Below the pieces are notes generated by a model. That model was not told where the DNA came from. It searched no databases and saw only the letters and a program-made list of their open reading frames with translations. From a virus, in IMG/VR virus record IMGVR_UViG_3300022723_000216, positions 1-58,253 of that record: a stretch of DNA of 58,253 bases; one strand, 5' to 3'. Position numbers and translations under genes: made by a program. Shown here one piece after another: positions 1 to 58,253 of the stretch. Each line of letters begins with the position of its first letter. Position 1 is the first letter of the stretch.

Positions 1-143
1 CCTCGCAGGTTGGCGACTTGCAGGTCGGCGCCTCGCAGGTCGGCGCCTTGTTCCACAGCCAATTCCAACCCGAGCTTGAGCGAATCAGCCTCGCACTCGA
101 ACAGGATATTTGCGGTCCATCGGTTTGTGATTTGGATTGTCAT
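1..143 (-). CDS. Pentapeptide-repeat protein, N-terminal part (runs off the window)
   Basis: The gene begins at the ATG at 143-141. It encodes a short leader starting MTIQITNRWTANILFECEA, followed by A(D/N)LxG pentapeptide units such as [16 protein letters not shown], and is open at position 1. The other end of the window carries the same repeats in the same strand plus a unique C-terminal domain, so this is the 5' part of that gene. Joining base 1 to base 58253 directly leaves the frame short by two bases, which fits loss of 2+15n bases in a 15-bp repeat. Pentapeptide repeats fold as right-handed quadrilateral beta-helices. The cellular role of this phage protein is unknown. Confidence 0.85.
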   Translation of the reverse strand, partial: MTIQITNRWTANILFECEADSLKLGLELAVEQGADLRGADLQVANLR

Positions 144-174
144 GTGGGCTCCTTTGTGTGACTCAACTCGCGGC

Positions 175-540
175 TCACTCGAATTCGAGCGGACCGGTCT
201 CGATCAGCTCCAGCGTGCCCGGTTCCGGCGCCGGGCGATTCTCAGACGTCGCGCACATGCAGCGGCGATACCAGCCGGGGCCGATCTGGTTTAGCGTCGC
301 TTCGACGTCGCAGCGGCACGTCTCGCAGCGACACACCTGCGGGCCCTTGTCGTTGAGACGCGCTTCGGCGATGGCCAGCTTCTGGCGCGTCTGCAGCAGC
401 TCCACGACAAGCTGCTGGCCCGTAAAGCGCTCGCCGTCGAATTCGATCGTAACGCGATCGGCTGGGGGACGCGGCCGCTCGCAGCCGATGGCAACGGCGA
501 ACACGAGGCCCACAACCGTCAGCATCGCTGGGCTTTTCAT
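175..540 (-). CDS. Small phage lipoprotein, Cys-rich
   Basis: This 121-residue protein starts with a short basic and hydrophobic signal segment ending in a lipobox (AVAIGC, Cys about residue 20). It is predicted to be lipid-anchored in the host envelope. The mature part has a coiled-coil-like stretch (LVVELLQTRQKLAIAEARL) followed by closely spaced cysteines (VCRCETCRC and later RRCMC) that could bind metal or form disulfides. A Shine-Dalgarno-like GGAGGGG lies just upstream of the ATG and a terminator precedes it. Lipoproteins of this type in phages often act in superinfection exclusion or lysis (Rz1-like), but nothing here proves either role. Confidence 0.7.
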   Translation of the reverse strand: MKSPAMLTVVGLVFAVAIGCERPRPPADRVTIEFDGERFTGQQLVVELLQTRQKLAIAEARLNDKGPQVCRCETCRCDVEATLNQIGPGWYRRCMCATSENRPAPEPGTLELIETGPLEFE

Positions 541-564
541 GGCACCCCTCCGAAAGAAAAAACG

Positions 565-591
565 GCCGCCCCTTGGGCTCAGGCGGGCGGC
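565..591 (-). terminator. Intrinsic terminator between the cohesin-like and lipoprotein genes
   Basis: Read on the minus strand, a 7-bp GC stem (GCCGCCC with GGGCGGC) is followed by CGTTTTTTCTTT. It lies downstream of the 610-1410 gene and upstream of the lipoprotein start. Confidence 0.8.
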
Positions 592-609
592 ATGACCTGG
601 TCGCCGCGG

Positions 610-1410
610 CTAGTTCAGGCAGGCCGCGGCGAGCTGGTTGGCAGCCACCTCCGACGCGATGACGTTAGTAGCTTCCTCGATGTCGACGTTCACCTCGCCC
701 ACGTCGGCCGTCACGTCGCCCACGACGTCGACCGTGGCCCCCTCGATCTCGACGTCGCCGATGCCGCCCAGGATCGAGTCGAGCACGTCGTTGACGGCGT
801 CCTGCACGTTGCCGGAGACGCTCGATAGCTCGATCCCGATCGAGCCGATCGCCACGTGGATGTCGCCGATCGTGATCCGCACGCCGGCGTCCACCTCGTC
901 ATCCGGCTCCGGTGCCGGCGGCGTGACGTCGACCACCGACACCTCGGCCGACCCGAACGTCTGCTCGGCCGGATCGAGCAACGTCGACGGCCGGGCGATC
1001 AGTGCGCCGGTGGGCACCACCGACAAGAGCGAGCTTTCCACCGGCGCGATGGCCTCCAAGGTCACCGTGGCCACCTCTTCGACGACGTCGTCGCCGACGG
1101 GGCGACCTTTCTGGATCTCGGCGAACGCCGCGCCTTCGATCGTGACCAGGCCGGGCTCGCTGGTGTCGATGGCCTGTCGCAGCGGCAGATGGTCCGTAAT
1201 GCGGGCGTCCGCCACGCGGAACACCTGCGGGTCGTACTTGAGGCCCAGGGCGATGCTGCCCAGGCCGAACAAGGTGTCGTCTTCGTCGTCGACCGTCAGC
1301 GTGGCGTCGACGGTGTCGCCCACTTCGAGCGGCCCGAGCAGGTCGTCGCCCAGGTCGAGTCCGAACGCAGCCGGCGGGCAGCGGTCGTTTAACGCTTCGA
1401 TTCTTCGCAT
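610..1410 (-). CDS. Cohesin-domain-like protein
   Basis: The protein has 266 residues. Residues about 25-150 resemble the cohesin/carbohydrate-binding beta-sandwich fold: DTVDATLTVDDEDDTLFGLG, then GLKYDPQVFRV, then a VEEVATVTLEAIAP strand. The C-terminal half is very acidic, rich in Val, Ile and Asp, with repeated amphipathic stretches (VQDAVNDVLDSILGGIGDVE, VVGDVTADVGEVNVDIEEA). No signal peptide is visible. The start is supported by AAAGGGAGTGAG upstream of the ATG. Cohesin-like modules in phages are plausible adhesion or virion-assembly parts. The fold assignment is from pattern only. Confidence 0.6.
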   Translation of the reverse strand: MRRIEALNDRCPPAAFGLDLGDDLLGPLEVGDTVDATLTVDDEDDTLFGLGSIALGLKYDPQVFRVADARITDHLPLRQAIDTSEPGLVTIEGAAFAEIQKGRPVGDDVVEEVATVTLEAIAPVESSLLSVVPTGALIARPSTLLDPAEQTFGSAEVSVVDVTPPAPEPDDEVDAGVRITIGDIHVAIGSIGIELSSVSGNVQDAVNDVLDSILGGIGDVEIEGATVDVVGDVTADVGEVNVDIEEATNVIASEVAANQLAAACLN

Positions 1411-1485
1411 CTCACTCCCTTTCGCTTCTATGGGGTCAGTCCGTTGCCGTGCAGCAACCTCACCACTTTGCGGCAGGTGACGCCG

Positions 1486-1560
1486 TCAGGTCATTCTTTG
1501 CGGGCAGCTACTTCCGGCAGGATGAAAACCTCCACAAAGACCACACTCGTTCAACAGCAT
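1486..1560 (-). CDS. Putative 24-residue zinc-knuckle peptide
   Basis: This very short reading frame starts at an ATG preceded by AAAGGGGGTG. It encodes a peptide with CGLCGGFHPAGSSC, a spacing typical of a zinc knuckle. It lies just downstream of dnaB. A 17-codon frame (1570-1623, MIITLSMAALAATVTMP) starting at the ATGA overlap with the dnaB stop lies between them. Either could be real in such a compressed operon, but length alone makes both uncertain. Confidence 0.35.
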   Translation of the reverse strand: MLLNECGLCGGFHPAGSSCPQRMT

Positions 1561-1619
1561 CACCCCCTTTCATGGCATGGTCACCGTCGCCGCCAGAGCT
1601 GCCATCGAAAGCGTGATGA

Positions 1620-2999
1620 TCATGCTTCGTCCCACAAGTTGCGTTCGTCGGCGTGCCAGGCCCGCGGCCGAAACGTGACGATCTGTTCGAACCAACACAG
1701 CTCGACAACGCCCGTGCGGCCGTTGCGGTTCTTCTCGATGTACAGCTCCGCCTGCCCCTTGAGCTTCTGTTTCTCCTCGGTCGTCGGGGCGTAGTAGTCC
1801 GCCCGGTGCACGAACGCCACCACGTCGGCGTCCTGCTCGATCGAGCCGCTTTCGCGCAGGTGCGATAGCCGCGGCCGGTTGTCGCGCGTGGTCTCCGTCT
1901 GGCGGTTGAGCTGCGCCAGGCACAACACCGGCACCGCCAGCTCCCGGGCCAGACCCTTGAGCCTCCGCGAGACGCGCGACACCTGCTGTTCGCGCGAGTC
2001 GCGCGTGTTTTCGGGTGCGATCAATTGCAGGTAATCGATCACCACCAGGCCCAGGCCGCCGCGGCGTTTCTCGCGCCGGCAGACGGCGGCGATGTCACGC
2101 ATCGACATCTCGTGGCTGTCGTCGATCACCAGCTTCGCGCGGCTGATTTCGTTGGACGCTCGCACCAGCGCCTCGCGCTCGGCCTGGCCCATGAGGCCGT
2201 TGCGAATGCGGTAGCTGTCCACCTCGGCCTGGGAACACAGCATCCGCTCGCCGATCGCCAGCGCATTCTGTTCGAGAGAAAAGAAGCACACCGGCGCGGT
2301 GCTCGCGACGTTGGCGGCGATGTTCAAGGCCAACGCCGTCTTGCCCATGCTGGGGCGGGCGGCCAGGATCGTGAGCTCCGAGGGCACCAGCGGCGCCAGC
2401 GCGTCCAGGTCGTCGAAGCCGGTGGCCACGCCCCCGCGCTTGCCGCTCATGCGGGCGTCGATTTCCGCCATGGCGTCGCCGAGCACCTCGAGCACGGTGG
2501 TGGCCCGACTCCGCAGCGTGCCGCGTTGGTCGCGGATCTCGAGCACCAGCGACTCGCAGCGGTCGAGCACTTCGGTGGCGTCGTCGTCGCCGAGCGCTGC
2601 CCGCACGATATCTGTGCCGGCGTAGAGGCAGGCGCGCTTGATCGCCTCGTCGCGTACGAGTTTGGCGTAGAAGGACGCGTTGGCGGCCGTGGGCACCGCT
2701 TCGAACGCCGCGGCCAGCAGCGACGCGTCGACCTGGTGGCCCGCCTTCTTGGCATACGCCAGGAACAGCTTGAGGTCGATGCGTTTTCCTTCGGTGAGCA
2801 TCGCCAACAGCAGCGCGTACACGGCCCGGTAGCGGTCGTCGTAGAAGTCGCGGGCTTCGAGCACGAGCGACACGTCGTCCAGCACCTCGGGACGCAGGAA
2901 CACGCTGCCGATCACGGCCTGTTCGGCATCCACGTCCGAGGGCGGCGGGGCGTCCAGCAGTTCGCCGGTGCGGGTTTGGGTTTGGGTGCGGGCCATCAT
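1620..2999 (-). CDS. dnaB: Replicative DNA helicase, DnaB family
   Basis: This hexameric 5'-3' helicase is expected to unwind phage DNA at the fork. The N-terminal domain (SDVDAEQAVIGSVFLRPEVL) is followed by the RecA-like ATPase with Walker A ARPSMGKTALAL, Walker B VVIDYLQLI, and the family motifs FFSLEQ and LRESGSIEQDADVV. Its length (about 459 residues) is normal for DnaB. The ATG at 2999 overlaps the stop of the upstream initiator gene, so the two are translationally coupled. This pairing of initiator and helicase resembles the O-P arrangement of lambda-like phages and shows that the phage replicates semi-autonomously. Confidence 0.95.
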   Translation of the reverse strand: MMARTQTQTRTGELLDAPPPSDVDAEQAVIGSVFLRPEVLDDVSLVLEARDFYDDRYRAVYALLLAMLTEGKRIDLKLFLAYAKKAGHQVDASLLAAAFEAVPTAANASFYAKLVRDEAIKRACLYAGTDIVRAALGDDDATEVLDRCESLVLEIRDQRGTLRSRATTVLEVLGDAMAEIDARMSGKRGGVATGFDDLDALAPLVPSELTILAARPSMGKTALALNIAANVASTAPVCFFSLEQNALAIGERMLCSQAEVDSYRIRNGLMGQAEREALVRASNEISRAKLVIDDSHEMSMRDIAAVCRREKRRGGLGLVVIDYLQLIAPENTRDSREQQVSRVSRRLKGLARELAVPVLCLAQLNRQTETTRDNRPRLSHLRESGSIEQDADVVAFVHRADYYAPTTEEKQKLKGQAELYIEKNRNGRTGVVELCWFEQIVTFRPRAWHADERNLWDEA

Positions 3000-3865
3000 G
3001 GCTCGGCCTGTGTGGGTTCGGGGATCGACGCGAGCAAGCCGTTCAGGTTCAGCGGGGGCTGGCACTCGGCGGCGCAGCGCTTGAGCACGCCGTGGAAATA
3101 CGCGTGGCGCGGTTTCTGGGGCGGGTCGTCGCGGGCGTAGGCGGCGCGCACCGCCTCCAGCGCATCCCAGACCAGGTGTTCGCTGGCCACCTGCACCAAC
3201 ACGGCCGCCTTGTACTCGAGCGAGCGATCCGGGGCGGTGGCCGGTGTGCCCAGCACGCCGGCGATCTTTCGTTGGTCTGCCGTCCGTTTGGAAACATTAA
3301 GGGCGTCAACGACAGACGTCTGACGTCTCTTAGAAGTAGAAGAAGAAGAAGAAAGAGACGTAGACGTCTGACGTCTAGCAAACCGCGTGCCAGGTTCGGT
3401 GGCGCGTGACAAAGGCGTGACATCGTCGGTTGGCGGATCCTTGGAGCGCCGCCGCTTTTGCCGTAACCTATTTCCCACGCGAGCCTTGTAGGGAGCGTGC
3501 ATGCGCCGGTTGACCACCGTGACAACCGTGGTACTTGTGAGTGACGTCGCCGTGACGCGGCGCGACAACGCGCGCGTTGTGGGGCGCGTTTCGGAGCGTC
3601 CTTCGAGCGTGATATCGGCCGCGCCGGTGCGCGCGAGGTCTTCAATGGCGGCCTTCATTTCGGCTTCGCTGCAGCGGGCCATGCGCGACAGTTCGGCCGG
3701 CGTGCCGGTCAGAAACCCGCTTTCGTCGGACTCGTGCATGGCGCAGAGCAGGTCCGCCCAAATGCCACGCGTGGCGGGGCAGCAGCGGCTGAGCGCCGGA
3801 TCCTTAAGCCAGTCGCCGGTGTACAAGTAGAGCCCCGGCTGTTTCTTGTCGTCATCGTCGGCCAT
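2996..3865 (-). CDS. Replication initiator / primosomal protein with N-terminal winged helix
   Basis: This 289-residue protein begins with a region typical of phage replication initiators and DUF1376-like proteins (LYLYTGDWLKDPALSRCC, then RGIWADLLCAMHE), with a wHTH-like segment at about 20-85. The middle is basic and Ser/Arg-rich (RRQTSTSLSSSSSTSKRRQT) and looks disordered. The C-terminal 100 residues are helical and may contact DnaB, whose gene follows with a 4-base overlap. The disordered segment is encoded by repeated AGACGTCTGACGTCT elements that may be the origin. I infer origin recognition and helicase loading, as for lambda O, from context rather than from a definite domain match. 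Confidence 0.7.
   Translation of the reverse strand: MADDDDKKQPGLYLYTGDWLKDPALSRCCPATRGIWADLLCAMHESDESGFLTGTPAELSRMARCSEAEMKAAIEDLARTGAADITLEGRSETRPTTRALSRRVTATSLTSTTVVTVVNRRMHAPYKARVGNRLRQKRRRSKDPPTDDVTPLSRATEPGTRFARRQTSTSLSSSSSTSKRRQTSVVDALNVSKRTADQRKIAGVLGTPATAPDRSLEYKAAVLVQVASEHLVWDALEAVRAAYARDDPPQKPRHAYFHGVLKRCAAECQPPLNLNGLLASIPEPTQAEP
3314..3376. repeat. Iteron-like direct repeats flanking a polypurine tract; candidate origin
   Basis: The 15-mer AGACGTCTGACGTCT occurs at 3314-3328 and 3362-3376, exactly 48 bp apart. Each contains the palindrome AGACGTCT. Between the copies lies an unusually A-rich purine tract (about 3332-3358, GAAGTAGAAGAAGAAGAAG) in an otherwise GC-rich genome. The element is inside the initiator gene, as the lambda origin is inside gene O. 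Origin function is inferred. Confidence 0.5.
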
Positions 3866-3875
3866 AAATGCCCTC

Positions 3876-4103
3876 CTATTTGGCTCCCATCTCCTTCAGG
3901 TCCGAATCGCAGACCTCCGGCGTCCACCACAGGCGCTCCTCGTCGATCGTGGCCGTCAGGCGGGCCACCTCGGCCCACGTGACGCGCCGCCATTTCTTCT
4001 TGTGCTTGCCGCGGATCGCCAGGCCATCCGGGTCGATCCGCACGACCATCCGGCCGAAGCGGCGCACCAGCGGCTTGCGTAGCGTGGTGATGCTGCTAGG
4101 CAT
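3876..4103 (-). CDS. Hypothetical protein, 75 aa
   Basis: The start at 4103 overlaps the stop of the upstream DUF3310 gene by 8 bases. The protein is basic in its first half (RKPLVRRFGRMVV, KHKKKWRRVTWAEVA) and acidic at the end (DEERLWWTPEVCDSDLKEM). I recognise no domain. Its place between replication and nucleotide-metabolism genes suggests an early-expressed accessory factor. Confidence 0.65.
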   Translation of the reverse strand: MPSSITTLRKPLVRRFGRMVVRIDPDGLAIRGKHKKKWRRVTWAEVARLTATIDEERLWWTPEVCDSDLKEMGAK

Positions 4104-4320
4104 CGGTGCCCTCCTGACACTGTTCCAGCACGGCGATCTGTCGATCGAGGTACCAACGCGCCTTCTTAAGGTCCTCGAGCGGGGCTCCCTTGTACGGCGC
4201 GCGGAGGATGTACTTGACGACGTTGCCCAGGTGGAACCCGAGCCCAAAGCCTTCGATGAGGTCAATGACTTCCATCGGTCCCTGGTTGTAGTGCGGCGGG
4301 TGGTCGACGCGCTCTGCCAT
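4096..4320 (-). CDS. DUF3310 (SaV-like) protein
   Basis: This 74-residue protein matches the short phage DUF3310 pattern: VDHPPHYNQG near the N terminus, then VIDLIEGFGLGFHLGNVVKYILRA and EDLKKARWYLDRQ (shown here as a family description, not a verified search). Members are sometimes labelled SaV-like nucleotide kinases, but the activity is not firmly established. The neighbouring thyX gene supports a link to nucleotide metabolism. Confidence 0.85.
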   Translation of the reverse strand: MAERVDHPPHYNQGPMEVIDLIEGFGLGFHLGNVVKYILRAPYKGAPLEDLKKARWYLDRQIAVLEQCQEGTDA

Positions 4321-4328
4321 GATCGCTC

Positions 4329-5054
4329 CTAGGGGCCCACGCGGCCGTTGTCGACAAACGCACGGTAGGTCAGCGGCCAACCCTCGGCCAAGAACCTCTC
4401 CGCCACGCGGGCGGCCGACTCGATCTCTGCCTGTGGGTAGCTCACAAAGGCGGCCTTCGGATCGTGGGTACGTAGCGACAAGAACGCCATCAGCGATCGC
4501 GGATTGCAGGTCACCCAGCACGACGAATAGATCGCGACGGGCAGGCAGGCGCGGGCGACCTCCTTGGCGTAGCCGGCGTCCAGCAGGTGCTGGTACGTCG
4601 TGTATGCGAAGGCGTATGCTTCCCTGAGGCGAGCGCGTAGCTCGCCCCATTGCGCGTCGGTGCCAGCCTGGAACCTGGGCCTGGCCGAGGTGTGCTCGGG
4701 CGCGGGCACGATCTTCCGACCGGCAGGCGGCACCCAGAACACCGGCTTGAGCTGCTTATAGCGGGCGGATTCTTCGTTGTAGCTGAACCCGATCCGATGG
4801 CGATGCCACTCCCGCCACACGAAGATCGGGGCATGCACAAAGAACGTCATCGCCGAGTGCTCGAACGGCGTGCCGTGCCGGTGCTTCATCAGAAAGTTGA
4901 TGAGGCCGGCGTTGGCGTCTGCGTTCACCCGCTCGGCGTACCCAGCCGCTTCCTGGCCGCTGGTGCTGACCTTAGCGGCCGCCACCACCATGTGGTCACC
5001 GCCCATGGTCTGGATCTTCTCGACGGTGATTTTGTCCGTGACTTCGATTTGCAT
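4329..5054 (-). CDS. thyX: Flavin-dependent thymidylate synthase ThyX
   Basis: ThyX makes dTMP from dUMP using methylenetetrahydrofolate, FAD and NADPH. The 241-residue length is standard. The ThyX signature RHRxxSxxxxSxR is visible as HRHRIGFSYNEESARY at about residues 83-98. The preceding HGTPFEHSAMTFFVHAP and the later YSSCWVTCNPRSLMAFLSLR are also typical. The ATG at 5054 lies behind GGACAACACT rather than a strong ribosome binding site. Phages carry ThyX to keep the dTTP supply up during replication. Confidence 0.95.
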   Translation of the reverse strand: MQIEVTDKITVEKIQTMGGDHMVVAAAKVSTSGQEAAGYAERVNADANAGLINFLMKHRHGTPFEHSAMTFFVHAPIFVWREWHRHRIGFSYNEESARYKQLKPVFWVPPAGRKIVPAPEHTSARPRFQAGTDAQWGELRARLREAYAFAYTTYQHLLDAGYAKEVARACLPVAIYSSCWVTCNPRSLMAFLSLRTHDPKAAFVSYPQAEIESAARVAERFLAEGWPLTYRAFVDNGRVGP

Positions 5055-5072
5055 AGTGTTGTCCTTTTTCGT

Positions 5073-5306
5073 CTACCACAGGTCCCTTTGAACCACTGCC
5101 TCCCAGCGCCGCGCAGGCGTCGCCAGTCGCCACCGCTTCCGGTCTTTGCACCTGCCCGCCTGTTCCACGATGCCGGCCCGCTCGAGGCGTTTCCTGGCCC
5201 CACGCACGGTGCTGGGCGGCACGTCGCGCAGGGCCCGCTCAAGCACCGCGTCGGGGGCGGCGTCCAACGCTCGCAGCAGCCACAGAATGCGGGTGGCGGT
5301 GGTCAT
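5073..5306 (-). CDS. Winged-helix DNA-binding protein (copy 1 of a paralogous pair)
   Basis: This 77-residue protein has an HTH-like core (VLERALRDVPPSTVRGARKR) followed by a wing with LERAGIVEQAGRCKDRKRWRLA. The core is nearly identical, also at DNA level, to that of the gene at 57374-57586, so the two are intragenomic paralogues. The start overlaps the upstream gene by 4 bases. The likely role is a small transcriptional regulator of early genes, inferred from the fold only. Confidence 0.7.
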   Translation of the reverse strand: MTTATRILWLLRALDAAPDAVLERALRDVPPSTVRGARKRLERAGIVEQAGRCKDRKRWRLATPARRWEAVVQRDLW

Positions 5307-5500
5307 TTCTTAAACAGCATCCTTTCCCGGCGTTCCACCTTGAATCCATACACCAAGTCGCACCGAACCTTTGCCACCGCCTGAGCCATGTCGAGCGCGT
5401 GCTTTCCATCGGCGTGTCGGTACTCGTCCTCTCTGCGCACGAGCCAGCGTGCAAACTTTGTGCGGTCCTCGTCGGTGATGGTTTCGGGCTGCTTACTCAT
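5303..5500 (-). CDS. Hypothetical protein, 65 aa
   Basis: This is a small acidic-to-basic helical protein (DEDRTKFARWLVRREDEY, DMAQAVAKVRCDLVYGF) coupled by a 4-base overlap to the downstream winged-helix gene. No known domain is recognised. Confidence 0.65.
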   Translation of the reverse strand: MSKQPETITDEDRTKFARWLVRREDEYRHADGKHALDMAQAVAKVRCDLVYGFKVERRERMLFKK

Positions 5501-5508
5501 GGCTCATG

Positions 5509-5751
5509 TCAAACAGCAAACTTGCGCTTGCGAATCGCCAGCGCCGCAATGTCCCTCTGGTAGTCAAACAACCCCGGCCATGGATCGTACTTGGCGGTGC
5601 GCGCCGTGCGCTTGCCGATGCCGATGCGGCTGGCGTATTCATCAGGGAACTCGGCCACGCGTCCGCGAATGCGATAGGTCGGCAGTTGCTTGACCTTGAG
5701 AAACCGCTGATAGTCCTGCGTGCTTGCAGGATCACAGACTGCGACCGCCAT
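5509..5751 (-). pseudogene. N-terminal fragment of a phage superfamily-2 helicase
   Basis: The 80 codons end in ATAKYDPWPGLFDYQRDIAALAIRKRKFAV-like sequence; the key part is WPGLFDYQRDIAALAIRKRKF. This matches the Q-motif region that in phage DEAD/SNF2-type helicases comes immediately before motif I (FAxxADTGLGKT). Here a stop follows FAV directly, so Walker A and the rest of the helicase are missing. No other frame downstream supplies them. I read this as a truncated remnant, possibly still translated. The start at 5751 is preceded by GGGATGGGGGTG. Confidence 0.65.
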
Positions 5752-5758
5752 GCCTGCA

Positions 5759-5799
5759 CCCCCATCCCGTTTGGCACGCCCTTGCCCTCATCCATGACG
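5759..5799. repeat. 41-bp dispersed repeat, copy A
   Basis: This stretch is identical base for base to 57550-57590. On the minus strand it holds an ATG and codons for MDEGKGVPNGMG. Here it sits just ahead of the helicase fragment and out of its frame; at the other locus it forms the start of a winged-helix gene. Confidence 0.85.
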
Positions 5800-5857
5800 C
5801 CACTCCCGTGCCGAGCGTCGAGTTCACCCAGTGGCTCTATGTGCTGGTCGCCTGGCA

Positions 5858-7339
5858 TCATGCGTCGAAGACCTCCGCCCGCAGCGGGCCACTCGCGCCG
5901 GCCGACTTGTCGCTCTCGGCGGTGACGGCCAGGATCCCCACGCGCTTGCAGTGCTCGGCGATGCGCTTGCGGCCCTGCCAGTCCAGGCCTTCCCAGAAAG
6001 CCTGGGGCAGCGCGAGCATGCCGCCGGTGCCGACGTGGCTGGCGAAGATCGTGACAGCGATTTCGCTCCGCTCGCCGTCGGAGAGGTCCCAGAACGATTC
6101 GTTGCCGCGTTCGCTCTTGACCATCAACCGGCCGCGTTCGGCGAACAGGCTGCCGCCCAGCTTGGCCACGAGGCTACTGAGTACCTCGTCGGTGCCGGCC
6201 GCTTCCTCGCGCAACACCTCGGCGTCCGAGCGGCATTGGCGCTCCTGCGCCAGCCAGTCCTCGGCCTTCTCCCGGTTGGCAAGCGCATCGCGGATCTTCG
6301 CGCCGTGCAGCTCGGCCTCTCGGGTGGCCTGGACCGCAGCCCGGGCGTCTGCGAGCTCTTGGTCGGACACCGGTTCCACGTTCTCGGCCGCGGCCACCAC
6401 CTCGCGAAACCGGGCCAGCGACTGTTCGTGCGAGCGGGCGGTCGTCAGCACCTTCTCCGCCGAGGCGATGGCGCTCTCGGTCATGGCTAGACCTGAGCGG
6501 GCCTCCGCCAGCTCCCGCTCAATCTGAGCGATGCCGGCCATCTGTTCGTTGGCCTGGCCCCGCAGCGTGTCGAGAGCCTGTTGCGCCTGCCCGACTGTGG
6601 ACAGCGGACCGGCGTCGTTCTCGGCCGCCTCGAGCGCGCGGCGGGCATCCTGGGCTTCGCCGATCTTGCGGCGGGCGTTCTCGGCCCGTTCGGTCAGCCC
6701 GGCCAGGTTGGACACGGCCCGGTCGCGGGCGCTGGCCAATGCCGTGGCGTTGTGCTCGCCGCCCGTGTCGATGCCCTCACACGCCGCCAGGTGGCCCTGG
6801 GCTTTGCCCTGGGCTACGTCGGCCCGCCCTTCGGCGTCACGGGCCTGGCGCTGTAAGGCGCGTTCCACGGCGGCCGCCAGGGCCACGATATCGCCCGCCC
6901 CGGTGGTGATGCCCAGTGCGGCGAACGCCTGCTCGCCGCCGACCAGGTCCCAGAACAGCCTCTCGTCGCCCGAGCCGGCCAATTGGACAGCCGTCTTGAT
7001 GGCGTGGGCATCCTTGGCCGCCCGGTCCTTGTAGGGCGGGTTGATCAGGTCGGCCAGCGTGTAGCGGCCGGTGAGCACTTCGAAATCGAGCTCGCCGGTG
7101 CGGCGGGAACTCTTGCCCACCCGCAGCAGTACGTCGTTGACGCGTACCTCGGCCCGTTCGGCGCCGTCGGCCACCGGCGGCTTGCCGCGGCCGGTGGTGG
7201 CCGCTTCGATGGCGTCGAGCAGGATCGACTTGCCGGTACCCATGGGACCGTGCAGCACGACCACGCCGGCGTCCGGCGCTTCGAACTTAAACTGGCTGAT
7301 CGGCCCCACGTCGCGGGCCTCGATCGTCTTGGTGGTCAC
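5858..7339 (-). CDS. SbcC/Rad50-like SMC-family ATPase
   Basis: The protein has 493 residues. Walker A is GPMGTGKS (residues 31-38). A long central region rich in Ala, Glu and Arg, with heptad-like periodicity, forms coiled-coil arms (about 170-400). The ABC signature LSDGERSEIAV lies near 422. A hinge CxxC hook is not visible and the protein is about half the size of SbcC. It probably works with the neighbouring annealing protein and YqaJ exonuclease in recombination-dependent replication or end processing. The 4-base overlap with the upstream small gene indicates one operon. Confidence 0.8.
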   Translation of the reverse strand: MTTKTIEARDVGPISQFKFEAPDAGVVVLHGPMGTGKSILLDAIEAATTGRGKPPVADGAERAEVRVNDVLLRVGKSSRRTGELDFEVLTGRYTLADLINPPYKDRAAKDAHAIKTAVQLAGSGDERLFWDLVGGEQAFAALGITTGAGDIVALAAAVERALQRQARDAEGRADVAQGKAQGHLAACEGIDTGGEHNATALASARDRAVSNLAGLTERAENARRKIGEAQDARRALEAAENDAGPLSTVGQAQQALDTLRGQANEQMAGIAQIERELAEARSGLAMTESAIASAEKVLTTARSHEQSLARFREVVAAAENVEPVSDQELADARAAVQATREAELHGAKIRDALANREKAEDWLAQERQCRSDAEVLREEAAGTDEVLSSLVAKLGGSLFAERGRLMVKSERGNESFWDLSDGERSEIAVTIFASHVGTGGMLALPQAFWEGLDWQGRKRIAEHCKRVGILAVTAESDKSAGASGPLRAEVFDA

Positions 7340-7548
7340 GTCGTGTCCTCCGGTGAAAGTAAGCTCCTAATGGTGTCCAACGCGTCGTTCGTGGGCCCGA
7401 CGGCGCCCTCCACCTCGAGCACCCAGCCGAGCGCCATCGCCATGTTGGCCAGCACCTCGTAGGACTCGAGGTCGTTGTCGCGCAGAGCGCACGCCGCACC
7501 CGTCCCCAGCGTGTCGTAGGCTGCCAGAATGTCCGTTTCCGACTTCAT
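7336..7548 (-). CDS. Hypothetical protein, 70 aa
   Basis: The start is taken at the ATG (MKSETDILAAYDTLG) that overlaps the stop of the annealing-protein gene by 4 bases. The protein is acidic and helical and ends at the start of the SbcC-like gene. No domain is recognised. Its position between two recombination genes suggests an accessory factor. Confidence 0.65.
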   Translation of the reverse strand: MKSETDILAAYDTLGTGAACALRDNDLESYEVLANMAMALGWVLEVEGAVGPTNDALDTIRSLLSPEDTT

Positions 7549-8606
7549 CTGGGGCGGATCTCCTTGAGCCGCTTGTCGCACATGAAGTCGATCGCGTCGT
7601 GGACCTGGTCCGGTGCGTCAGCTTCGGTTGCCGTGCGCTTGCGGTTGGCGCGGGTATCGTTGACCGTCTCTGCCGTGCGGGCGTTGTCCAGCGTGGCGTC
7701 GACGTCCGTCAGGAAGTCCTGCCATTCGGCCGGCAGCGGCGACTCCTGGTTGTCGTCGGCGTCGGCGCTGGCATCCCCCGGCGCGTCGCCGACCTGCTCG
7801 TCCTGCAGCTTGCGGGTGAGCTCGTCCATGTTGCTGGTCGCGCTTCCCGAGGCACTGGCGGCCGACGCGGCGGTGGTCACATCCTCGACGTCGCCGTCGG
7901 TAAGCTCCGAGCCGGTGACGCGGGCGTAGATCGCCGCCAGGATCTTGCGCGTGGCTTTGCCCACGATGGCGTCGGCGCCCATGCCGGAGTTGACGCGAAT
8001 GGGGATCCGCTCGTCGGGCCCGTTCTCGCGCTTCAGGCGCTCGATCGAGTGGACGTGCCCGTCGATCTTCCAGGTGGCGACGAACGACACGACGGCGGCT
8101 TTCCCGCCGTCGTATAGCGTCGGCACGCCCGGCATCAGCTTGAGGTCCGTGAGGCCCGGCAGTTCCCGCACGCGGCGCTGGAAAAACTCCTTCGTCATGT
8201 ACGCCCGGTCAGAGATGATGTTGAACTCGTTGCCCACCGGCCGTGCGCCGCGTAGCGTGGCCTCGATCAGGCAGTCGCGCACTGTGGCCACCGAATAACC
8301 GCCCTTCTTCTGCTCTTCAGCGCTGCCAGGCGCGCGGTCCGTGCGGAACCCCAGAGCCGAGTCTTTGAGCTGCATGATGTCCTTCATGATCTCGTCGGTG
8401 AGCCACTGTCGCAGCAATCCCATGCCGCGGGCGAGGGTCAGCGCCGTCGTGAAGTTCGCCGCGCCCGGCATGATCGATAGGCTGCATTCGTCGACGATCT
8501 GTTCGATCTTCTGCAGCTCGCCCTGGAGCTGGGAGCTGAGCGCGGTATGCACCGGCGCCGGGGTGGTCGCGATGGTGTGCGGGTCGGGTTTCGTCTCGGG
8601 TGCCAT
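7545..8606 (-). CDS. Putative single-strand annealing protein (RecT-like)
   Basis: This 353-residue protein is directly followed upstream by a YqaJ exonuclease gene, the standard exonuclease/annealase pairing of phage recombination systems. The central part (VRDCLIEATLRGARPVGNEF, then KAAVVSFVATWKIDGH and GADAIVGKATRKILAAIYAR) resembles the core of RecT-type annealing proteins. The C-terminal 130 residues are low-complexity and acidic with charged ends. The start at 8606 follows a GGAGGCCCC ribosome binding site. Function rests on context plus weak similarity; a Rad52-like family is possible. Confidence 0.65.
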   Translation of the reverse strand: MAPETKPDPHTIATTPAPVHTALSSQLQGELQKIEQIVDECSLSIMPGAANFTTALTLARGMGLLRQWLTDEIMKDIMQLKDSALGFRTDRAPGSAEEQKKGGYSVATVRDCLIEATLRGARPVGNEFNIISDRAYMTKEFFQRRVRELPGLTDLKLMPGVPTLYDGGKAAVVSFVATWKIDGHVHSIERLKRENGPDERIPIRVNSGMGADAIVGKATRKILAAIYARVTGSELTDGDVEDVTTAASAASASGSATSNMDELTRKLQDEQVGDAPGDASADADDNQESPLPAEWQDFLTDVDATLDNARTAETVNDTRANRKRTATEADAPDQVHDAIDFMCDKRLKEIRPR

Positions 8607-8620
8607 TAAGGGGCCTCCTT

Positions 8621-9520
8621 TCAAGTGCTGCGGAGCACGCGGAACGTCGATTCCGCCACAACATGCTCGCGCCGGGTCTGGGTCTTCAGGCTCAGGCGGC
8701 TGCCGTCCGGTAGGTCGCCGAACGTGTAGTCGCCGATGGCCGCGCGCAGGCGGTTCTCGTTGAGCTCCTTGAGCACCTTGAGCGCCGCGATCTTCTCCTT
8801 CGCAAACTCCAGCTCGCGTTGCCACTCAGCGGCTTCGGCCGGCAGCGTGATCGACTGTCCGTTGTCGTTGGGGTGCATCTTGGCTAACACGCGCCTGGTC
8901 GCGTCCGAAGCGTCGACCTGCGGTGGGATGCGCTTCTCGACGTGTTCCCAGAAGCGTTCCAGGTGGGGCATGGCGGCATCGATAAAGTCGTCGTCGCGCT
9001 CGATGTCGCGGCACTCGAGCCGCTGGCCGCCGATCAGGCACGCCAGGGATCCCCACGTCAGACCGCTGACAAACAGCTCGGCCGCCACCTGGATCTCGTA
9101 CATCAGGGGCGTTTGCCCGTCCTTCCATTCCTTGAGGTTGTAAGCGTGCGTCGTCTTGATTTGCAGATCGCCGGGCGGCGTCGTGATCCCGCCCTTCCAC
9201 TGCAGTGCGTCGAGCGTCGACCGCAGGAACGGGTAGTCGGGGTGGACGTGCATCGTGCGCGTCACCGGCACCTCGACCGTGCGGCCTAGACGCTCGCCGA
9301 ACTTGTAGGCGATGGGCGCTTCGAGGGTCAGGCCCCAGTCGACGGCCTCTTTCTCGCGGGCCAGGTCTTCGTCCGGAAGCATCCCGCACTTCTCGGCCCA
9401 TAGCGCATAGGGCGTCTTAAACGGGCTCTCGCCCAGCACGACCGGGATGTCCGAGGCGCCCAGGCCGCCCTTGCGGGCGGCCAGCCATTCTGAGCGCGTG
9501 TTGAAGGTCAGAATGGGCAT
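8621..9520 (-). CDS. YqaJ-type viral recombinase / exonuclease
   Basis: This 299-residue nuclease is of the lambda-exonuclease/YqaJ (PD-(D/E)XK) family. Features are the N-terminal RKGGLGASDIPVVLGESPF, the acidic motif around LRSTLDALQWKG, the QIKTTHAYNLKEW strand that supplies the E/QxK-like element, and IQVAAELFVSGLTWG. It resects double-stranded ends to give single strands for the annealing protein encoded next to it. The ATG at 9520 overlaps the preceding stop. Confidence 0.85.
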   Translation of the reverse strand: MPILTFNTRSEWLAARKGGLGASDIPVVLGESPFKTPYALWAEKCGMLPDEDLAREKEAVDWGLTLEAPIAYKFGERLGRTVEVPVTRTMHVHPDYPFLRSTLDALQWKGGITTPPGDLQIKTTHAYNLKEWKDGQTPLMYEIQVAAELFVSGLTWGSLACLIGGQRLECRDIERDDDFIDAAMPHLERFWEHVEKRIPPQVDASDATRRVLAKMHPNDNGQSITLPAEAAEWQRELEFAKEKIAALKVLKELNENRLRAAIGDYTFGDLPDGSRLSLKTQTRREHVVAESTFRVLRST

Positions 9521-9834
9521 CAGTCGGCCTTCTTCTCGATGCAGAGCGGCGCGATCGTCGTGTCGGGGCCGCTGCTCTGCGGGACCTGGGCTTCCAGCCG
9601 CCCGCTGCCCACCAGCTGCTTCAGCCGCCACAGCAGGCGCACGTCGTCGTTGTCGAGTCGCGGGTCGTGGCACGACACCGTCTCCGGCGCGGCACTCGTC
9701 CTTGGCTGGGATCGCGACCGCGAGCGCTGCCAGCGCTTCGCCTGCGCCACCCACGCCGCGGCGTCCGCAGCCTGGTCCGTCCCTACGTCCTCGGCTATCA
9801 CCTCTTCATGCTGCTGGAACCCTTCTTGCGTCAT
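9520..9834 (-). CDS. Hypothetical protein, 104 aa
   Basis: A Gln/Glu/Ala-rich N terminus (QEGFQQHEEVIAEDVGTDQA) is followed by a basic Arg/Ser tract (QRSRSRSQPR) and a helical DNDDVRLLWRLKQLVGSGRL segment that could be a winged-helix core. It is coupled on both sides by stop/start overlaps to the GNAT and YqaJ genes. Function is unknown. Confidence 0.6.
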   Translation of the reverse strand: MTQEGFQQHEEVIAEDVGTDQAADAAAWVAQAKRWQRSRSRSQPRTSAAPETVSCHDPRLDNDDVRLLWRLKQLVGSGRLEAQVPQSSGPDTTIAPLCIEKKAD

Positions 9835-10310
9835 GTCAGCTTCTCCAAATCGTCGAGGCTCGTGATCGGCATGCCCTGCGGCGGCCCAGGGTTCGTCACG
9901 GGGTAGATGAAGCGATAGAGGTCGCCACCGTCGGTGTGGTGCGTGGTCGTGCAGCGGAACTTGAGCTTCCGCAGAAAGATCTGGGCGACCACGTTGTTCT
10001 CGGGGACGTCGGCAAACACGCAGTAGCGCTGCGCCAGCCGCGCCACGTGGATCATCGGCCCGACCAGTTGGGTAGCGATGCGTTGCATCCGATACTCGGG
10101 CGCGACGCCAATGTCAGCCAGGCAGAGCGCCGCGCCGTTGTCGCGGAACTGCGCGTAGGCCACCAGCTCGGAACCAACCGGATACACCACGGTCAAATGG
10201 CCCTTGAGCCGCACCGGCGTGTCGGCACCGCGGCAGGTCATCCGCAGCCGGCAGACCTGGTTGACGTCGTACGGTTGCATCCAGCGCTGCGGGTGTGGCA
10301 GGTCAATCAT
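9831..10310 (-). CDS. GNAT-family N-acetyltransferase
   Basis: This 159-residue protein has the GNAT core. Strand 4 is AALCLADIGVAPEYR. The acetyl-CoA P-loop region RMQRIATQLV is in the expected Q/RxxGxG/A-like position, although it is degenerate. The C-terminal part AQIFLRKLKFRCTTTHH is typical. The substrate is unknown. Phage GNATs modify host proteins, DNA bases or antibiotics. The ATG at 10310 follows GGGAGACGACG. Confidence 0.75.
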   Translation of the reverse strand: MIDLPHPQRWMQPYDVNQVCRLRMTCRGADTPVRLKGHLTVVYPVGSELVAYAQFRDNGAALCLADIGVAPEYRMQRIATQLVGPMIHVARLAQRYCVFADVPENNVVAQIFLRKLKFRCTTTHHTDGGDLYRFIYPVTNPGPPQGMPITSLDDLEKLT

Positions 10311-10396
10311 CGTCGTCTCCCGAATCGAAAGCCGCGGCTGGCCTTGGAACGGCGCGCGTCGTTGTTGCGCTGGGCCTGTTCGTGTTCTTCTTGGTT

Positions 10397-11224
10397 TCAC
10401 TTTCCTGCCGCGGCGGGCTCAGCCTGGTGCTTCTCGATCGTGGCCCACAGCTTTTCGGCGCGCTCGCTGCCCATGCCCTTCAGCGATGCCAGACCTTCGA
10501 CCCCATGCTCGCCGTGGTAGCGCTGCACGGCGTCGACGGTCTTGAGGTCCGCCTTCTCGCAGGCCTGCACGATCTCGAACGGCAGGGCGATCGTCGACAA
10601 GGCGCCGACGGCCTGGTGGTGCCCGTTGGTCTCGGCTTTGGCCGGCGCCTTCTCCTTGGCCGGCGCCTTCTTTTTCGGAGCCGCCGGCTTGGCGCCTTCC
10701 ATCTGGCTCAGTAGCGGACGGTCCTTGTCCCGGTAACTCTTGATCGCGTCCTCGACCGGCTCGCTTTGCCAGAGCCCGTAGCGACGGACGTTCTCGCTGA
10801 ACACCTTGATCGGTCGGCGCAGGCGGTAGACCAGGCGGTCCTCTTCGTCCAATGCCGGATCGCCGTGCTTGTCCTTGGTGATCGCGCAGTGGCACAGCAT
10901 CCAATCGAGGATCGCGTGCCGCGGCGTCTCGTCGCTTCCCTGCCAGACCGCGTGCGGGATGATCAGCACGAAGTCGTATTGGGCGTAGGCGCGGTCCAGG
11001 TCGTTGCCGCGCTTGACGCGGCCAAACCCGACCATGCCGTCGACGTCCTCCCGTAGATCGGACATCTGGTAGGCGAGCATGATCTTGGCGTCGGCCAGGT
11101 CGGTGTGGTATTCGCCGATCAGGAAATCCAGGATCTTGTAGGCGGTCTCGCTCGCCGTGCGCTGGATCGGGGAGATCGTGACGCGCTTTCTCTTGGTCTC
11201 CGCGGTGGGTTTACGCTTGGCCAT
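10397..11224 (-). CDS. Metallopeptidase-like phage protein with C-terminal helix-hairpin-helix
   Basis: The 275 residues begin with a basic tail. Residues about 20-170 resemble the putative phage metallopeptidase family (DFVLIIPHAVWQGSDETPRH, AILDWMLCHC). In that family the motif is usually HELCH; here it reads DWMLCH, so the catalytic glutamate seems to be missing. A Lys/Ala/Pro linker (PKKKAPAKEKAPAK) leads to a helix-hairpin-helix-like end (LASLKGMGSERAEKLWATIE) expected to bind DNA. It could be a DNA-bound remnant enzyme. Confidence in peptidase activity is low. Confidence 0.55.
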   Translation of the reverse strand: MAKRKPTAETKRKRVTISPIQRTASETAYKILDFLIGEYHTDLADAKIMLAYQMSDLREDVDGMVGFGRVKRGNDLDRAYAQYDFVLIIPHAVWQGSDETPRHAILDWMLCHCAITKDKHGDPALDEEDRLVYRLRRPIKVFSENVRRYGLWQSEPVEDAIKSYRDKDRPLLSQMEGAKPAAPKKKAPAKEKAPAKAETNGHHQAVGALSTIALPFEIVQACEKADLKTVDAVQRYHGEHGVEGLASLKGMGSERAEKLWATIEKHQAEPAAAGK

Positions 11225-11244
11225 GGCTTGCCTCGTGTGCAAAG

Positions 11245-11275
11245 GGGCGGGGCTCGTCTCTGCCGAACCCCGCCC
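11245..11275 (-). terminator. GC-rich hairpin, possible terminator
   Basis: An 8-bp stem GGGCGGGG/CCCCGCCC lies between the HNH gene and the metallopeptidase-like gene. On the minus strand it is followed by CTTTG only, so termination would be weak. Confidence 0.4.
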
Positions 11276-11328
11276 AGCGTGGTTGTTGCCGCGTACCGTG
11301 CGGCGACCGGCCTCCGCCGGCCATGTCC

Positions 11329-11805
11329 TTATCCGCCTGATGGCGCCTGCTGGCGCGAATTGACTGGTTCGGTGAACGCCCGCTCGACGTCCCATCCCCG
11401 CTTGCGGAGCCGCGATTCGATGGCGACGCGGCCTAGCCCGAGGACTTCACACCATTCGGACAGGCAACGCGTTTCGCCGCGAAACGTTATCAGATGGTTT
11501 TGGCGGGTGTTGCGTGCCTGCGTCTTCTTGTCCGCCCAGGTGCAGTTGCCGGGCTCGTAGCCCTTCGCGTTGTCCAGGCGCTCGATCGAATGCTGCGATG
11601 TCGGACGCGGGCCCATGTCAGCCAGGAAGTTGAGAAAACTCTCGTCCCATCGCTGGCAAACACGAATCCCTCGCGCGCCATAGTACGGGTACAGCCTATG
11701 CTTCGGGTTGCTGCAACGGTGCCGCATTCCCTTCCAAGTCCCGTACTCCGGCGTCCGTGAAAGCCTGTGCTCCTTTCCTCTCGTCCTCTTCGCGGTAGAT
11801 GGCAT
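11329..11805 (-). CDS. HNH-type homing endonuclease-like protein
   Basis: The 158 residues match the phage HNH/AP2-like pattern: SRTPEYGTWKGMRHRCSNP, then YPYYGARGIRVCQRWDESF, NFLADMGPRP and the SIERLDNAKGYEPGNCTWAD motif, followed by KKTQARNTRQN. Such proteins are usually free-standing homing endonucleases that invade phage genomes. The C-terminal NLITFRGETRCLSEWCEVLG part is a small DNA-binding repeat. Its 5' end overlaps csrA by about 110 bases in another frame. Confidence 0.8.
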   Translation of the reverse strand: MPSTAKRTRGKEHRLSRTPEYGTWKGMRHRCSNPKHRLYPYYGARGIRVCQRWDESFLNFLADMGPRPTSQHSIERLDNAKGYEPGNCTWADKKTQARNTRQNHLITFRGETRCLSEWCEVLGLGRVAIESRLRKRGWDVERAFTEPVNSRQQAPSGG

Positions 11806-11950
11806 CTTGCACCTCTCGTCGATGGATTTCGATTTCCTTGGGGGCGTCAAAACCGAGCCGGACGCGGTCGCCGCGGATCTCGACGACTGTAACTTCGATA
11901 TTGCCGTTGATGACGACCCGCTCGTCGCGCTTGCGGCTGAGAACTAGCAT
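11696..11950 (-). CDS. csrA: CsrA carbon storage regulator homologue
   Basis: This 84-residue protein opens with the full CsrA fold: MLVLSRKRDERVVINGNIEV, VVEIRGDRVRLGFDAP and IEIHRREVQDAIYRE. The RNA-contact residues R44-like (HRREV) and the L4/R6 N-terminal strand are present. CsrA binds GGA motifs in leader RNAs and blocks or activates translation, so a phage copy may reprogram host metabolism or time phage mRNAs. The last 25 residues (KGAQAFTDAG onward) are unusual and overlap the downstream HNH gene out of frame. Confidence 0.9.
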   Translation of the reverse strand: MLVLSRKRDERVVINGNIEVTVVEIRGDRVRLGFDAPKEIEIHRREVQDAIYREEDERKGAQAFTDAGVRDLEGNAAPLQQPEA

Positions 11951-11981
11951 GGTGCTTACCCGTCCTTCCGTGTGTTGGTGG

Positions 11982-12251
11982 TTACTTCCTGTCCGCACCC
12001 TCGATGGTTTTCCTGCCCGGTTCGGCTCCAGACGTGACAGCGGCGCGGGTGATTGCGCCGCCGAACTGCCCGTCGCGTAGCGTCTGCTGCCAGGCGAGAT
12101 CGACCGTCAGGGAGGTCAGGTGGGCTCCCTGCTGGAACGCCGCCATCATGGTTTGCTCGACGAGCCGCTTGGCGTCGTCGCTCAGAGAGATGCCGATCAA
12201 CTGCTCGAGTTGCTCGACGGCGTTGCGTGATTGCGTAGAATCGCCGCCCAT
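11982..12251 (-). CDS. Small helical protein, paralogue of the 44325-44582 gene
   Basis: This 89-residue protein contains VEQLEQLIGISLSDDAKRLV and MMAAFQQGAHLTSLT. That layout is closely parallel to the product at 44325-44582 (IQQLEAILGTRLSQEARKAC, MMIGVLHVGMQAASYT). The ATG follows AAAGGAGTCCAGGCG. The function is unknown. The paralogue lies in the structural and lysis region, so both may be virion or membrane-associated parts. Confidence 0.6.
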   Translation of the reverse strand: MGGDSTQSRNAVEQLEQLIGISLSDDAKRLVEQTMMAAFQQGAHLTSLTVDLAWQQTLRDGQFGGAITRAAVTSGAEPGRKTIEGADRK

Positions 12252-12416
12252 CGCCTGGACTCCTTTCGTGCCAGATCCCGGCGGCCCGACCCGTTCAATT
12301 ACGCTGGGTCCAGATCGAGCCGCCGGGGTCCGCTACAACAAAGACCGGCCGCCGCACCGAGCCGAGTTAGGGCAGGCGGTAGCGGCCGGGCCCGGCAACT
12401 TTGGGGAGCCAGGCAG

Positions 12417-12491
12417 TAGCGCCGTCAGGATTCGAACCTGAGACCTCGTGGTTATGAGCCACGCGAGCTGACCAGACTGCTCTACGGCGCA
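12417..12491 (-). tRNA. tRNA-Met (CAT), initiator-like
   Basis: The 75-nt cloverleaf has the D-arm GAGC...GCTC, anticodon arm CGTGG-CTCATAA-CCACG (anticodon CAT) and T-arm TCAGG-TTCGAAT-CCTGA. The acceptor pairs at six positions but has a T:T mismatch at 1:72. It also has A11:T24. Both are marks of initiator tRNA. The third initiator mark (three G:C pairs at 29-31/39-41) is only two-thirds kept. The 3' CCA is not encoded. Confidence 0.92.
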
Positions 12492-12954
12492 CCATCGGGG
12501 CGTCTGGTGGCCAAGCATGGCCAAGAGACGCGATTCTTTCAAGAGGAGCTCGGAGAACTTTTTCGGCGGCATGGCCGGTTGTCGCCGGCGATGGATGATG
12601 GGGGCGGGCCGGCGGAACGCGTTGTGGGGCGCTTGTGGCGGCTTGGGGCCTGCTCGTGGCCGGCGGCGATGGTTCTGGAATCGGACGGCGTTTCGCCGGG
12701 GCAAGATGCGTTGCCGGCGTCGCCGGACGTGCCGGGGCAAGATGCGGTCATGGGCCCGGAAACCCCGGGAAAAACGCGGTCTATTGGGGGTGCCTATACT
12801 GCGGCCTGCGGGATGGGGTTGGGTCGCGGCTGGGTGCGGCGGTTTTGGCCTGGGCCACCCCGTTTTTTGCGTCGACGGATTCCATCACCCGCCGGGGGTG
12901 GCTACCTTGTAGCGGATGGGGGATTGTGCCTGATGCCTGTTCGAGGTGGCTGCC
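12492..12954. other. 463-bp stretch without a convincing gene
   Basis: The region is G-rich on the plus strand. Several overlapping frames are open in it (for example a basic, Arg/Gly/Trp-rich frame from 12517), but their products are low-complexity, mutually overlapping and unlike any family I know. It separates the minus-strand early operon and tRNA from the plus-strand cluster at 12955, so it probably holds the promoter of that cluster. A TATACT hexamer at about 12794 lacks a clear -35 partner. Confidence 0.4.
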
Positions 12955-13245
12955 ATGGCTGAGCACCTTGCCCAATTGTTCGCGCTGGTGGTGGTGGCGA
13001 ACGTGATCGTATTCGCCCCGCTTGCCGTCGTCGCAGCCGAAGTGCTGGAGCGACCGAACCGCCCGGCGATCCTGCTGGGCGTCCTGATGGGGCCGGTCGG
13101 CCTGATCTTGATCGGCTTCCTCGAGCCCAGGCATGTGGCGCGTTGCCCGGCCTGCTTCGCGCCGGTGCGCTACCATGGCGCAACACGGTGCCGAGCGTGC
13201 GGCGATTCGCTCGCTGACGATCCACTGGCGTCGCTCGACCGATGA
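12955..13245 (+). CDS. Two-helix membrane protein with zinc ribbon
   Basis: The 96 residues contain a hydrophobic N-terminal segment (LAQLFALVVVANVIVFAPLA), a second one (AILLGVLMGPVGLILIGFL), and then a cytoplasmic zinc ribbon CPAC...CRAC. The ATG at 12955 follows GAGGTGG. It opens a plus-strand trio that runs against nearly all other genes, and its stop overlaps the methyltransferase start by 4 bases. Function is unknown; membrane display or envelope modification is plausible. Confidence 0.7.
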   Translation: MAEHLAQLFALVVVANVIVFAPLAVVAAEVLERPNRPAILLGVLMGPVGLILIGFLEPRHVARCPACFAPVRYHGATRCRACGDSLADDPLASLDR

Positions 13246-13802
13246 AGCACTACATCGACGTCGGCGCGTACAACGGCGATTCGGTGCGTGAGTTTCTGCA
13301 GCCGCGCAGCCGCCGCCGGACGTTTCTGCCCAGAGACGATGCGCCCACATACCGGATCATCGCCATTGAGCCGTGCGCGACGAACCTCAAGCTGCGCGAG
13401 TCCTGCCCGACCGCCGAGGTGATCGAGAAGGTTGCGTGGACGCACGACGGCCACGTTGACTTCTACGAGGTGCCACCGCCGCATTCGCAGACCGTGGCCA
13501 GCTGCGTCGCGTCGCTGCCGTTTATCGGCGATCGCTCGCCGGCCCGGCTGGTGCCGCTGCCGTGCTTTGACTTCCCTCGCTACCTGGCGGACCTCGAGTC
13601 CGAATACACCGTCGTCAAGATGAACGCCGAGACAAGCGAATACCTTTTGCTGCCGCGGATCCTAGACCTGGGCGCGCGGGTCGACGAGCTGTACGTCGAG
13701 TTCCACCACCTCGGCCATCCGGAATGGGACGCTCGGCGCGGGGACATCACGCGAAGACTAGAGGCCGCGGGCGTCCAGGTGTTCGATCGGTGGTGGCGAT
13801 GA
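13242..13802 (+). CDS. FkbM-family methyltransferase
   Basis: This 186-residue SAM-dependent methyltransferase has motif I IDVGAYNGDSVREFL at the extreme N terminus, the acidic ribose-binding IIAIEPCATNL, VEKVAWTHDGHVDFYEVP-like strand 3 (split here), the TVVKMNAETSE region in place of the usual KIDVEGAE, and the ELYVEFHHLG strand near the end. FkbM enzymes methylate hydroxyl groups of sugars or polyketides. Beside two glycosyltransferases, capping of a surface or virion glycan is the natural guess. Confidence 0.8.
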   Translation: MKHYIDVGAYNGDSVREFLQPRSRRRTFLPRDDAPTYRIIAIEPCATNLKLRESCPTAEVIEKVAWTHDGHVDFYEVPPPHSQTVASCVASLPFIGDRSPARLVPLPCFDFPRYLADLESEYTVVKMNAETSEYLLLPRILDLGARVDELYVEFHHLGHPEWDARRGDITRRLEAAGVQVFDRWWR

Positions 13803-13900
13803 GCGAGCCCGTCTACCTGCCGCGGCGCGTAGCTCTTCGCCTGGCCGGCGCCGTGGCACTCGGACTCGCGTTTCTGATCTACAGGCTGCTCGTGCGCTAG
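13799..13900 (+). CDS. 33-residue single-pass membrane peptide
   Basis: It encodes MSEPVYLPRRVALRLAGAVA followed by a hydrophobic GLAFLIYRLLV end. It starts at an ATGA overlap with the methyltransferase stop, which supports translation. Its stop overlaps the end of the convergent minus-strand glycosyltransferase gene. Function is unknown. Confidence 0.55.
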   Translation: MSEPVYLPRRVALRLAGAVALGLAFLIYRLLVR

Positions 13901-15936
13901 CCGGCCTTCTTGGCTTCCTGGGCCAGCCGTTCGTCTTCGCGCTGGATCGCCAGGTCGATCAGTGAGCCGACCGGGTCGTGCTTGTCGTGGATCTGCCGGG
14001 CCACGCCGCCGGTCAACCAGGAGAAGCCGCCCTTGATCGCGGTCGATGCTTTCTGCGACCAGCCCCACCGCTCCCAGTTTTCCAGGATCTGGCTGCGGAG
14101 TTCGTCGCGTTCCCGACGGCAGCCTTCCACCCCCAGCATGTCCATGTAGTTCGCCACGCGCTTGCATGAGCAGGTCGGCGATGACTGTGCGCCGACCTCT
14201 TCCATCATGCCGGTCAACTGGGTGCCCGGCCCGTATCCGCGCGGCCACAGCAGAATCGCGACGTCGGGGCGGTCCCGATCTTGGCAGCCCAGCACGGTCA
14301 GGCCGGTATCGGCTCCCGTGTGTGAGGCAATGAACCACGCCGGGGTGTCGTCCAGGAACCCTTTGATCTGCGGCGCGTAGCCGGGCCGCTTGTTGTCGAG
14401 CTGCATGCCGTTGCGGGCCGTGTCGTGCAGTACGATCCAGCGTCGCACGCGCGGAGCCCACCGCTTGAGGTCGGCCGTCAGCCGCTCGTAGCAGTGCGGC
14501 GTCTTGAACACCAGCAGATCAGCGGCGCCTTCGAAGTCGGGCTCGTCGGGGAAGTCGTGCATCTGCGTCCGCGACCACTCAGCGGGGATGCCGGCCAACT
14601 GCGGCAGCAGCTCGTTGACCATCCGGTTGTCTTTGGCGCCCTCGAATAGGTAGCTGTGCAGGTTCCCCTGTGCGCCGGCAGCGAGCGCAACCGTCGTCTC
14701 GTGGAACCTGGTGAATTCGACGACGCGCTCGCTCTGCTCGGCCATCTCGCGCAGCTTGTCCATGTGCTTACCGAAGTAGGCCGACGTGTGTTTCGTGTCG
14801 GTGAAGATCGTTTCCATCGTGACCGTCTTCCGCACGGCCTGCGGCTCGTCGACGTGCGCGACCGGGTCGGCCACCAGGTGATCCCACCAGGCCGGATTGA
14901 GCAGGCCGCTGTCCACGAAGTGCGCCCGGACTGGCTCGACGTCGAGTCCCAGCTCGAGGTGCCCCAGCACGTAGTTGCGGCACTTGTCCCAGTTGGTGAG
15001 CCGATACTTCACGCCGCCCGGGCGTGCGAAGCGATGCAACCATTTCAGAAACCCCAGGCATAGCACCTGGCCGCCGGCGCGGCGCACCTTTTCGTGGATG
15101 TAAAGCTCTTCGCCGCCGAAGCCGCGGAAGTGCTCGTTGAAGCCCGGCCAGTCCGTTTTGCGGAACGCGAACAGCCCCAGGCCCTGGCCCGGCACTTCGA
15201 ACTCGTCGGCGTCGTCGGAACCCAAACGGCGGCAGCCTCGTTTGGCTAGCTGCTGTTGATGGCCCGCCCACTTGCCGGGCAGGACGGCACCCCACAAGTC
15301 CGGCCCCGGCGTCGTCGATACGTCGCCGAAGTCGTATAGCGGAAGCGGCTCGATTCCCGTGTTCAGCGTGACGTAACGCGCCGTGCCATCCTGGTTTTCG
15401 ACAACCGAGAAACGCTTGCCTTCGTATTCCCAGGCTTGGCCCCAGACGCCCCACATGCCCTCTCGCCACACGGGGTTAAAGTGCGTTTCGAACGAACCGA
15501 AGTGGTCCATCAGAATCGGGCCGCTAACGATGCCGCGGAAGTCCGGGCGCGCGTCGAACCACGCGATCAGCTTTTGAATCGTGCCTGCCGGTAGCATCAC
15601 GTGACTATCGAGGCACAGCACGATCTCGCCGCGGGCCTCGCGGATGGCGCGCTCGCGTGGGGCCGCGGTTCCCTGGGGCGACGGCATCAGTACATAGCGC
15701 GTGCCCAGCGTGCCGCGCACGAACTTGCCGTCTTTGAAGTCCTTCAGCTGTTGCTTGCTGGCCGGCGCGTCGGGCTTGTTGTCGACGACGACGATCTCGC
15801 ATTGCGACAGATCGTGGTACAGCCGCAGGGCCTGCACGGTGAAATAGACGCCGTCGAAGTCGTCGGCGGTAGCCATCACGATCGACAGCTTGGGTATGGG
15901 CGGGGTTGGGTTGCTCATAGTCTTGGTCGGGCTCAC
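13897..15936 (-). CDS. GT2-type glycosyltransferase fused to a methyltransferase-like domain
   Basis: The protein has 679 residues. Residues about 15-320 form a GT-A glycosyltransferase: KLSIVMATADDFDGVYFTVQ, EIVVVDNKPDAP, an acidic metal site CLDSHVML, and a FGGEELYIHEKVRRAG acceptor-side motif. Residues about 380-560 resemble cephalosporin-hydroxylase-type SAM methyltransferases (LLVFKTPHCYERLTADLKRW, RRWIVLHDTARNG). The rest is helical and charged. GTG at 15936 overlaps the stop of the GT6 gene, indicating coupling; an ATG at 15918 is an alternative. Likely role: building and methylating a glycan on the adjacent mucin-like protein or the capsid. Confidence 0.8.
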   Translation of the reverse strand: MSPTKTMSNPTPPIPKLSIVMATADDFDGVYFTVQALRLYHDLSQCEIVVVDNKPDAPASKQQLKDFKDGKFVRGTLGTRYVLMPSPQGTAAPRERAIREARGEIVLCLDSHVMLPAGTIQKLIAWFDARPDFRGIVSGPILMDHFGSFETHFNPVWREGMWGVWGQAWEYEGKRFSVVENQDGTARYVTLNTGIEPLPLYDFGDVSTTPGPDLWGAVLPGKWAGHQQQLAKRGCRRLGSDDADEFEVPGQGLGLFAFRKTDWPGFNEHFRGFGGEELYIHEKVRRAGGQVLCLGFLKWLHRFARPGGVKYRLTNWDKCRNYVLGHLELGLDVEPVRAHFVDSGLLNPAWWDHLVADPVAHVDEPQAVRKTVTMETIFTDTKHTSAYFGKHMDKLREMAEQSERVVEFTRFHETTVALAAGAQGNLHSYLFEGAKDNRMVNELLPQLAGIPAEWSRTQMHDFPDEPDFEGAADLLVFKTPHCYERLTADLKRWAPRVRRWIVLHDTARNGMQLDNKRPGYAPQIKGFLDDTPAWFIASHTGADTGLTVLGCQDRDRPDVAILLWPRGYGPGTQLTGMMEEVGAQSSPTCSCKRVANYMDMLGVEGCRRERDELRSQILENWERWGWSQKASTAIKGGFSWLTGGVARQIHDKHDPVGSLIDLAIQREDERLAQEAKKAG

Positions 15937-16694
15937 GAGAAAACAACGCGACCGCGCTTGATGTCGAACAGGTCGCCGCGGCGAGCGCGTAGCGCCGCGA
16001 GCTGTTCATGAATGGCAAACTCCGGCCGCCGTTCGATCGCCAGGCCCCCCTTGTCGCTCACCGAGAACGGGAACTCGTGACATGGTACCACAAGCGTCGG
16101 CTTGTTGTGGTGCCAGTACCAGTTGAGATAGCTCTCGTCGTTGACGGCGGCCTCGTATCCGCCCTCGCGGTCCGCGCGCTCGCGTTGCACGAGTTCGCGG
16201 CACATCTCCGCGACGCGGGCCGACGTGCCTCCAAAGAAGGCGCCGTAGCAGTAAACCTGGCCGGGCGCGTCGCTGGGCACGCAGCAATGGCTGTCGGGAT
16301 TGCGGTCAAACGGCTTGTGGCGAACGTCGCAGTAGTGCTGCCCGGCGACCAGCTCGCCCACGAACCACTGGCTGGTAAAACGTCGCTGGATGTTCGTGTC
16401 GGCATCGAAGTAATAGGTGTAGGCTTCGCCGGCCTCAGCCACCCGACCGACCGTCTCGATCTTGGCGTGGTCCGCCTCGAGCCAACTGCGGTGCTGGGTT
16501 TGTCGCCAGACCACCTGGCCGCGCGTTACGTCGAGGTGCTCATAGGGATCGACGTCGCTGAACAGGTGGAACGTGACACGGTGGTTGAACTCGGGGGCGT
16601 CCATGACGCCGCCATAGAAATGCATCCAGCGCCGGATAAACCGCAGCGCGAGAAGCGCGTAAGCGTTGGTTCCGATGACCGTGATGTTGATCAT
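15933..16694 (-). CDS. Glycosyltransferase family 6-like (ABO-type) enzyme
   Basis: The 253-residue protein has GT6 hallmarks: INITVIGTNAYALLALRFI near the start, FHLFSDVDPYE, a DxD-like YYFDADTNIQRRF, and the acceptor/donor motif VNDESYLNWYWHHNKP. GT6 enzymes add alpha-Gal or alpha-GalNAc to glycans. Bacterial members lack the stem and membrane anchor, as here. The ATG overlaps the stop of the mucin-like gene (ATGA), so the enzyme is co-produced with its presumed substrate. The donor sugar cannot be told from sequence. Confidence 0.85.
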   Translation of the reverse strand: MINITVIGTNAYALLALRFIRRWMHFYGGVMDAPEFNHRVTFHLFSDVDPYEHLDVTRGQVVWRQTQHRSWLEADHAKIETVGRVAEAGEAYTYYFDADTNIQRRFTSQWFVGELVAGQHYCDVRHKPFDRNPDSHCCVPSDAPGQVYCYGAFFGGTSARVAEMCRELVQRERADREGGYEAAVNDESYLNWYWHHNKPTLVVPCHEFPFSVSDKGGLAIERRPEFAIHEQLAALRARRGDLFDIKRGRVVFS

Positions 16695-18748
16695 GGCGGC
16701 GGCGTCGTCGTGGCGAATGTGCACTGGCCACCCGCCGACCCTTTGGTGCAGCAGTCTGCGGCCTGCGATTCGTAAGTGATCGGATTGCACGGCTGCCCCA
16801 GCTGCGCCCGTTGCGCCGGCGACAGGTCGCACTGACAACAGGCTGGGTCGAAGAAAATGTCGCACGGCAATTCGACAACGGTGCCTTCCGGGCAGACAAG
16901 CCCGCAGCCTCCTGGGCCGCAGGTTTCCTCTTCGCATGGCTCGGCCGTAGTCGTGGTGGTGGTGCTCGTGGTCGTGGTCGTCGTGGTGGTCGTTGTCGTG
17001 CTCGTGGTGGTCGTTGTCGTCGTGGTCGTCGTGGTGGTCGTTGTCGTGCTCGTGGTGGTCGTTGTCGTCGTGGTCGTCGTGGTGGTCGTTGTCGTGCTCG
17101 TGGTCGTTGTCGTCGTGCTCGTGGTGGTCGTTGTCGTGGTGGTCGGCGGATCTTCGTGCAGGCACGGCGCGACGTACACCTCGCAGTCATCGTTCGGCGG
17201 CCGGCCCGGGTACGCGCAGAAGCACTCCCCGCAGTCGTCGTCGTCGAGCTGCCAATTGCCGCCGCCATCGTCGCTGTAGGTGCAGCCTGACCCACACTCG
17301 GGCGTCGTCGTGGTGGTGGTCGTGCTGGGCTCCGGCGTCGTCGTGCTGGGATCGCACGGATCGGGGGTTCCGGTCGCACACTCGCTGCACGCCCGCGATC
17401 GACACGGAACGGTAACGTAGGCACCGCAGGTACAGGATCCCGTCGGCGCCGGGCCGGCAACGCAGTCGGCCGCCGTCCATAACGTGCATCCATAGCACTG
17501 GTAGGGATTCGTGCCGCAGTCGGGGCAGTAGTTGTTGCCGCTGCAGCTGCCGCCGGCGTACCGCCAGGTCGGGTTCGTATAGCCGGCGCAGACATACGAG
17601 TGACCACCCCCGCACGTATCGTCCGGCCGCGGCGGGCACGTGGTCGTGGCGGGCACGCAGGGCTCGCAGTGCGATTGGCAGGGGTCGATCGATGGCGCCG
17701 GTCCGCAGCCTCCGCACACGTCGTTGCCCATGCAGTCCACGGCCCCACCGCCGCACGCCTCGACCCGGATGATGCCTAGCACGGGGTCGTTGTACCAACA
17801 GCACTGGCCGCAATCCGGTGCCGGCGTGGTCGTGCACTCCGGCGTCGTGGTGGTCGTGCTGGGGTCCGCCGTGGTCGTGGTCGTTGTGCTGGTGGTGCTG
17901 GTAGTCGTGCACTCGATCGGAGGCTCGTTCATCGAGTCCGATCGCTCGCAGCGCGTATAGGTGCAGTCCCCTTCGGCCGTCGGGCAGAACGTCGGATACG
18001 AGCAGCGCCATTCTGGCTCGGGCGTCGTGGTGGTCGTTGTCGTGCTGGGATCCGGCGTGGTCGTCGCTTCGATGCATTCGCACGGATCCGGCGTGGTGGT
18101 CGTCGTGTTGGCGTTGGTGCAACAGTTCTCGTCGTCGGGGATCCAGACCAACGACCCGTCGGCGACGAACTTGCACTCGCAGTCGGGCGCCGGCTCCGGC
18201 GTGGTCGTCGTGCTGGTGGTGCTGGTAGTCGACGACGTGGAATCGAGCAGCCGCACCCACAGCTCCTGGATGCCGGTCCCGCTGACGGGCGACAAGATCT
18301 CGACGGGCCCGGACGCGGCGCTGCTGAGAACGTGCTCGCCTGGCGTGGGGGTGGCGTGCGTATGCGCCGCGCTGGTCACGTTCACGCGCGCGATGCAGCG
18401 ACCGCTAATCTGCGCGCGGCCTTCCTCGCATGCGGGCAGTGGGTCGGTCAGAATCGCGTATCGCAGGTGAGCGAACGATGCCGGCGTGTTGCCCTCGAAT
18501 GCCGGATCGTAGGGGGGCATTTCGATCAGCAGGTGATCGCCCAGCTGTACGACGTCGCCGGCTTCTCGGTCGCCGCACGTTTGGTTCCGTACCGAGACGG
18601 CGTCGAGCTCTGTGCCGTGCGTATCGGCACCTGGCGGCCGCGGGCCCCTTCGGTATCCCTCACGCATGTCAACCAGGTCGTTGACGAACTCCGCCTCGCG
18701 CAGAGGCGTGTCGGCCAGTGGCTGGCCTGGCGATACCTTCTTGGCCAT
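16691..18748 (-). CDS. Mucin-like protein with poly-Thr tracts and Cys-rich modules
   Basis: The protein has about 685 residues. The N-terminal 190 residues look globular (PLREAEFVNDLVDMREGYRR, VVQLGDHLLIEMPPYDP). Then Thr/Ser/Pro tracts alternate with small Cys-rich modules (CECKFVADG, CGQCCWYNDPVLG, CGPGGCGLVCPEG). The longest Thr tract runs about 70 residues. The N-terminal part, encoded next to tail genes, probably attaches to the virion. Dense Thr is ideal for O-glycosylation, and two glycosyltransferases follow in the same transcript. The start is taken at the ATG (18748) in a TGATG overlap. Confidence 0.75.
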   Translation of the reverse strand: MAKKVSPGQPLADTPLREAEFVNDLVDMREGYRRGPRPPGADTHGTELDAVSVRNQTCGDREAGDVVQLGDHLLIEMPPYDPAFEGNTPASFAHLRYAILTDPLPACEEGRAQISGRCIARVNVTSAAHTHATPTPGEHVLSSAASGPVEILSPVSGTGIQELWVRLLDSTSSTTSTTSTTTTPEPAPDCECKFVADGSLVWIPDDENCCTNANTTTTTPDPCECIEATTTPDPSTTTTTTTPEPEWRCSYPTFCPTAEGDCTYTRCERSDSMNEPPIECTTTSTTSTTTTTTADPSTTTTTPECTTTPAPDCGQCCWYNDPVLGIIRVEACGGGAVDCMGNDVCGGCGPAPSIDPCQSHCEPCVPATTTCPPRPDDTCGGGHSYVCAGYTNPTWRYAGGSCSGNNYCPDCGTNPYQCYGCTLWTAADCVAGPAPTGSCTCGAYVTVPCRSRACSECATGTPDPCDPSTTTPEPSTTTTTTTPECGSGCTYSDDGGGNWQLDDDDCGECFCAYPGRPPNDDCEVYVAPCLHEDPPTTTTTTTTSTTTTTTSTTTTTTTTTTTTTTTSTTTTTTTTTTTTTTTSTTTTTTTTTTTSTTTTTTAEPCEEETCGPGGCGLVCPEGTVVELPCDIFFDPACCQCDLSPAQRAQLGQPCNPITYESQAADCCTKGSAGGQCTFATTTPPP
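16947..17145. repeat. GTC/GTG triplet repeat tract encoding poly-Thr
   Basis: About 200 bp consist almost only of GTC, GTG, GTT and CTC triplets on the plus strand, that is ACN (Thr) and occasional AGC (Ser) codons on the minus strand. Sub-blocks such as GTCGTGCTCGTGGTGGTC recur. The tract is prone to slippage and length change. Confidence 0.9.
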
Positions 18749-19548
18749 CACTCAAATCCAAACACATCGGCGAAAGCGATTGAGTCGTAGATCCGGTGGA
18801 TCGTCACCTGCCGGGCTTTCTGGATCCGCCTCTGGCTCACCGTGCGAGGTGTAAAGATCACGTCGAGCAGGTGATGCCCTTTCTTCACGATGCCAGCGAT
18901 GTCGCCAACCGACAGGCCGGTCGCATTTTGGCTGGCGAGCACTTCCAGCGCCACCTCCGATTCCGAGTCGCTGCCGGTTCCTGACGCACCGATTAGCAGC
19001 AGTTCCTCGGCTTCGAAGCCGCGCCACGGCAAGCTGTTGGTGTGGGCCGTGGCACCGGCCAAGGCGCGGGCCAGCGACTCGTCGACGACGCCCTGCGGGT
19101 ACCGATAGGTGTACGTCATTCGCAAGGCTGGGATGTACACGTCGGCACCCTCGACGTCCCCATCTTTATTGACGCCGATCGCATTGTTCTCGACGGCGGT
19201 CTCTCCGGGGGCTGCATAGGTGTCGACGACTTCTTTGGAGGCCCGGAGGCGGAGTGTAGCGCCGCCAGCAGAGAACCCGAATCCGACACTGCCGACGTCG
19301 CGCTTGCGCTGCCCGTAGGGCGCGGTGATGATGTATTGAGACCAGCCTTCGGGGTCGACGCTGATGGGCTGCCGCCACAGCTGGCCGACTTGCGTGAAGA
19401 CGCTGGCGGGCAACGCTTGGAGCGCGTAGGCGGTGACCGTCGTCTCGTCGAACTCGCCGCTGGCATTATAGCGCAGGGTGAGCGACGGCGGCTCCAGAGT
19501 GATAGAGCGGCTGTCTGGGCGTTCGTCGAATTGAAAGATCTCGCTCAC
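18748..19548 (-). CDS. Putative tail or baseplate protein downstream of the tape measure
   Basis: This 266-residue protein follows the tape-measure gene with a 4-base overlap, the position of the distal tail/baseplate hub gene in siphoviruses. It has beta-rich sequence (SITLEPPSLTLRYNASGEFD, PALRMTYTYRYPQGVV) and a conserved-looking VGFGFSAGGATLRLRASKEV stretch. I do not recognise a specific family. Structural role is inferred from synteny. Confidence 0.55.
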   Translation of the reverse strand: MSEIFQFDERPDSRSITLEPPSLTLRYNASGEFDETTVTAYALQALPASVFTQVGQLWRQPISVDPEGWSQYIITAPYGQRKRDVGSVGFGFSAGGATLRLRASKEVVDTYAAPGETAVENNAIGVNKDGDVEGADVYIPALRMTYTYRYPQGVVDESLARALAGATAHTNSLPWRGFEAEELLLIGASGTGSDSESEVALEVLASQNATGLSVGDIAGIVKKGHHLLDVIFTPRTVSQRRIQKARQVTIHRIYDSIAFADVFGFE

Positions 19549-22091
19549 TTGAACACGGCCTCCCGTCTTTGCCGCATCATCTCCTCGTGCTGCTTGCGGT
19601 TCAGGTCGCGGATCTCCTCGAGCGTCCGTTGCTCCTTGCTTGTGCCAGACACCCCCTCGCGCCCGCGGGCTTCAGCCGCCGCCGCTGAGAACGTAGTGAA
19701 CACCGCCTCCTTCGCCCCATCGACTCCGTCACGCCGGCCGGCCTGCGCCTTGAGAAGCTCGAACTTCTCGACGATCGAATCCGTCTCCAGACCGGCGTCG
19801 ATGGCCTGCATCATCTCCTGCTCGAATTGCAGGGCGAGCCGCGCCAGTTCCTTGTCGAGCTCGCTTAGGTCCGGGTCGACCTCGATCCGCACGCGCTCCA
19901 GGTCCATCATCTGTTGGATCTCAGAGTTGAGCTTGTCGGTAGCCTCCTGCGCAAGCCGCTCGTCTTCACGCTTCCGCACATCAGCGATGGCCGCCGCAGC
20001 GTCGGCCTCCACTTGGAAGTGCTCGGCCGGATCGAACACACCGGCCTCGTCGAGCAGCTTGCGACGCTCGGCGGCGAGCTCCTGGATGTCCTTGATCTCC
20101 TGCTCGACGCGCGTGCGACGCTTACGGGCGAACTCTTCCTCGAGCTCGTCGAGACGCTTGGCGGCGTCCCCGGCGTCAGCCTGACGCTGCATGTTGGTGG
20201 AGGCCTGGTCGGCTGCCTGCTGATTCTCGCTGGCAGGGGCGGCCTCGTCAGCCGTCGCCCCGCCAGTGATGGCACCAGCACTGCCGGCGTCGAGCGCATT
20301 GCGGCGTTGCTGTAACTTATGCAGCTGCCGCTCCAGGGCCGTGAGGTCGTTCATGATCCCTTCGGCGCCGGACGTTGCCCCGGGCATGAACAGCCGCAGC
20401 GTGTGCCGCCAGGTCGCGTTGGTCGCCTCGAGCGCCTGGTTGGCCTCGGAAATGTTTTTGCGCACTTCGGCCATCTCGCGGCCGATCTCCATGTCGGCCT
20501 GCTGCCGCATGACGTCGAGCAGTTGCCCGTAAGCACCGCGCATGCCCTCGATCTCGCCGGTCGCCGAGTTGATCGACAGTCCCAGGTCACCGTGGCGTTG
20601 TTCCAGCTGGTCGATGATGCCCGCCGCCTCGCGCATCTCGGCGCTGGTGCGACTTTGCTGGTTGGCCAGCTGCTCGAGGCGTTCGAACAGAGCAAGGTCC
20701 GATGCGCGCAGCTTGTCGGCCTCCTCACGAGCGTTGCTCATCTCGCGGGTCAAGTCGGCGGTCACTGTTACCAGCGCGTGCACGCCCACGGCAGTCGCCG
20801 CCAGCGCGGTCAACGCCACCACGACAAGCCCAAGCGGAGAGAACAGGGCAGCAATCCCGCCCAGAGCGATTGACACGGCGCCGGCCGTCAGCCCCAGCGC
20901 GGCAAACCCGGCGCCAGCCACACCGATGCCGGCGGCCAGCTTGACGAGCGACTGCACGAGATCCGCGTTTTCCTCGATCCATTGGGTAGTCGCGCCAGCT
21001 ACCTCGGTCAGCCATTGCCCGAACTTCATGCCGTCGCCCTCGAGCACTTCGCCGATCTTGATGGCGACGCCTTCGGTCGCGCTCAGCAGGATCCGCAGCA
21101 CGCCGCCCAAGCCGGCGTCCATCTCGGCGGCTGTGGACGCCGCGGCCCCCTCGGCATCACGCAGCGCGTCGGATAGCTCCTGGACGTTGACGACGTTCTT
21201 GCTGATGGCCGATGCGGACGTGATGCCCAGCAGGCCGAACGCTTCGTTGAACTTGGCCGCTCGCTCGCCGGTCCCCAGTTCCGCGGTCGCTTTATTCACT
21301 TCGTCGAGCACCTGCACCAGCGGCCTGGCGTTGCCGGCTGCGTCGCGGAACGAGACCTTGAAGATGCCTTCCAGCTTCTCAGCATCGGCGCCTGTGACCG
21401 TGAGCAGACGTCGCAGGGCGGTACCCGCGGCAGAGCCCTGGATGCCGACGTTGCCCAGCGCACCGAGGATCGCCAGCGTGTCCTCGATCGACATGTTGAA
21501 GTCGGCTGCCACCGGGCCGGCGTAGCTCAGCGAGTCGCCCAGCGATTCGACCGTGTTGAAACTCTTGTTGGCCGCGACCGTCAAAGCGTCCGCCACGCGC
21601 GTGGCATCACCGGCCTGGAGGCCGAACTCCCGGATGGCGGCCGCCATGATGCCGCTGGCCATGGTGGCGTCGGTGCTCGTGGCTCGGGCCAGGTTCAGGA
21701 CGGACGCCGTCATGGCATCCACCTGGTCGGCAGTGAAACCGGCGCGTCCCAGTTCGGCCATCAGCGCCGCCACCTGCACGGCGGTGAAGCTGGTCGTGCG
21801 GCCGAGCTCCTTGGCCTTCTGCGTCAGGCGTTCAAACTCCTCGGCGCTCGACTGCGAGACGGCCTTGACCTCGCGCATCTTGTCGTCGAAGTCGGCGAAG
21901 CGCTTGGTGGCCAGAGCAACCGGCGTGAGCATCACGATGCTGGCCGTCATCATCGAGCGGCCGAGCGTGCCGATGTCGCTGGCAAAGTCCCGCATCTGCC
22001 GGCGCGCGTTCGCCAGGCCACGCTGGAAGCGCGAATTCTTCGTGTATAATTCGACGTATGCCGCGCCGGCTTTGATATCTGCACGTGCCAT
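19545..22091 (-). CDS. Phage tail tape-measure protein (TP901 family)
   Basis: The 848-residue protein sets tail length. The N-terminal part shows the TP901 core: FQRGLANARRQMRDFASDIG, MLTPVALATKRFADFDDKMR, REVKAVSQSSAEEFERLTQK and AEEFERLTQKAKELGRTTSF with FTAVQVAALMAELGRAGF. A glycine/alanine-rich hydrophobic segment (VAGAGFAALGLTAGAVSIAL) lies mid-protein. The C-terminal third is charged coiled coil (EEEFARKRRTRVEQEIKDIQ). This size predicts a fairly short tail compared with phages of similar genome size. Confidence 0.92.
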   Translation of the reverse strand: MARADIKAGAAYVELYTKNSRFQRGLANARRQMRDFASDIGTLGRSMMTASIVMLTPVALATKRFADFDDKMREVKAVSQSSAEEFERLTQKAKELGRTTSFTAVQVAALMAELGRAGFTADQVDAMTASVLNLARATSTDATMASGIMAAAIREFGLQAGDATRVADALTVAANKSFNTVESLGDSLSYAGPVAADFNMSIEDTLAILGALGNVGIQGSAAGTALRRLLTVTGADAEKLEGIFKVSFRDAAGNARPLVQVLDEVNKATAELGTGERAAKFNEAFGLLGITSASAISKNVVNVQELSDALRDAEGAAASTAAEMDAGLGGVLRILLSATEGVAIKIGEVLEGDGMKFGQWLTEVAGATTQWIEENADLVQSLVKLAAGIGVAGAGFAALGLTAGAVSIALGGIAALFSPLGLVVVALTALAATAVGVHALVTVTADLTREMSNAREEADKLRASDLALFERLEQLANQQSRTSAEMREAAGIIDQLEQRHGDLGLSINSATGEIEGMRGAYGQLLDVMRQQADMEIGREMAEVRKNISEANQALEATNATWRHTLRLFMPGATSGAEGIMNDLTALERQLHKLQQRRNALDAGSAGAITGGATADEAAPASENQQAADQASTNMQRQADAGDAAKRLDELEEEFARKRRTRVEQEIKDIQELAAERRKLLDEAGVFDPAEHFQVEADAAAAIADVRKREDERLAQEATDKLNSEIQQMMDLERVRIEVDPDLSELDKELARLALQFEQEMMQAIDAGLETDSIVEKFELLKAQAGRRDGVDGAKEAVFTTFSAAAAEARGREGVSGTSKEQRTLEEIRDLNRKQHEEMMRQRREAVFK

Positions 22092-22092
22092 G

Positions 22093-22312
22093 TCACGCTA
22101 TCCCCAAGAGTCGGCGACGTCGGGCAGGGTCGTAATGTTCTCGCTCTCCACCTCGTCTGCCTGACGTGCCACCGAGGATTTCGGACTTGCCATTGGCCAT
22201 CAGGTACAGTTCGGCGCACGTCAGTCCGTGGGGCCTGACTCCGACGAAGCCGGCGAGCTCGTAGCACCAGTCGGCGGGGTCAATCCGACGGCCGCGTCGA
22301 GTTGTGCCTCGA
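22093..22312 (-). CDS. Tail chaperone T-type extension in the -1 frame (probable frameshift product)
   Basis: Overlapping the 3' end of the 22221-22784 gene in the -1 frame is an open frame encoding DPADWCYELAGFVGVRPHGL and TCAELYLMANGKSEIL. This resembles the domain at the start of tail-assembly T regions. The frame has no convincing start codon and ends two bases before the tape-measure gene. It is most simply the frameshifted GT half of the tail chaperone. No canonical XXXYYYZ slippery heptamer is visible, so the shift site is undetermined. Confidence 0.6.
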
Positions 22313-22784
22313 CCAGGCCCACGGCTCGATCGACCATTGCCGGATCGAGCCGCTTCTCGAGTCGCGCCATCGTCGCCCGCTGCGCCAGTTCCCGAGCCCG
22401 CTCGGTCTTCTCGATGACCTTCTGCAGGAACTGGCGCTTCTGAGGGGGGAGAAATTCAAAGCAGGCTTGCTGCAACGCCTGCCACGCCTCCGTCTCGACG
22501 CCGCCGAGCCGCGCGCCGAATTCCTCGTCAGTGATCCCGGCGTCTTTGGCCTGGTCGCGGCAGACAAGATACATCACGTCGATCCACAACACCCAATCCA
22601 CGTCGAACCGCTGATAGGTGGCGCCCGAGAATTCAGCGAGGTCGACCGCCGTGCAGCCCTTATCGATCAGCGGCCGATGGTGGCATCTTTCGGTCTCGCA
22701 CGTTTGTGCTCTGACCATCTTCACCGTCGGGCCGTCGAGCCTTATCGTCCACTCGTGGCCCTTGTTGTCCTTCCACGTTGGCAT
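22221..22784 (-). CDS. Tail assembly chaperone, G-like
   Basis: This 187-residue protein lies immediately upstream of the tape-measure gene, as the G/GT chaperone does in siphoviruses. It opens with a beta-rich MPTWKDNKGHEWTIRLDGPT segment and has helical middle parts (GVETEAWQALQQACFEFLPP, KRQFLQKVIEKTERARELAQ). An overlapping -1 frame (22093-22312) gives the T part. The chaperone coats the tape-measure protein during tail tube assembly. Confidence 0.75.
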   Translation of the reverse strand: MPTWKDNKGHEWTIRLDGPTVKMVRAQTCETERCHHRPLIDKGCTAVDLAEFSGATYQRFDVDWVLWIDVMYLVCRDQAKDAGITDEEFGARLGGVETEAWQALQQACFEFLPPQKRQFLQKVIEKTERARELAQRATMARLEKRLDPAMVDRAVGLVEAQLDAAVGLTPPTGATSSPASSESGPTD

Positions 22785-22995
22785 GGTCGCTCCTTGGCGG
22801 CTTGGCCGCCGGCTGCGGCGGCTTGCGATCGGGCTTCGTCGCCGGCATGCGCCGCTTTCTGGCGAAGTGCTCGGCGCGCTTGGGACTCACGTTCGCCTTG
22901 GCGGCCAAGGCCTGAACGTCGACGTCCTCGACGCGCTTCCCGGTCTCCGCCAGGGTGTTGATGAATCGCTGCTCGTCGTCTTTGATGCGTGGCAT
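22660..22995 (-). CDS. Small HTH-like basic protein
   Basis: The start is placed at MPRIKDDEQRFINTLAETG (22995). The first 60 residues look real and hold an HTH-like VQALAAKANVSPKRAEHFAR segment. The C-terminal half is basic, disordered and overlaps the tail chaperone gene by about 125 bases in another frame, which is unusual. The function is unknown. The alternative is that the real gene is shorter and this frame is open by chance in GC-rich DNA. Confidence 0.5.
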   Translation of the reverse strand: MPRIKDDEQRFINTLAETGKRVEDVDVQALAAKANVSPKRAEHFARKRRMPATKPDRKPPQPAAKPPRSDHANVEGQQGPRVDDKARRPDGEDGQSTNVRDRKMPPSAADR

Positions 22996-23089
22996 GCTTT
23001 TTGAACCTCGCGTGCGAATACTTGAAGGCTGCGTCGGGCTCGCCGCAGGCCAGCCTCGAACCTGCGCGGATCGTCCGTGTAGTAGCACA

Positions 23090-23713
23090 TTACGGGGTCG
23101 CATCCTCGAGCCACGTCAGGTTGAGCGTGGCGTCGTTCGTCGCCGAGCCGTTGGAGGCGTAGCCCACCGTGATCGGGTTGCCGGTGAACGGGTTGGCGCT
23201 ACCGCCGGTGACGTCCCACACCTGCACGCCATTGGCCTGCAGGTCGATCTCGGCGATCTCGCTGCCGCCGCTGTCCTGGAAGTCGACGTGGCCCATCGAC
23301 GTTTCGTTGACGCTGGTGAACTTCAGTTGCAGCCCCAGGATCGACAGCGCGTCGCCGTCGATCGCGCAGTTGATCTGCTGCCGCACGCTAACCACCACCG
23401 CCGTCGTCGCAATCGGCAGGTTGTCGCCGATGCCGGAGTCAAACGGCATGGAGTTGGTCGACACCGTGCCCACGGTCACGTCGTACTGCACGCCGCCGTC
23501 CCAGTAGATGTCGACGTTGTCGCCTGTGGTGATGCCGTGTCCGGCGGTCAACGTCACCGTACCCGTGTTGTCGTCGGTGCGCGTGGTGAGCGTGCCGGTG
23601 AATCCCTTGGGAATGGTCGGGTTGCGGTCGCTGCCGCCGTCGGCCGAACGCGCTTGGGAGCGCGAGATGCTCACGCCGCCGCTGAGCGAGACGGCATAGT
23701 TTCTGGTGACCAT
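23090..23713 (-). CDS. Putative tail protein (beta-rich)
   Basis: This 207-residue protein lies between tail tube and chaperone genes. It is strongly beta in character (TGTLTTRTDDNTGTVTLTAG, VDIYWDGGVQYDVTVGTVST, LSILGLQLKFTSVNETSMGH) and lacks charged helices. It probably forms a tail or neck component. The ATG follows GGGAGCACCACAC. A second tail tube-like or decoration role is possible. Confidence 0.6.
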   Translation of the reverse strand: MVTRNYAVSLSGGVSISRSQARSADGGSDRNPTIPKGFTGTLTTRTDDNTGTVTLTAGHGITTGDNVDIYWDGGVQYDVTVGTVSTNSMPFDSGIGDNLPIATTAVVVSVRQQINCAIDGDALSILGLQLKFTSVNETSMGHVDFQDSGGSEIAEIDLQANGVQVWDVTGGSANPFTGNPITVGYASNGSATNDATLNLTWLEDATP

Positions 23714-23760
23714 GTGTGGTGCTCCCGTCTAGTGGGTATGGTGTGCGTCGACGCTCTCGA

Positions 23761-24192
23761 TCAGGAGAAGGCCGGCTCGCGGCCGTTGCCGCGGTTCGGC
23801 GTGCCGCGGAACGTGATCACCTGCTCGCCATCGAGCGGCCAGGGATCGCTCATCCCGAACGTCATGTCGCCGTCGAAGTTCACGTCGCCGCCGTCGTAGT
23901 CCTCGGTCTTGATGGCCACGGCCGTGCCCGCCTTGACCGCCGCCTTGAGCGTGGCCAGGTTGGCGTCGCCCGAGTCGTTGAGCATGGTGATCTCGAGCGC
24001 ATAGCCGCGGGCGGTGACGCGCTCGGTCGGGATGGGCGGCGCGGAGCCGTCGCCGCGGACCGTGGTGTTGCCCTTGGACGGCGTGAACTCCTCGCTGATG
24101 TCGCGCACGTTGGTTAGCAACGTGTTCGCGGTGGACCCGGCGGCGCCCAGGAAGACGCGGCCCTCAAAGCCCATTTTCACGGTTTCGGTCAT
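23761..24192 (-). CDS. Major tail tube protein-like
   Basis: The 143 residues follow a tail-tube pattern: KMGFEGRVFLGAAGSTANTL, VRDISEEFTPSKGNTTVRGD, ARGYALEITMLNDSGDANLA, VAIKTEDYDGGDVNFDGDMT and GEQVITFRGTPNRG. This matches small tail-tube proteins that make hexameric rings with a beta-sandwich core. The strong AGGAG ribosome binding site suggests high expression. Its place between the neck genes and the tail chaperones is as expected. Confidence 0.72.
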   Translation of the reverse strand: MTETVKMGFEGRVFLGAAGSTANTLLTNVRDISEEFTPSKGNTTVRGDGSAPPIPTERVTARGYALEITMLNDSGDANLATLKAAVKAGTAVAIKTEDYDGGDVNFDGDMTFGMSDPWPLDGEQVITFRGTPNRGNGREPAFS

Positions 24193-24218
24193 GGCTCTGG
24201 ACTCCTATGGATTGGGCT

Positions 24219-24707
24219 TCAGGCCCGAACTTCTGTGAATGCTCCGCCGCCACCCTCGCCGATGCTCCCGCGCCATGAGCCGCCGAAGCGGTCGATGTTC
24301 TGCAACAGCGCCGGCCCCATGAACGCGCGCTCGTCGTAGTCGGCGCCCTTGTAGGGCCCGCCTAGCTCGTGCGCTGACGCCGAGGTGCCCACCACGTTGG
24401 CCGAGGCTCCCACGATCGCGCCGAAGCGATCGACGGCGTATCGAATGGCCCGCCTGAGCTGTCCCTTTTTCGTGGCCGGCGGCTGGCCCGGAGGCGACGG
24501 CTTGCCCAGCGGGTCGGGAATGATCGACGCCTGCGCATCCAGCCGGATCCGCGCGGCGGCGTGCCCGAAGTTCCGAAACCGGGCCTCTTCCTCAGCACGA
24601 CGGATCTTCTCCGTGTCGATCGTCACGTCGATATCAACGCCGACGAAACCAGGTGAGCCCTGGCCCTTCTTGACGAATCGGCCTCGTGAATCGCGTTCGG
24701 GAGGCAT
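24219..24707 (-). CDS. HK97 gp10-like tail/neck protein
   Basis: This 162-residue protein begins with RDSRGRFVKKGQGSPGF, and the middle holds ATKKGQLRRAIRYAVDRFGA, then GASANVVGTSASAHELGGPY and a charged end with RAFMGPALLQNIDRFGGSWR. The pattern of a helix followed by residues typical of VG(S)...Y...HEFGG fits the HK97 gp10 tail-component family. The start at 24707 overlaps the preceding stop. Confidence 0.72.
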   Translation of the reverse strand: MPPERDSRGRFVKKGQGSPGFVGVDIDVTIDTEKIRRAEEEARFRNFGHAAARIRLDAQASIIPDPLGKPSPPGQPPATKKGQLRRAIRYAVDRFGAIVGASANVVGTSASAHELGGPYKGADYDERAFMGPALLQNIDRFGGSWRGSIGEGGGGAFTEVRA

Positions 24708-25030
24708 CAGTTGTTGCTCGTAAACTTCTCGCAGGTGACCGGCTCCAGCGGCAGCCGCGGCCGGTAGTACAGCGCGCCCTGCGACTGGCAGCCGCGCGTG
24801 TCGCAATAGCACGTCTCGGCATCGCTGTTGACCATCGGCTCGTGACAGGCCGGGCACAGCACCTCGCCGGTGTAGAGGGCGTCCACGTCGCTGCCGCTGA
24901 CCATGTCGAGCGCGCCTTGCAGGACGTCGAGCAGTTCGTTGGCGCGACCGTCGCCGGCCGAGACGCTCGAGTCCTCGACGCTGACGCAGATCAGCCTGGC
25001 GCCCATCTGGATGCGTTTTTCGACTTTCAT
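24707..25030 (-). CDS. Small zinc-ribbon protein in the neck region
   Basis: The 107 residues hold a C-terminal metal site: CPACHEPM ... CYCDTRGC. The N-terminal half is a helix-rich SAGDGRANELLDVLQGALDM region. It is coupled to both neighbours by ATGA overlaps. No function is recognised. Confidence 0.6.
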   Translation of the reverse strand: MKVEKRIQMGARLICVSVEDSSVSAGDGRANELLDVLQGALDMVSGSDVDALYTGEVLCPACHEPMVNSDAETCYCDTRGCQSQGALYYRPRLPLEPVTCEKFTSNN

Positions 25031-25530
25031 GGCAGGTCCTTGTAGCGCCCGAACGTCACGCGGACGATGCCTGTGAACTGGGCCGCCTCGCGCAGGTGCC
25101 CCACGTGCGGTGCGACCGGCACGGTGGTGCTGCGCCAGATGCCGGCCAGGTAGTCGGGCAGGCGCTGCTTGGTGAGCTGCAGGTGCAATTGCTCGACCAG
25201 CAGCATCACGGTGTTGACCTCGGCCACGCTGACGCGGCCCAGCGCGTCCTTGGCCTGGGGACCGAAGTGCTTCCGCACCGCCACCAGGACGGGCACGTCG
25301 AAGCGCACCTTCTCGTGCGACACCAGGGCCACGGCCTGCTGCAGGGTGTCGAGCACCACGTCGACATACAGCTCGTTCTCGGGCAGGCTCTGGTCGGCCG
25401 TGTCGAGCGGCACTTCCCAGTCGGCGTAGCTGTGCACCGGCGTGAAGCGCTGCGCGAACACGTCGGCCGCGGACCAGGCCGCTAGCTGCGCGGTCAGCGC
25501 TTCGGCGATCTCCACGGCGACAGCGGTCAT
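25027..25530 (-). CDS. Tail terminator / completion-like protein
   Basis: This 167-residue protein sits between head-tail joining and tail tube genes, the usual place for the tail terminator. It shows the alternating pattern of that fold: an N-terminal helix (VEIAEALTAQLAAWSAADVF), then beta strands ELYVDVVLDTLQQAVALVSH and FDVPVLVAVRKHFGPQAKDA and a final VRVTFGRYKDLP. Function is by synteny. Confidence 0.6.
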   Translation of the reverse strand: MTAVAVEIAEALTAQLAAWSAADVFAQRFTPVHSYADWEVPLDTADQSLPENELYVDVVLDTLQQAVALVSHEKVRFDVPVLVAVRKHFGPQAKDALGRVSVAEVNTVMLLVEQLHLQLTKQRLPDYLAGIWRSTTVPVAPHVGHLREAAQFTGIVRVTFGRYKDLP

Positions 25531-25899
25531 TTAGCCGACCTTCTTGGTGTCCACCGAGTACCGGTATTCGCCGGGCAAAAGCTCGACGGCTTCTCGGTCT
25601 GTCTTGGGCAGCACGTCGTACGTTGCGTCCTCGTCGACGACGGTGATGCGGTCGCCGCGTTGCGGCCGGATCGCCTGGCCGTCGATCACACACGACACCG
25701 CGGGTAACACAAACCGCCGTTGCAGCACGGCGGTGAGCATCCCGTTGGCATCCAGCAGTTCCCGTTTCTGGTCCTCGTAGGTGGCCGTGAAGGGGTCCGT
25801 CGTCTTGCCCGCGCGCGTGAGCGTGACTTGGACGCCGAACGTGTGATCGAGTCCGGCGCCCGCGTACTGCTCCAGCGTCTGGTCGGCAAGCGAGGGCAT
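25531..25899 (-). CDS. Head-tail joining (head closure) protein
   Basis: The 122 residues include FGVQVTLTRAGKTTDPFTAT, LQRRFVLPAVSCVIDGQAIR, PQRGDRITVVDEDATYDVLP and a final EYRYSVDTKKVG. The order of a short helix and an antiparallel beta barrel with PxxGDxI is typical of gpFII/gp16-type connector proteins. The gene sits next to the capsid gene. Confidence 0.65.
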   Translation of the reverse strand: MPSLADQTLEQYAGAGLDHTFGVQVTLTRAGKTTDPFTATYEDQKRELLDANGMLTAVLQRRFVLPAVSCVIDGQAIRPQRGDRITVVDEDATYDVLPKTDREAVELLPGEYRYSVDTKKVG

Positions 25900-25903
25900 G
25901 GCC

Positions 25904-26944
25904 TTACGCGGTCACGTTCGTCAGCAGGTGGCCGGCCTCGGGGTGCAGGATCTTGACCTGCCGCTTGTTGCGCGGCCGCAGCACGCCGCCACGGACCTTT
26001 TCCTCACGGTATTCGTCGAAGATCAGCGAGCCGTAGCCCGCGTCCTCGGCGCCCGGCAGCGGCTCGCCGTTCTTGGTCGAGAACACCGTGCGGCCGATGT
26101 GCGGCATGGGCGATTCCAGGTCGCCGTCGATGCCGTCGTCGTTGACGACGCACAGCATGGCCCTGGTGTCGTCCCACATCCGCGACAGGGAAGCGGACTG
26201 CCCCTTGTCGGCGGTGTTCTTGAAGCCGCGGCCGACGAGGATCCGATCGACTTGCAGCACGTCGTGCAGGCCGCTGATCACGTCGGTGACCATCGAGTCG
26301 TTGATGCCCGAGTTGAGCGCTAACAACAGCGCGCTGCTGTCATACTTCAACAGGCTCTCAAGCCGGTCGGTGCGGAGCATGGCCGTGTAACCGGCCTTGG
26401 TGATGACCAGCGTGTTGGGGTCTTCGCCGCAGCCGACGTTGACCTTTTCGCGAGCCGCGTCGATCACCGCCACCGGGTCGGCCGAGGCCTTGGTGGTGAA
26501 CGGCGTGCCGACAGCGGTCGTCAGCGCCGCGCCCGTCCACGTGCTGGTGCTGAATACCGCCTCGGCGATGTCGTATTCCAGCCGTTGCAGGATGCGGTTG
26601 ACGGCCCGCAGCATGGCGATCTGCTCGACGCGCACCACGTCGCCGTAGCGCTCCACGCTGGCGTCGTCGACCACCTCCTCGACGCCGTGCTCTTCGACGG
26701 CATAGCTGTCCTTGTTCCACTTCCAGCTGTCGCGGTTGTATTCCGCCTTCGGGGACCGCTTGGTGTCCTCGATCTTCGTCAGCAGGGCCTCGATGTCGAT
26801 CTTGGCAAACTCGGCCGCCTCCTGCTCGACGCCGATGGGCGGCAGGACCTTGAGGCCGATGAACTTGCGCAAATTGGCCAGGAGCGAGAATTCCTGGTAG
26901 GTCAGCGACAGGTCGAGTCGCGTGATGCCGGTTGAAGGTTTCAT
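25904..26944 (-). CDS. Major capsid protein (HK97 fold)
   Basis: This 346-residue protein resembles lambda E/P22-like capsid proteins: SLTYQEFSLLANLRKFIGLK, KVLPPIGVEQEAAEFAKIDI, a spine-helix region RVEQIAMLRAVNRILQRLEY, then NTLVITKAGYTAMLRTDRLE and the C-terminal P-domain strands. A strong AGGAG lies before the ATG (26944). A terminator-like hairpin precedes the ribosome binding site (see 26970-26999). The capsid is expected to assemble around the scaffold encoded at 28126-28644. Confidence 0.88.
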   Translation of the reverse strand: MKPSTGITRLDLSLTYQEFSLLANLRKFIGLKVLPPIGVEQEAAEFAKIDIEALLTKIEDTKRSPKAEYNRDSWKWNKDSYAVEEHGVEEVVDDASVERYGDVVRVEQIAMLRAVNRILQRLEYDIAEAVFSTSTWTGAALTTAVGTPFTTKASADPVAVIDAAREKVNVGCGEDPNTLVITKAGYTAMLRTDRLESLLKYDSSALLLALNSGINDSMVTDVISGLHDVLQVDRILVGRGFKNTADKGQSASLSRMWDDTRAMLCVVNDDGIDGDLESPMPHIGRTVFSTKNGEPLPGAEDAGYGSLIFDEYREEKVRGGVLRPRNKRQVKILHPEAGHLLTNVTA

Positions 26945-26969
26945 TCGTCGAGCTCCTGTGCAAATAAAA

Positions 26970-26999
26970 ACGGGGGCGGCGTTCAAATCGCGCCCCCGT
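26970..26999 (-). terminator. Terminator-like hairpin just upstream of the capsid gene
   Basis: On the minus strand, a perfect 9-bp stem ACGGGGGCG/CGCCCCCGT is followed by TTTTTATTTG. It lies between the decoration and capsid genes, 12 bp ahead of the capsid AGGAG. The rest of 26945-27121 holds no gene. Confidence 0.85.
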
Positions 27000-27121
27000 T
27001 AAGGCTCGACGTAACGGCGTCTCGGAGGGCTGGCCGGCCCTGCCTTGGCCGCGAGCCGCGATCTTTCACGCGGCCCCCTACGGGTTTGTCTGCTGGTTAA
27101 ACCTGCCTGTGGTTGTGGAAA

Positions 27122-28030
27122 CTACCCCTTGATGTCGGCCAGCACCGAGATCTTCGAAATCTCGGGGATCATGACGCCGGCGTTGCCGGTGTCCGATCCG
27201 CTGAACGCGACGCGGATCACGAGCACGTCACCGGGTGCGAGGCCGGCCGGCGTGATCGTGAAGTCCTTGTCGGCCGGCGTCACACTGTTGATGCTTTGAG
27301 CGGACGTGGCGCAGATGTCGCTGCCGACCGCGCCGTCGTCGTCCTTCTTCCAGCACTCGACGTCTACCAGCGCCGTGCCGTCGGAGATGGTCGTCAACAT
27401 GGCGCCACGCACCCGCACGGTCAGCGTTTCGCCAGCGTCGTACTCGGGCGGCAGCGTGAACTCGAACGCCCCCTTTTCGTCGGTCGACGCTCCGCCGAAG
27501 TCGACGCCCTGCAGAGTCGGGGCGTCGGTGCCGGGGGTGCCGGTGATGAGCGCCATGTCGTCGTCGGCCGCCGTCCCGGGCAGGTTCGTGTGCATCGCGT
27601 CGTGGACGCGAACGTCGGTGAGCTGGATCGGGTACTCGGCCAGCGCATCCTGAACCAGGTTCGATCGCGCCACCGTGCCGGTGATGCTGGCCCGACGCTT
27701 GAAGACCTTGATCACGCTGCCGTCGCCGCTGGCGGCCTCCATGGCCATGCCGCGAATCAGCGTTCCGCTGGTGGCGATCTTGCCGTCGGCGGCCGCGTAC
27801 ACGGTCTGGTACTGGGCGATCGCTTCCGACGCGATCATGTGCTCCACGCCGGGCGTGTCCAGCGGGCACACCGTGCCGTACGTATCGGCGGCCAGCGTGT
27901 GCTGCTCGAGCGTGCCGAGCTCGTCCTCGGCGGCGCCGGCGGCCACCAGGTAGCCGCCGCTGAGCTTGACGCGCAACCCTTCCGCAAGGGCCGCATTGTT
28001 GGGAAAGGTCGGTTTTTGATTGACCAACAT
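27122..28030 (-). CDS. Capsid decoration protein with DUF2190-like N-terminal domain
   Basis: The 302 residues start at MLVNQKPTFPNNAALAEGLR. The first ~110 residues resemble DUF2190 capsid stabilisers (VKLSGGYLVAAGAAEDELGT, QYQTVYAAADGKIATSGTLI, RGMAMEAASGDGSVIKVF). The second domain (~170 residues) is beta-rich with a carbohydrate-binding look (GAFEFTLPPEYDAGETLTVR, DVLVIRVAFSGSDTGNAGV). The extra domain would project from the capsid. A good AAGGAACCC ribosome binding site supports the start. It is encoded between capsid and protease genes, as expected for gpD-type proteins. Confidence 0.75.
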   Translation of the reverse strand: MLVNQKPTFPNNAALAEGLRVKLSGGYLVAAGAAEDELGTLEQHTLAADTYGTVCPLDTPGVEHMIASEAIAQYQTVYAAADGKIATSGTLIRGMAMEAASGDGSVIKVFKRRASITGTVARSNLVQDALAEYPIQLTDVRVHDAMHTNLPGTAADDDMALITGTPGTDAPTLQGVDFGGASTDEKGAFEFTLPPEYDAGETLTVRVRGAMLTTISDGTALVDVECWKKDDDGAVGSDICATSAQSINSVTPADKDFTITPAGLAPGDVLVIRVAFSGSDTGNAGVMIPEISKISVLADIKG

Positions 28031-28125
28031 GGGTTGGGTTCCTTGTGGAAAAGACGCGCTTATGTTCACGCCCGCTCAAATCCCCAAAGCGACCATGTTC
28101 CTGGCGCCGGGAAGATGGTGGCGTT

Positions 28126-28644
28126 TTACTTGCCGCCGATCGCCTCGAGCTTCTCCTCGATCTGCCGGCGCTTCTTGGCGGTATCACCGCCGGTAGCCAC
28201 CAGGTAATTCTTGTAGAGCTCGGGGTGCGTGCTCGCGATCCGCGCAATCGCGGACTGCCGACGCTTGAGCGCCGTCACGCCGTCACGCTGCGGGCCGACG
28301 GCCTTAGACACCAGCGCGTTGAAGTCCTCGATCGGATCGCCGCTCTGCAGATCGCCAGCGTCGGTGCCGCCCAGCGCGCCGCCAAGCGGGTCGTGCCCCA
28401 GGCTGCCGCTGTTGATGCGCTTCTCGCCCTGCGCCTTTTCGAGCTCTTCCTTCTGCTTGGCCTTGAGCTCATCGAGCTCCTTGGCGTGCGCCTCTTCCTT
28501 GGCCTTGAGCTGCGCGTCGACGTGCTTGGCGTAGTCGACGCTGGCCTGCTCGAGCGTGGCCTCGTTCTCGATCTGCTTCTCGCGCCAGTCAGCCGTCGAG
28601 TTGGGGAAGGCCTCTTTCAGTTGCTTCAAGGTGGCTGCGTCCAT
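28126..28644 (-). CDS. Nested capsid scaffold gene (Nu3-like, internal start)
   Basis: An in-frame ATG at 28644 (MDAATLKQLKEAFPNSTADW) inside the protease gene is preceded by GGGAGACAAAAG, a good ribosome binding site. Translation there would give a 172-residue scaffold identical to the C terminus of the protease, as Nu3 is to lambda C. The domain boundary of the fused protein coincides with this start. Confidence 0.65.
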   Translation of the reverse strand: MDAATLKQLKEAFPNSTADWREKQIENEATLEQASVDYAKHVDAQLKAKEEAHAKELDELKAKQKEELEKAQGEKRINSGSLGHDPLGGALGGTDAGDLQSGDPIEDFNALVSKAVGPQRDGVTALKRRQSAIARIASTHPELYKNYLVATGGDTAKKRRQIEEKLEAIGGK

Positions 28645-29535
28645 CTTTTGTCTCCCGAATAATGGAGTGGTCTTGTTCTTGCGAGTGGCAGCCACAAGCT
28701 GCTCGTACGTTTGCTCCAGCGTCTGGACGCCGTGTAGCAGTCCATCGTCGACGGCATCCGACGCCATGATCACGCGGCCGTCGGCCAGGTCGCGGATGTC
28801 GGCCAGCGGCAGCCCGGTGCCGCGCGAGATCTGTTCCAAATAGGCGTCGTTGATCGTGTTCACCAGGCGTTGAGCCTCGGCCAACTGCGCCTCGGTGATC
28901 TTCGTGCCGGGCTCGCCCATGCCCTTGAACTCGCCGGCCTTGATCACGTGCACCTGGATGCCCAGGGCCTCGGCCTCGCCGGAGTAGTCCACCAGCACTG
29001 AATAGGTGCCCATCGCCCCGTACATCGCCGTGGCGTTGTTGGCGAAACGCCGGGTGGTCTGGCTCATCACCGCCACGCCGGCCGACGCCGTCATGTCGTC
29101 GACGAACCCGTAGATCGGCTTGGCCTCAGCGAAGCGAGCCACCTCTTCGGCAAACTCCTCGTTGCCCTTCTGCGTGCCGCCCGGCGTGTCCATCACCAGC
29201 ATCGCACCGGCGACGTCGGCCGATTTGCGTGCCTGCCGCAACTGCTGCCGCGCTTGTACTGTGCTGGCGCCGCCGCCCAGCGACGACGCGTATTTCATGG
29301 TCGGGCCGATGATCGAGATCACTGCGATGCCGTCGGGCGTGAGCGGGTAGTCCCGATCGCTCTGCGCCTGCTTCGCGTCCGTGGGCCCCTTGCCGTTGAG
29401 ATGCGCCGGCAGGTTGAGCCCCTGGTACTGGTCAACGATGCGCCGGAAGGGCTCGTCGTAGACGCACCACAGGCCGAAGTAGTCGGCCACCTGGGGCGGC
29501 AGATCGAAGGCCGGCTTGAGGATGAAGTCGTTCAT
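28126..29535 (-). CDS. S49 capsid maturation protease fused to scaffold
   Basis: The protein has 469 residues. Residues about 60-300 form an SppA/ClpP-type serine protease: GIAVISIIGPTMKYASSLGG, MLVMDTPGGTQKGNEEFAEE, the nucleophile region DDMTASAGVAVMSQ (Ser) and the lysine region HVIKAGEFKGMGEPGTK. Residues 300-469 are charged coiled coil (LDELKAKQKEELEKAQGEKR), a scaffold. This is the lambda C arrangement. The start overlaps the portal stop by 4 bases. Confidence 0.88.
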   Translation of the reverse strand: MNDFILKPAFDLPPQVADYFGLWCVYDEPFRRIVDQYQGLNLPAHLNGKGPTDAKQAQSDRDYPLTPDGIAVISIIGPTMKYASSLGGGASTVQARQQLRQARKSADVAGAMLVMDTPGGTQKGNEEFAEEVARFAEAKPIYGFVDDMTASAGVAVMSQTTRRFANNATAMYGAMGTYSVLVDYSGEAEALGIQVHVIKAGEFKGMGEPGTKITEAQLAEAQRLVNTINDAYLEQISRGTGLPLADIRDLADGRVIMASDAVDDGLLHGVQTLEQTYEQLVAATRKNKTTPLFGRQKMDAATLKQLKEAFPNSTADWREKQIENEATLEQASVDYAKHVDAQLKAKEEAHAKELDELKAKQKEELEKAQGEKRINSGSLGHDPLGGALGGTDAGDLQSGDPIEDFNALVSKAVGPQRDGVTALKRRQSAIARIASTHPELYKNYLVATGGDTAKKRRQIEEKLEAIGGK

Positions 29536-31295
29536 CGGGCGGGCCTCCGGTCATCGCTGGGTTGGTCTGCCGGCTTGGCGTCGTCTTCGTCCCCTTCCAT
29601 CGTGGCCGTGGCCACCGCCTCGCCGCCGTCGCTGGTGTTGGCGCTAATCGCCAGCTTCGCGCCGGTGGCCTCGTTGCCGTAGCGGATCTCCCGCCACAGC
29701 ATGTTCACGTCAGCCATGGTGAAGACCTCGGGGAACTCCCCGACGATCTTGACCGCCTCGACGACTGCTGCGCGGATGAACTTGCCGCGATCGCGGATGA
29801 CCTCCGGTACGAAGTCGTCGAGGTCGATGCCGCGGGCGGCCAGGATGCTCCGCATGCTCTTGAGGTTGCGACGCTCGGCCAGGTCCTCGGCCGCCGCGTC
29901 TTCGAGCGGCTTGACGTACGGCCAGCCCTTGGGCCGGAACCGGAAGTTGAACGGGTTGATGCCGCGCTGCGTGGCTGCGTACAGCGCCGGGTCAAAGAAC
30001 GGCGAGCCGGGCGTGACGCGCTGCCGCGTCTTCCACTGGTACGTCGGTACGTACAGGCCCTGGATCAGATCGGCGATCAGTTGCTCCAGCCGCATCTTGA
30101 CCTGGTCAAACGTCATGCGGCCGCCGTGGAAGTTAACGAGCGACCCGTCGAGCAGCAGGAACGACAGCGGCAGATCGAGGTTGACCGCCAGCATCGTCAG
30201 CATTAGCGCCGCGTGCTTGAAAAAGCCCTCGGTGGGCATGGTGGCGTTCCAGCCCTTAAGCGAATAACCCTCGGGCGCCTTGAGCACCTGGGCCGGCTCG
30301 CCGACCTGCTCGACCGTGATCTGCTGCAACCCCAGGCCGACGTCGTACTGCGTATAGCGATCGCCGCCTTGCGGCAGCTTGCCCGAGCCGCCGGTGGGCA
30401 TGCCATTGGGGGCGAAGTTCTCGGAGTTCTCCATCAGGTAGGCGATCAACGCCCGCCGTAGCGCGCTTTTGATGTGCGCGTAATTCAGATCGTCAAAGCC
30501 GCGCATGGCCACCCGCGGCGGCGAGAGCCGGCTGATGCCCCGGCGCTGCTTGAAGCGGTGGGTGAACCCCATCCAGAACACGATCTTGTTGCCTTCCAGG
30601 TCGTAGGCCGGGAAGCGCCGCGATTGCCCGCGGCTGAGACTCTGGTGCGGCGTCAGACTGCGGGGCGTGAGCCAGTAGGCCACGGTGCGGCCGCGCTGCA
30701 CTTCCACGCCGTGCACAAAGCCGTCGGTCGCCAGACCGGTTGCGCGGCGGCCCCCGGGGTTGCGTAGATGGTGCGACTCCCAGGTCTCCAGGCTGCCGTC
30801 GCGGAGTGGGATGTGAACGATGTCGCCGTCCTGGCACTGGCTAAAGAACGACTGCCGCGCGATCTGCTGGAACGTGCGGCGCTGTTCGTAGTCGCACAGC
30901 CGCGGGTCGTCGCACCAGGCGTGCCAGAAGGCTTTCTGGTCGGCGTCGACCGCTTCGTCGCCGCTGTCGACGTCGAGCGTGAAGTCGCCGATCCGCATGT
31001 TGGCGATCAGGCGGTTGATGGCCTGCTCGACAAGGGGATGGTCGCGCACCGCGGAGCGCCCCCGCTCGACCATCAGGAAATAGTTGCGCTCGGTGCGGTA
31101 GTGGTAGTCGGCGTCGGTGCCGAGTGGATCGATCCCGCGCGGGATGGGATTCATCCGGTCGCTGGTGCCGGCCGCGTAGGTCTGGGCCGCCTCGCGATCG
31201 CGGCGCTGGGTGAAGTAGGCTTCATCCAACTCGCGGATGCGCTGGGCCAGGTTCCGCTCGCCCGCGTGGCCGTTATGGGCAGCTGCGATCATCAT
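29532..31295 (-). CDS. Portal protein (lambda-type)
   Basis: The ~587-residue portal forms the dodecameric DNA entry vertex. Visible features are an N-terminal charged region, the RNYFLMVERGRSAVRDHPLV and VEQAINRLIANMRIGDFTLD segments, DGDIVHIPLRDGSLETWESH, the LTMLAVNLDLPLSFLLLDGS core and the acidic flexible C terminus. Three adjacent start codons (GTG ATG ATG, 31298-31290) occur; I use the first ATG. The gene overlaps the upstream gpW-position gene by about 20 bases. Confidence 0.88.
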   Translation of the reverse strand: MMIAAAHNGHAGERNLAQRIRELDEAYFTQRRDREAAQTYAAGTSDRMNPIPRGIDPLGTDADYHYRTERNYFLMVERGRSAVRDHPLVEQAINRLIANMRIGDFTLDVDSGDEAVDADQKAFWHAWCDDPRLCDYEQRRTFQQIARQSFFSQCQDGDIVHIPLRDGSLETWESHHLRNPGGRRATGLATDGFVHGVEVQRGRTVAYWLTPRSLTPHQSLSRGQSRRFPAYDLEGNKIVFWMGFTHRFKQRRGISRLSPPRVAMRGFDDLNYAHIKSALRRALIAYLMENSENFAPNGMPTGGSGKLPQGGDRYTQYDVGLGLQQITVEQVGEPAQVLKAPEGYSLKGWNATMPTEGFFKHAALMLTMLAVNLDLPLSFLLLDGSLVNFHGGRMTFDQVKMRLEQLIADLIQGLYVPTYQWKTRQRVTPGSPFFDPALYAATQRGINPFNFRFRPKGWPYVKPLEDAAAEDLAERRNLKSMRSILAARGIDLDDFVPEVIRDRGKFIRAAVVEAVKIVGEFPEVFTMADVNMLWREIRYGNEATGAKLAISANTSDGGEAVATATMEGDEDDAKPADQPSDDRRPAR

Positions 31296-31608
31296 CACCG
31301 CGATAGCCGTACGGTCCGAAGTTCGAAAAGTCGCTGTGCAGCACGCTCGGGTTGGCCAGGCGCTGGGCGTCGGTCTGCGGGGCGTTGGCCGTGTACCAGG
31401 CGAGGCACATCTGGAGCTGGCGCTCGATGGCCTCGACGTTCACGTCCACGCTCAGCTCGCCGCGCCGGAAGGCCTCCTGCACTTTGTCGAGCTTGGCCCG
31501 CAGCGCCATGATGCGCCGCCGAGCCAGTGCCACGTCCGAATCGACGTCGTAGCCCAGCGTCGCGGTAAGTTCCGCCTCGATGCCGGCGATGGTCGTCAAG
31601 TCGGCCAT
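31273..31608 (-). CDS. gpW-position head-tail joining protein
   Basis: The 111 residues (start MADLTTIAGIEAELTATLGY) are mainly helical, with ALARRRIMALRAKLDKVQEA and VNVEAIERQLQMCLAWYT. In lambda-like phages the short gene just ahead of portal is W, a head completion protein. This one is longer than lambda gpW (68 aa). Assigned by position. It is the first minus-strand gene after the CRISPR insertion, so it must be driven from within 31609-31747 or by read-through. Confidence 0.5.
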   Translation of the reverse strand: MADLTTIAGIEAELTATLGYDVDSDVALARRRIMALRAKLDKVQEAFRRGELSVDVNVEAIERQLQMCLAWYTANAPQTDAQRLANPSVLHSDFSNFGPYGYRGDDDRSCP

Positions 31609-31700
31609 GTGCCCACTCTGGCAGTTGGCGCAGCTCGGCTGCAATGCTCAGAGCATCGGGCGCGTCGGGTTTGGGTGGATTCGGGCGCGTCGGGCGCGTT

Positions 31701-31747
31701 GTGGTATACTGGCCGCCGCCACAACCACCAGCTGGGGGAGCCCTGCC
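31701..31747 (+). promoter_or_regulatory. Extended -10 promoter and strong ribosome binding site for the Cas12-like gene
   Basis: TGGTATACT (TATACT at 31705-31710 with an upstream TG) is an extended -10 element; the -35 region is poor. About 20 bp further, GGGGGAG lies 7 bases before the ATG at 31748. The gene therefore has its own plus-strand expression signals in a minus-strand neighbourhood. Confidence 0.6.
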
Positions 31748-33040
31748 ATGAGCGCATTGGCTGAACACACCATGTGTGTTGCATGCGGCGTTGCCAGAGA
31801 AACCAAGCCGACACAGCGTGGACTCTTGCGATTGCCACGTGGCTGGAAGCGCATCGACGACGAAGTGCTCTGTTCTAGCTGCACACAGGATCGCTACGTC
31901 CTGCGGGCCGTGACCCTGCCCATCGCCAAGCCGCTTGATTCAACTTGGGCAGAGTTCCGCGAGATCATTCGCGGCCAGTGGTCTCTCGTGTCTCAGTGCA
32001 TGACCTGGATGGTCCGCGAGTTATACGCCCGCGACGCCGCACGCGCCGGCACGCACGACAAGCTTCCCAAAATGGAGCGGGTGTATCTCTATCCGGAAGC
32101 TCGCGAGAGATTTCCTGGCCTCGTGCCGGCGACGGTCTCGGCGCTTGAGCAGCTTGCTCAGTCGAAATACCGGAAGCAGCGTTACGGCGTGCTGTGGACA
32201 CAGGAGGAACAACTGCAAACGCTGCGCTACCCGCAACCGCTGATCGTGCCAGCGAAGAACTGGTCGATCGAGATATCACCGACGAATGCCCGGCGGGATA
32301 TCGTGCTGACGGTGCGGATCGCGGGCGCGCCGCGACAACTACGGCTGCGTAGTGGCGGCAACTTCCGCCGGCAGCGACTCGATATCGAAAAGATCATCGC
32401 CGGGGACGCCGTCAAGGGTGAGTTGGCTATCTATCGCAAGCGGGCCGCCGGCACGGATCGGGCGGGCGCCAGCGGTCAGAAGTCGAGCGCGCTGGGTAAG
32501 GATCGTGGGGACGGCGGGCAGCAGATTCGCTACGACACGATGGTCAAGCTGGTGGGGCGCTTCCCGCGCAAGCAACACGCCGAGCGCACTGGAACGCTGT
32601 ACGTACGGACGGCTGGCGAAAGCCTGCTCGTGGCGTTGAACGCCAAGGATGAGAAGCTGTGGGTGCTCAACAGTGACCACGTGCGGCGGTGGTGCGCGGA
32701 GCACATGGCGCGACTCAATCGCTGGAGCGATGACGCCAAAGCCGAACTGCGGCCCACCGTGCCGTTTGCCGATCGGCGGCAGGCGGCAGCGGTAAAGTTC
32801 CGCAACCGCATTCACTCGGCTTGCCTGGAGGCGGCAGCGCAACTGGTGGCCTATGCTGTGCGTCGGAAATTCGCCGAAGTGCGGTACAATGACGCGGACA
32901 AGAGCTACGTGGGCCGCTTCGACTGGAGCGGTCTCAAGGCGGCGATCGAACATAAGTGCAATGCAGACAACCTGCGATTCATCGACGCGAGCGGCGCGGT
33001 GAAGTCGCCATCCCGGGAGCCGCTCGAAAGTGAAGGGTGA
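31748..33040 (+). CDS. Compact TnpB/Cas12-like (type V-U-like) effector, probably nuclease-dead
   Basis: The 430-residue protein begins with a zinc finger (C10, C13, C42, C45) around LPRGWKRIDDEVLCSSC. A helical REC-like region follows (residues 60-160), then beta strands typical of a WED/OBD domain (RRDIVLTVRIAGAPRQLRLR, GELAIYRKR). Residues 282-410 have the order of TnpB/Cas12 RuvC elements: a strand (GTLYVRTAGESLLVALN), a long basic bridge-like helix (HVRRWCAEHMARLNRW), then FAEVRYND and FDWSGLKAAIEHK. The first strand has no Asp at the RuvC-I position, the second has Tyr where Glu is expected, and no RuvC-III or C-terminal zinc finger exists. The CRISPR array starts 116 bp downstream. Family assignment is by pattern; the likely role is crRNA-guided binding and silencing. 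Confidence 0.65.
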   Translation: MSALAEHTMCVACGVARETKPTQRGLLRLPRGWKRIDDEVLCSSCTQDRYVLRAVTLPIAKPLDSTWAEFREIIRGQWSLVSQCMTWMVRELYARDAARAGTHDKLPKMERVYLYPEARERFPGLVPATVSALEQLAQSKYRKQRYGVLWTQEEQLQTLRYPQPLIVPAKNWSIEISPTNARRDIVLTVRIAGAPRQLRLRSGGNFRRQRLDIEKIIAGDAVKGELAIYRKRAAGTDRAGASGQKSSALGKDRGDGGQQIRYDTMVKLVGRFPRKQHAERTGTLYVRTAGESLLVALNAKDEKLWVLNSDHVRRWCAEHMARLNRWSDDAKAELRPTVPFADRRQAAAVKFRNRIHSACLEAAAQLVAYAVRRKFAEVRYNDADKSYVGRFDWSGLKAAIEHKCNADNLRFIDASGAVKSPSREPLESEG

Positions 33041-33050
33041 TCTTATGTTA

Positions 33051-33097
33051 AGGCGTCCGCAACGCCTAGCGCGGGATAGCTCCGGTACGTTTACCGG
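33051..33097 (+). other. Two consecutive stem-loops between effector gene and array (possible scaffold RNA)
   Basis: Hairpin 1 is AGGCGT-CCGCA-ACGCCT (33051-33067). Hairpin 2 is CCGGTA-CGTT-TACCGG (33082-33097). There is no following T-run, so they are not an intrinsic terminator. No anti-repeat complementary to the CRISPR repeat is visible. They may belong to a guide scaffold or the array leader. Confidence 0.4.
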
Positions 33098-33156
33098 CCG
33101 GGGTGCTCGCGGAACGCGGCAAAAACTGTGCGGGGAGAACACGTTACGTGGCCGCC

Positions 33157-33408
33157 CCCGCAGTGGATGAACGACGTTGAATCTGCTGCGGGAATAGATA
33201 GGGAATCGCTCCCACGGGACTCCTGCCCCCGCAGTGGATGAACGACGTTGAATCTGCTGCGGGCGGCGAGTCGAAGCTTTTCACCCTCACGCAGTTGGGC
33301 CCCGCAGTGGATGAACGACGTTGAATCTGCTGCGGGAACGATGTCGTCTCCCGAGACCCAGACCGCGCCGCACCCGCAGTGGATGAACGACGTTGAATCT
33401 GCTGCGGG
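33157..33408 (+). CRISPR. CRISPR array, four identical 36-bp repeats and three spacers
   Basis: The repeats are at 33157-33192, 33228-33263, 33301-33336 and 33373-33408. Each is 36 bp, starts CCCGCAGTGGATGAACGACG and ends TTGAATCTGCTGCGGG, with 7-bp inverted ends CCCGCAG/CTGCGGG. Spacers are 35, 37 and 36 bp with no similarity to each other. All four repeats are identical, including the last. No cas1, cas2 or other cas gene is present in the window. The orientation with the upstream effector gene supports transcription on the plus strand. Confidence 0.93.
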
Positions 33409-33752
33409 TCGAATCCCGCGCTGCTACTTTGGAAATGCTTGATCGCCGCAGGTCATGGGCCGACGCGTATTTCATCGCCGAGGCGATCGAAGCGAACGTG
33501 ACACCCAGCCAGTTCCCGCGGTACGTGGCTCATAGAACACGATGCCCGTCGACGCCGCCTACCCCCTGGACAACTTCAAGGTGATCGCGGGCAAGCGCTC
33601 TTCGCACAGCGCGACGCCGTGGATTGGTGGTACGCCGCATTGGGCGCCGCAGCTTCGTGCTGGGGCGCGACTGGATCGCCTACCTCGAGAAGGCGCCGAC
33701 CGTGTAGCGATAAAAACGCGGACAACCGTTCGATTGTCCGCGGCTCGATGTG
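33409..33752. other. 344-bp stretch after the array: gene debris and a terminator
   Basis: Overlapping short plus-strand frames exist (33434-33584, MLDRRRSWADAYFIAEAIEA; 33542 onward, MPVDAAYPLDNFKVIAGKR; and a C-terminal-looking FVLGRDWIAYLEKAPTV before a stop at 33706), each in a different frame. They look like pieces of one frameshifted gene rather than intact genes. The minus-strand terminator at 33717-33742 closes the region. Confidence 0.4.
33717..33742 (-). terminator. Terminator after the terminase operon
   Basis: On the minus strand, a perfect 9-bp stem CGCGGACAA/TTGTCCGCG with an 8-base loop is followed by TTTTTAT. It stops minus-strand transcription before it runs antisense into the CRISPR locus. 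Confidence 0.88.
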
Positions 33753-34139
33753 CTATGCCCGCACGCGCTTCGCGCCATGTTGTGCATGTGCCTCGGCGAC
33801 CGCTTCCAGCAGATACCGCACGCCGTCGGCCGGGCTGACCACGCGCCGGCCGTTATCCAGCGTCGCCTGCCGCCGATCGAGGCCGTGGACCAGGCGCCGC
33901 AGCGCGTTGGTCTGTTCGCGCGTCAGCTTGATGTCGAGGTGGGCGCACCAGTCGATTAACGTGGCGTCTGGATCAAACGGTGCCTCGATGAGCACGGTCG
34001 CCAACGCTGGAGCTGCCAGTTCGGGCGCTGGCGTGGGTGGCGCGACGGTGCGCCGGCCAAGCGGAATGATCGCTGGATCCTTGGGCGTCGCCGGCAATGT
34101 GGTCTTGGCGGCTTGCTGCTTCTTGCTTACCTTCGGCAT
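33753..34139 (-). CDS. Hypothetical protein, 128 aa, between terminase and CRISPR locus
   Basis: The N-terminal half is basic and Pro/Ala-rich (MPKVSKKQQAAKTTLPATPK). The C-terminal half is helical (TREQTNALRRLVHGLDRRQ, then VSPADGVRYLLEAVAEAHAQ) and resembles a small DNA-binding or ribbon/helix domain. The gene directly follows terminase. A small terminase subunit or a head protein is possible but unproven. Confidence 0.55.
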   Translation of the reverse strand: MPKVSKKQQAAKTTLPATPKDPAIIPLGRRTVAPPTPAPELAAPALATVLIEAPFDPDATLIDWCAHLDIKLTREQTNALRRLVHGLDRRQATLDNGRRVVSPADGVRYLLEAVAEAHAQHGAKRVRA

Positions 34140-34161
34140 GGAGTTCCTCCCGTTTCGTGAG

Positions 34162-36402
34162 TTACCAGTTGGGGCGATAGACGCTCGCGTCTGTGCCGCC
34201 TGACGGCGGCTGTGACGCCGCCTGTTGAGCCGGCGGGGTCTGCACCGCCGTGGACCCAAATACGTTGATGCCGCGTACGCTGCGGGCACACACGGCCTGA
34301 TAGGTGGCGTCGAAGTAGTGGTTCGGCTTCGGCGACTTCCACCAGCCGGTGCGGGCCCCCTTGAAGCCGGGCACAAACCGCGTCTCCCAGGTCTCGGCCA
34401 GGATGTGCTTGGCGTACGATAGGTGCGCGTTGCGATTCACGCGGCCGTCGATGCGCGGCGGGTTAAAGACGCGCAGCGAGCCCGGCTCACCCGTTTCGGC
34501 CAGGAACCCTTCGTGGACCTTGAGCTTCCAATGGTCGGTGTTCATGTCCACGGTCGGCACGCCGGCCGGGAACGACACGTGCCAGTTGTCGCCCGCCACG
34601 ATGCGCCGGCCACCGGGCTGGCGATAGGGCGATTGCCCCTTGGACGGGCAGCAGCGGTCGAATCCGATCTCGCCGCAGAACAGCGCCACCGGCTGGGTGT
34701 TCCAACTCTGTTCCTTCCAGCCGGTGTCGATCAACGCCAGGTCGATGGTCCACTGGTCGTTGCCCGACTCGCTGGCCATGGGCGACGCTTCCTGATTCTG
34801 CCACCAGGCGTGCAGGCCTTCGAGGATCAACAGCTCGCAGTCAGCTGCGGGGCGGTTGGCCGTCTGGAATTCAAAGAAGTCGTAGTCGATGACGATTCCG
34901 ACGGCGTTCTCGTTCCAGGCCACGAGCGCGTAGTGCAGGCCGAGCTTCTGCACGTCGCCGCCCGCCGTGATGCACACCGTGCCTTCGGGCACCACGCGGC
35001 GCTCGATGCCGCTTAAGCAGTGGTTTTGGATGTGGTAGGCGGTGAGGATCAGCCGTGCCGCGCCCTCTTCCTCGGGCGGGTTGTTATCCATCTCGCACGC
35101 GACCGAGTCGGGGTCGGTGCGGGCCACCTCGTTGTAGTAGTGCTGCAGCGCCGAGACTTCGACCTGGGTGCCATCGCCCAGCACGGACGGGTCGTAGCGG
35201 TGCTCGTTGGCGACCACGGCGCCGGCGTCCATCAGCGCGCGGCGCTCGAGGTAGAACGCGTGTGACCGCCGGCAGTGCTTATCGGTGCTGATCTGGGCCT
35301 GAAACTCACGAAACTCCTTCTCGCGCAGTGAAACGTATTCCTCCCACAGGTCTTTGCGGTCAGGCGGCTTGATCAGGTAGCGGAACCGCCGCCCCTTCCA
35401 AGTCGGCTTCTGCTCGGGATCCGTGTATTTGAACGACACGCAAGTGCGGTTCTGGATGGTGGTCAGCATGACGCGGGCCACCGGCTTCTGCTGGCTGCCC
35501 AGGCCGCCGATCGCTCGATCGATGCGCTCCATGAGCTTGATGCCGCCCTCGCCGAGCTCGCCGGGACGCTTCCCCGGGCGGATGGTCTCTTCGGTGTCGG
35601 GGTCGTCGATGCCGACCAGCTGCGGCCGCCGGCCCTTGCGCTTGAGGCCGCGGATGGCCGAGTCGAGGCCGCGCGTGGCGATGATCGCTCGAGCCGCCGG
35701 CGCCCCCGGCACATTGGGCAACACGATCTCCGATCCGCACCAGGTGAACTTGCTCGAGACGCGGCGGTACGGCTGGCCGTTGTCGTGCCGTTCGCCGCTC
35801 ACCAGTTGGTACTGGGCGCGGTTGGGCGTGTTCTCAAGTGCCCGGACCGGCACGCAGACTTCCGGGTAGTCGTCCAACAGCAGCGAGTTCTCTTCGATCG
35901 CTGTTTTGATGGAGTCGAGCGAGTCGTTGGCCAGCGTGGCGGTGGCCGCGCACAGAACAGAAAACGAGAGCGCGCCTTGCAACGTGTATTTCAACAGCAG
36001 GCGCTCGAACAGGCTGGTCTTGCCTTCGCCGCGGCTGGCCGCGATCGCCTGGTCGCCGCCGTACACGATGGCGTCTCGGATGGCGCTGATCATCTCTTGC
36101 TGCTGCACGGTGAAGGCGTACCAGAACGGATCGTGCAGGCCGCACTCGATGCTGAAGTAGTGCATAAGCCAATCGATGTCGTTGGCCTCGAGCCGCTCGC
36201 GCCGCTCGCGGTTGGCGCAAGCCGGCACGACAACCTCTTTGGCCGCCGCCCGCTGCTCACGCTTGCGTTCGACGTCGCGTTCGCGCTCCGACGAGCGGCC
36301 GGTGATCTTGTCCAGCATGGCCAGTTGCTTGCGCAACGTGGCCGCCGCTTCGGCTGCCCGGGCCTGCATCTCTCGGGTGTTGGCGGCACTTTGTTCGCTC
36401 AC
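34162..36402 (-). CDS. Terminase large subunit (lambda GpA family)
   Basis: This ~746-residue DNA packaging motor has an ATPase with Walker A ASRGEGKTSL and Walker B PQLVGIDDPDTEE, plus an N-terminal adaptor (DIDWLMHYFSIECGLHDPFW, TVQQQEMISAIRDAI). The C-terminal nuclease region includes CITAGGDVQKLGLHYALVAW and LALIDTGWKEQSW, with acidic catalytic residues. GpA-type terminases generally cut at cos sites. GTG at 36402 is chosen because it overlaps the upstream stop (GTGA); a GTG at 36426 is the alternative. Confidence 0.92.
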   Translation of the reverse strand: MSEQSAANTREMQARAAEAAATLRKQLAMLDKITGRSSERERDVERKREQRAAAKEVVVPACANRERRERLEANDIDWLMHYFSIECGLHDPFWYAFTVQQQEMISAIRDAIVYGGDQAIAASRGEGKTSLFERLLLKYTLQGALSFSVLCAATATLANDSLDSIKTAIEENSLLLDDYPEVCVPVRALENTPNRAQYQLVSGERHDNGQPYRRVSSKFTWCGSEIVLPNVPGAPAARAIIATRGLDSAIRGLKRKGRRPQLVGIDDPDTEETIRPGKRPGELGEGGIKLMERIDRAIGGLGSQQKPVARVMLTTIQNRTCVSFKYTDPEQKPTWKGRRFRYLIKPPDRKDLWEEYVSLREKEFREFQAQISTDKHCRRSHAFYLERRALMDAGAVVANEHRYDPSVLGDGTQVEVSALQHYYNEVARTDPDSVACEMDNNPPEEEGAARLILTAYHIQNHCLSGIERRVVPEGTVCITAGGDVQKLGLHYALVAWNENAVGIVIDYDFFEFQTANRPAADCELLILEGLHAWWQNQEASPMASESGNDQWTIDLALIDTGWKEQSWNTQPVALFCGEIGFDRCCPSKGQSPYRQPGGRRIVAGDNWHVSFPAGVPTVDMNTDHWKLKVHEGFLAETGEPGSLRVFNPPRIDGRVNRNAHLSYAKHILAETWETRFVPGFKGARTGWWKSPKPNHYFDATYQAVCARSVRGINVFGSTAVQTPPAQQAASQPPSGGTDASVYRPNW

Positions 36403-36668
36403 GTCTTGCCGCCCGGGCTCTTCCACAGGCCCTGTTCGGCCATGGCGTCGACCATCTCCTTGGCGGTCATCGGCTTCTTGGCCTCGGCCAGTAGGCCCGC
36501 CCGCCCGGCGCGCCGTGGGGCCACGTGGGCGGCCAGGCCAACGGCCGACATCCCGGTCTGATCACCGCGGTAAGCGCCCCGCATGCGTCGCGGGGCGTTT
36601 CTCGTTGACGTGCCGTACCTGGCCAACGCGCGCAACAGGCCGCGGGGCCGGCGGCGTCTGGCGTTCAC
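36399..36668 (-). CDS. HARE-HTH-like fragment
   Basis: The last 35 residues (LLAEAKKPMTAKEMVDAMAE, then QGLWKSPGGKT) match the start of the HARE-HTH winged helix seen in RNA polymerase delta and many phage proteins. The usual PxxTLYxxIxRE second half is absent because the gene stops at GGKT, where the terminase start overlaps. The first 50 residues are Arg-rich and may not fold. It is either a minimal or a truncated regulator. Confidence 0.6.
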   Translation of the reverse strand: MNARRRRPRGLLRALARYGTSTRNAPRRMRGAYRGDQTGMSAVGLAAHVAPRRAGRAGLLAEAKKPMTAKEMVDAMAEQGLWKSPGGKT

Positions 36669-37996
36669 GTGGCAACCTCCTGGTGGACTAGCTCAGCCTT
36701 GCCGCCGGTGAACTTCTCCCACCGCTCGACGATCACGTCGCAGTACAGCGGGTCAAGCTCCATCACGAACGATCGCCGGCTGGTCTGCTCGGCGCCCATC
36801 AGCGTGCTGCCGCTGCCGCCGAACAGGTCGAGCACGTTCTCGCCCGGCTGCGACGAATAGCGCATGGCCCGGGCAGCGAGCTCCACCGGCTTCTCGGTCA
36901 GGTGGACCATCGATTGCGGGTTGACCTTCTTGACGCTCCACACGTCGACCGCGTTGTTCGGGCCGTAGAACTGGTGTGCCGATCCGAGGCGCCAGCCGTA
37001 GAAGCACCACTCGTGGTTGCCCAAGAAGTCCTTCCGCGTCAACACCGGGTGCTCTTTGACCCAGATGATGGCCTGCGAAAAGTAGAGCTCGCACGCCTTC
37101 AGGGCGGGCGGGTACTTGGCGCAGTTGGCATATCCGCCCCAGACGTAAAACCCACGTCCGGGCTCGAGCACCCGGGCGATATTGCCGAACCAGGCGTCCA
37201 GCAGTTCGTCAAACGCCTCGTCGCTGACAAAGTCGTTCTCGAGGGGCCGGTCCTTGGCCCGCATTTTTTTTCCGGTCGGCTTCGATTTGCCGGGATGACG
37301 CGCGAGATCGAGCGATTGGTGGTGCTTTGGCCCTTGGAACGAGCTCAAGCCTGCGGCGATCGCGTTGTTGCTCCGCGGCTCAACCTTCACGTTGTACGGC
37401 GGGTCGGTGTTGACCAGGTGGATCACTGCCCCGTCCAGCAGCCGGTCCAGGTGCTCTGGGTTGGCCGAGTCGCCGCACAGCAGGCGGTGGTCGCCGAGGA
37501 TCCACAGGTCGCCCGGCTTGGTGGTGGCCTCGCCGGGCAGGGCCGGAGCCTGGTCTTCGACGATCTCCCCGTTGTTGGCGGCCCGTCCGGCTATGCCGGC
37601 GGACTCGGCTAGCGACGCGAGCATGCCCTGCAGCGCTTCGCTATCCGTCTCGATCTGCCGCAGCAGCGTGTCGAGCTTCTCCGGGTCGGTGCCGGCCATC
37701 GCCGCGAGCGGGTCGACCGTCGCCAGCAGCTTGGCTGCCTCGGCCTCGTCGACGTCCAACACGAGCACCGGCCACTCCGTGTCGGGGGCGACGTCGGCCC
37801 GCAGGTGGCCGTCGATCAGATGTAACCCCTCCGGTGTCTCCCGTACCAGGAGCGCGTCGGCGATGCCGACCTCGGCCAGGATCCCGCGCAAGGCGTTTTG
37901 CTGGTCCTTCGAATGCGTCCGCCAGTTGCCCGGGTTGGGCAAAATCTCGCTCGCCTTCACGCGGCGAAGCTCTTTGATCCGATCTCGAATTGCCAT
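36665..37996 (-). CDS. ParB/Srx domain fused to a DNA N6-adenine or N4-cytosine methyltransferase
   Basis: The 443 residues begin with a ParB-like domain (RRVKASEILPNPGNWRTHSK, GLHLIDGHLRADVA). Residues ~165-430 form a beta-class methyltransferase: catalytic DPPY (LVNTDPPYNVKVEP) comes before the SAM motif (NVLDLFGGSGSTLMGAEQ), and the QAIIWVKEHP and HEWCFYGWR strands are in place. The protein probably modifies phage DNA against restriction. The 5' region holds a 14-bp palindrome (38109-38122) that could be its operator. It overlaps the next gene by 4 bases. Confidence 0.9.
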   Translation of the reverse strand: MAIRDRIKELRRVKASEILPNPGNWRTHSKDQQNALRGILAEVGIADALLVRETPEGLHLIDGHLRADVAPDTEWPVLVLDVDEAEAAKLLATVDPLAAMAGTDPEKLDTLLRQIETDSEALQGMLASLAESAGIAGRAANNGEIVEDQAPALPGEATTKPGDLWILGDHRLLCGDSANPEHLDRLLDGAVIHLVNTDPPYNVKVEPRSNNAIAAGLSSFQGPKHHQSLDLARHPGKSKPTGKKMRAKDRPLENDFVSDEAFDELLDAWFGNIARVLEPGRGFYVWGGYANCAKYPPALKACELYFSQAIIWVKEHPVLTRKDFLGNHEWCFYGWRLGSAHQFYGPNNAVDVWSVKKVNPQSMVHLTEKPVELAARAMRYSSQPGENVLDLFGGSGSTLMGAEQTSRRSFVMELDPLYCDVIVERWEKFTGGKAELVHQEVAT

Positions 37997-38108
37997 GCGA
38001 ACTTGCGCTCCTCATTTCAGGACGGACGGACTGTAGGTGTGGGGCGCGTGGCGGGGGTGGGAAACCATTTCTCGCCTGGCCCAGAAAGTACCTACCCAGT
38101 TTCCCAGC

Positions 38109-38122
38109 CTTAACATGTTAAG
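38109..38122. promoter_or_regulatory. 14-bp perfect palindrome upstream of the methyltransferase gene
   Basis: CTTAACATGTTAAG, AT-rich against a GC-rich background, lies in the 174-bp gap 37997-38170, about 110 bp before the methyltransferase start. It is a candidate operator. No other feature is visible in the gap. Confidence 0.5.
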
Positions 38123-38170
38123 ATGCGCTGCCACTTTGGCAGGCCTCAGGGCGACCACATCGACCCACCT

Positions 38171-38464
38171 TCACGTGGTTACCTCAAAGAAATGTCTCGC
38201 TGCCGCCTGCCCGTCGCCGGTTGCCCACCAGCGGTAGCGCCAGAAGCCCGCGGCGTCCGCGTCGACGTAGGCCACGTACGTGCCAGTCGACTCTTTGATG
38301 ATCTCCGCGTCGGTGCCGTAGACGTAGTCGATGGGGTCGGCCCCGCTCGGTGGCTCGATGGTGAGCCGCACGACCTCCGGGTCGTAGACGCCACCCAGGT
38401 CGGAGTCGGTGAACACGGCACGCAGGCGTGGCCTGCTGCCAAGCGGTCGCCGGTTGTAGGTCAT
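38171..38464 (-). CDS. Small beta-rich virion-associated protein
   Basis: This 97-residue protein (RLRAVFTDSDLGGVYDPEVV, STGTYVAYVDADAAGFWRYR, WWATGDGQAAARHFFEV) has the pattern of a single Ig-like or FN3-like domain and resembles short tail-fibre accessory proteins. It is followed by the DNRLRE and sialidase genes. Confidence 0.6.
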   Translation of the reverse strand: MTYNRRPLGSRPRLRAVFTDSDLGGVYDPEVVRLTIEPPSGADPIDYVYGTDAEIIKESTGTYVAYVDADAAGFWRYRWWATGDGQAAARHFFEVTT

Positions 38465-38478
38465 GGTCTGGCCCTCCG

Positions 38479-39114
38479 TTAGGCGCAGAGCTCATCGCTA
38501 ATGGCCACCGTGCACGGCAGCTCGTCACTGATGGTCACACACCCTCGTCGCTTATAGGTCACGAGATACTTCGGGCGCGATGCCGCCGTGGCGCTTTCGT
38601 ACGAGTGCAGGTTCACGAATTGGTCCACGCCGGTTGCCTCCGGTCCCCGTAGTCGCAGCTCGAGAAGTCCCTCGCGTTCGGCGATGGCGTCGACGTGCAG
38701 GGCGAGCAGGTTGGCGAAGGTAAGCGTGGCGCTGGCGTTGGTGATCGTGGCCTGGTCCCCATCGACAGCCGTGTAGTCGCCACCCTGGGTGCCCCAGGGG
38801 TTCGTGCCGTCGTACGTCTGCCACGTCGCCGTGGCTGGCACCCATAGGGGCTGGGTGATGCGTTCGGCGTAGAACGTCGATGAGGCCGGCAGGGTGGCCG
38901 TCATGCGGCGCGTGAGCACCAGGGAGGCTGCTACGACCTCGATGCCCGTGGGAAGTGACGTCAGATCGACCCGCACGGCCGCGCGCGAGGCCTTGTCGAC
39001 GCTTAAGGCGCGCACGTTGCCGACCACCAGCGTATCGGTGCTGCCCGCGGGGCTGGTGGGCGCGCCCTCGTAGAGCGAGCAGTCGAGCGTCGGGTTGATG
39101 GTGGTGGTGGGCAT
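38479..39114 (-). CDS. DNRLRE-domain (CBM96-like) protein
   Basis: The 211 residues carry the DNRLRE beta-sandwich pattern: SLYEGAPTSPAGSTDTLVVG, AAVRVDLTSLPTGIEVVAAS, VPATATWQTYDGTNPWGTQG and VNLHSYESATAASRPKYLVT. These domains are found on secreted bacterial proteins and bind carbohydrate. On a phage it is a likely receptor-binding or adhesin piece. Two C-terminal CxISDELxC repeats are unusual. Confidence 0.8.
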   Translation of the reverse strand: MPTTTINPTLDCSLYEGAPTSPAGSTDTLVVGNVRALSVDKASRAAVRVDLTSLPTGIEVVAASLVLTRRMTATLPASSTFYAERITQPLWVPATATWQTYDGTNPWGTQGGDYTAVDGDQATITNASATLTFANLLALHVDAIAEREGLLELRLRGPEATGVDQFVNLHSYESATAASRPKYLVTYKRRGCVTISDELPCTVAISDELCA

Positions 39115-39145
39115 TTGGTCGCTTGGGTCCGCTTTGAGCGTTGCC

Positions 39146-39619
39146 TCACAGAATCCGCAGCATGATGGCCGGCGGATATTCTTCGATCGGCGTCCCGCCG
39201 CCCTCGAGGGCCGTCACGATCACCGGTTTGACGAACTTGTTGTTCTTGCAGTCAATTTCGACCGGCGGCGTGTACGAGTTGCCCCGCAGGTCCTGGGGGT
39301 CAGTCTCGACCGTGGCCGTGAGCGTCCACTCGCCGGTCCCGTCTTCGTCGAGAAGCTGGTAGGGCACGCCGGCGTCGGTAAGTCCGTACAGTCGCACGAC
39401 GACGTCGGTTGTCACGGGCACGGCCGTCTTGTAGCGGAGGTTCATCTGCACGCCGGTGCCGTTGCCGTCGAGGGCGCACGCCTCGCGATCGATGGCCTCC
39501 GGCTGCTTGTAGTTCCCATCCGCCGTGTGGACGGTCGTGCAGGCCGCCACCGCCTCGCTGGGGATGGTCACCGGGCTGAACTGGTAGCCGAAGTGCTTGT
39601 TCGTCAAGGGGATCGTCAT
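39146..39619 (-). CDS. Putative tail-fibre accessory protein
   Basis: The 157-residue beta-rich protein (MNLRYKTAVPVTTDVVVRLY, EWTLTATVETDPQDLRGNSY, NKFVKPVIVTALEGGGTPIE) is flanked by the DNRLRE and sialidase genes. No family is recognised. A virion surface role is inferred from context. Confidence 0.55.
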   Translation of the reverse strand: MTIPLTNKHFGYQFSPVTIPSEAVAACTTVHTADGNYKQPEAIDREACALDGNGTGVQMNLRYKTAVPVTTDVVVRLYGLTDAGVPYQLLDEDGTGEWTLTATVETDPQDLRGNSYTPPVEIDCKNNKFVKPVIVTALEGGGTPIEEYPPAIMLRIL

Positions 39620-39640
39620 CGCATAGCTCCTGGAAAGGCC

Positions 39641-42493
39641 TTAGTACACGCCCAGGTCCGCCAACTGCTGGTGCACGGTGGGTCCGAAGGCGGCCGGTGA
39701 AAAGATCATGTTCTTCATGGCGAAGTCGCCGCCAAAGGCGTCGGTGGACGGCGCGGTCAGCGCCGCCCCGAAGCTGGGCGGGCGGCCGGAAGCCCCGGCG
39801 GCCAGGTTGGTGATGTTGCCGGTGCTGTCGGCGGTCGACAGCGAGGCCGGCGGCGTGAGACCGGTGCCATAAGCTCCGTAGTAGCAGCGCACCTTTTGGC
39901 CGTCCCCGCCGCCGTCAAAGCCCAGGTAGTGCGGCACGCCGTCGGCGGCGAAGCCGACGGGGAAGGCGTTGTGGCTCAACACCGTGCCGGCCGAGGAGAT
40001 CAGCAACAGCCACACGCCGCCGCCGCCCGATTGCAGGTAAATCCAGGTGCCCACGCCCGAGCTGGTGTCCTTGTTGATAAAGATCATCGTGCTGGAGGCC
40101 AGCGAGTAGGTGGCCACGATCATCGACACGCCAAACACGCCGGTTTCGTGCAGGTAGTCGGCAAAGTCGTCCAGCGTGGCCGCGTCGTCTTCGTCCCAGG
40201 CGGCCAGGTACGCCGTCGTGGTTCCGCCGCTGATCCGCGGCAGGCGCAGCATGGGCCCGCAGTAGTCGCTGACGATCACGCGGTTGGGGCGGTGGCTGTA
40301 GCTGCGCCACAGTTTCTTGGCCGTGCTGTCGCGCAGGCAGCCCACGCCCTGATTGTGGTGCGGCGGGATGTAGCCGTGGTCGAACCCGCCCCAGATGTCG
40401 GCCCCCAGCGCGCGGCCGCCGTCGTGGAAGAAGCAGCCCAGACGCAGCGAAATGTTCGCAAGCGCCGCGGCCGTCTCCGCCGGAATACTGGGCAGCACGG
40501 CCTGGTTGCCCAACAGCGTGTCGGGATCGGTCTTGGTGATGCTCGACAGGTCAACCGGGCTGTTGATGGCCTGGCCGATCGTGAACCGCAGGGCCGACAC
40601 GTCGCAGGTCAGTCCCAGTGTGCCGTCGGAGCGGCTGCCCAGCCGGCAGGCCAGCGTACTGGTCACGTAGGACGACAGTGCCGAGGAGGCGGCGGTGGCT
40701 TCGGTAAACACGTTTTCGCCGGCCCCGCCCACATTGGAAACCCACACCCGCAGGCCGCCGGCGTAGTCCTGGGAGGCCCACAGCGTGTGCCACAGGCCGT
40801 CATTGAGGTTGTAGGCGGCGTCCGAAAGGATCACCGTCCGCGAGTAGGTGGCGTCGCTCAGCGAGACCGAGAAGTTGTGCGTGGCCAGCTTGGAGATCGA
40901 CCAGCCGCGGCCGGTGCCGTTACGGTTGTCGATCAGGTAGCGGACCGCCACCGTGGTATCGCTGGTGCGAAAGCGGAGGCCGCAGGTCACGTCCTGGGTG
41001 CCCAGCTGAAACGGGCCGCCGTAGGGCTCGCCGGTGCCGCTTTGCAGGGGCTCGATGAGCAGGCCGGCATTGCTGCCGCCGGCAAAGTGCACGTAGCCGT
41101 CGCCCCATTCGGCCGTGTTGCCGCTGCCGGGGATGTGCACGCCGTGCGTGCCGTGGTCGCGGATCGGGCAGCCCTGCCGGCTGACCAGGCCGGTGGTGGC
41201 TTCGTTGAACGGGTACTCGATCACGATCGGATGCGTGGCGGGCTTTTGCAGCCAGGTCTTGTTGAACCGCTTGAGCTCCAGGTATTCCAGCCCGATCGAG
41301 TTGTCTTGCGGCTGGTTGCGGGCGTGCTCGCAGACCACCACCAGGTCCTCGCCGCCGGGGCTGATGATGCTCGAGTAGCCGCCCCACCCCAGCTGAATCG
41401 GCCGCCAGGTGGGAAAGGTCGGGTTCGGGTTGCCGGCCTTGGCGTCGCTGCTCAGGAGGCAGGAAATGCGTCCCCGCAGGGGGCTCACCGCCGTCATCGG
41501 CCCGGTCCAGAACACGTCGCCGTTGGCCGTCGAACAGACCGAGCCGCAACAGTTGTAGCTGTTGACGGGGTTTGTGCCGTCGAACGTCATGTCGTAGCCG
41601 GTAAACGGGTTGTCGGCGTCGGTCACGTCGGAAATCACCGCGTGCCGGCGACCGGTGCCGCTGTTGATGCGGCTGTTGATGTACAACAGGCCCGTGCTGC
41701 CGATCTCGCAGAGGTCGGTCTCGTTGGTGTTGTCGTTGTCGCTTTCGGCCGGGTCGAACTGCGCTCCCAGGGCCCAGGTACTGCCGCCGTCGGCCGAATA
41801 GATCACGCCGGCATAGCTGGTGCTGCCGATCACGGCGCGGCGGTCGAAGGGAGCCACCAGAGTGCCGGCCTGCGCCCCGCCTTGCAGACGGATAATGCGG
41901 CCCGGTCCAAAAATGAACCAGGGCCATTCGTCGGGATTGATGCTGGCGTTGAGGTCCACCGGCGTTTCGAGGCCCGAGGCAAACGTCAGGTCGTCGGTGT
42001 AGGCATAGAACGGGTTGGTGATGGTGGCCACGATGCCGCCCGTGCCGCCGTTCTCGTCTTCCAGCGTGGAATACAGCAGGTGCAGGCGTCCGTCGTGGAC
42101 GCCGGCTGCGCCGAGGGCGACCCACTTCACGCCCGAGGAGTATTCCGGATAGTCGTACAGCAGTTGCGGGCTGTCCCAGGTCCGGCCGCCGTCGCTCGAG
42201 AGGGCTCCATAGAAGGCCTGGATCTGGTAGTCGAGCGTGCCGGTTTGGGTTTGCCAGACGGCCCCCAGCGTGCGTCCGGCGATGGGGAAGATGATCGGCG
42301 AGCGTTGCCGAAACGTCTGCCAGTAGTCGGCTTCGGCCAGGCCTTGATGGGCCGTGTTGGCATGCGCAAAGGGCATCCACGGACCGCGGCCGCGAATGCC
42401 CGTCTCGAAGTAAGCTTGCTCCGAGCGGGAGCGCCCGGTGAGGTCGAGCGCCGGACGCCGCTGTGCCCTGAACTGCCGATTGCGCGTGATCAT
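39641..42493 (-). CDS. Sialidase-like tail fibre / tailspike
   Basis: The 950-residue protein has a six-bladed sialidase propeller (residues ~30-410) with Asp boxes SSDGGRTW and SADGGSTW. The last 550 residues include a LamG/concanavalin-like domain (FRTSDTTVAVRYLIDNRNGT, DGLWHTLWASQDYAGGLRVW) and a terminal domain. It probably binds or cleaves a host surface glycan. No signal peptide is present, as expected for a virion protein. It overlaps the holin-like gene start by 4 bases. Confidence 0.8.
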   Translation of the reverse strand: MITRNRQFRAQRRPALDLTGRSRSEQAYFETGIRGRGPWMPFAHANTAHQGLAEADYWQTFRQRSPIIFPIAGRTLGAVWQTQTGTLDYQIQAFYGALSSDGGRTWDSPQLLYDYPEYSSGVKWVALGAAGVHDGRLHLLYSTLEDENGGTGGIVATITNPFYAYTDDLTFASGLETPVDLNASINPDEWPWFIFGPGRIIRLQGGAQAGTLVAPFDRRAVIGSTSYAGVIYSADGGSTWALGAQFDPAESDNDNTNETDLCEIGSTGLLYINSRINSGTGRRHAVISDVTDADNPFTGYDMTFDGTNPVNSYNCCGSVCSTANGDVFWTGPMTAVSPLRGRISCLLSSDAKAGNPNPTFPTWRPIQLGWGGYSSIISPGGEDLVVVCEHARNQPQDNSIGLEYLELKRFNKTWLQKPATHPIVIEYPFNEATTGLVSRQGCPIRDHGTHGVHIPGSGNTAEWGDGYVHFAGGSNAGLLIEPLQSGTGEPYGGPFQLGTQDVTCGLRFRTSDTTVAVRYLIDNRNGTGRGWSISKLATHNFSVSLSDATYSRTVILSDAAYNLNDGLWHTLWASQDYAGGLRVWVSNVGGAGENVFTEATAASSALSSYVTSTLACRLGSRSDGTLGLTCDVSALRFTIGQAINSPVDLSSITKTDPDTLLGNQAVLPSIPAETAAALANISLRLGCFFHDGGRALGADIWGGFDHGYIPPHHNQGVGCLRDSTAKKLWRSYSHRPNRVIVSDYCGPMLRLPRISGGTTTAYLAAWDEDDAATLDDFADYLHETGVFGVSMIVATYSLASSTMIFINKDTSSGVGTWIYLQSGGGGVWLLLISSAGTVLSHNAFPVGFAADGVPHYLGFDGGGDGQKVRCYYGAYGTGLTPPASLSTADSTGNITNLAAGASGRPPSFGAALTAPSTDAFGGDFAMKNMIFSPAAFGPTVHQQLADLGVY

Positions 42494-42804
42494 GTGCTCA
42501 GCCAGTGAAAGAGGATGTTGCCCAGGGTTGCCAATACAGACAGGACCGCCGTGCCGAGCGTGCCGAGCAGCAGTTTGCGATCGTCGCGGGCTTCCTTCTT
42601 TTCTTCCGCGTGGTCCTTCTCGGCCTGCTCGAGCAGCGCCAGCCGCACCGTTAGCGGCGGCACGCCGTTGCCGTCCAGGACCTTGACCAGCCGCTCGCTC
42701 AGCTTCTCCAGCTGGCGGATATCCTTGGTCAGCGTGACCACGTCGTTGCTCAAGCGAATGGCCAGTTCAAACACGCGTTCGGCATTGCCCGGATCGGTTG
42801 GCAT
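42490..42804 (-). CDS. Holin-like protein with C-terminal membrane segment
   Basis: The 104 residues form a long amphipathic coiled coil (IRLSNDVVTLTKDIRQLEKL, LALLEQAEKDHAEEKKEARD) ending in one hydrophobic segment (LLGTLGTAVLSVLATLGNIL). This layout resembles hemolysin XhlA/phage holin-type proteins. A good ribosome binding site (GGGAGACGCGACG) supports the start at 42804. The lysis role is an inference. Confidence 0.6.
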   Translation of the reverse strand: MPTDPGNAERVFELAIRLSNDVVTLTKDIRQLEKLSERLVKVLDGNGVPPLTVRLALLEQAEKDHAEEKKEARDDRKLLLGTLGTAVLSVLATLGNILFHWLST

Positions 42805-42830
42805 CGTCGCGTCTCCCTTCCAAAGAAAAA

Positions 42831-42884
42831 GCCGGGCGGCGGGCACCGCAGGTGAGCCCCGAAACAAGTAACCCGCCGTCCGGC
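42831..42884 (-). terminator. Terminator upstream of the holin-like gene
   Basis: On the minus strand a 13-bp stem with one mismatch (GCCGGACGGCGGG with CCCGCCGCCCGGC) is followed by TTTTTCTTT. It ends the unit that includes the 42945-43550 gene. Confidence 0.85.
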
Positions 42885-42944
42885 CCCGCAGCCCTCGGGG
42901 GGCATTCCCGAGGGCCCGCCTTCATGGCGTTCCACGGTGCCGGA

Positions 42945-43550
42945 TCATTCGCCCTCGGGTTGATCGCCGGCTTCACTGTCCGTGCCGTTGCCCTCGGCAG
43001 CGCCCGTGTCGTCGGGCGCTGTATTGATCGCCGGCTGGCCGTCGTCGTCGGCGGCCTCGCGTTCGGCCAGCGCCTGCACGGCCGGCGCGTCGGGAGCGTC
43101 GGGCGGCACCTGGTCGGTGGCCACGAACTCGTGCGTCGCCTCGGAGGTGTTGCCGGCGTCGTCGATTGCCGTGGTGCGGACCGTGAACGCGGCGTTCTCG
43201 GGCACCTCGAATGCGCCCTGGTTGGCGATGTCGCGGCCCGGATCGAGGCTGTTGGGCGTCAGCGCCTCGCCGCCGCCGTCCACGGTGCGGGTTTGCACCG
43301 GCGGCAGGCCCGCGGGCAGCGCGGCCTCTGCATCGATCGTGAGCACGACCTCGCGCGTGACGACGTCGGCCAACGGGCCGAGCTTGAGTTGGAATTGTTG
43401 GATATCCACGTTCGGGTCTCCTTGTCGTTCGGATAGGGGGATACGTGTGGGTGGTTGCGGCGTCGCGGGCTTGCCGTACTGGCGAACGTAAAACGCCCGC
43501 AGGATGGTGGCGATGTCGGCTAGGTGGTCGGAGATCGCTTGCAGGCTCAT
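42945..43550 (-). CDS. Ig-like protein, possibly with an internal second start
   Basis: The 201 residues begin with a short helix (MSLQAISDHLADIATILRAF) and a Pro-rich linker. The main part is beta-rich (VDIQQFQLKLGPLADVVTRE, NAAFTVRTTAIDDAGNTSEA) with an acidic Asp/Glu/Ala tail. An AAGGAGACCCGAAC sequence just before an in-frame GTG at 43410 suggests a separately translated shorter form. Function unknown; virion surface likely. Confidence 0.6.
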   Translation of the reverse strand: MSLQAISDHLADIATILRAFYVRQYGKPATPQPPTRIPLSERQGDPNVDIQQFQLKLGPLADVVTREVVLTIDAEAALPAGLPPVQTRTVDGGGEALTPNSLDPGRDIANQGAFEVPENAAFTVRTTAIDDAGNTSEATHEFVATDQVPPDAPDAPAVQALAEREAADDDGQPAINTAPDDTGAAEGNGTDSEAGDQPEGE

Positions 43551-43647
43551 CCGTGTTTCTCGTTTCCTTCTTGAAAGAGGCGGCCGGCGGTCGGACGGGC
43601 CTAAGGCCTCGACTGTGCCGCCGACCGCCCGACCCGGCAGCCTGCCT

Positions 43648-44328
43648 CTAGTCGCGCTTAATTCCGATGTCGGTGGCTGTGTCGGTATCCGTGTCCTGGG
43701 GTTGCGTGACCTGCGGCGTGTCGGGCCTCGACACCAGGGATCCGATAAACGCTCCGGTGCTCAGCAGTGCGCCGCCGCTGGCCGCCGCCAAGGCCGCCTG
43801 CAGCCACCACGGCATCTGCGCCCGGGCTGGCTCTGCGACCGCGGCTGGCAAGGGTGCCACCGGCTCGGGTGCTGGCGGCGGTGGTGACGTTGCCGGAGGT
43901 GCCACCGGCTCGGGAGGCGGTGCCGGCTCGGCGGGCTCCGTCGGCGGCGGTTCCTCGGCCGGCGTGGATGCGTTTGGGCTCGGTTCCGACTCCTGCTGCA
44001 CGACCTTACCCTTGAGCATCGACAGCATCTGCTTGAGATCGTCTTGCCCGCCCCCCTGCACATTGATCTCACCCACGACCATGAAGTCTCCCATGTCGTC
44101 CTCACTGTCGGGCGCGACGTCGCTGGGCGACTCGGGATCGAGGCCGTTCGCTGCCCGCATAAAGTCCTGTTGGAACTTGTAGTCGCGCTTCGTGCGGTCA
44201 TTCGCGTCGCGGAGGATTTGGCGGTGGTTCTCGATGCCGACCCCCAGCGCGGCGGCGTACATCACCGGCAGCAGATCGGCGGCGCGCTTGCCGATCTCCA
44301 CGCGCGGACTGTCCTCGGTGGTGCTCAT
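43648..44328 (-). CDS. Pro-rich protein with C-terminal membrane segment
   Basis: The 226 residues (start MSTTEDSPRVEIGKRAADLL) have a helical N-terminal domain, a long Pro/Ala/Glu-rich linker (EPPPTEPAEPAPPPEPVAPP) and a hydrophobic AALAAASGGALLSTGAFIGS segment near the end. The linker could span the periplasm or wall. In this operon it may act in lysis or virion anchoring. It overlaps the upstream gene by 4 bases. Confidence 0.55.
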   Translation of the reverse strand: MSTTEDSPRVEIGKRAADLLPVMYAAALGVGIENHRQILRDANDRTKRDYKFQQDFMRAANGLDPESPSDVAPDSEDDMGDFMVVGEINVQGGGQDDLKQMLSMLKGKVVQQESEPSPNASTPAEEPPPTEPAEPAPPPEPVAPPATSPPPPAPEPVAPLPAAVAEPARAQMPWWLQAALAAASGGALLSTGAFIGSLVSRPDTPQVTQPQDTDTDTATDIGIKRD

Positions 44329-44582
44329 ACGGTCACCTCGCCGATCAGTTCGGCCGCCTTCTTGCTGGCGGCATCGCTGATCTCGGCGTGCCGCTCGCGG
44401 GCCGCTTCGGCTGTGTACGACGCGGCCTGCATGCCCACGTGCAGCACTCCGATCATCATGACTTCGCACGCCTTACGAGCTTCCTGGCTGAGGCGTGTCC
44501 CCAGGATCGCTTCCAGTTGCTGAATCAGTCCCGCTGGCTGCGGGCTGTTCTGCTGCGCTGGGTTCTTCGTACCCGAGCTCAC
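44325..44582 (-). CDS. Small helical protein, paralogue of the 11982-12251 gene
   Basis: This 85-residue protein starts at a GTG preceded by AGAGGAGATTTACC. Its core (LIQQLEAILGTRLSQEARKA) and MMIGVLHVGMQAASYTAEAA parallel the 11982-12251 product. It overlaps the next gene upstream by 110 bases in another frame, and both frames look coding. Function unknown. Confidence 0.6.
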   Translation of the reverse strand: MSSGTKNPAQQNSPQPAGLIQQLEAILGTRLSQEARKACEVMMIGVLHVGMQAASYTAEAARERHAEISDAASKKAAELIGEVTV

Positions 44583-44739
44583 GGTAAATCTCCTCTAAGT
44601 CGGCATCCATGGTCTTTTCGATGTGGGCCAGGAACGCCTCGGGGCCGCGGGCGAAAGCCAGTCCGGATGCGAATGCGCGTTTGTCGGCCTCCGCAATCCG
44701 GGACCTGGCTTCTGCCGCGTAGGCTGCTGGGTCAAGCAT
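44473..44739 (-). CDS. Hypothetical protein, 88 aa
   Basis: The helical front half (LDPAAYAAEARSRIAEADKR, PEAFLAHIEKTMDADLEEIY) looks coding. The acidic Ser/Gly tail overlaps the start of the 44325-44582 gene. The tail may be translated but unstructured. Position suggests a structural or lysis accessory. Confidence 0.5.
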   Translation of the reverse strand: MLDPAAYAAEARSRIAEADKRAFASGLAFARGPEAFLAHIEKTMDADLEEIYRELGYEEPSAAEQPAASGTDSATGSDPGDTPQPGSS

Positions 44740-44749
44740 GGGTCACCTT

Positions 44750-45007
44750 CTAGGTGCCGGTACCGACGCCGGTCTCCGACGGGTTGTTGGTCTCGGCGCG
44801 GGTGCGGCCCGAACCGCTTTCGATCGCGGTGCGGTAGCCCAAGCCCGAGCTGATCGTCGGCGACGTCAGCTGAGCGGCCCACATCGAGGCCGAGTCGCCG
44901 GCCAGCTGGTCGAAGCGACCGGTGCGCCGGGCGCCAGCGGCGCCGAACTCACCAGCCATCGTCGACATCACGGAGGACAGAACGCCTCCATCGACTGCTG
45001 ATTCCAT
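44750..45007 (-). CDS. Hypothetical protein, 85 aa
   Basis: The start at ATG 45007 follows GAAGTGAGGTGAGTG. The sequence is Gly/Ala/Ser-rich (VDGGVLSSVMSTMAGEFGAA) with no charged domain. It lies between the secreted-protein cluster and the small helical genes. No homologue recognised. Confidence 0.5.
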   Translation of the reverse strand: MESAVDGGVLSSVMSTMAGEFGAAGARRTGRFDQLAGDSASMWAAQLTSPTISSGLGYRTAIESGSGRTRAETNNPSETGVGTGT

Positions 45008-45072
45008 CACTCACCTCACTTCGTTAGAAACGTCGGCACCGCTTGGATCTCCGGGGGCGCCGTGGCCGGGTC

Positions 45073-46347
45073 TTACTTCACCTTGAGTTTGCTGATGTCC
45101 AGCGGCAGCGTGTCTCCGAGCTTCACTTCGATGCCGTCGATGAACGCCGAGGGCACGGCGTCGGCGTCCCATAGCTCGAAACGCCAGGGGGCGAGATGCG
45201 GCTGGATCTGCGCGGCCAGGGCTGGGTAGTCGGCGGGTTGCTCGAGCGCGGCGATGCGTCCGACCAGCGCGTGAAGCTCGGCCTTGAGCTGCGCCAGGTC
45301 GCCGTGGGACGCGGCGAGCTGCGTCTCCAAGATCGTGATCCGCCCGCGCAATTCGCACACCAGACGCGCATCGCACCCGCAGCACTCGCCGCCACAGCCC
45401 GGCTTGGCGGGACCGGTGGGTGTGGTCGTGGGAGGCGCTGTCGTGGGAGGCGCTGTCGTGGGGGGCGGCACTGTCGATGGCCGCGGCGTCGCTGGCGTTA
45501 GATGGGGCGTGGGCGACCGCGGCGGCATCGGCGCGACCGTGTCGCAGTCGCTGCGCCGCGCCGGATTCATGCGCGGAGCATTGCGAAACTGGCCGGCCAC
45601 CAGCGTCGTCGGCTGGCTCCCCTCGAAGACCCAGCGGTTCCAAGCGGTCTGGAGCGCGCGCACGTTCTTAAAGCCGTAGTATTCGTGCGTGGCGCGGTTC
45701 CAGTCGTCGTCGCCCAGCCCGTCGGCCAGGAACGCCACGAAGTGCCGCTTGCCGCCGCGGTCGACCAGGTACGCGACCAGCGAGTGTCCCTGGGCGTACA
45801 GCGGCAGGACGTCGTGTGGATACTCCCGCATGCCGAACATCCGCTCAAAGCTGATGCCGCGCCCGGTTTGCAAACACTGAACCAACGTGCGCTGCATGCC
45901 GGCGCGCACCGCCGGGCCTTCGACCAGTGTGGCGGCGCCCTCATCGGCCCAGCGTGGCAGCGGGCGGCGGAAGTGCGTGGCCAGGACGGTGTGCAGCACT
46001 TCGTGGGGCAAAGACGAGGCCAGCAGCGTCTCGAGCGCAGCGGCCTGGATGTACATCCGCCAGCCGTACACCTGGCCGCCGGAAAACTCGAACTGCGTCG
46101 CGCCGCCCGAGCCCAGGTTGTCGGCGATCGCGGCGCGGATCGGGCAGGGCTGTTGCCAGGCCGGGAACTCAGCACCGATCCATTCCTGGGACAACTCACG
46201 ACGGAACCGCTCGGCGTGGTCGCCGATCTGGCGCGCTGCGGGGGCGGTCGGCGCCTCGACGACGAAGTTGGCCGTACGGTAGCTGGCGCCGCCAGCGGGC
46301 CGGATGCCGAGCAGCAGGACGACGGCCATGATCGCGGCACGTTTCAT
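45073..46347 (-). CDS. Secreted peptidase-MA-like protein with coiled-coil tail
   Basis: The ~424 residues start with a signal peptide (MKRAAIMAVVLLLGIRPAGG). Residues ~80-230 hold a gluzincin-type zinc site: HEVLH for metal and base, and WADEG downstream for the third ligand (LPRWADEGAATLVEGP). This pattern is common in planctomycete secreted proteins. A Pro/Thr linker (PPPTTAPPTTAPPTTTPTG) leads to Cys-rich CGGECCGC and a coiled coil (LETQLAASHGDLAQLKAELH). It may degrade host envelope or sit on the virion. The start overlaps the thioredoxin gene by 4 bases. Confidence 0.75.
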   Translation of the reverse strand: MKRAAIMAVVLLLGIRPAGGASYRTANFVVEAPTAPAARQIGDHAERFRRELSQEWIGAEFPAWQQPCPIRAAIADNLGSGGATQFEFSGGQVYGWRMYIQAAALETLLASSLPHEVLHTVLATHFRRPLPRWADEGAATLVEGPAVRAGMQRTLVQCLQTGRGISFERMFGMREYPHDVLPLYAQGHSLVAYLVDRGGKRHFVAFLADGLGDDDWNRATHEYYGFKNVRALQTAWNRWVFEGSQPTTLVAGQFRNAPRMNPARRSDCDTVAPMPPRSPTPHLTPATPRPSTVPPPTTAPPTTAPPTTTPTGPAKPGCGGECCGCDARLVCELRGRITILETQLAASHGDLAQLKAELHALVGRIAALEQPADYPALAAQIQPHLAPWRFELWDADAVPSAFIDGIEVKLGDTLPLDISKLKVK

Positions 46348-47849
46348 TGAATCGGCTTCTCCTCCCGCGACAGTCGCGAGTAGTGCGAAGCGGGATGCAG
46401 GTGGGGGTCGAACCAGGCCACGATGCCGGCTTGCAGAAACGCCTGGCGGATCTGCACGGGAAGGTCGAACCCCAGCACCGAAACGGCGCGTGGCTCGACC
46501 GGGTGAAACGAAAAGATCCCATCGGCGCTGCCCCGCACGTGGCCGTACCAGCCGCGCTGGGCGTCGAAGTGTCGCGCCGAGACGAGCGTGGCATCGTGGC
46601 ACCGCCGGCAGGCCACGTAATCGCTGCCCATGAACGTGCCGTCGTAGTTTTGCGGGACGATGGAAAACGCCTGTCGGCTGGTGGGCGCGAACGCGTGGCC
46701 CTCGCCCTCGTTGGGGCTGGCCCACCAGGCGCCCTCGGCCGACTTGAACGGCGTCGAGTCGAGCAGGGCGGCCGCCGTCGCCTCGGGCAGGGCCGGGAGC
46801 TCGTCGACCAGCGCGGTCCCGTCGAAGCCGGGGTGCGTGCGATGCCTGCCGACCAGCCGTTGCTGCCTGAGGTGCGTTCGCCGCGGAACCGATTGCGCGG
46901 TCTGGGGGTCGACCTCGGCCAGCCGGGCTAGGAATTCCTCGCGCGTGGGGAACGGCCGGAAAATATCGACGTCCCAGTAGTCCTTGCGCCGCTTGCGCAC
47001 GCGGATCTCGAACGTGTGGGTCACGCCGCGCGAGTCGGCCAGCGTCAACACCTCGGCAATGACCGTGCCGACTGGAAAGATCCACTTCAAGCCGACGTGG
47101 GCGCCGTGCGGGTTGTACGGCAGTCGCTCGCGCCACAGCACGACGGGCCAGCGGACGCCGTTGGCCGCTTGGGGTAGCGCTAGCATCTTGAAGCCGGCCA
47201 CGCGACCTTCCGCCCGGTCGCTGCCACCTGGCATGAGCCAGGGGAAATCGACGTTGGGGTTGCCGCCAAAGCCGTCGGGCAGGCCGTCGTCGGTCGGGTC
47301 ACCGCTGAGGTTGTTCAGCGGCGAGTGGAACGTGCCGTGGAACTGGTAGGCGGCCGGTATCTCGCGGTCGCTGTAGTACAGGGTCGACGGGTCGAGAAAC
47401 AGCGCCTGCATGTCCTTGTCGTCGAGCGCCGGCAGCGACCGGCGGCAGGCGTCGAGCTTGGCAGCCGACATGATCTGGAACCCGCGCGGCTGTTCGGCCG
47501 CGCGCTTCTTGCCCGGTCGGCCGAGCAGCTCTACCAACCGCGCTTCGCTCGTGGCGCCCACCACGCGCCCGGTGATCCGGCCCTCGGTGGCGACCAGAAA
47601 CGTGGGCAGGCCCTTGATGTCGTGCGCGGCCCATTCGCTGGGGACGCGCTGGCTGCAATCGACGTTGACCACCTGGTGGCCGGCGGCCGCGATGCGTGCG
47701 ATCACCGGCTTCATGCCCTGGCAGGGGCCGCACCAGCTGGCAGTGAACGTGTACAGCACCGTCTCGCCGTGACAGAGGCACGCGCGAAGCAGTCCGATCA
47801 GCAGGACGCCGACCAGCACGCTCAGTCGAATTCGATGCGCTTCGCTCAT
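46344..47849 (-). CDS. Exported thioredoxin fused to a CxxCH-containing domain
   Basis: The 501 residues begin with a signal/anchor segment (RIRLSVLVGVLLIGLLRACL). Residues ~28-130 are a thioredoxin fold with the active site FTASWCGPCQGMKPV and cis-Pro IKGLPTFLV. A ~250-residue domain of unknown fold follows (GFGGNPNVDFPWLMPGGSD). Near residue 425, VACRRCHDA is a c-type heme attachment-like motif. The protein is probably a secreted redox enzyme. Heme binding is only suggested by the motif; a distal Met or His ligand cannot be assigned. Confidence 0.75.
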   Translation of the reverse strand: MSEAHRIRLSVLVGVLLIGLLRACLCHGETVLYTFTASWCGPCQGMKPVIARIAAAGHQVVNVDCSQRVPSEWAAHDIKGLPTFLVATEGRITGRVVGATSEARLVELLGRPGKKRAAEQPRGFQIMSAAKLDACRRSLPALDDKDMQALFLDPSTLYYSDREIPAAYQFHGTFHSPLNNLSGDPTDDGLPDGFGGNPNVDFPWLMPGGSDRAEGRVAGFKMLALPQAANGVRWPVVLWRERLPYNPHGAHVGLKWIFPVGTVIAEVLTLADSRGVTHTFEIRVRKRRKDYWDVDIFRPFPTREEFLARLAEVDPQTAQSVPRRTHLRQQRLVGRHRTHPGFDGTALVDELPALPEATAAALLDSTPFKSAEGAWWASPNEGEGHAFAPTSRQAFSIVPQNYDGTFMGSDYVACRRCHDATLVSARHFDAQRGWYGHVRGSADGIFSFHPVEPRAVSVLGFDLPVQIRQAFLQAGIVAWFDPHLHPASHYSRLSREEKPIQ

Positions 47850-48160
47850 CGCATGTGGGTCCAGGGCCGTTGCCGGATGCCCAGTGCGCCGCGCACGACG
47901 CGGCCGGCGAAGTAGGGCAGCGAACCGGGCTGCGGATAGCGCGAGGTGTACAGCGGGCGCCATGCGGTGCCCTCCTCGGAGCGGGCGAGCATCACGTAGC
48001 GTCCGGTGGTCACGTCGTAGGCCATCATGCAGGGCACGCAGCCGCCGGGCTGGCACGCCGGGCCGGCGGCCGGTGGTTGGGGTTGCGGCTGCTGTGCTGG
48101 GGCGATCGCGGCGGCACTCAGCACGACGACAAAGACGAGCAGTAGCGAGACCAGTTTCAT
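47846..48160 (-). CDS. Small secreted Cys-rich protein
   Basis: The 104 residues start with a signal peptide (MKLVSLLLVFVVVLSAAAIA, cleavage near APA-QQ). The mature part has a Pro/Gln stretch and clustered cysteines (CQPGGCVPC), a possible target for the coupled thioredoxin gene. The genes overlap by 4 bases. Confidence 0.65.
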   Translation of the reverse strand: MKLVSLLLVFVVVLSAAAIAPAQQPQPQPPAAGPACQPGGCVPCMMAYDVTTGRYVMLARSEEGTAWRPLYTSRYPQPGSLPYFAGRVVRGALGIRQRPWTHMR

Positions 48161-48210
48161 GTCGCACTCTCCATAAGCTTGGGCAGGGAGCCGTGTGTGG
48201 TCGACGGGTT

Positions 48211-48420
48211 TCATTGTTGTGGATTGGGCATGCCGGTGTAGGTGATATCGCCTGGTCGCACGTAGGCGAAATCGGATGGTCCGCCAGTCGCCATGTGCGG
48301 TCCGAGTTTGGTACCGAGGGGCGGCGTGGCGCTGGGAAGGCAATGCGGCAAAAGCCCACGGGCAAGTCCGTCACGCACGCCGTCTTGATACCCGCGCTCG
48401 TATTCCGGCCCGTTATCCAT
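48211..48420 (-). CDS. Hypothetical protein, 69 aa
   Basis: This small protein starts NGPEYERGYQDGVRDGLARG, a pattern of YxxGYxDGxxxG seen in short phage proteins of unknown role. It lies between the secreted cluster and the small genes upstream. Confidence 0.5.
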   Translation of the reverse strand: MDNGPEYERGYQDGVRDGLARGLLPHCLPSATPPLGTKLGPHMATGGPSDFAYVRPGDITYTGMPNPQQ

Positions 48421-48424
48421 TGCT

Positions 48425-48643
48425 CTACTCCACGTCGCGGTTGAGCTCGATACGGCGCAGCGTCTTCAGCGCCTCGGCCTGGTCCCGCCGGCGTTGGTGC
48501 GAGCGGAGCACGCTCCGCGCGTAGCTATCGGGGCTGGCCACGACGCGGTGACCGATGGGCAGGGCGACCACGGCGGGGCGGGCCATGACGGCGGCCACGA
48601 TCGCGCTGCGCTCGGATGGTGCAAGGGGTGGGTCGTGGCTCAT
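48425..48643 (-). CDS. Hypothetical protein, 72 aa
   Basis: The start MSHDPPLAPSERSAIVAAVM overlaps the upstream stop (ATGA). The C-terminal half is basic (RSHQRRRDQAEALKTLRRIE). No domain is recognised. Confidence 0.55.
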   Translation of the reverse strand: MSHDPPLAPSERSAIVAAVMARPAVVALPIGHRVVASPDSYARSVLRSHQRRRDQAEALKTLRRIELNRDVE

Positions 48644-48753
48644 TCGACTTCCTCGATCGTCCAGCAGTCGTCGCAATAGTCCGTGTTCTCGACGAACTGG
48701 TACGGCAGGTAGAAATAGCCGTCGTCGCCCCAGCCGCGGCCGTAGGAGTTCAT
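48640..48753 (-). CDS. 37-residue acidic aromatic protein
   Basis: The peptide (MNSYGRGWGDDGYFYLPYQF, then VENTDYCDDCWTIEEVE) has a CxxC pair and ends in an ATGA overlap with the next gene. The coupling supports translation. Upstream in-frame codons run back to a GTG at about 48789, so a longer form is possible. Confidence 0.5.
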   Translation of the reverse strand: MNSYGRGWGDDGYFYLPYQFVENTDYCDDCWTIEEVE

Positions 48754-48827
48754 GGCCTTGATCCGCCGCAACGAGTCGTTGAAGCCCACGGCGGCACCAG
48801 CCGAATCGTCGTTTCATCTTCGCCACC

Positions 48828-49541
48828 TCACGCGGCGATACCAAACAAGCGAACCATCGCGTCGCGCCGCTGGCGGGCCAGGCGGTCGCGCTCGGTGAAG
48901 CGGATCCGCGTTTCCTCGTCGGGGACCAGCGTCATCATGTACTCGTAGAACAGCGACCGGCTCACGTCCGACGGCTCGGTCATGCGGTCGGCCAGGTTGG
49001 CCACCGGGTCGACGCCGCCGCCGAGGCGGTCGGCGATCGACGTGGCCTCGCTGCAGAACGGCTGGCCGGCCGGCTCTTCGAAGTCGTCGGTCGAGACGTA
49101 GGTGAACAGCCGCACCAGCGGCAGGTGCGCGAGCGACACCTTGACGATGTGCCAGCGACCGTACGGGCGACCGGTGATCTCGATCATCTTGGCCAGCGCC
49201 CCCGCGCGGTCGTACGCGTGGCGATCGCCTCGGTTGGCCCGGTAGACGTCGATGCGGCCGGGGTGCAGCGCCACTTGGCTTTCCAGCGAGACGGCGCGGC
49301 CTCCCAGCCATTCGCGGATCTCGACGCACATCAGCTTGTCGTGCCACCAGCCGGCCTTGGCCGAGTGCGAGTGCACGCCGCGGCCGGCGGTGCGGATCAG
49401 CAGCGACGCCAGGCTATTGCCGCGAAACTGCAGCTGGTCGGCGTCTTTGATCTTCTTGCGCGTGAGCGGGTTCGACAGCGCGGCGTACACCCGCGGGGGC
49501 GGGGCACAACGGACGCTTTCGACCTTGGCGATGGGGCTCAT
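48828..49541 (-). CDS. Permuted papain-like (NlpC/P60, YiiX-type) amidase/endopeptidase
   Basis: The 237 residues contain a His region HSHSAKAGWWHDKL and, later, a Cys region GQPFCSEATSIADRLG. The order His before Cys is that of circularly permuted NlpC/P60 proteins (YiiX/LRAT-like). Such enzymes cleave cell-wall peptides or acyl chains. In this phage it could be the endolysin or a virion lysin, since no other muramidase or amidase is apparent. The start at 49541 lies 20 bp after a terminator and follows a weak ribosome binding site. Confidence 0.65.
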   Translation of the reverse strand: MSPIAKVESVRCAPPPRVYAALSNPLTRKKIKDADQLQFRGNSLASLLIRTAGRGVHSHSAKAGWWHDKLMCVEIREWLGGRAVSLESQVALHPGRIDVYRANRGDRHAYDRAGALAKMIEITGRPYGRWHIVKVSLAHLPLVRLFTYVSTDDFEEPAGQPFCSEATSIADRLGGGVDPVANLADRMTEPSDVSRSLFYEYMMTLVPDEETRIRFTERDRLARQRRDAMVRLFGIAA

Positions 49542-49563
49542 GGTTCTCGCCCGGGCAACAAAA

Positions 49564-49620
49564 AAAGCGGACGCTGATGGTCCCGGGTACGACTCACCCA
49601 GAACGATCAACGTCCGCTTT
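49564..49620 (-). terminator. Strong terminator between the regulator operon and the lysin-like gene
   Basis: On the minus strand AAAGCGGACG pairs with CGTCCGCTTT, extended by four more pairs, and is followed by TTTTTTG. The remaining 120 bp of the 49542-49740 gap show no gene. Confidence 0.88.
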
Positions 49621-49740
49621 GCGGAGCGCTGTTTCGGCACGACTCGCCGAAATCAGATTGTACGGTTCAGACTACGTTAGGGTCATCTTCGTGGGCCTTG
49701 GTTGGTGGCTTGTGCGAAGCACGGTCGCGTCAGATCCCAT

Positions 49741-49983
49741 TCAACCGCCGCCTCGGAGGGATGTCAAGGTTTTGGGCTTCCGCGTGACCATGTTGGCCCG
49801 CTGAGGATCGTCTTGCCGGTAGTCCAGCCAAGGCACGTCGCCGTTATGGTCCGTGACGGCAAGTCGTACGGGCGCCTCGCCTTGAGCCAGGGCGAGCGTA
49901 AACCCTGGCAGCACCCAGGATTCGCCCGGCTGCAGCAGAAAGTTTCTGGTGCCTTCAGGTTGCGTCACGCTATCACTTCCCAT
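49741..49983 (-). CDS. Small beta-rich protein, 80 aa
   Basis: The start overlaps the regulator gene by 19 bases. The sequence (GTRNFLLQPGESWVLPGFTL, APVRLAVTDHNGDVPWLDYR) suggests a small beta barrel. No family is recognised. Confidence 0.55.
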   Translation of the reverse strand: MGSDSVTQPEGTRNFLLQPGESWVLPGFTLALAQGEAPVRLAVTDHNGDVPWLDYRQDDPQRANMVTRKPKTLTSLRGGG

Positions 49984-50840
49984 CCCGACTTGGTCACCCG
50001 GAAGCGATCGCCATGTTCACGAAGCGTGTTCTTGACCTCGACGTTCGAGGCCTCGACGGCTAGCGAGATCACCGGAATGCCGACCGGGCCCTCGGCCCGC
50101 AGGAACTTCCCGATCCGGTCGGCCAACGTCGGAGTTGGCCTTTCGGGTGGCGCCGGTTTGCCGGCGCCTGGCCGGCGTGGCGGCGGCGGGTCTTCGAACT
50201 CGTCGACCCCAGGCGGCCCAGGTGGGCCCGTGGCGCTAGGCCGTGCCGGCGCTTGGCCCCGAGCGGCCAACGTCCACCGCTTGCCCGCTGGGGCGAACTC
50301 TGGCGATTCCTTGAGCATTGCCAGCGCATCCGCCTCCGGGATCGAGCACGCGACGGCGATCTCCGATTTGCGCTTCGCACAACCGGCTGCCTTCAGGAAG
50401 GTGACCGCGAGCTTGACGTGTCGCTTTCGGTCGCCGGCGTCCGGCCGGTGCGCGAGCCGCGGCTGCCGCTTCTTGCGTGGACCCTTTAGCTTCGGGGTGC
50501 GTCTCCCCGGGTTGGCGGAGGGTTCGACCGTTGCGTTGAGCGCCGGCGGCATTGGCTCGCGGCGCTCGAGGGCGAAGTCGGCCAGCGCGAACACTTCTGC
50601 GGGCGTGTCGCACTCGAACGAGACCCGCGCCGAAACTGGGGCACCATCGTCATCGACACAGACCTCGACTTCGCTCGCTCCGACGTCGTCGAGCCATTCG
50701 TCGACGGTCTGCCCATCGGCGGCGGCCTGCAGGTTGATAGCATGTCGCAGTTTCTTGAGGGCTCTGCGTTCGATCTGCCCCACGGCTTCGCGGGTGACGC
50801 CGGCCGCGTCGGCGATCTGCTTTTGCGTGTAGGTCCTCAT
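49965..50840 (-). CDS. DNA-binding regulator with sigma-region-4-like HTH
   Basis: The 291 residues begin with an HTH resembling the sigma-70 region 4 or Xre type (TQKQIADAAGVTREAVGQIE, RRALKKLRHAI). Basic Pro-rich linkers follow, then two winged-helix-like repeats (FLKAAGCAKRKSEIAVACSI, then FLRAEGPVGIPVISLAVEAS with KSGWEVIA). It may be a middle/late transcription activator or anti-sigma-like factor. The ATG overlaps the upstream gene by 4 bases. The exact family is uncertain. Confidence 0.65.
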   Translation of the reverse strand: MRTYTQKQIADAAGVTREAVGQIERRALKKLRHAINLQAAADGQTVDEWLDDVGASEVEVCVDDDGAPVSARVSFECDTPAEVFALADFALERREPMPPALNATVEPSANPGRRTPKLKGPRKKRQPRLAHRPDAGDRKRHVKLAVTFLKAAGCAKRKSEIAVACSIPEADALAMLKESPEFAPAGKRWTLAARGQAPARPSATGPPGPPGVDEFEDPPPPRRPGAGKPAPPERPTPTLADRIGKFLRAEGPVGIPVISLAVEASNVEVKNTLREHGDRFRVTKSGWEVIA

Positions 50841-51055
50841 GCGGTCCGCACCTCGCATTCCTCGACCACGTACGTCTCGTAGTTCCCAGCCAGGACGCGC
50901 CGGCCGCGCTCGTCTGTCCGCCAGGTCGTGTCGCGGACCCGGGCGGCCTGCTCGGCGATCTGCTCGGCGACCTCTTGGCTGGCGCAAATGGCAATGGTCT
51001 CGCAGTGCCAGTCGGCGCTTTCGTATTCGCGGTCGACGGTCCATACCGTGCTCAT
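50837..51055 (-). CDS. Hypothetical protein, 72 aa
   Basis: The acidic protein (MSTVWTVDREYESADWHCET, VAEQIAEQAARVRDTTWRTD) has a short beta-alpha-beta pattern. It is coupled on both sides by ATGA overlaps to the resolvase and regulator genes. Function unknown. Confidence 0.6.
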   Translation of the reverse strand: MSTVWTVDREYESADWHCETIAICASQEVAEQIAEQAARVRDTTWRTDERGRRVLAGNYETYVVEECEVRTA

Positions 51056-51612
51056 CAAAACAACTCCGGGTCGTGTTGCTTTCGGGTGGGCGGTTTCTTT
51101 TTCTTACGCGTCGGCGCTTGGAACGTCGTGTCGTGCGGCGGGCCCGGCGCGCCGGTGCGATGGTGCTCGGATAGCAGCAGGATCCACAGCGCGTCGACCT
51201 CGTTCTCTTCCTTGATGGGCTTCCACTGCGGGTAATGTTGGTGCAGCGCCCGGAGCATGTCCGGCTTGCCGTAGCTGCCGTGGCCGGCGAACGCCTTGAT
51301 GCTGGTCGGGCTGAAGTCCGCCCAGGACGCGTCGATCTTGGCGGCGGTCGCCAGGATGATGCCGCGCACCTGGTTGTGAAACTGCTTGGTCTGCAGGAAG
51401 TCGCCGCCGTACGCCGAGCGTTCGAACACGATGCGATCGATTCCCAGTCGGCTGTGCGTTTCGAGAATCAGCCGCTCGAGCCGCACCAGCGGCAGGCCGG
51501 CGTGCTCGCTGGCGCCGCCTTTGAGCATCCACACGCCCGACCGCACGTCGCTGCCGTCGGTCCAGGCCCAGCCGGTGCGCGTCGCGGGGTCGAGTGCCAG
51601 CGTGGGGATCAT
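51055..51612 (-). CDS. RuvC-like Holliday junction resolvase
   Basis: The 185 residues show the RuvC catalytic acids in order: D in LALDPATRTGWAW, E in RIVFERSAYGGD, and the C-terminal acidic pair in KEENEVDALWILLLSEHH. Helices with basic residues bind DNA. Phage RuvC-like enzymes debranch DNA before packaging and would cooperate with the recombination genes of the early operon. The ATG originally overlapped the stop of the gene now broken by two IS elements. Confidence 0.85.
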   Translation of the reverse strand: MIPTLALDPATRTGWAWTDGSDVRSGVWMLKGGASEHAGLPLVRLERLILETHSRLGIDRIVFERSAYGGDFLQTKQFHNQVRGIILATAAKIDASWADFSPTSIKAFAGHGSYGKPDMLRALHQHYPQWKPIKEENEVDALWILLLSEHHRTGAPGPPHDTTFQAPTRKKKKPPTRKQHDPELF

Positions 51613-51637
51613 CACACGAACCTTTGTGGATACATGG

Positions 51638-51647
51638 CCTTGGTGCG
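51638..51647. repeat. Target-site duplication of the IS256-family element (left copy)
   Basis: CCTTGGTGCG here is repeated at 53049-53058, exactly at the outer edges of the 24-bp inverted repeats. Confidence 0.8.
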
Positions 51648-53048
51648 TTGGTGTAACGTTTCTTCTGTAAACAGCATTCAAGGAATTCGCGTGTGGGGCT
51701 TGGCGGAGCGGAGGCGAGCGCAAGCGAGCCGAAGCGGAGCCAAGCCCCACACGCGGTGGCGAGCTTGAAAGGGGTGGGCCAAAGTGGTTTCCTTTTGATT
51801 TTGTTCTCTACGCAAAACGAAAGGAGTCTCCCCGATGGCCCACCACGATCAATCTAACGCACGCGACGAAGTTGTCCACCTCCTGGCCGAGCACGGATTC
51901 GACGGCATGGCTCAGGCACTCGAAACCCTCTTCAACGAAGCCATGAAGCTCGAACGCTCCGCCGTCCTGGGAGCCGCACCGTATGAGCGCACCGAAGCGC
52001 GACGCGGCTATGCCAACGGTTTCAAGCCCAAGACCGTCACCAGCCGCCTGGGCAAGCTGCACTTGCAGGTGCCGCAGACGCGCGGCGTCGAGTTCTACCC
52101 GTCCGCACTCGAACGGGGCGAACGCAGCGAACGGGCGTTGAAGCTCGCCCTGGCCGAGATGTACGTGCAAGGCGTCTCCACACGCAAAGTGGCCGAGATC
52201 ACCCGCGAACTGTGCGGTTGCGATGTCTCCAGCACGCAAGTCAGCCGGGCGGCCGAGCTGCTCGATGCCGAACTGGAAGTGTGGCGTAATCGCCCGCTGG
52301 GCGCGACGCCTTACCTGATGCTCGATGCACGTTACGAAAAAGTCCGGCACGGCGGCAGCGTCATCGATTGCGCCGTGCTGATTGCCATCGGCGTCACGCC
52401 CGACGGGCGGCGCTCGATCCTGGGCGTCAGCGTCTCCCTCTCCGAGGCCGAGGTGCACTGGCGGTCGTTCCTCGCGTCGCTTATCGACCGCGGCCTGCAC
52501 GGCGTGCGGCTGATCACCAGCGACGATCATGCCGGGCTGGGCCAGGCGCGTCGGGCCTGCTTCCCCAGCGTGCCCTGGCAGCGCTGCCAGTTCCACCTGG
52601 TGCAGAACGCCTTGCACTACGTGCCGAAGTTGCCGATGCGGCGCGAAGTGGCCCGCGATCTGCGCGGCGTGTGGGATGCCCCCGATCGCAGCGAAGCCGA
52701 GCGGCAACTGGCCGTGCTCGTCAAGAAATACCAGGCCATCGCGCCGAAGCTTGCCACCTGGCTGGAAGCCAACGTGCCCGAAGGGCTGACCGTGTTCGCC
52801 TTGCCGGCCGAGCATCGTCGCCGATTGCGGACCAGCAATCCGCTCGAACGCCTCAACGAAGAAATCAAACGCCGCACACGCGTCGCCACGTTGTTCCCCA
52901 ACGAAGCCTCGCTGTTGCGGCTCGTCACCGCCATCCTCCAAGAAACCAGCGAAGACTGGGAAACCGGAAAGGTCTATCTCACCCTGGAAACCAACTAACC
53001 CACCCCAACCAAGCTCACACGGCATTTACAGAAAAATGGTTGCTCAAT
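51648..53048 (+). mobile_element. IS256-family insertion sequence, 1401 bp
   Basis: The element has imperfect 24-bp terminal inverted repeats (17 of 24 match; conserved TTCTGTAAA inside) at 51648-51671 and 53025-53048, flanked by the 10-bp direct repeat CCTTGGTGCG. One transposase gene fills it. A ~65-bp inverted repeat (51690-51756, GTGTGGGGCTTGGC...GCCAAGCCCCACAC) lies between the left end and the gene and may block incoming transcripts. Orientation is opposite to the phage genes. Confidence 0.85.
51835..52998 (+). CDS. IS256-family (Mutator-like) transposase
   Basis: The 387-residue DDE transposase shows the N-terminal HTH region (STRKVAEITRELCGCDVSST), first Asp YLMLDARYEKV, second Asp LITSDDHAGLG, the C/H motif WQRCQFHLVQN and catalytic Glu NPLERLNEEIKRR. 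Its length is typical. GAAAGGAG precedes the ATG. It appears intact, so the element may be active. Confidence 0.95.
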   Translation: MAHHDQSNARDEVVHLLAEHGFDGMAQALETLFNEAMKLERSAVLGAAPYERTEARRGYANGFKPKTVTSRLGKLHLQVPQTRGVEFYPSALERGERSERALKLALAEMYVQGVSTRKVAEITRELCGCDVSSTQVSRAAELLDAELEVWRNRPLGATPYLMLDARYEKVRHGGSVIDCAVLIAIGVTPDGRRSILGVSVSLSEAEVHWRSFLASLIDRGLHGVRLITSDDHAGLGQARRACFPSVPWQRCQFHLVQNALHYVPKLPMRREVARDLRGVWDAPDRSEAERQLAVLVKKYQAIAPKLATWLEANVPEGLTVFALPAEHRRRLRTSNPLERLNEEIKRRTRVATLFPNEASLLRLVTAILQETSEDWETGKVYLTLETN

Positions 53049-53167
53049 CCTTGGTGCGCGGGTCGCTCCACACAAGGCGGCTTGCCTTTTTCTTGGGTAA
53101 CTATATACTAGGTGCATAATGACTTACGGCTATTTCCTAAAATATGCCTCATTTTGAGGCTAGATAC

Positions 53168-53195
53168 TTGACGCATAATCTGCCGACAGTATAAT
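53168..53195 (+). promoter_or_regulatory. Sigma-70-type promoter of the IS1595 element
   Basis: TTGACG (53168-53173) and TATAAT (53190-53195) are separated by 16 bp, followed about 80 bp later by the first passenger gene. It is the clearest consensus promoter in the window. Confidence 0.8.
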
Positions 53196-53281
53196 AGGGT
53201 CATGCGAGGCACAAAGCCCCGCAACTCGCCGACTGAGGGAGTCGGAGTCGCGGCCCGCGACGCCGCAAGGAAAAGACAAAC

Positions 53282-53476
53282 ATGTCGAAGAATGACACCT
53301 ACCTGCTGACCGGAAACACCTACCCCCACCGCGACAAAATCAAGAGCATCGGCGGCAAATGGGACGCCGACAAAAAGGGGTGGGTTGTTGCGGCCGGCAA
53401 CATGCGTCAGCGGGCCACTCAGTCGGCTGTGATCCATTCGCTCAAGAGCCAGGGCGTCACTGTCTCGACTATCTAG
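53282..53476 (+). CDS. IS1595 passenger protein 1, DUF5710-like
   Basis: The 64 residues (YLLTGNTYPHRDKIKSIGGK, then WDADKKGWVVAAGNMRQRAT) match the short pattern KxxLGGKWDxxKKxW seen in DUF5710-like domains of plasmid and mobile-element proteins. Ribosome binding site AAGGAAAAGAC precedes it. Role in transposition or host benefit unknown. Confidence 0.65.
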   Translation: MSKNDTYLLTGNTYPHRDKIKSIGGKWDADKKGWVVAAGNMRQRATQSAVIHSLKSQGVTVSTI

Positions 53477-53558
53477 CGATCCTTTGCCCGCGCCGTCCGG
53501 CCTCGCAAGCCGGCCCACAAGGGAAGTGCGGCGCGGGCGACTTTTTTCGGAGGCTGCG

Positions 53559-53768
53559 ATGACCATATACGCACGAATCGGAGACGCGCAGTTAGTCAAG
53601 AGCGGGGATGGATGCGTCGGACTCTGGAACCCAACTACCAGAGGATGGATCGAGAGATGGGGGCTCGGCACAAACCATGCGGGGTTTGTCCGCGCGATGC
53701 TGGAGCTACCAGAACACCAATTGACGGACGTGGGTCGAGAGTGGCTGCACAAGCGAGTTGCGCAATGA
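53559..53768 (+). CDS. IS1595 passenger protein 2, 69 aa
   Basis: The start is set at MTIYARIGDAQLVKSGDGCV, behind CGGAGGCTGCG. Its stop overlaps the transposase ATG (ATGA), so it is translated with the transposase. No domain is recognised. Confidence 0.6.
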   Translation: MTIYARIGDAQLVKSGDGCVGLWNPTTRGWIERWGLGTNHAGFVRAMLELPEHQLTDVGREWLHKRVAQ

Positions 53769-54712
53769 CCGACACCCCGCAAACCCTCCTCGAAGCCGTC
53801 CAGTATTTCAGCGACTCCAAGATTTGCTTTTCCGCGATGCTCGTGGTCAAGTGGCCGGACGGTAAACCAGTCTGCCCCAAGTGTGGCCACGACGAGGCCT
53901 ACATAATCCGCACGCGGTCGATCCTCGATTGCAAAAAGTGCCGCAAGACCTACAGCGTCAAGGTAGGAGCGATCTTCGAGGATTCGCCATTGCCTCTGCA
54001 AAAGTGGTTCGTCGCCATCTGGTGCATCGCCAATGCGAAGAATGGCATCAGCAGTTGCGAACTTGGACGCGCTCTCGGCGTGACTCAAAAAACAGCCTGG
54101 TTCATGCTCCACCGGATTCGGCTGGCCATGCGCACAAAGTCGTTTCGTAAACTGGCCGGCGAAGTCGAATCCGACGAGACCTTTATCGGCGGTCGCGCCG
54201 CCAACATGCACAAGGGCGAGCGGGAGAAACGGATTCGCGGTCGTGGCGCAGTCGGCAAGGCCATCATCCAGGGATTGCTGCAGCGAGGCGGCGAAGCACG
54301 CATGTCTGTCGTACCGAACACGGACACTGAGACATTGCAGCCCAACGTGCGGCGCAACGTCGAGTGGGGATCGCAGGTCTACACCGACGCGCACGGCGGC
54401 TACGTCGGCCTGGACCTGTCGTTTTTTCACAAGACAGTCGACCACATTAGCCGCTACGTCGAGGGGCGGGTCCACACCAACGGCCTCGAAAACTTCTGGT
54501 CGCTGCTCAAGCGATCCTTGCAAGGCACCTACGTTGCCGTCGCTCCGTTCCACCTGCAACGCTACGTGGACGAGCAAGCGTTTCGATTCAACGAGAGACT
54601 GGGCAGCGATGGATCGCGATTCCGCCGCGTTCTGTCGGCCGTCGTCGGCAAGCGGTTGACCTACCGCGAGTTGACAGCCCAAGGCGACGCGGGATTCATG
54701 GGGATCAAATGA
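53765..54712 (+). CDS. IS1595-family (ISXO2-like) transposase
   Basis: The 315 residues have an N-terminal zinc ribbon (CPKCGHDEAY ... CKKCRKTYSVKVGAIFEDS), then the DDE/N-type core: EVESDETFIGG, QVYTDAHGGYVGL and the family end motif VHTNGLENFWSLLKRSLQGT. The length is normal and no frameshift is seen. Confidence 0.95.
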   Translation: MTDTPQTLLEAVQYFSDSKICFSAMLVVKWPDGKPVCPKCGHDEAYIIRTRSILDCKKCRKTYSVKVGAIFEDSPLPLQKWFVAIWCIANAKNGISSCELGRALGVTQKTAWFMLHRIRLAMRTKSFRKLAGEVESDETFIGGRAANMHKGEREKRIRGRGAVGKAIIQGLLQRGGEARMSVVPNTDTETLQPNVRRNVEWGSQVYTDAHGGYVGLDLSFFHKTVDHISRYVEGRVHTNGLENFWSLLKRSLQGTYVAVAPFHLQRYVDEQAFRFNERLGSDGSRFRRVLSAVVGKRLTYRELTAQGDAGFMGIK

Positions 54713-54849
54713 GCCCGCGCAAACCGCAAGGATTGCCAGCGTTTGAATCGCTACTCGGAAAACTCTCGAAGGTGCCCAAGCGAGAACTGGACCGCGAAGT
54801 GACGAAGCACAAAAAGCGCGCAGCCAATCGCGCGAAGCGGAAGAAGTAG
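54709..54849 (+). CDS. IS1595 passenger protein 3, 46 aa
   Basis: The peptide (MSPRKPQGLPAFESLLGKLS, ending KKRAANRAKRKK) starts at an ATGA overlap with the transposase stop. Its strongly basic end suggests DNA or RNA binding. Small proteins in this position occur in some IS1595 elements. Confidence 0.6.
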   Translation: MSPRKPQGLPAFESLLGKLSKVPKRELDREVTKHKKRAANRAKRKK

Positions 54850-54882
54850 GCAGGCAATTGGCGTTATGCGTCATGTGTATAG

Positions 54883-55242
54883 TTACCTTTTCTTGGACGT
54901 GGCCATTCCGACGAAGTAGGCGCGGCCGTCGGGTGAGACGAGGTAGGCGGCCCACTCGGCGCGTCCCAGGTGGTACAGCAGCTCGCACGACCAGAATCGC
55001 CCGTCGTGTCGCTGGCCATTCATCGGCCCGCCAACGCACACACGCATGTTTCGCCTGGCCCGGAAGCGGATCGTACGGTCGACGATCTCCTTGTTGCCGC
55101 GCTCGAGCAGCAGCGCGACGATGTCGCTGACACGCACTTCGGACGGGGACTCGATCAGCACGTCGCCGTCGAAGTCCATGGGAAAAGAGAACCCCAGGTG
55201 CTCCAGCAACCGCACGCCGTCAGTGAGGACCGGTGACGTCAC
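54883..55242 (-). pseudogene. Phage gene truncated at its 3' end by IS1595 (ancestral 139 aa)
   Basis: The current frame gives 119 residues (DGVRLLEHLGFSFPMDFDGD, FRARRNMRVCVGGPMNGQRH) and takes its stop TAA from the IS end. If both IS elements and one copy of each target duplication are removed, the frame continues through 53087-53059 and 51637-51612, adding KKASRLVWSDPRTKAMYPQR and ending in a TGA that overlaps the RuvC start (TGATG). The total is exactly 140 codons. The product is probably still partly functional. No family recognised. Confidence 0.8.
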
Positions 55243-55469
55243 GATGCCACCTCGCGTCGTTGGCGGATCTCGGCCGTGGCCCGATCGATTTCTTCGGGCG
55301 TCGGCGTATAGGGGACCGGGCTCACGCCGCGGCCGTCGACGATCGCCTTGGCCACCTTCAGGTGCGCCAGCGCCTCGCGATAGCGCGGGGCGTACGAAGC
55401 GGCCATCGCGCGCTTCGTCTCGTCGATCGCGTCTTGGATGAACTGGCTGAGGATCTCGGAATGGTTCAT
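55239..55469 (-). CDS. Hypothetical protein, 76 aa
   Basis: The helical protein (SEILSQFIQDAIDETKRAMA, YREALAHLKVAKAIVDGRGV) starts at 55469 and overlaps the downstream gene by 4 bases. No domain recognised. Confidence 0.6.
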   Translation of the reverse strand: MNHSEILSQFIQDAIDETKRAMAASYAPRYREALAHLKVAKAIVDGRGVSPVPYTPTPEEIDRATAEIRQRREVAS

Positions 55470-55660
55470 CTGGCCTTGCTGCTGTTTGGTTGGCGGGTGG
55501 TGGCCTTCTGGCCGGCGGAGTGCTTGCTCTTGACAGGCCGGTAACCGATGAAGCCGCCGCACTGATGGCACGTCACGCGGACGACCTTGCCGACAGTTTC
55601 CTCGCGCCACAGCTCCGGCATGTGGTGCAGGCGGGCACACTCTGGACGGGCGTCGGCCAC
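55466..55660 (-). CDS. Small zinc-binding protein, GTG start
   Basis: The start is set at the GTG behind AAAGGATAGCC. The 64 residues hold CARLHHMPELWREETVGKVV and VRVTCHQCGGFIGYRPVKS, a plausible zinc site of two Cys pairs or Cys/His. It is coupled to its neighbour by a 4-base overlap. Function unknown. Confidence 0.6.
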   Translation of the reverse strand: MADARPECARLHHMPELWREETVGKVVRVTCHQCGGFIGYRPVKSKHSAGQKATTRQPNSSKAR

Positions 55661-55662
55661 GG

Positions 55663-55797
55663 CTATCCTTTCTCGGTGCACAGGTAACAGGGGATCAGGT
55701 AGTCGGGGTGCACGACGGAGGCTCCGCAGCCGTCGACCGCGGTGTTCCACCAATCCGGCCCTCCACTGACTTCTGCATCACGGCGCCCTCCGGACAA
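55663..55797 (-). CDS. Small CxxC protein, TTG start
   Basis: This 44-residue frame (GGPDWWNTAVDGCGASVVHP, then DYLIPCYLCTEKG) begins at a TTG preceded by GGGAAAG and inside the end of the beta-helix gene. The aromatic and Cys content looks coding and resembles the small zinc protein that follows. The start codon is uncertain. Confidence 0.45.
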   Translation of the reverse strand: MSGGRRDAEVSGGPDWWNTAVDGCGASVVHPDYLIPCYLCTEKG

Positions 55798-56956
55798 TGC
55801 GCAGCTTTCCCATCAGCACGTTGCCGTTGGCGATGACGGCTCCGCCTGGACCGCTGCCGGTGGTCGCACCGAGCACCGTGATCGATAGACCGGGCTGTCC
55901 CTGGTCGATGTCGAACTTGCGGCTGTCGTCGACGTCGTCGAAGCCCTCGATGCGCAGCGTGCAGTTTTCGACGATGATGGAGCTCTTGCCGCCCGGCGAT
56001 TCCTTGGGGTTGATCTCGCCGCCGTAGTAGTCGGTGATGGCCGCCACCCGCGGCTTGGCGTTGCCGGTGATGTCGCTGCCCTTGCCGCGCAGGATGATCG
56101 TCGTGTTCTTGACGACTAGCGTGCCGCCGCGCACGGCGATGCCGAAGCAGCCGGCGGCCACTGCGCCGTGATACCGCGTTCCGCCGTCCCGGTCAGTATC
56201 GACCGTAATCGTGCTGTCGCGGATCTCGATGTGCTGGCCGTCGACGCCGCTCGAGTTGCCGAGCGTAATCCCCTGCCGGCAGGTTTCGATCTCGCCGTCG
56301 TCGAACAGCAGCCGGTTGCCTGGTTCCGCCCACGAGTAGAGGCCCCACATGCGGCCGACCAGCCGCACGCGGCGCAGGACAGCGTCGGCCGGCCCGTCGC
56401 GCGGCGGCAGCTCATCGCGCTTGGCTCCGTCGTTGCGGGCGAACCCGGCCACCCCGCTGGACTGCTTGCCGTTGTTATGGTCGGGGTTGCCGTCGACCAG
56501 CGTGATGTCTTCGATGACGGTGTTTCCGTAAAGCTCCCACAGGCAGCCGGCGGCCGCCTCGGCGTTGCGATTGATGAGCGTCGTCTGGTCCATGCCCTGG
56601 CCGCGGAGCGTGACCCCATCGCGGCAGGCGATCATGCCCAGGGCCGACACGTCGACACCGCCGACGGACTTGATGTCGATCACGTCGCCGGGCTGGGCGT
56701 CGGCTAGTGCGCGCCGGTACTGGGGGCCGTTGTCGACTTCGTACACGATGGCCGCCTGGCCGCGGGCCTGTTGTACCCGTACAGCCACGATCAGGATGGC
56801 CGCGGCTACCAGCATCCACCACACGACGTCCAGGACGCGGGCCCGGCGCTTGGCGCGCCGTCGCCGGCGGATGCGCTCGGCGTCCTCGTTGTACCTGGCG
56901 ACGGCGCTGGCGCGGGCGTCACGGATTGCTTCCAGGGGTTCTAGCGCTCGAATCAT
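55778..56956 (-). CDS. Membrane-anchored right-handed beta-helix protein
   Basis: The 392 residues have a basic cytoplasmic start (RRRRRAKRRARVLDVVWWML), one membrane segment (VAAAILIVAVRVQQARG) and an external parallel beta-helix built from repeating turns (DGVTLRGQGMDQTTLINRNA, GNTVIEDITLVDGNPDHNNG, GGTLVVKNTTIILRGKGSDI). Beta-helices of this type bind or cleave polysaccharide. A type II membrane orientation is unusual for a phage; it may alter the infected cell surface. The start at 56956 overlaps the upstream gene by 4 bases. Confidence 0.75.
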   Translation of the reverse strand: MIRALEPLEAIRDARASAVARYNEDAERIRRRRRAKRRARVLDVVWWMLVAAAILIVAVRVQQARGQAAIVYEVDNGPQYRRALADAQPGDVIDIKSVGGVDVSALGMIACRDGVTLRGQGMDQTTLINRNAEAAAGCLWELYGNTVIEDITLVDGNPDHNNGKQSSGVAGFARNDGAKRDELPPRDGPADAVLRRVRLVGRMWGLYSWAEPGNRLLFDDGEIETCRQGITLGNSSGVDGQHIEIRDSTITVDTDRDGGTRYHGAVAAGCFGIAVRGGTLVVKNTTIILRGKGSDITGNAKPRVAAITDYYGGEINPKESPGGKSSIIVENCTLRIEGFDDVDDSRKFDIDQGQPGLSITVLGATTGSGPGGAVIANGNVLMGKLRIVRRAP

Positions 56957-57303
56957 GATAGGTCCTCCAGGTATTTGAACTCGATACGATTGATTGGGTC
57001 GCGCGGGCCGCAGTTGTTCAGCCGCATGAACATCAACACGAACTCGGCCGGCGACTTGCCGGGAAAGCCCTCGCGTACGACGTCGTCGGGCTTGATCGCG
57101 CATAATGGCTCGCGGCGGTTGGACACGCATTCGAGCAGCACGATGTGCTCGATTCGTTCGCCCTTCTTGAGCCCCTGGCACTTGACGCAGGCCCAGAACC
57201 GATCGCCGGGCTTGAGAAACCGCCAGCCCTTGCGGCGCGTGACGTCCTTCGTCCGGTCGCGGATCTGCTGCGTCGTCGCTGCGAAGCTCATGTTGCGTGG
57301 CAT
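56953..57303 (-). CDS. Phage ASCH/PUA-like small protein
   Basis: The 116 residues (QIRDRTKDVTRRKGWRFLKP, GDRFWACVKCQGLKKGERIE, REPLCAIKPDDVVREGFPGK) match a familiar phage family with TVTRRxGWxFLKPGD near the start. ASCH-like domains bind RNA or modified nucleotides. The function in phage is unknown. Confidence 0.7.
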   Translation of the reverse strand: MPRNMSFAATTQQIRDRTKDVTRRKGWRFLKPGDRFWACVKCQGLKKGERIEHIVLLECVSNRREPLCAIKPDDVVREGFPGKSPAEFVLMFMRLNNCGPRDPINRIEFKYLEDLS

Positions 57304-57377
57304 GGTTGGTCCGTGGTCATGTTAGGGGCCCTCCGATGCTTGTCGTTGATGAGCTGCTCGATGCGTTCGTTGCTCAT
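57288..57377 (-). CDS. 29-residue peptide
   Basis: The frame (MSNERIEQLINDKHRRAPNM) starts in an ATGA overlap with the winged-helix stop and ends just inside the start of the ASCH-like gene. Coupling is the main support. Confidence 0.45.
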   Translation of the reverse strand: MSNERIEQLINDKHRRAPNMTTDQPCHAT

Positions 57378-57586
57378 GCCAGTCTCCATTTCTTCCGCCT
57401 GTCGCGGCACCTGCCGGCCAGCACGACCAGCCCGGCCCGGGTGAGCCGGCAGCGCGCCCCGCGCACGGTCGACGGCGGCACGTCGCGCAGGGCCCGCTCG
57501 AGCACGTCGCACGTCTCGATATGCCACGGCGTGGAAGCGGACAACACCGCCCCCATCCCGTTTGGCACGCCCTTGCCCTCATCCAT
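57374..57586 (-). CDS. Winged-helix DNA-binding protein (copy 2)
   Basis: The 70 residues start with the repeated leader MDEGKGVPNGMG (within the 41-bp repeat), followed by a winged helix (VLERALRDVPPSTVRGARCR, LTRAGLVVLAGRCRDRRKKW) closely similar to the 5073-5306 product. The ribosome binding site is GAAAGGAGTTTCGTC. The gene looks like a fusion of the repeat to the winged-helix copy. Confidence 0.7.
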   Translation of the reverse strand: MDEGKGVPNGMGAVLSASTPWHIETCDVLERALRDVPPSTVRGARCRLTRAGLVVLAGRCRDRRKKWRLA

Positions 57587-57590
57587 GACG
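57550..57590. repeat. 41-bp dispersed repeat, copy B
   Basis: Identical to 5759-5799. Here it provides the start codon and first 12 codons of the winged-helix gene. Confidence 0.85.
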
Positions 57591-57610
57591 AAACTCCTTT
57601 CAACGCCGGC

Positions 57611-57703
57611 TCAGCCGGCTCTAGACCCCAGAATCGTCAGGACGGCGCAACCGCCGGCACCGCAGAACAGGTCGAGCAGTCTTGGATTGCGTTCGCTTAT
57701 CAC
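57611..57703 (-). pseudogene. Remnant of a C5-cytosine DNA methyltransferase (N terminus only)
   Basis: A GTG that overlaps the stop of the pentapeptide gene opens a 30-codon frame, [20 protein letters not shown], ending soon after. LLDLFCGAGG is motif I (SAM binding) of C5-cytosine methyltransferases. The catalytic PC motif and all later parts are missing. The next gene begins 25 bp further. It is a deletion remnant. Confidence 0.7.
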
Positions 57704-58253
57704 GTACTCAACTCCGTCGCCTTCCGCACACACTCCAGCGGTGGCCACGCATCAATCCATTCCAAAACGATCTTGCTAAACTGGCTCGTCGCCGGCGTGT
57801 CGCCTTTCTTGATCGCCAGGAAGAACCGCTCCGCTGGACGGTCGACATCCGGCTTGAGCGTTTCGATCTCCTGGTAGTTGCAATGCCGCACGTTGGCAAT
57901 CGTGCCCACCAGGCAGGCACACTCCCCTTCGTATTGCGAGCCGTCAATGCGGCCCTCGATCACCGCTTGTCGCAGACCCTCGACTTCCACGGGAGCACTC
58001 GACAGCACCGCCCAGAAGTCATCACGGATCGGCGTCAGGTTGGCGCCTCGCAGGTAGGCGTCTTGCAGGTAGGCGCCTCGCAGGTAGGCGCCTTGCAGGT
58101 TGGCGCCTCGCAGGTTGGCGTCTTGCAGGTCGGCGCCTCGCAGGTCGGCGCCTCGCAGGTCGGCGCCTTGCAGGTAGGCGCCTTGCAGGTTGGCGCCTCG
58201 CAGGTTGGCGTCTTGCAGGTAGGCGACTTGCAGGTCGGCGCCTCGCAGGTAGG
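57700..58253 (-). CDS. Pentapeptide-repeat protein, C-terminal part (runs off the window)
   Basis: From 58253 to about 58040 the frame reads A(Y/D/N)L(R/Q)(G/D/V) units, then switches to a unique domain starting [15 protein letters not shown] and including [36 protein letters not shown] and [14 protein letters not shown]. This combination is a recurrent phage family. It continues from the gene part at 1-143. The gene ends in a GTGA overlap with a methyltransferase remnant. Confidence 0.88.

Follow-up and report, generated by a model that had tools for sequence, protein, structure and literature searches.

Introduction

Polypeptide GalNAc-transferases are the animal enzymes that initiate mucin-type O-glycans. 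One of them, GALNT1, has a DxH motif, and in bacterial GT6 enzymes NxN replaces DxD (PMC4202792). O-GalNAc glycosylation of Ser and Thr is said, in the abstract of PMC5504323, to be absent from bacteria. In phages, virion glycosylation has been described for mycobacteriophages, in which phage-encoded glycosyltransferases (GTs) and a methyltransferase modify virion proteins (Freeman et al. 2023, as summarized in PMC11600133, PMC12619734 and PMC13313380), and annotated GT6 genes are already present in cyanophages. In a full-text search of open-licence papers, neither dedicated GTs for Thr-rich phage proteins nor GALNT-like phage enzymes were found to have been reported; since only open-licence papers were covered, this absence is not proof.

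Here, we describe a locus in a 58,253 bp virus record from IMG/VR, derived from a tailed phage with planctomycete kin, in which a Thr-rich structural protein is encoded together with two GTs. The whole record, at its full length, is referred to in the following as the window, and coordinates refer to it unless a locus is named.

Results

Gene organization of the cassette

The minus strand of the window is annotated with a lambda-type portal, a protease, a terminase and a tape measure protein (TMP). The TMP gene (19545–22091, minus strand; PF10145, 147 bits with a cut-off of 33.2; PHROG 28, tail length tape measure) is the first in a chain of five overlapping genes, followed by those for a 266-residue protein, P5 (18748–19548, minus strand), the Thr-rich protein P0001, the GT6 enzyme P0002 and the GT2 enzyme P0003. 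The P5 gene overlaps both of its neighbours by 4 bp. An earlier note on this DNA had described coupling of the Thr-rich gene to the GT6 gene by ATGA and of the GT6 gene to the GT2 gene by GTGA; both are borne out, the former read directly in the sequence and the latter derived from the ORF coordinates. The 4-bp overlap between the TMP and P5 genes extends the chain to five genes, beyond those in that note, and because the overlaps reach up to the TMP gene, the enzymes belong, by position, to a late structural operon. The phage's own GT genes lie beside structural genes, as would be expected for phage virion glycosylation.

The earlier note had also placed an FkbM methyltransferase at the far end of this unit, a claim that did not hold up. 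The corresponding ORF (13242–13802, plus strand) had no Pfam match and scored 18.2 bits against TIGR01444, which has a cut-off of 37.7. It is convergent with the chain and therefore lies outside the operon. Its membership being doubtful, the ORF was rejected as part of the glycosylation unit on account of its weak score and opposite strand.

Several other features of the window were recorded. A phage-encoded CsrA is found a few genes from the cassette (11696–11953, minus strand; above the NCBIfam equivalog cut-off for TIGR00202), and a tRNA-Met (12416–12491, minus strand) separates the cassette from the module that follows. A tRNA-Ser was predicted on the other strand (9930–10014, plus strand); of the two tRNAs, Rfam backs only tRNA-Met. 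A Cohesin-like domain at 610–1410 (minus strand) scored slightly under the Pfam cut-off.

The Thr-rich protein P0001

P0001 (16691–18751, minus strand), the proposed glycosylation substrate, is 686 residues long when read from GTG at 18751 or 685 residues from ATG at 18748, in agreement with the ≈685 residues given previously. It contains 153 Thr, 43 Ser, 72 Pro and 59 Cys, arranged as Cys-rich beads set apart by Thr tracts, and the same architecture is found beside GT2 relatives in other loci. Thr/Ser/Pro tracts of up to about 70 residues had been reported; the longest Thr/Ser run that we found spans 66 residues (537–602; 16946–17143, minus strand), compared with at most 10 in 2000 shuffles of the same protein. 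The codons of this tract are mixed (ACG 31, ACC 22, ACA 7, ACT 1 and AGC 5), and its preference for ACG and ACC is that of the phage's other genes, showing that this is a coding tract; the mixed codons rule out a microsatellite. When P0001 was searched against 50,697 phage records, no match was found, in part because low-complexity sequence was filtered. Elsewhere in the window, a 676-residue thioredoxin-domain protein (46344–48374, minus strand) could bear on the disulfides of the Cys-rich beads.

The ≈170 residues at the N-terminus of P0001 (18242–18751, minus strand) constitute a domain, here called FN, which is proposed to attach the protein to the virion. A PDB sequence search with FN gave chance matches only. 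The predicted model, which is of low confidence (pLDDT 66), had its best structural matches to phage capsid decoration proteins and the base of the phi29 head fibre (E 0.007–0.05), with further likenesses to DUF2190, capsid-fibre and preneck-appendage models. The model favours attachment of the FN-bearing protein to the virion. As to where on the particle P0001 would be located, the position of its gene after the TMP gene favours the tail, but the FN model weakly resembles capsid decoration and head-fibre base domains, making the "tail-associated" description in the earlier note uncertain; P0001 might belong to either a head fibre or a tail fibre.

The two glycosyltransferases

P0002 (253 residues; 15933–16694, minus strand), the gene for which has the ATGA overlap with that of P0001, matched PF03414 with 55.1 bits (6.9e-15; cut-off 25), confirming a previous description as GT6-like. 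In a PDB search, it aligned with α1,3-galactosyltransferase (α1,3-GalT) and the ABO transferases, and in the alignment with α1,3-GalT it keeps two features of eukaryotic members, the DxD motif (D97-A98-D99) and the catalytic Glu (Glu187, found in NDESYLN). Against the NCBIfam Gltr_6 subfamily it scored 54.6 bits, under the cut-off of 250, which places P0002 in GT6 but outside that bacterial subfamily.

P0003 is encoded by an ORF at 13897–15936 (minus strand). Its GT2 domain (14902–15936, minus strand) matched PF00535 with 46.1 bits (cut-off 23.3), and the C-terminal region (13897–14901, minus strand) appears to comprise a methyltransferase-like domain and a helical tail. Of the GT2–methyltransferase fusion proposed previously, the GT2 part is thus well supported. 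The methyltransferase part is below the cut-off in P0003 itself (Methyltransf_24, 17.2 bits; cut-off 26.3), with support at the family level, where 5 of 34 relatives gave an above-noise match to Methyltransf_24 and 3 matched RMNT_CmcI.

An AlphaFold model of P0003, based on an alignment of 34 sequences, had a mean pLDDT of 84.6. When this model was compared with the PDB using Foldseek, all 50 of the 50 matches listed were polypeptide GalNAc-transferases (best E 6.3e-13), at 13–17% identity. D110 and H112 of the DxH motif (D110-S111-H112) are invariant across the 34 sequences of the family, and a GGEE...W-x-H-x-F block is invariant or nearly so. GT-A folds also occur in enzymes with sugar acceptors. 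A phmmer search with P0003 found no GALNT match, the matches in a profile search were other GT2 enzymes, and PF02709, the Gal/GalNAc-T motif model, was found in only 1 of the 34 relatives, so that P0003 falls outside GT27 at the sequence level. The C-terminus had no ricin-type lectin match by Pfam, in the model or among the 34 relatives, being methyltransferase-like with helices instead. Since the GALNTs are out of reach by sequence and the lectin domain is absent, P0003 is best described as an enzyme that would work like a GALNT, and not as a member of GT27.

No membrane-spanning segment was predicted in either P0002 or P0003, as would be expected for cytosolic enzymes acting on a virion protein; the idea that they are membrane serotype-conversion enzymes was rejected for this reason. 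Single-sequence searches of viral contigs found no relatives of P0002, P0003 or P0005, and profiles were needed.

Pairing of GT2 genes with Thr tracts in uncultured phages

A search with a profile (A6) showed that at least 278 uncultured viral contigs encode a GT2 of the P0003 type, a minimum figure given that the scan works with peptide patterns, and 80 loci were kept. A6 relatives were found in only 6 of 392 planctomycete genomes (E 1e-10), and P0003 and two other members of the family had no match in the 50,697 phage records. A same-strand tract, mostly dominated by Thr, was present in 39 of the 80 loci and was carried in almost every case by the upstream ORF immediately adjoining GT2, and these loci occur in phages of 33–70% GC. 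Many of the upstream neighbours are bead-and-Thr proteins that end beside the start of the GT. After deduplication by clustering at 70% identity, 38 loci remained, 20 of which had an S/T tract in the gene just upstream of GT2, compared with 3 of 319 other ORFs (Fisher p 1.9e-19). The long form of GT2 had a tract-bearing neighbour in 14 of 18 cases and the short form in 6 of 23, showing that it would be wrong to expect a neighbouring tract for every relative. Thr runs were seen in 6 of 25 GT2 records lacking an above-threshold neighbour and in 0 of 11 records lacking a GT2 of this type. In further copies of GT2 in planctomycete genomes, a tract ORF was found alongside in 3 of 5.

In the reverse test, viral contigs were chosen by their Thr/Ser tracts alone, blind to GTs. 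A P0003-type GT2 was found within 3 kb downstream in 14 of 94 Thr-tract loci; in the other Thr-tract loci, the GT2 Pfam model matched 4 of 39 immediate downstream genes. Upstream of the tracts were TMP, tail-tip and major capsid genes, among others. The earlier note had proposed looking for the same gene order in other phages, and the pairing does recur across many unrelated phages in both search directions. The complete series of TMP, P5, FN domain with Thr tract, and GT2 occurs in a single viral locus (L270). In another phage (L312), a GT6 gene is ATGA-coupled to a P0003-type GT2 gene, this pair coming after a ligase-like gene that has no tract, and a GT6 is also encoded in the record of L259.

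A related family of planctomycete prophages

P5 serves as a marker for the phage family, with homologues in viral loci and in Planctomycetota, where 42 of 392 genomes had one; the comparison was centred on a planctomycete genome found through it. The FN domain accompanies P5 in 68 of 72 loci, and 13 P5/FN loci have an S/T tract in the FN protein or in a nearby gene. The neighbours of these tracts are carbohydrate enzymes from unrelated families: GT9 and a methyltransferase in L123; GT4, radical SAM and GT2 in L177; GT4 in L182; two GT32 in L180; pyruvyl transferase, GT32 and a GT25–sulfotransferase fusion in L202; GT32 and GT25–sulfotransferase in L219; and GT2 and TOD1/MUCI70 in L216. Counting L124, which was included through its near-identity to L123, a Pfam-level GT was found near 9 of 12 evaluable tract loci, compared with at most 7 of the 46 tract-less loci that had enough downstream sequence (p 1.6e-4, an optimistic value because related loci were counted as independent). 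The tract loci fall into about six groups, each with at least one GT; the tract-less prophages L130 and L131 also have GTs.

Some additional observations were made in these loci. The GT25–sulfotransferase fusion directly follows an S-tract protein in both L202 (5034–6353) and L219 (4298–5629). Radical SAM/SPASM enzymes are found directly beside Thr- or Ser-tract proteins in L177 (4954–5712) and in the A9 set of Thr-tract loci, and might represent a second modification. A family of 300-residue proteins that start with MRENxxDI(A/T)ALQ (L179:3353–4249, L180:3414–4325, L185:3435–4337 and L187:3380–4282) is flanked on one side by a methyltransferase and on the other by an S/G-rich protein; the member that was scanned had no Pfam match. 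In tract-less planctomycete loci (set A5), Cas_Csd1, Cas5d and BrxC genes lay no more than about 6.5 kb downstream of P5 and FN, indicating that some prophage ends abut defence genes.

Discussion

The best explanation for this locus, and one that we consider likely, is mucin-type O-glycosylation of a virion protein by the phage itself, from attachment of the protein through initiation and extension of the glycans to the formation of a brush. The N-terminal domain would attach P0001, a structural protein of beads and tracts, to the virion, and its Thr/Ser/Pro tracts would be the substrate of the phage's own cytosolic GTs. P0003, with its GALNT-like predicted fold and presumptive DxH metal site, is the enzyme most likely to add the first sugar to Thr or Ser; P0002 would then extend the glycan, probably with α1,3-linked Gal or GalNAc, and the methyltransferase-like domain fused to P0003 may cap it. 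The particle would come to bear a mucin-like brush of O-glycans, which might function in adhesion, spacing or masking.

Alternatively, the GTs might modify glycans on the host surface, leading to serotype conversion or superinfection exclusion, with the Thr-rich protein being an unmodified, adjoining adhesin. GTs of temperate phages do alter the host serotype, as stated in PMC12619734, and in some relatives GTs occupy this position although no S/T tract is present. We nevertheless think this unlikely, given the lack of membrane segments in P0002 and P0003, the position of their genes in a late structural operon, the strong positional pairing of GTs with S/T tracts and a predicted fold that resembles that of peptide-modifying enzymes. 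A scenario that we regard as quite improbable is that the targets of the enzymes are other virion proteins, such as the capsid or tail tube, with the Thr tract serving as an unmodified, flexible linker. GT2 relatives without an adjoining tract do exist, and phage GTs modify the capsid and tail tube subunits of mycobacteriophages, according to the papers cited above, but this scenario would not account for a tract directly upstream of GT2 in 20 of 38 deduplicated loci versus 3 of 319 other ORFs, nor for the tract being kept while the GT families vary. Modification of phage DNA, for which virus GTs are known (Pyle 2024, as cited in PMC12619734), is very improbable, since the predicted fold suggests peptide acceptors, the GT genes are coupled to genes for structural proteins, and the families scanned showed no base-hypermodification gene near the GTs. 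Of these three alternatives, only the first two retain a meaningful probability.

If P0001 is indeed O-glycosylated by P0003 and P0002, then either mucin-type glycosylation itself or an independently invented version of it would enter the phage world. Many Thr-rich proteins in viral metagenomes would gain a role, and the phages would be a source of soluble O-glycosylation enzymes. Given the pairing of Thr-rich proteins with GTs in many uncultured phages, it may be that phages make mucin-like coats of their own, and as the GT complement varies while the tract stays, this would be a modular particle-coating system. A bolder, tentative proposal, which we lean somewhat against, is that a large set of uncultured phages carries out true mucin-type O-glycosylation, with GALNT-like initiation on the Thr tracts of virion mucins and with swappable GTs, sulfotransferases and methyltransferases diversifying the coat, so that the process would not be exclusive to eukaryotes.

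The cassette resembles mycobacteriophage virion glycosylation, as far as the cited papers describe it, in having phage-encoded GTs with a methyltransferase and a virion protein as the target, here a candidate. In mycobacteriophages, it is the subunits of the capsid and tail tube that are modified, whereas the candidate here is a dedicated bead-and-tract, Thr-rich protein encoded beside a GT whose predicted fold is GALNT-like. With the serine-rich repeat adhesins (PMC6973325), it shares a Ser/Thr-rich protein, a cytosolic GT that initiates (or, in the phage, would initiate) on Ser/Thr and further GTs that vary between strains, all in one cluster. Those proteins are Gram-positive cell-wall adhesins, exported by SecA2/Y2 and primed by GtfA/GtfB, whereas the phage cassette is part of a structural operon and has a different candidate initiating GT; no gene in the cassette region was annotated as SecA2 or SecY2 in the general family annotation. 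With the GT27 polypeptide GalNAc-transferases, P0003 has in common the predicted GT-A fold, the DxH motif, a GGE-containing block and a Thr/Ser-rich candidate substrate, but it differs in having a methyltransferase-like C-terminus in place of a ricin-type lectin domain and no detectable GALNT sequence match. Finally, P0002 is clearly homologous to the GT6 enzymes, including ABO, α1,3-GalT and the cyanophage GT6, with the positions of the DxD motif and the catalytic Glu aligned; what sets it apart is that its gene is coupled both to the gene for a Thr-rich structural protein and to that for another GT.
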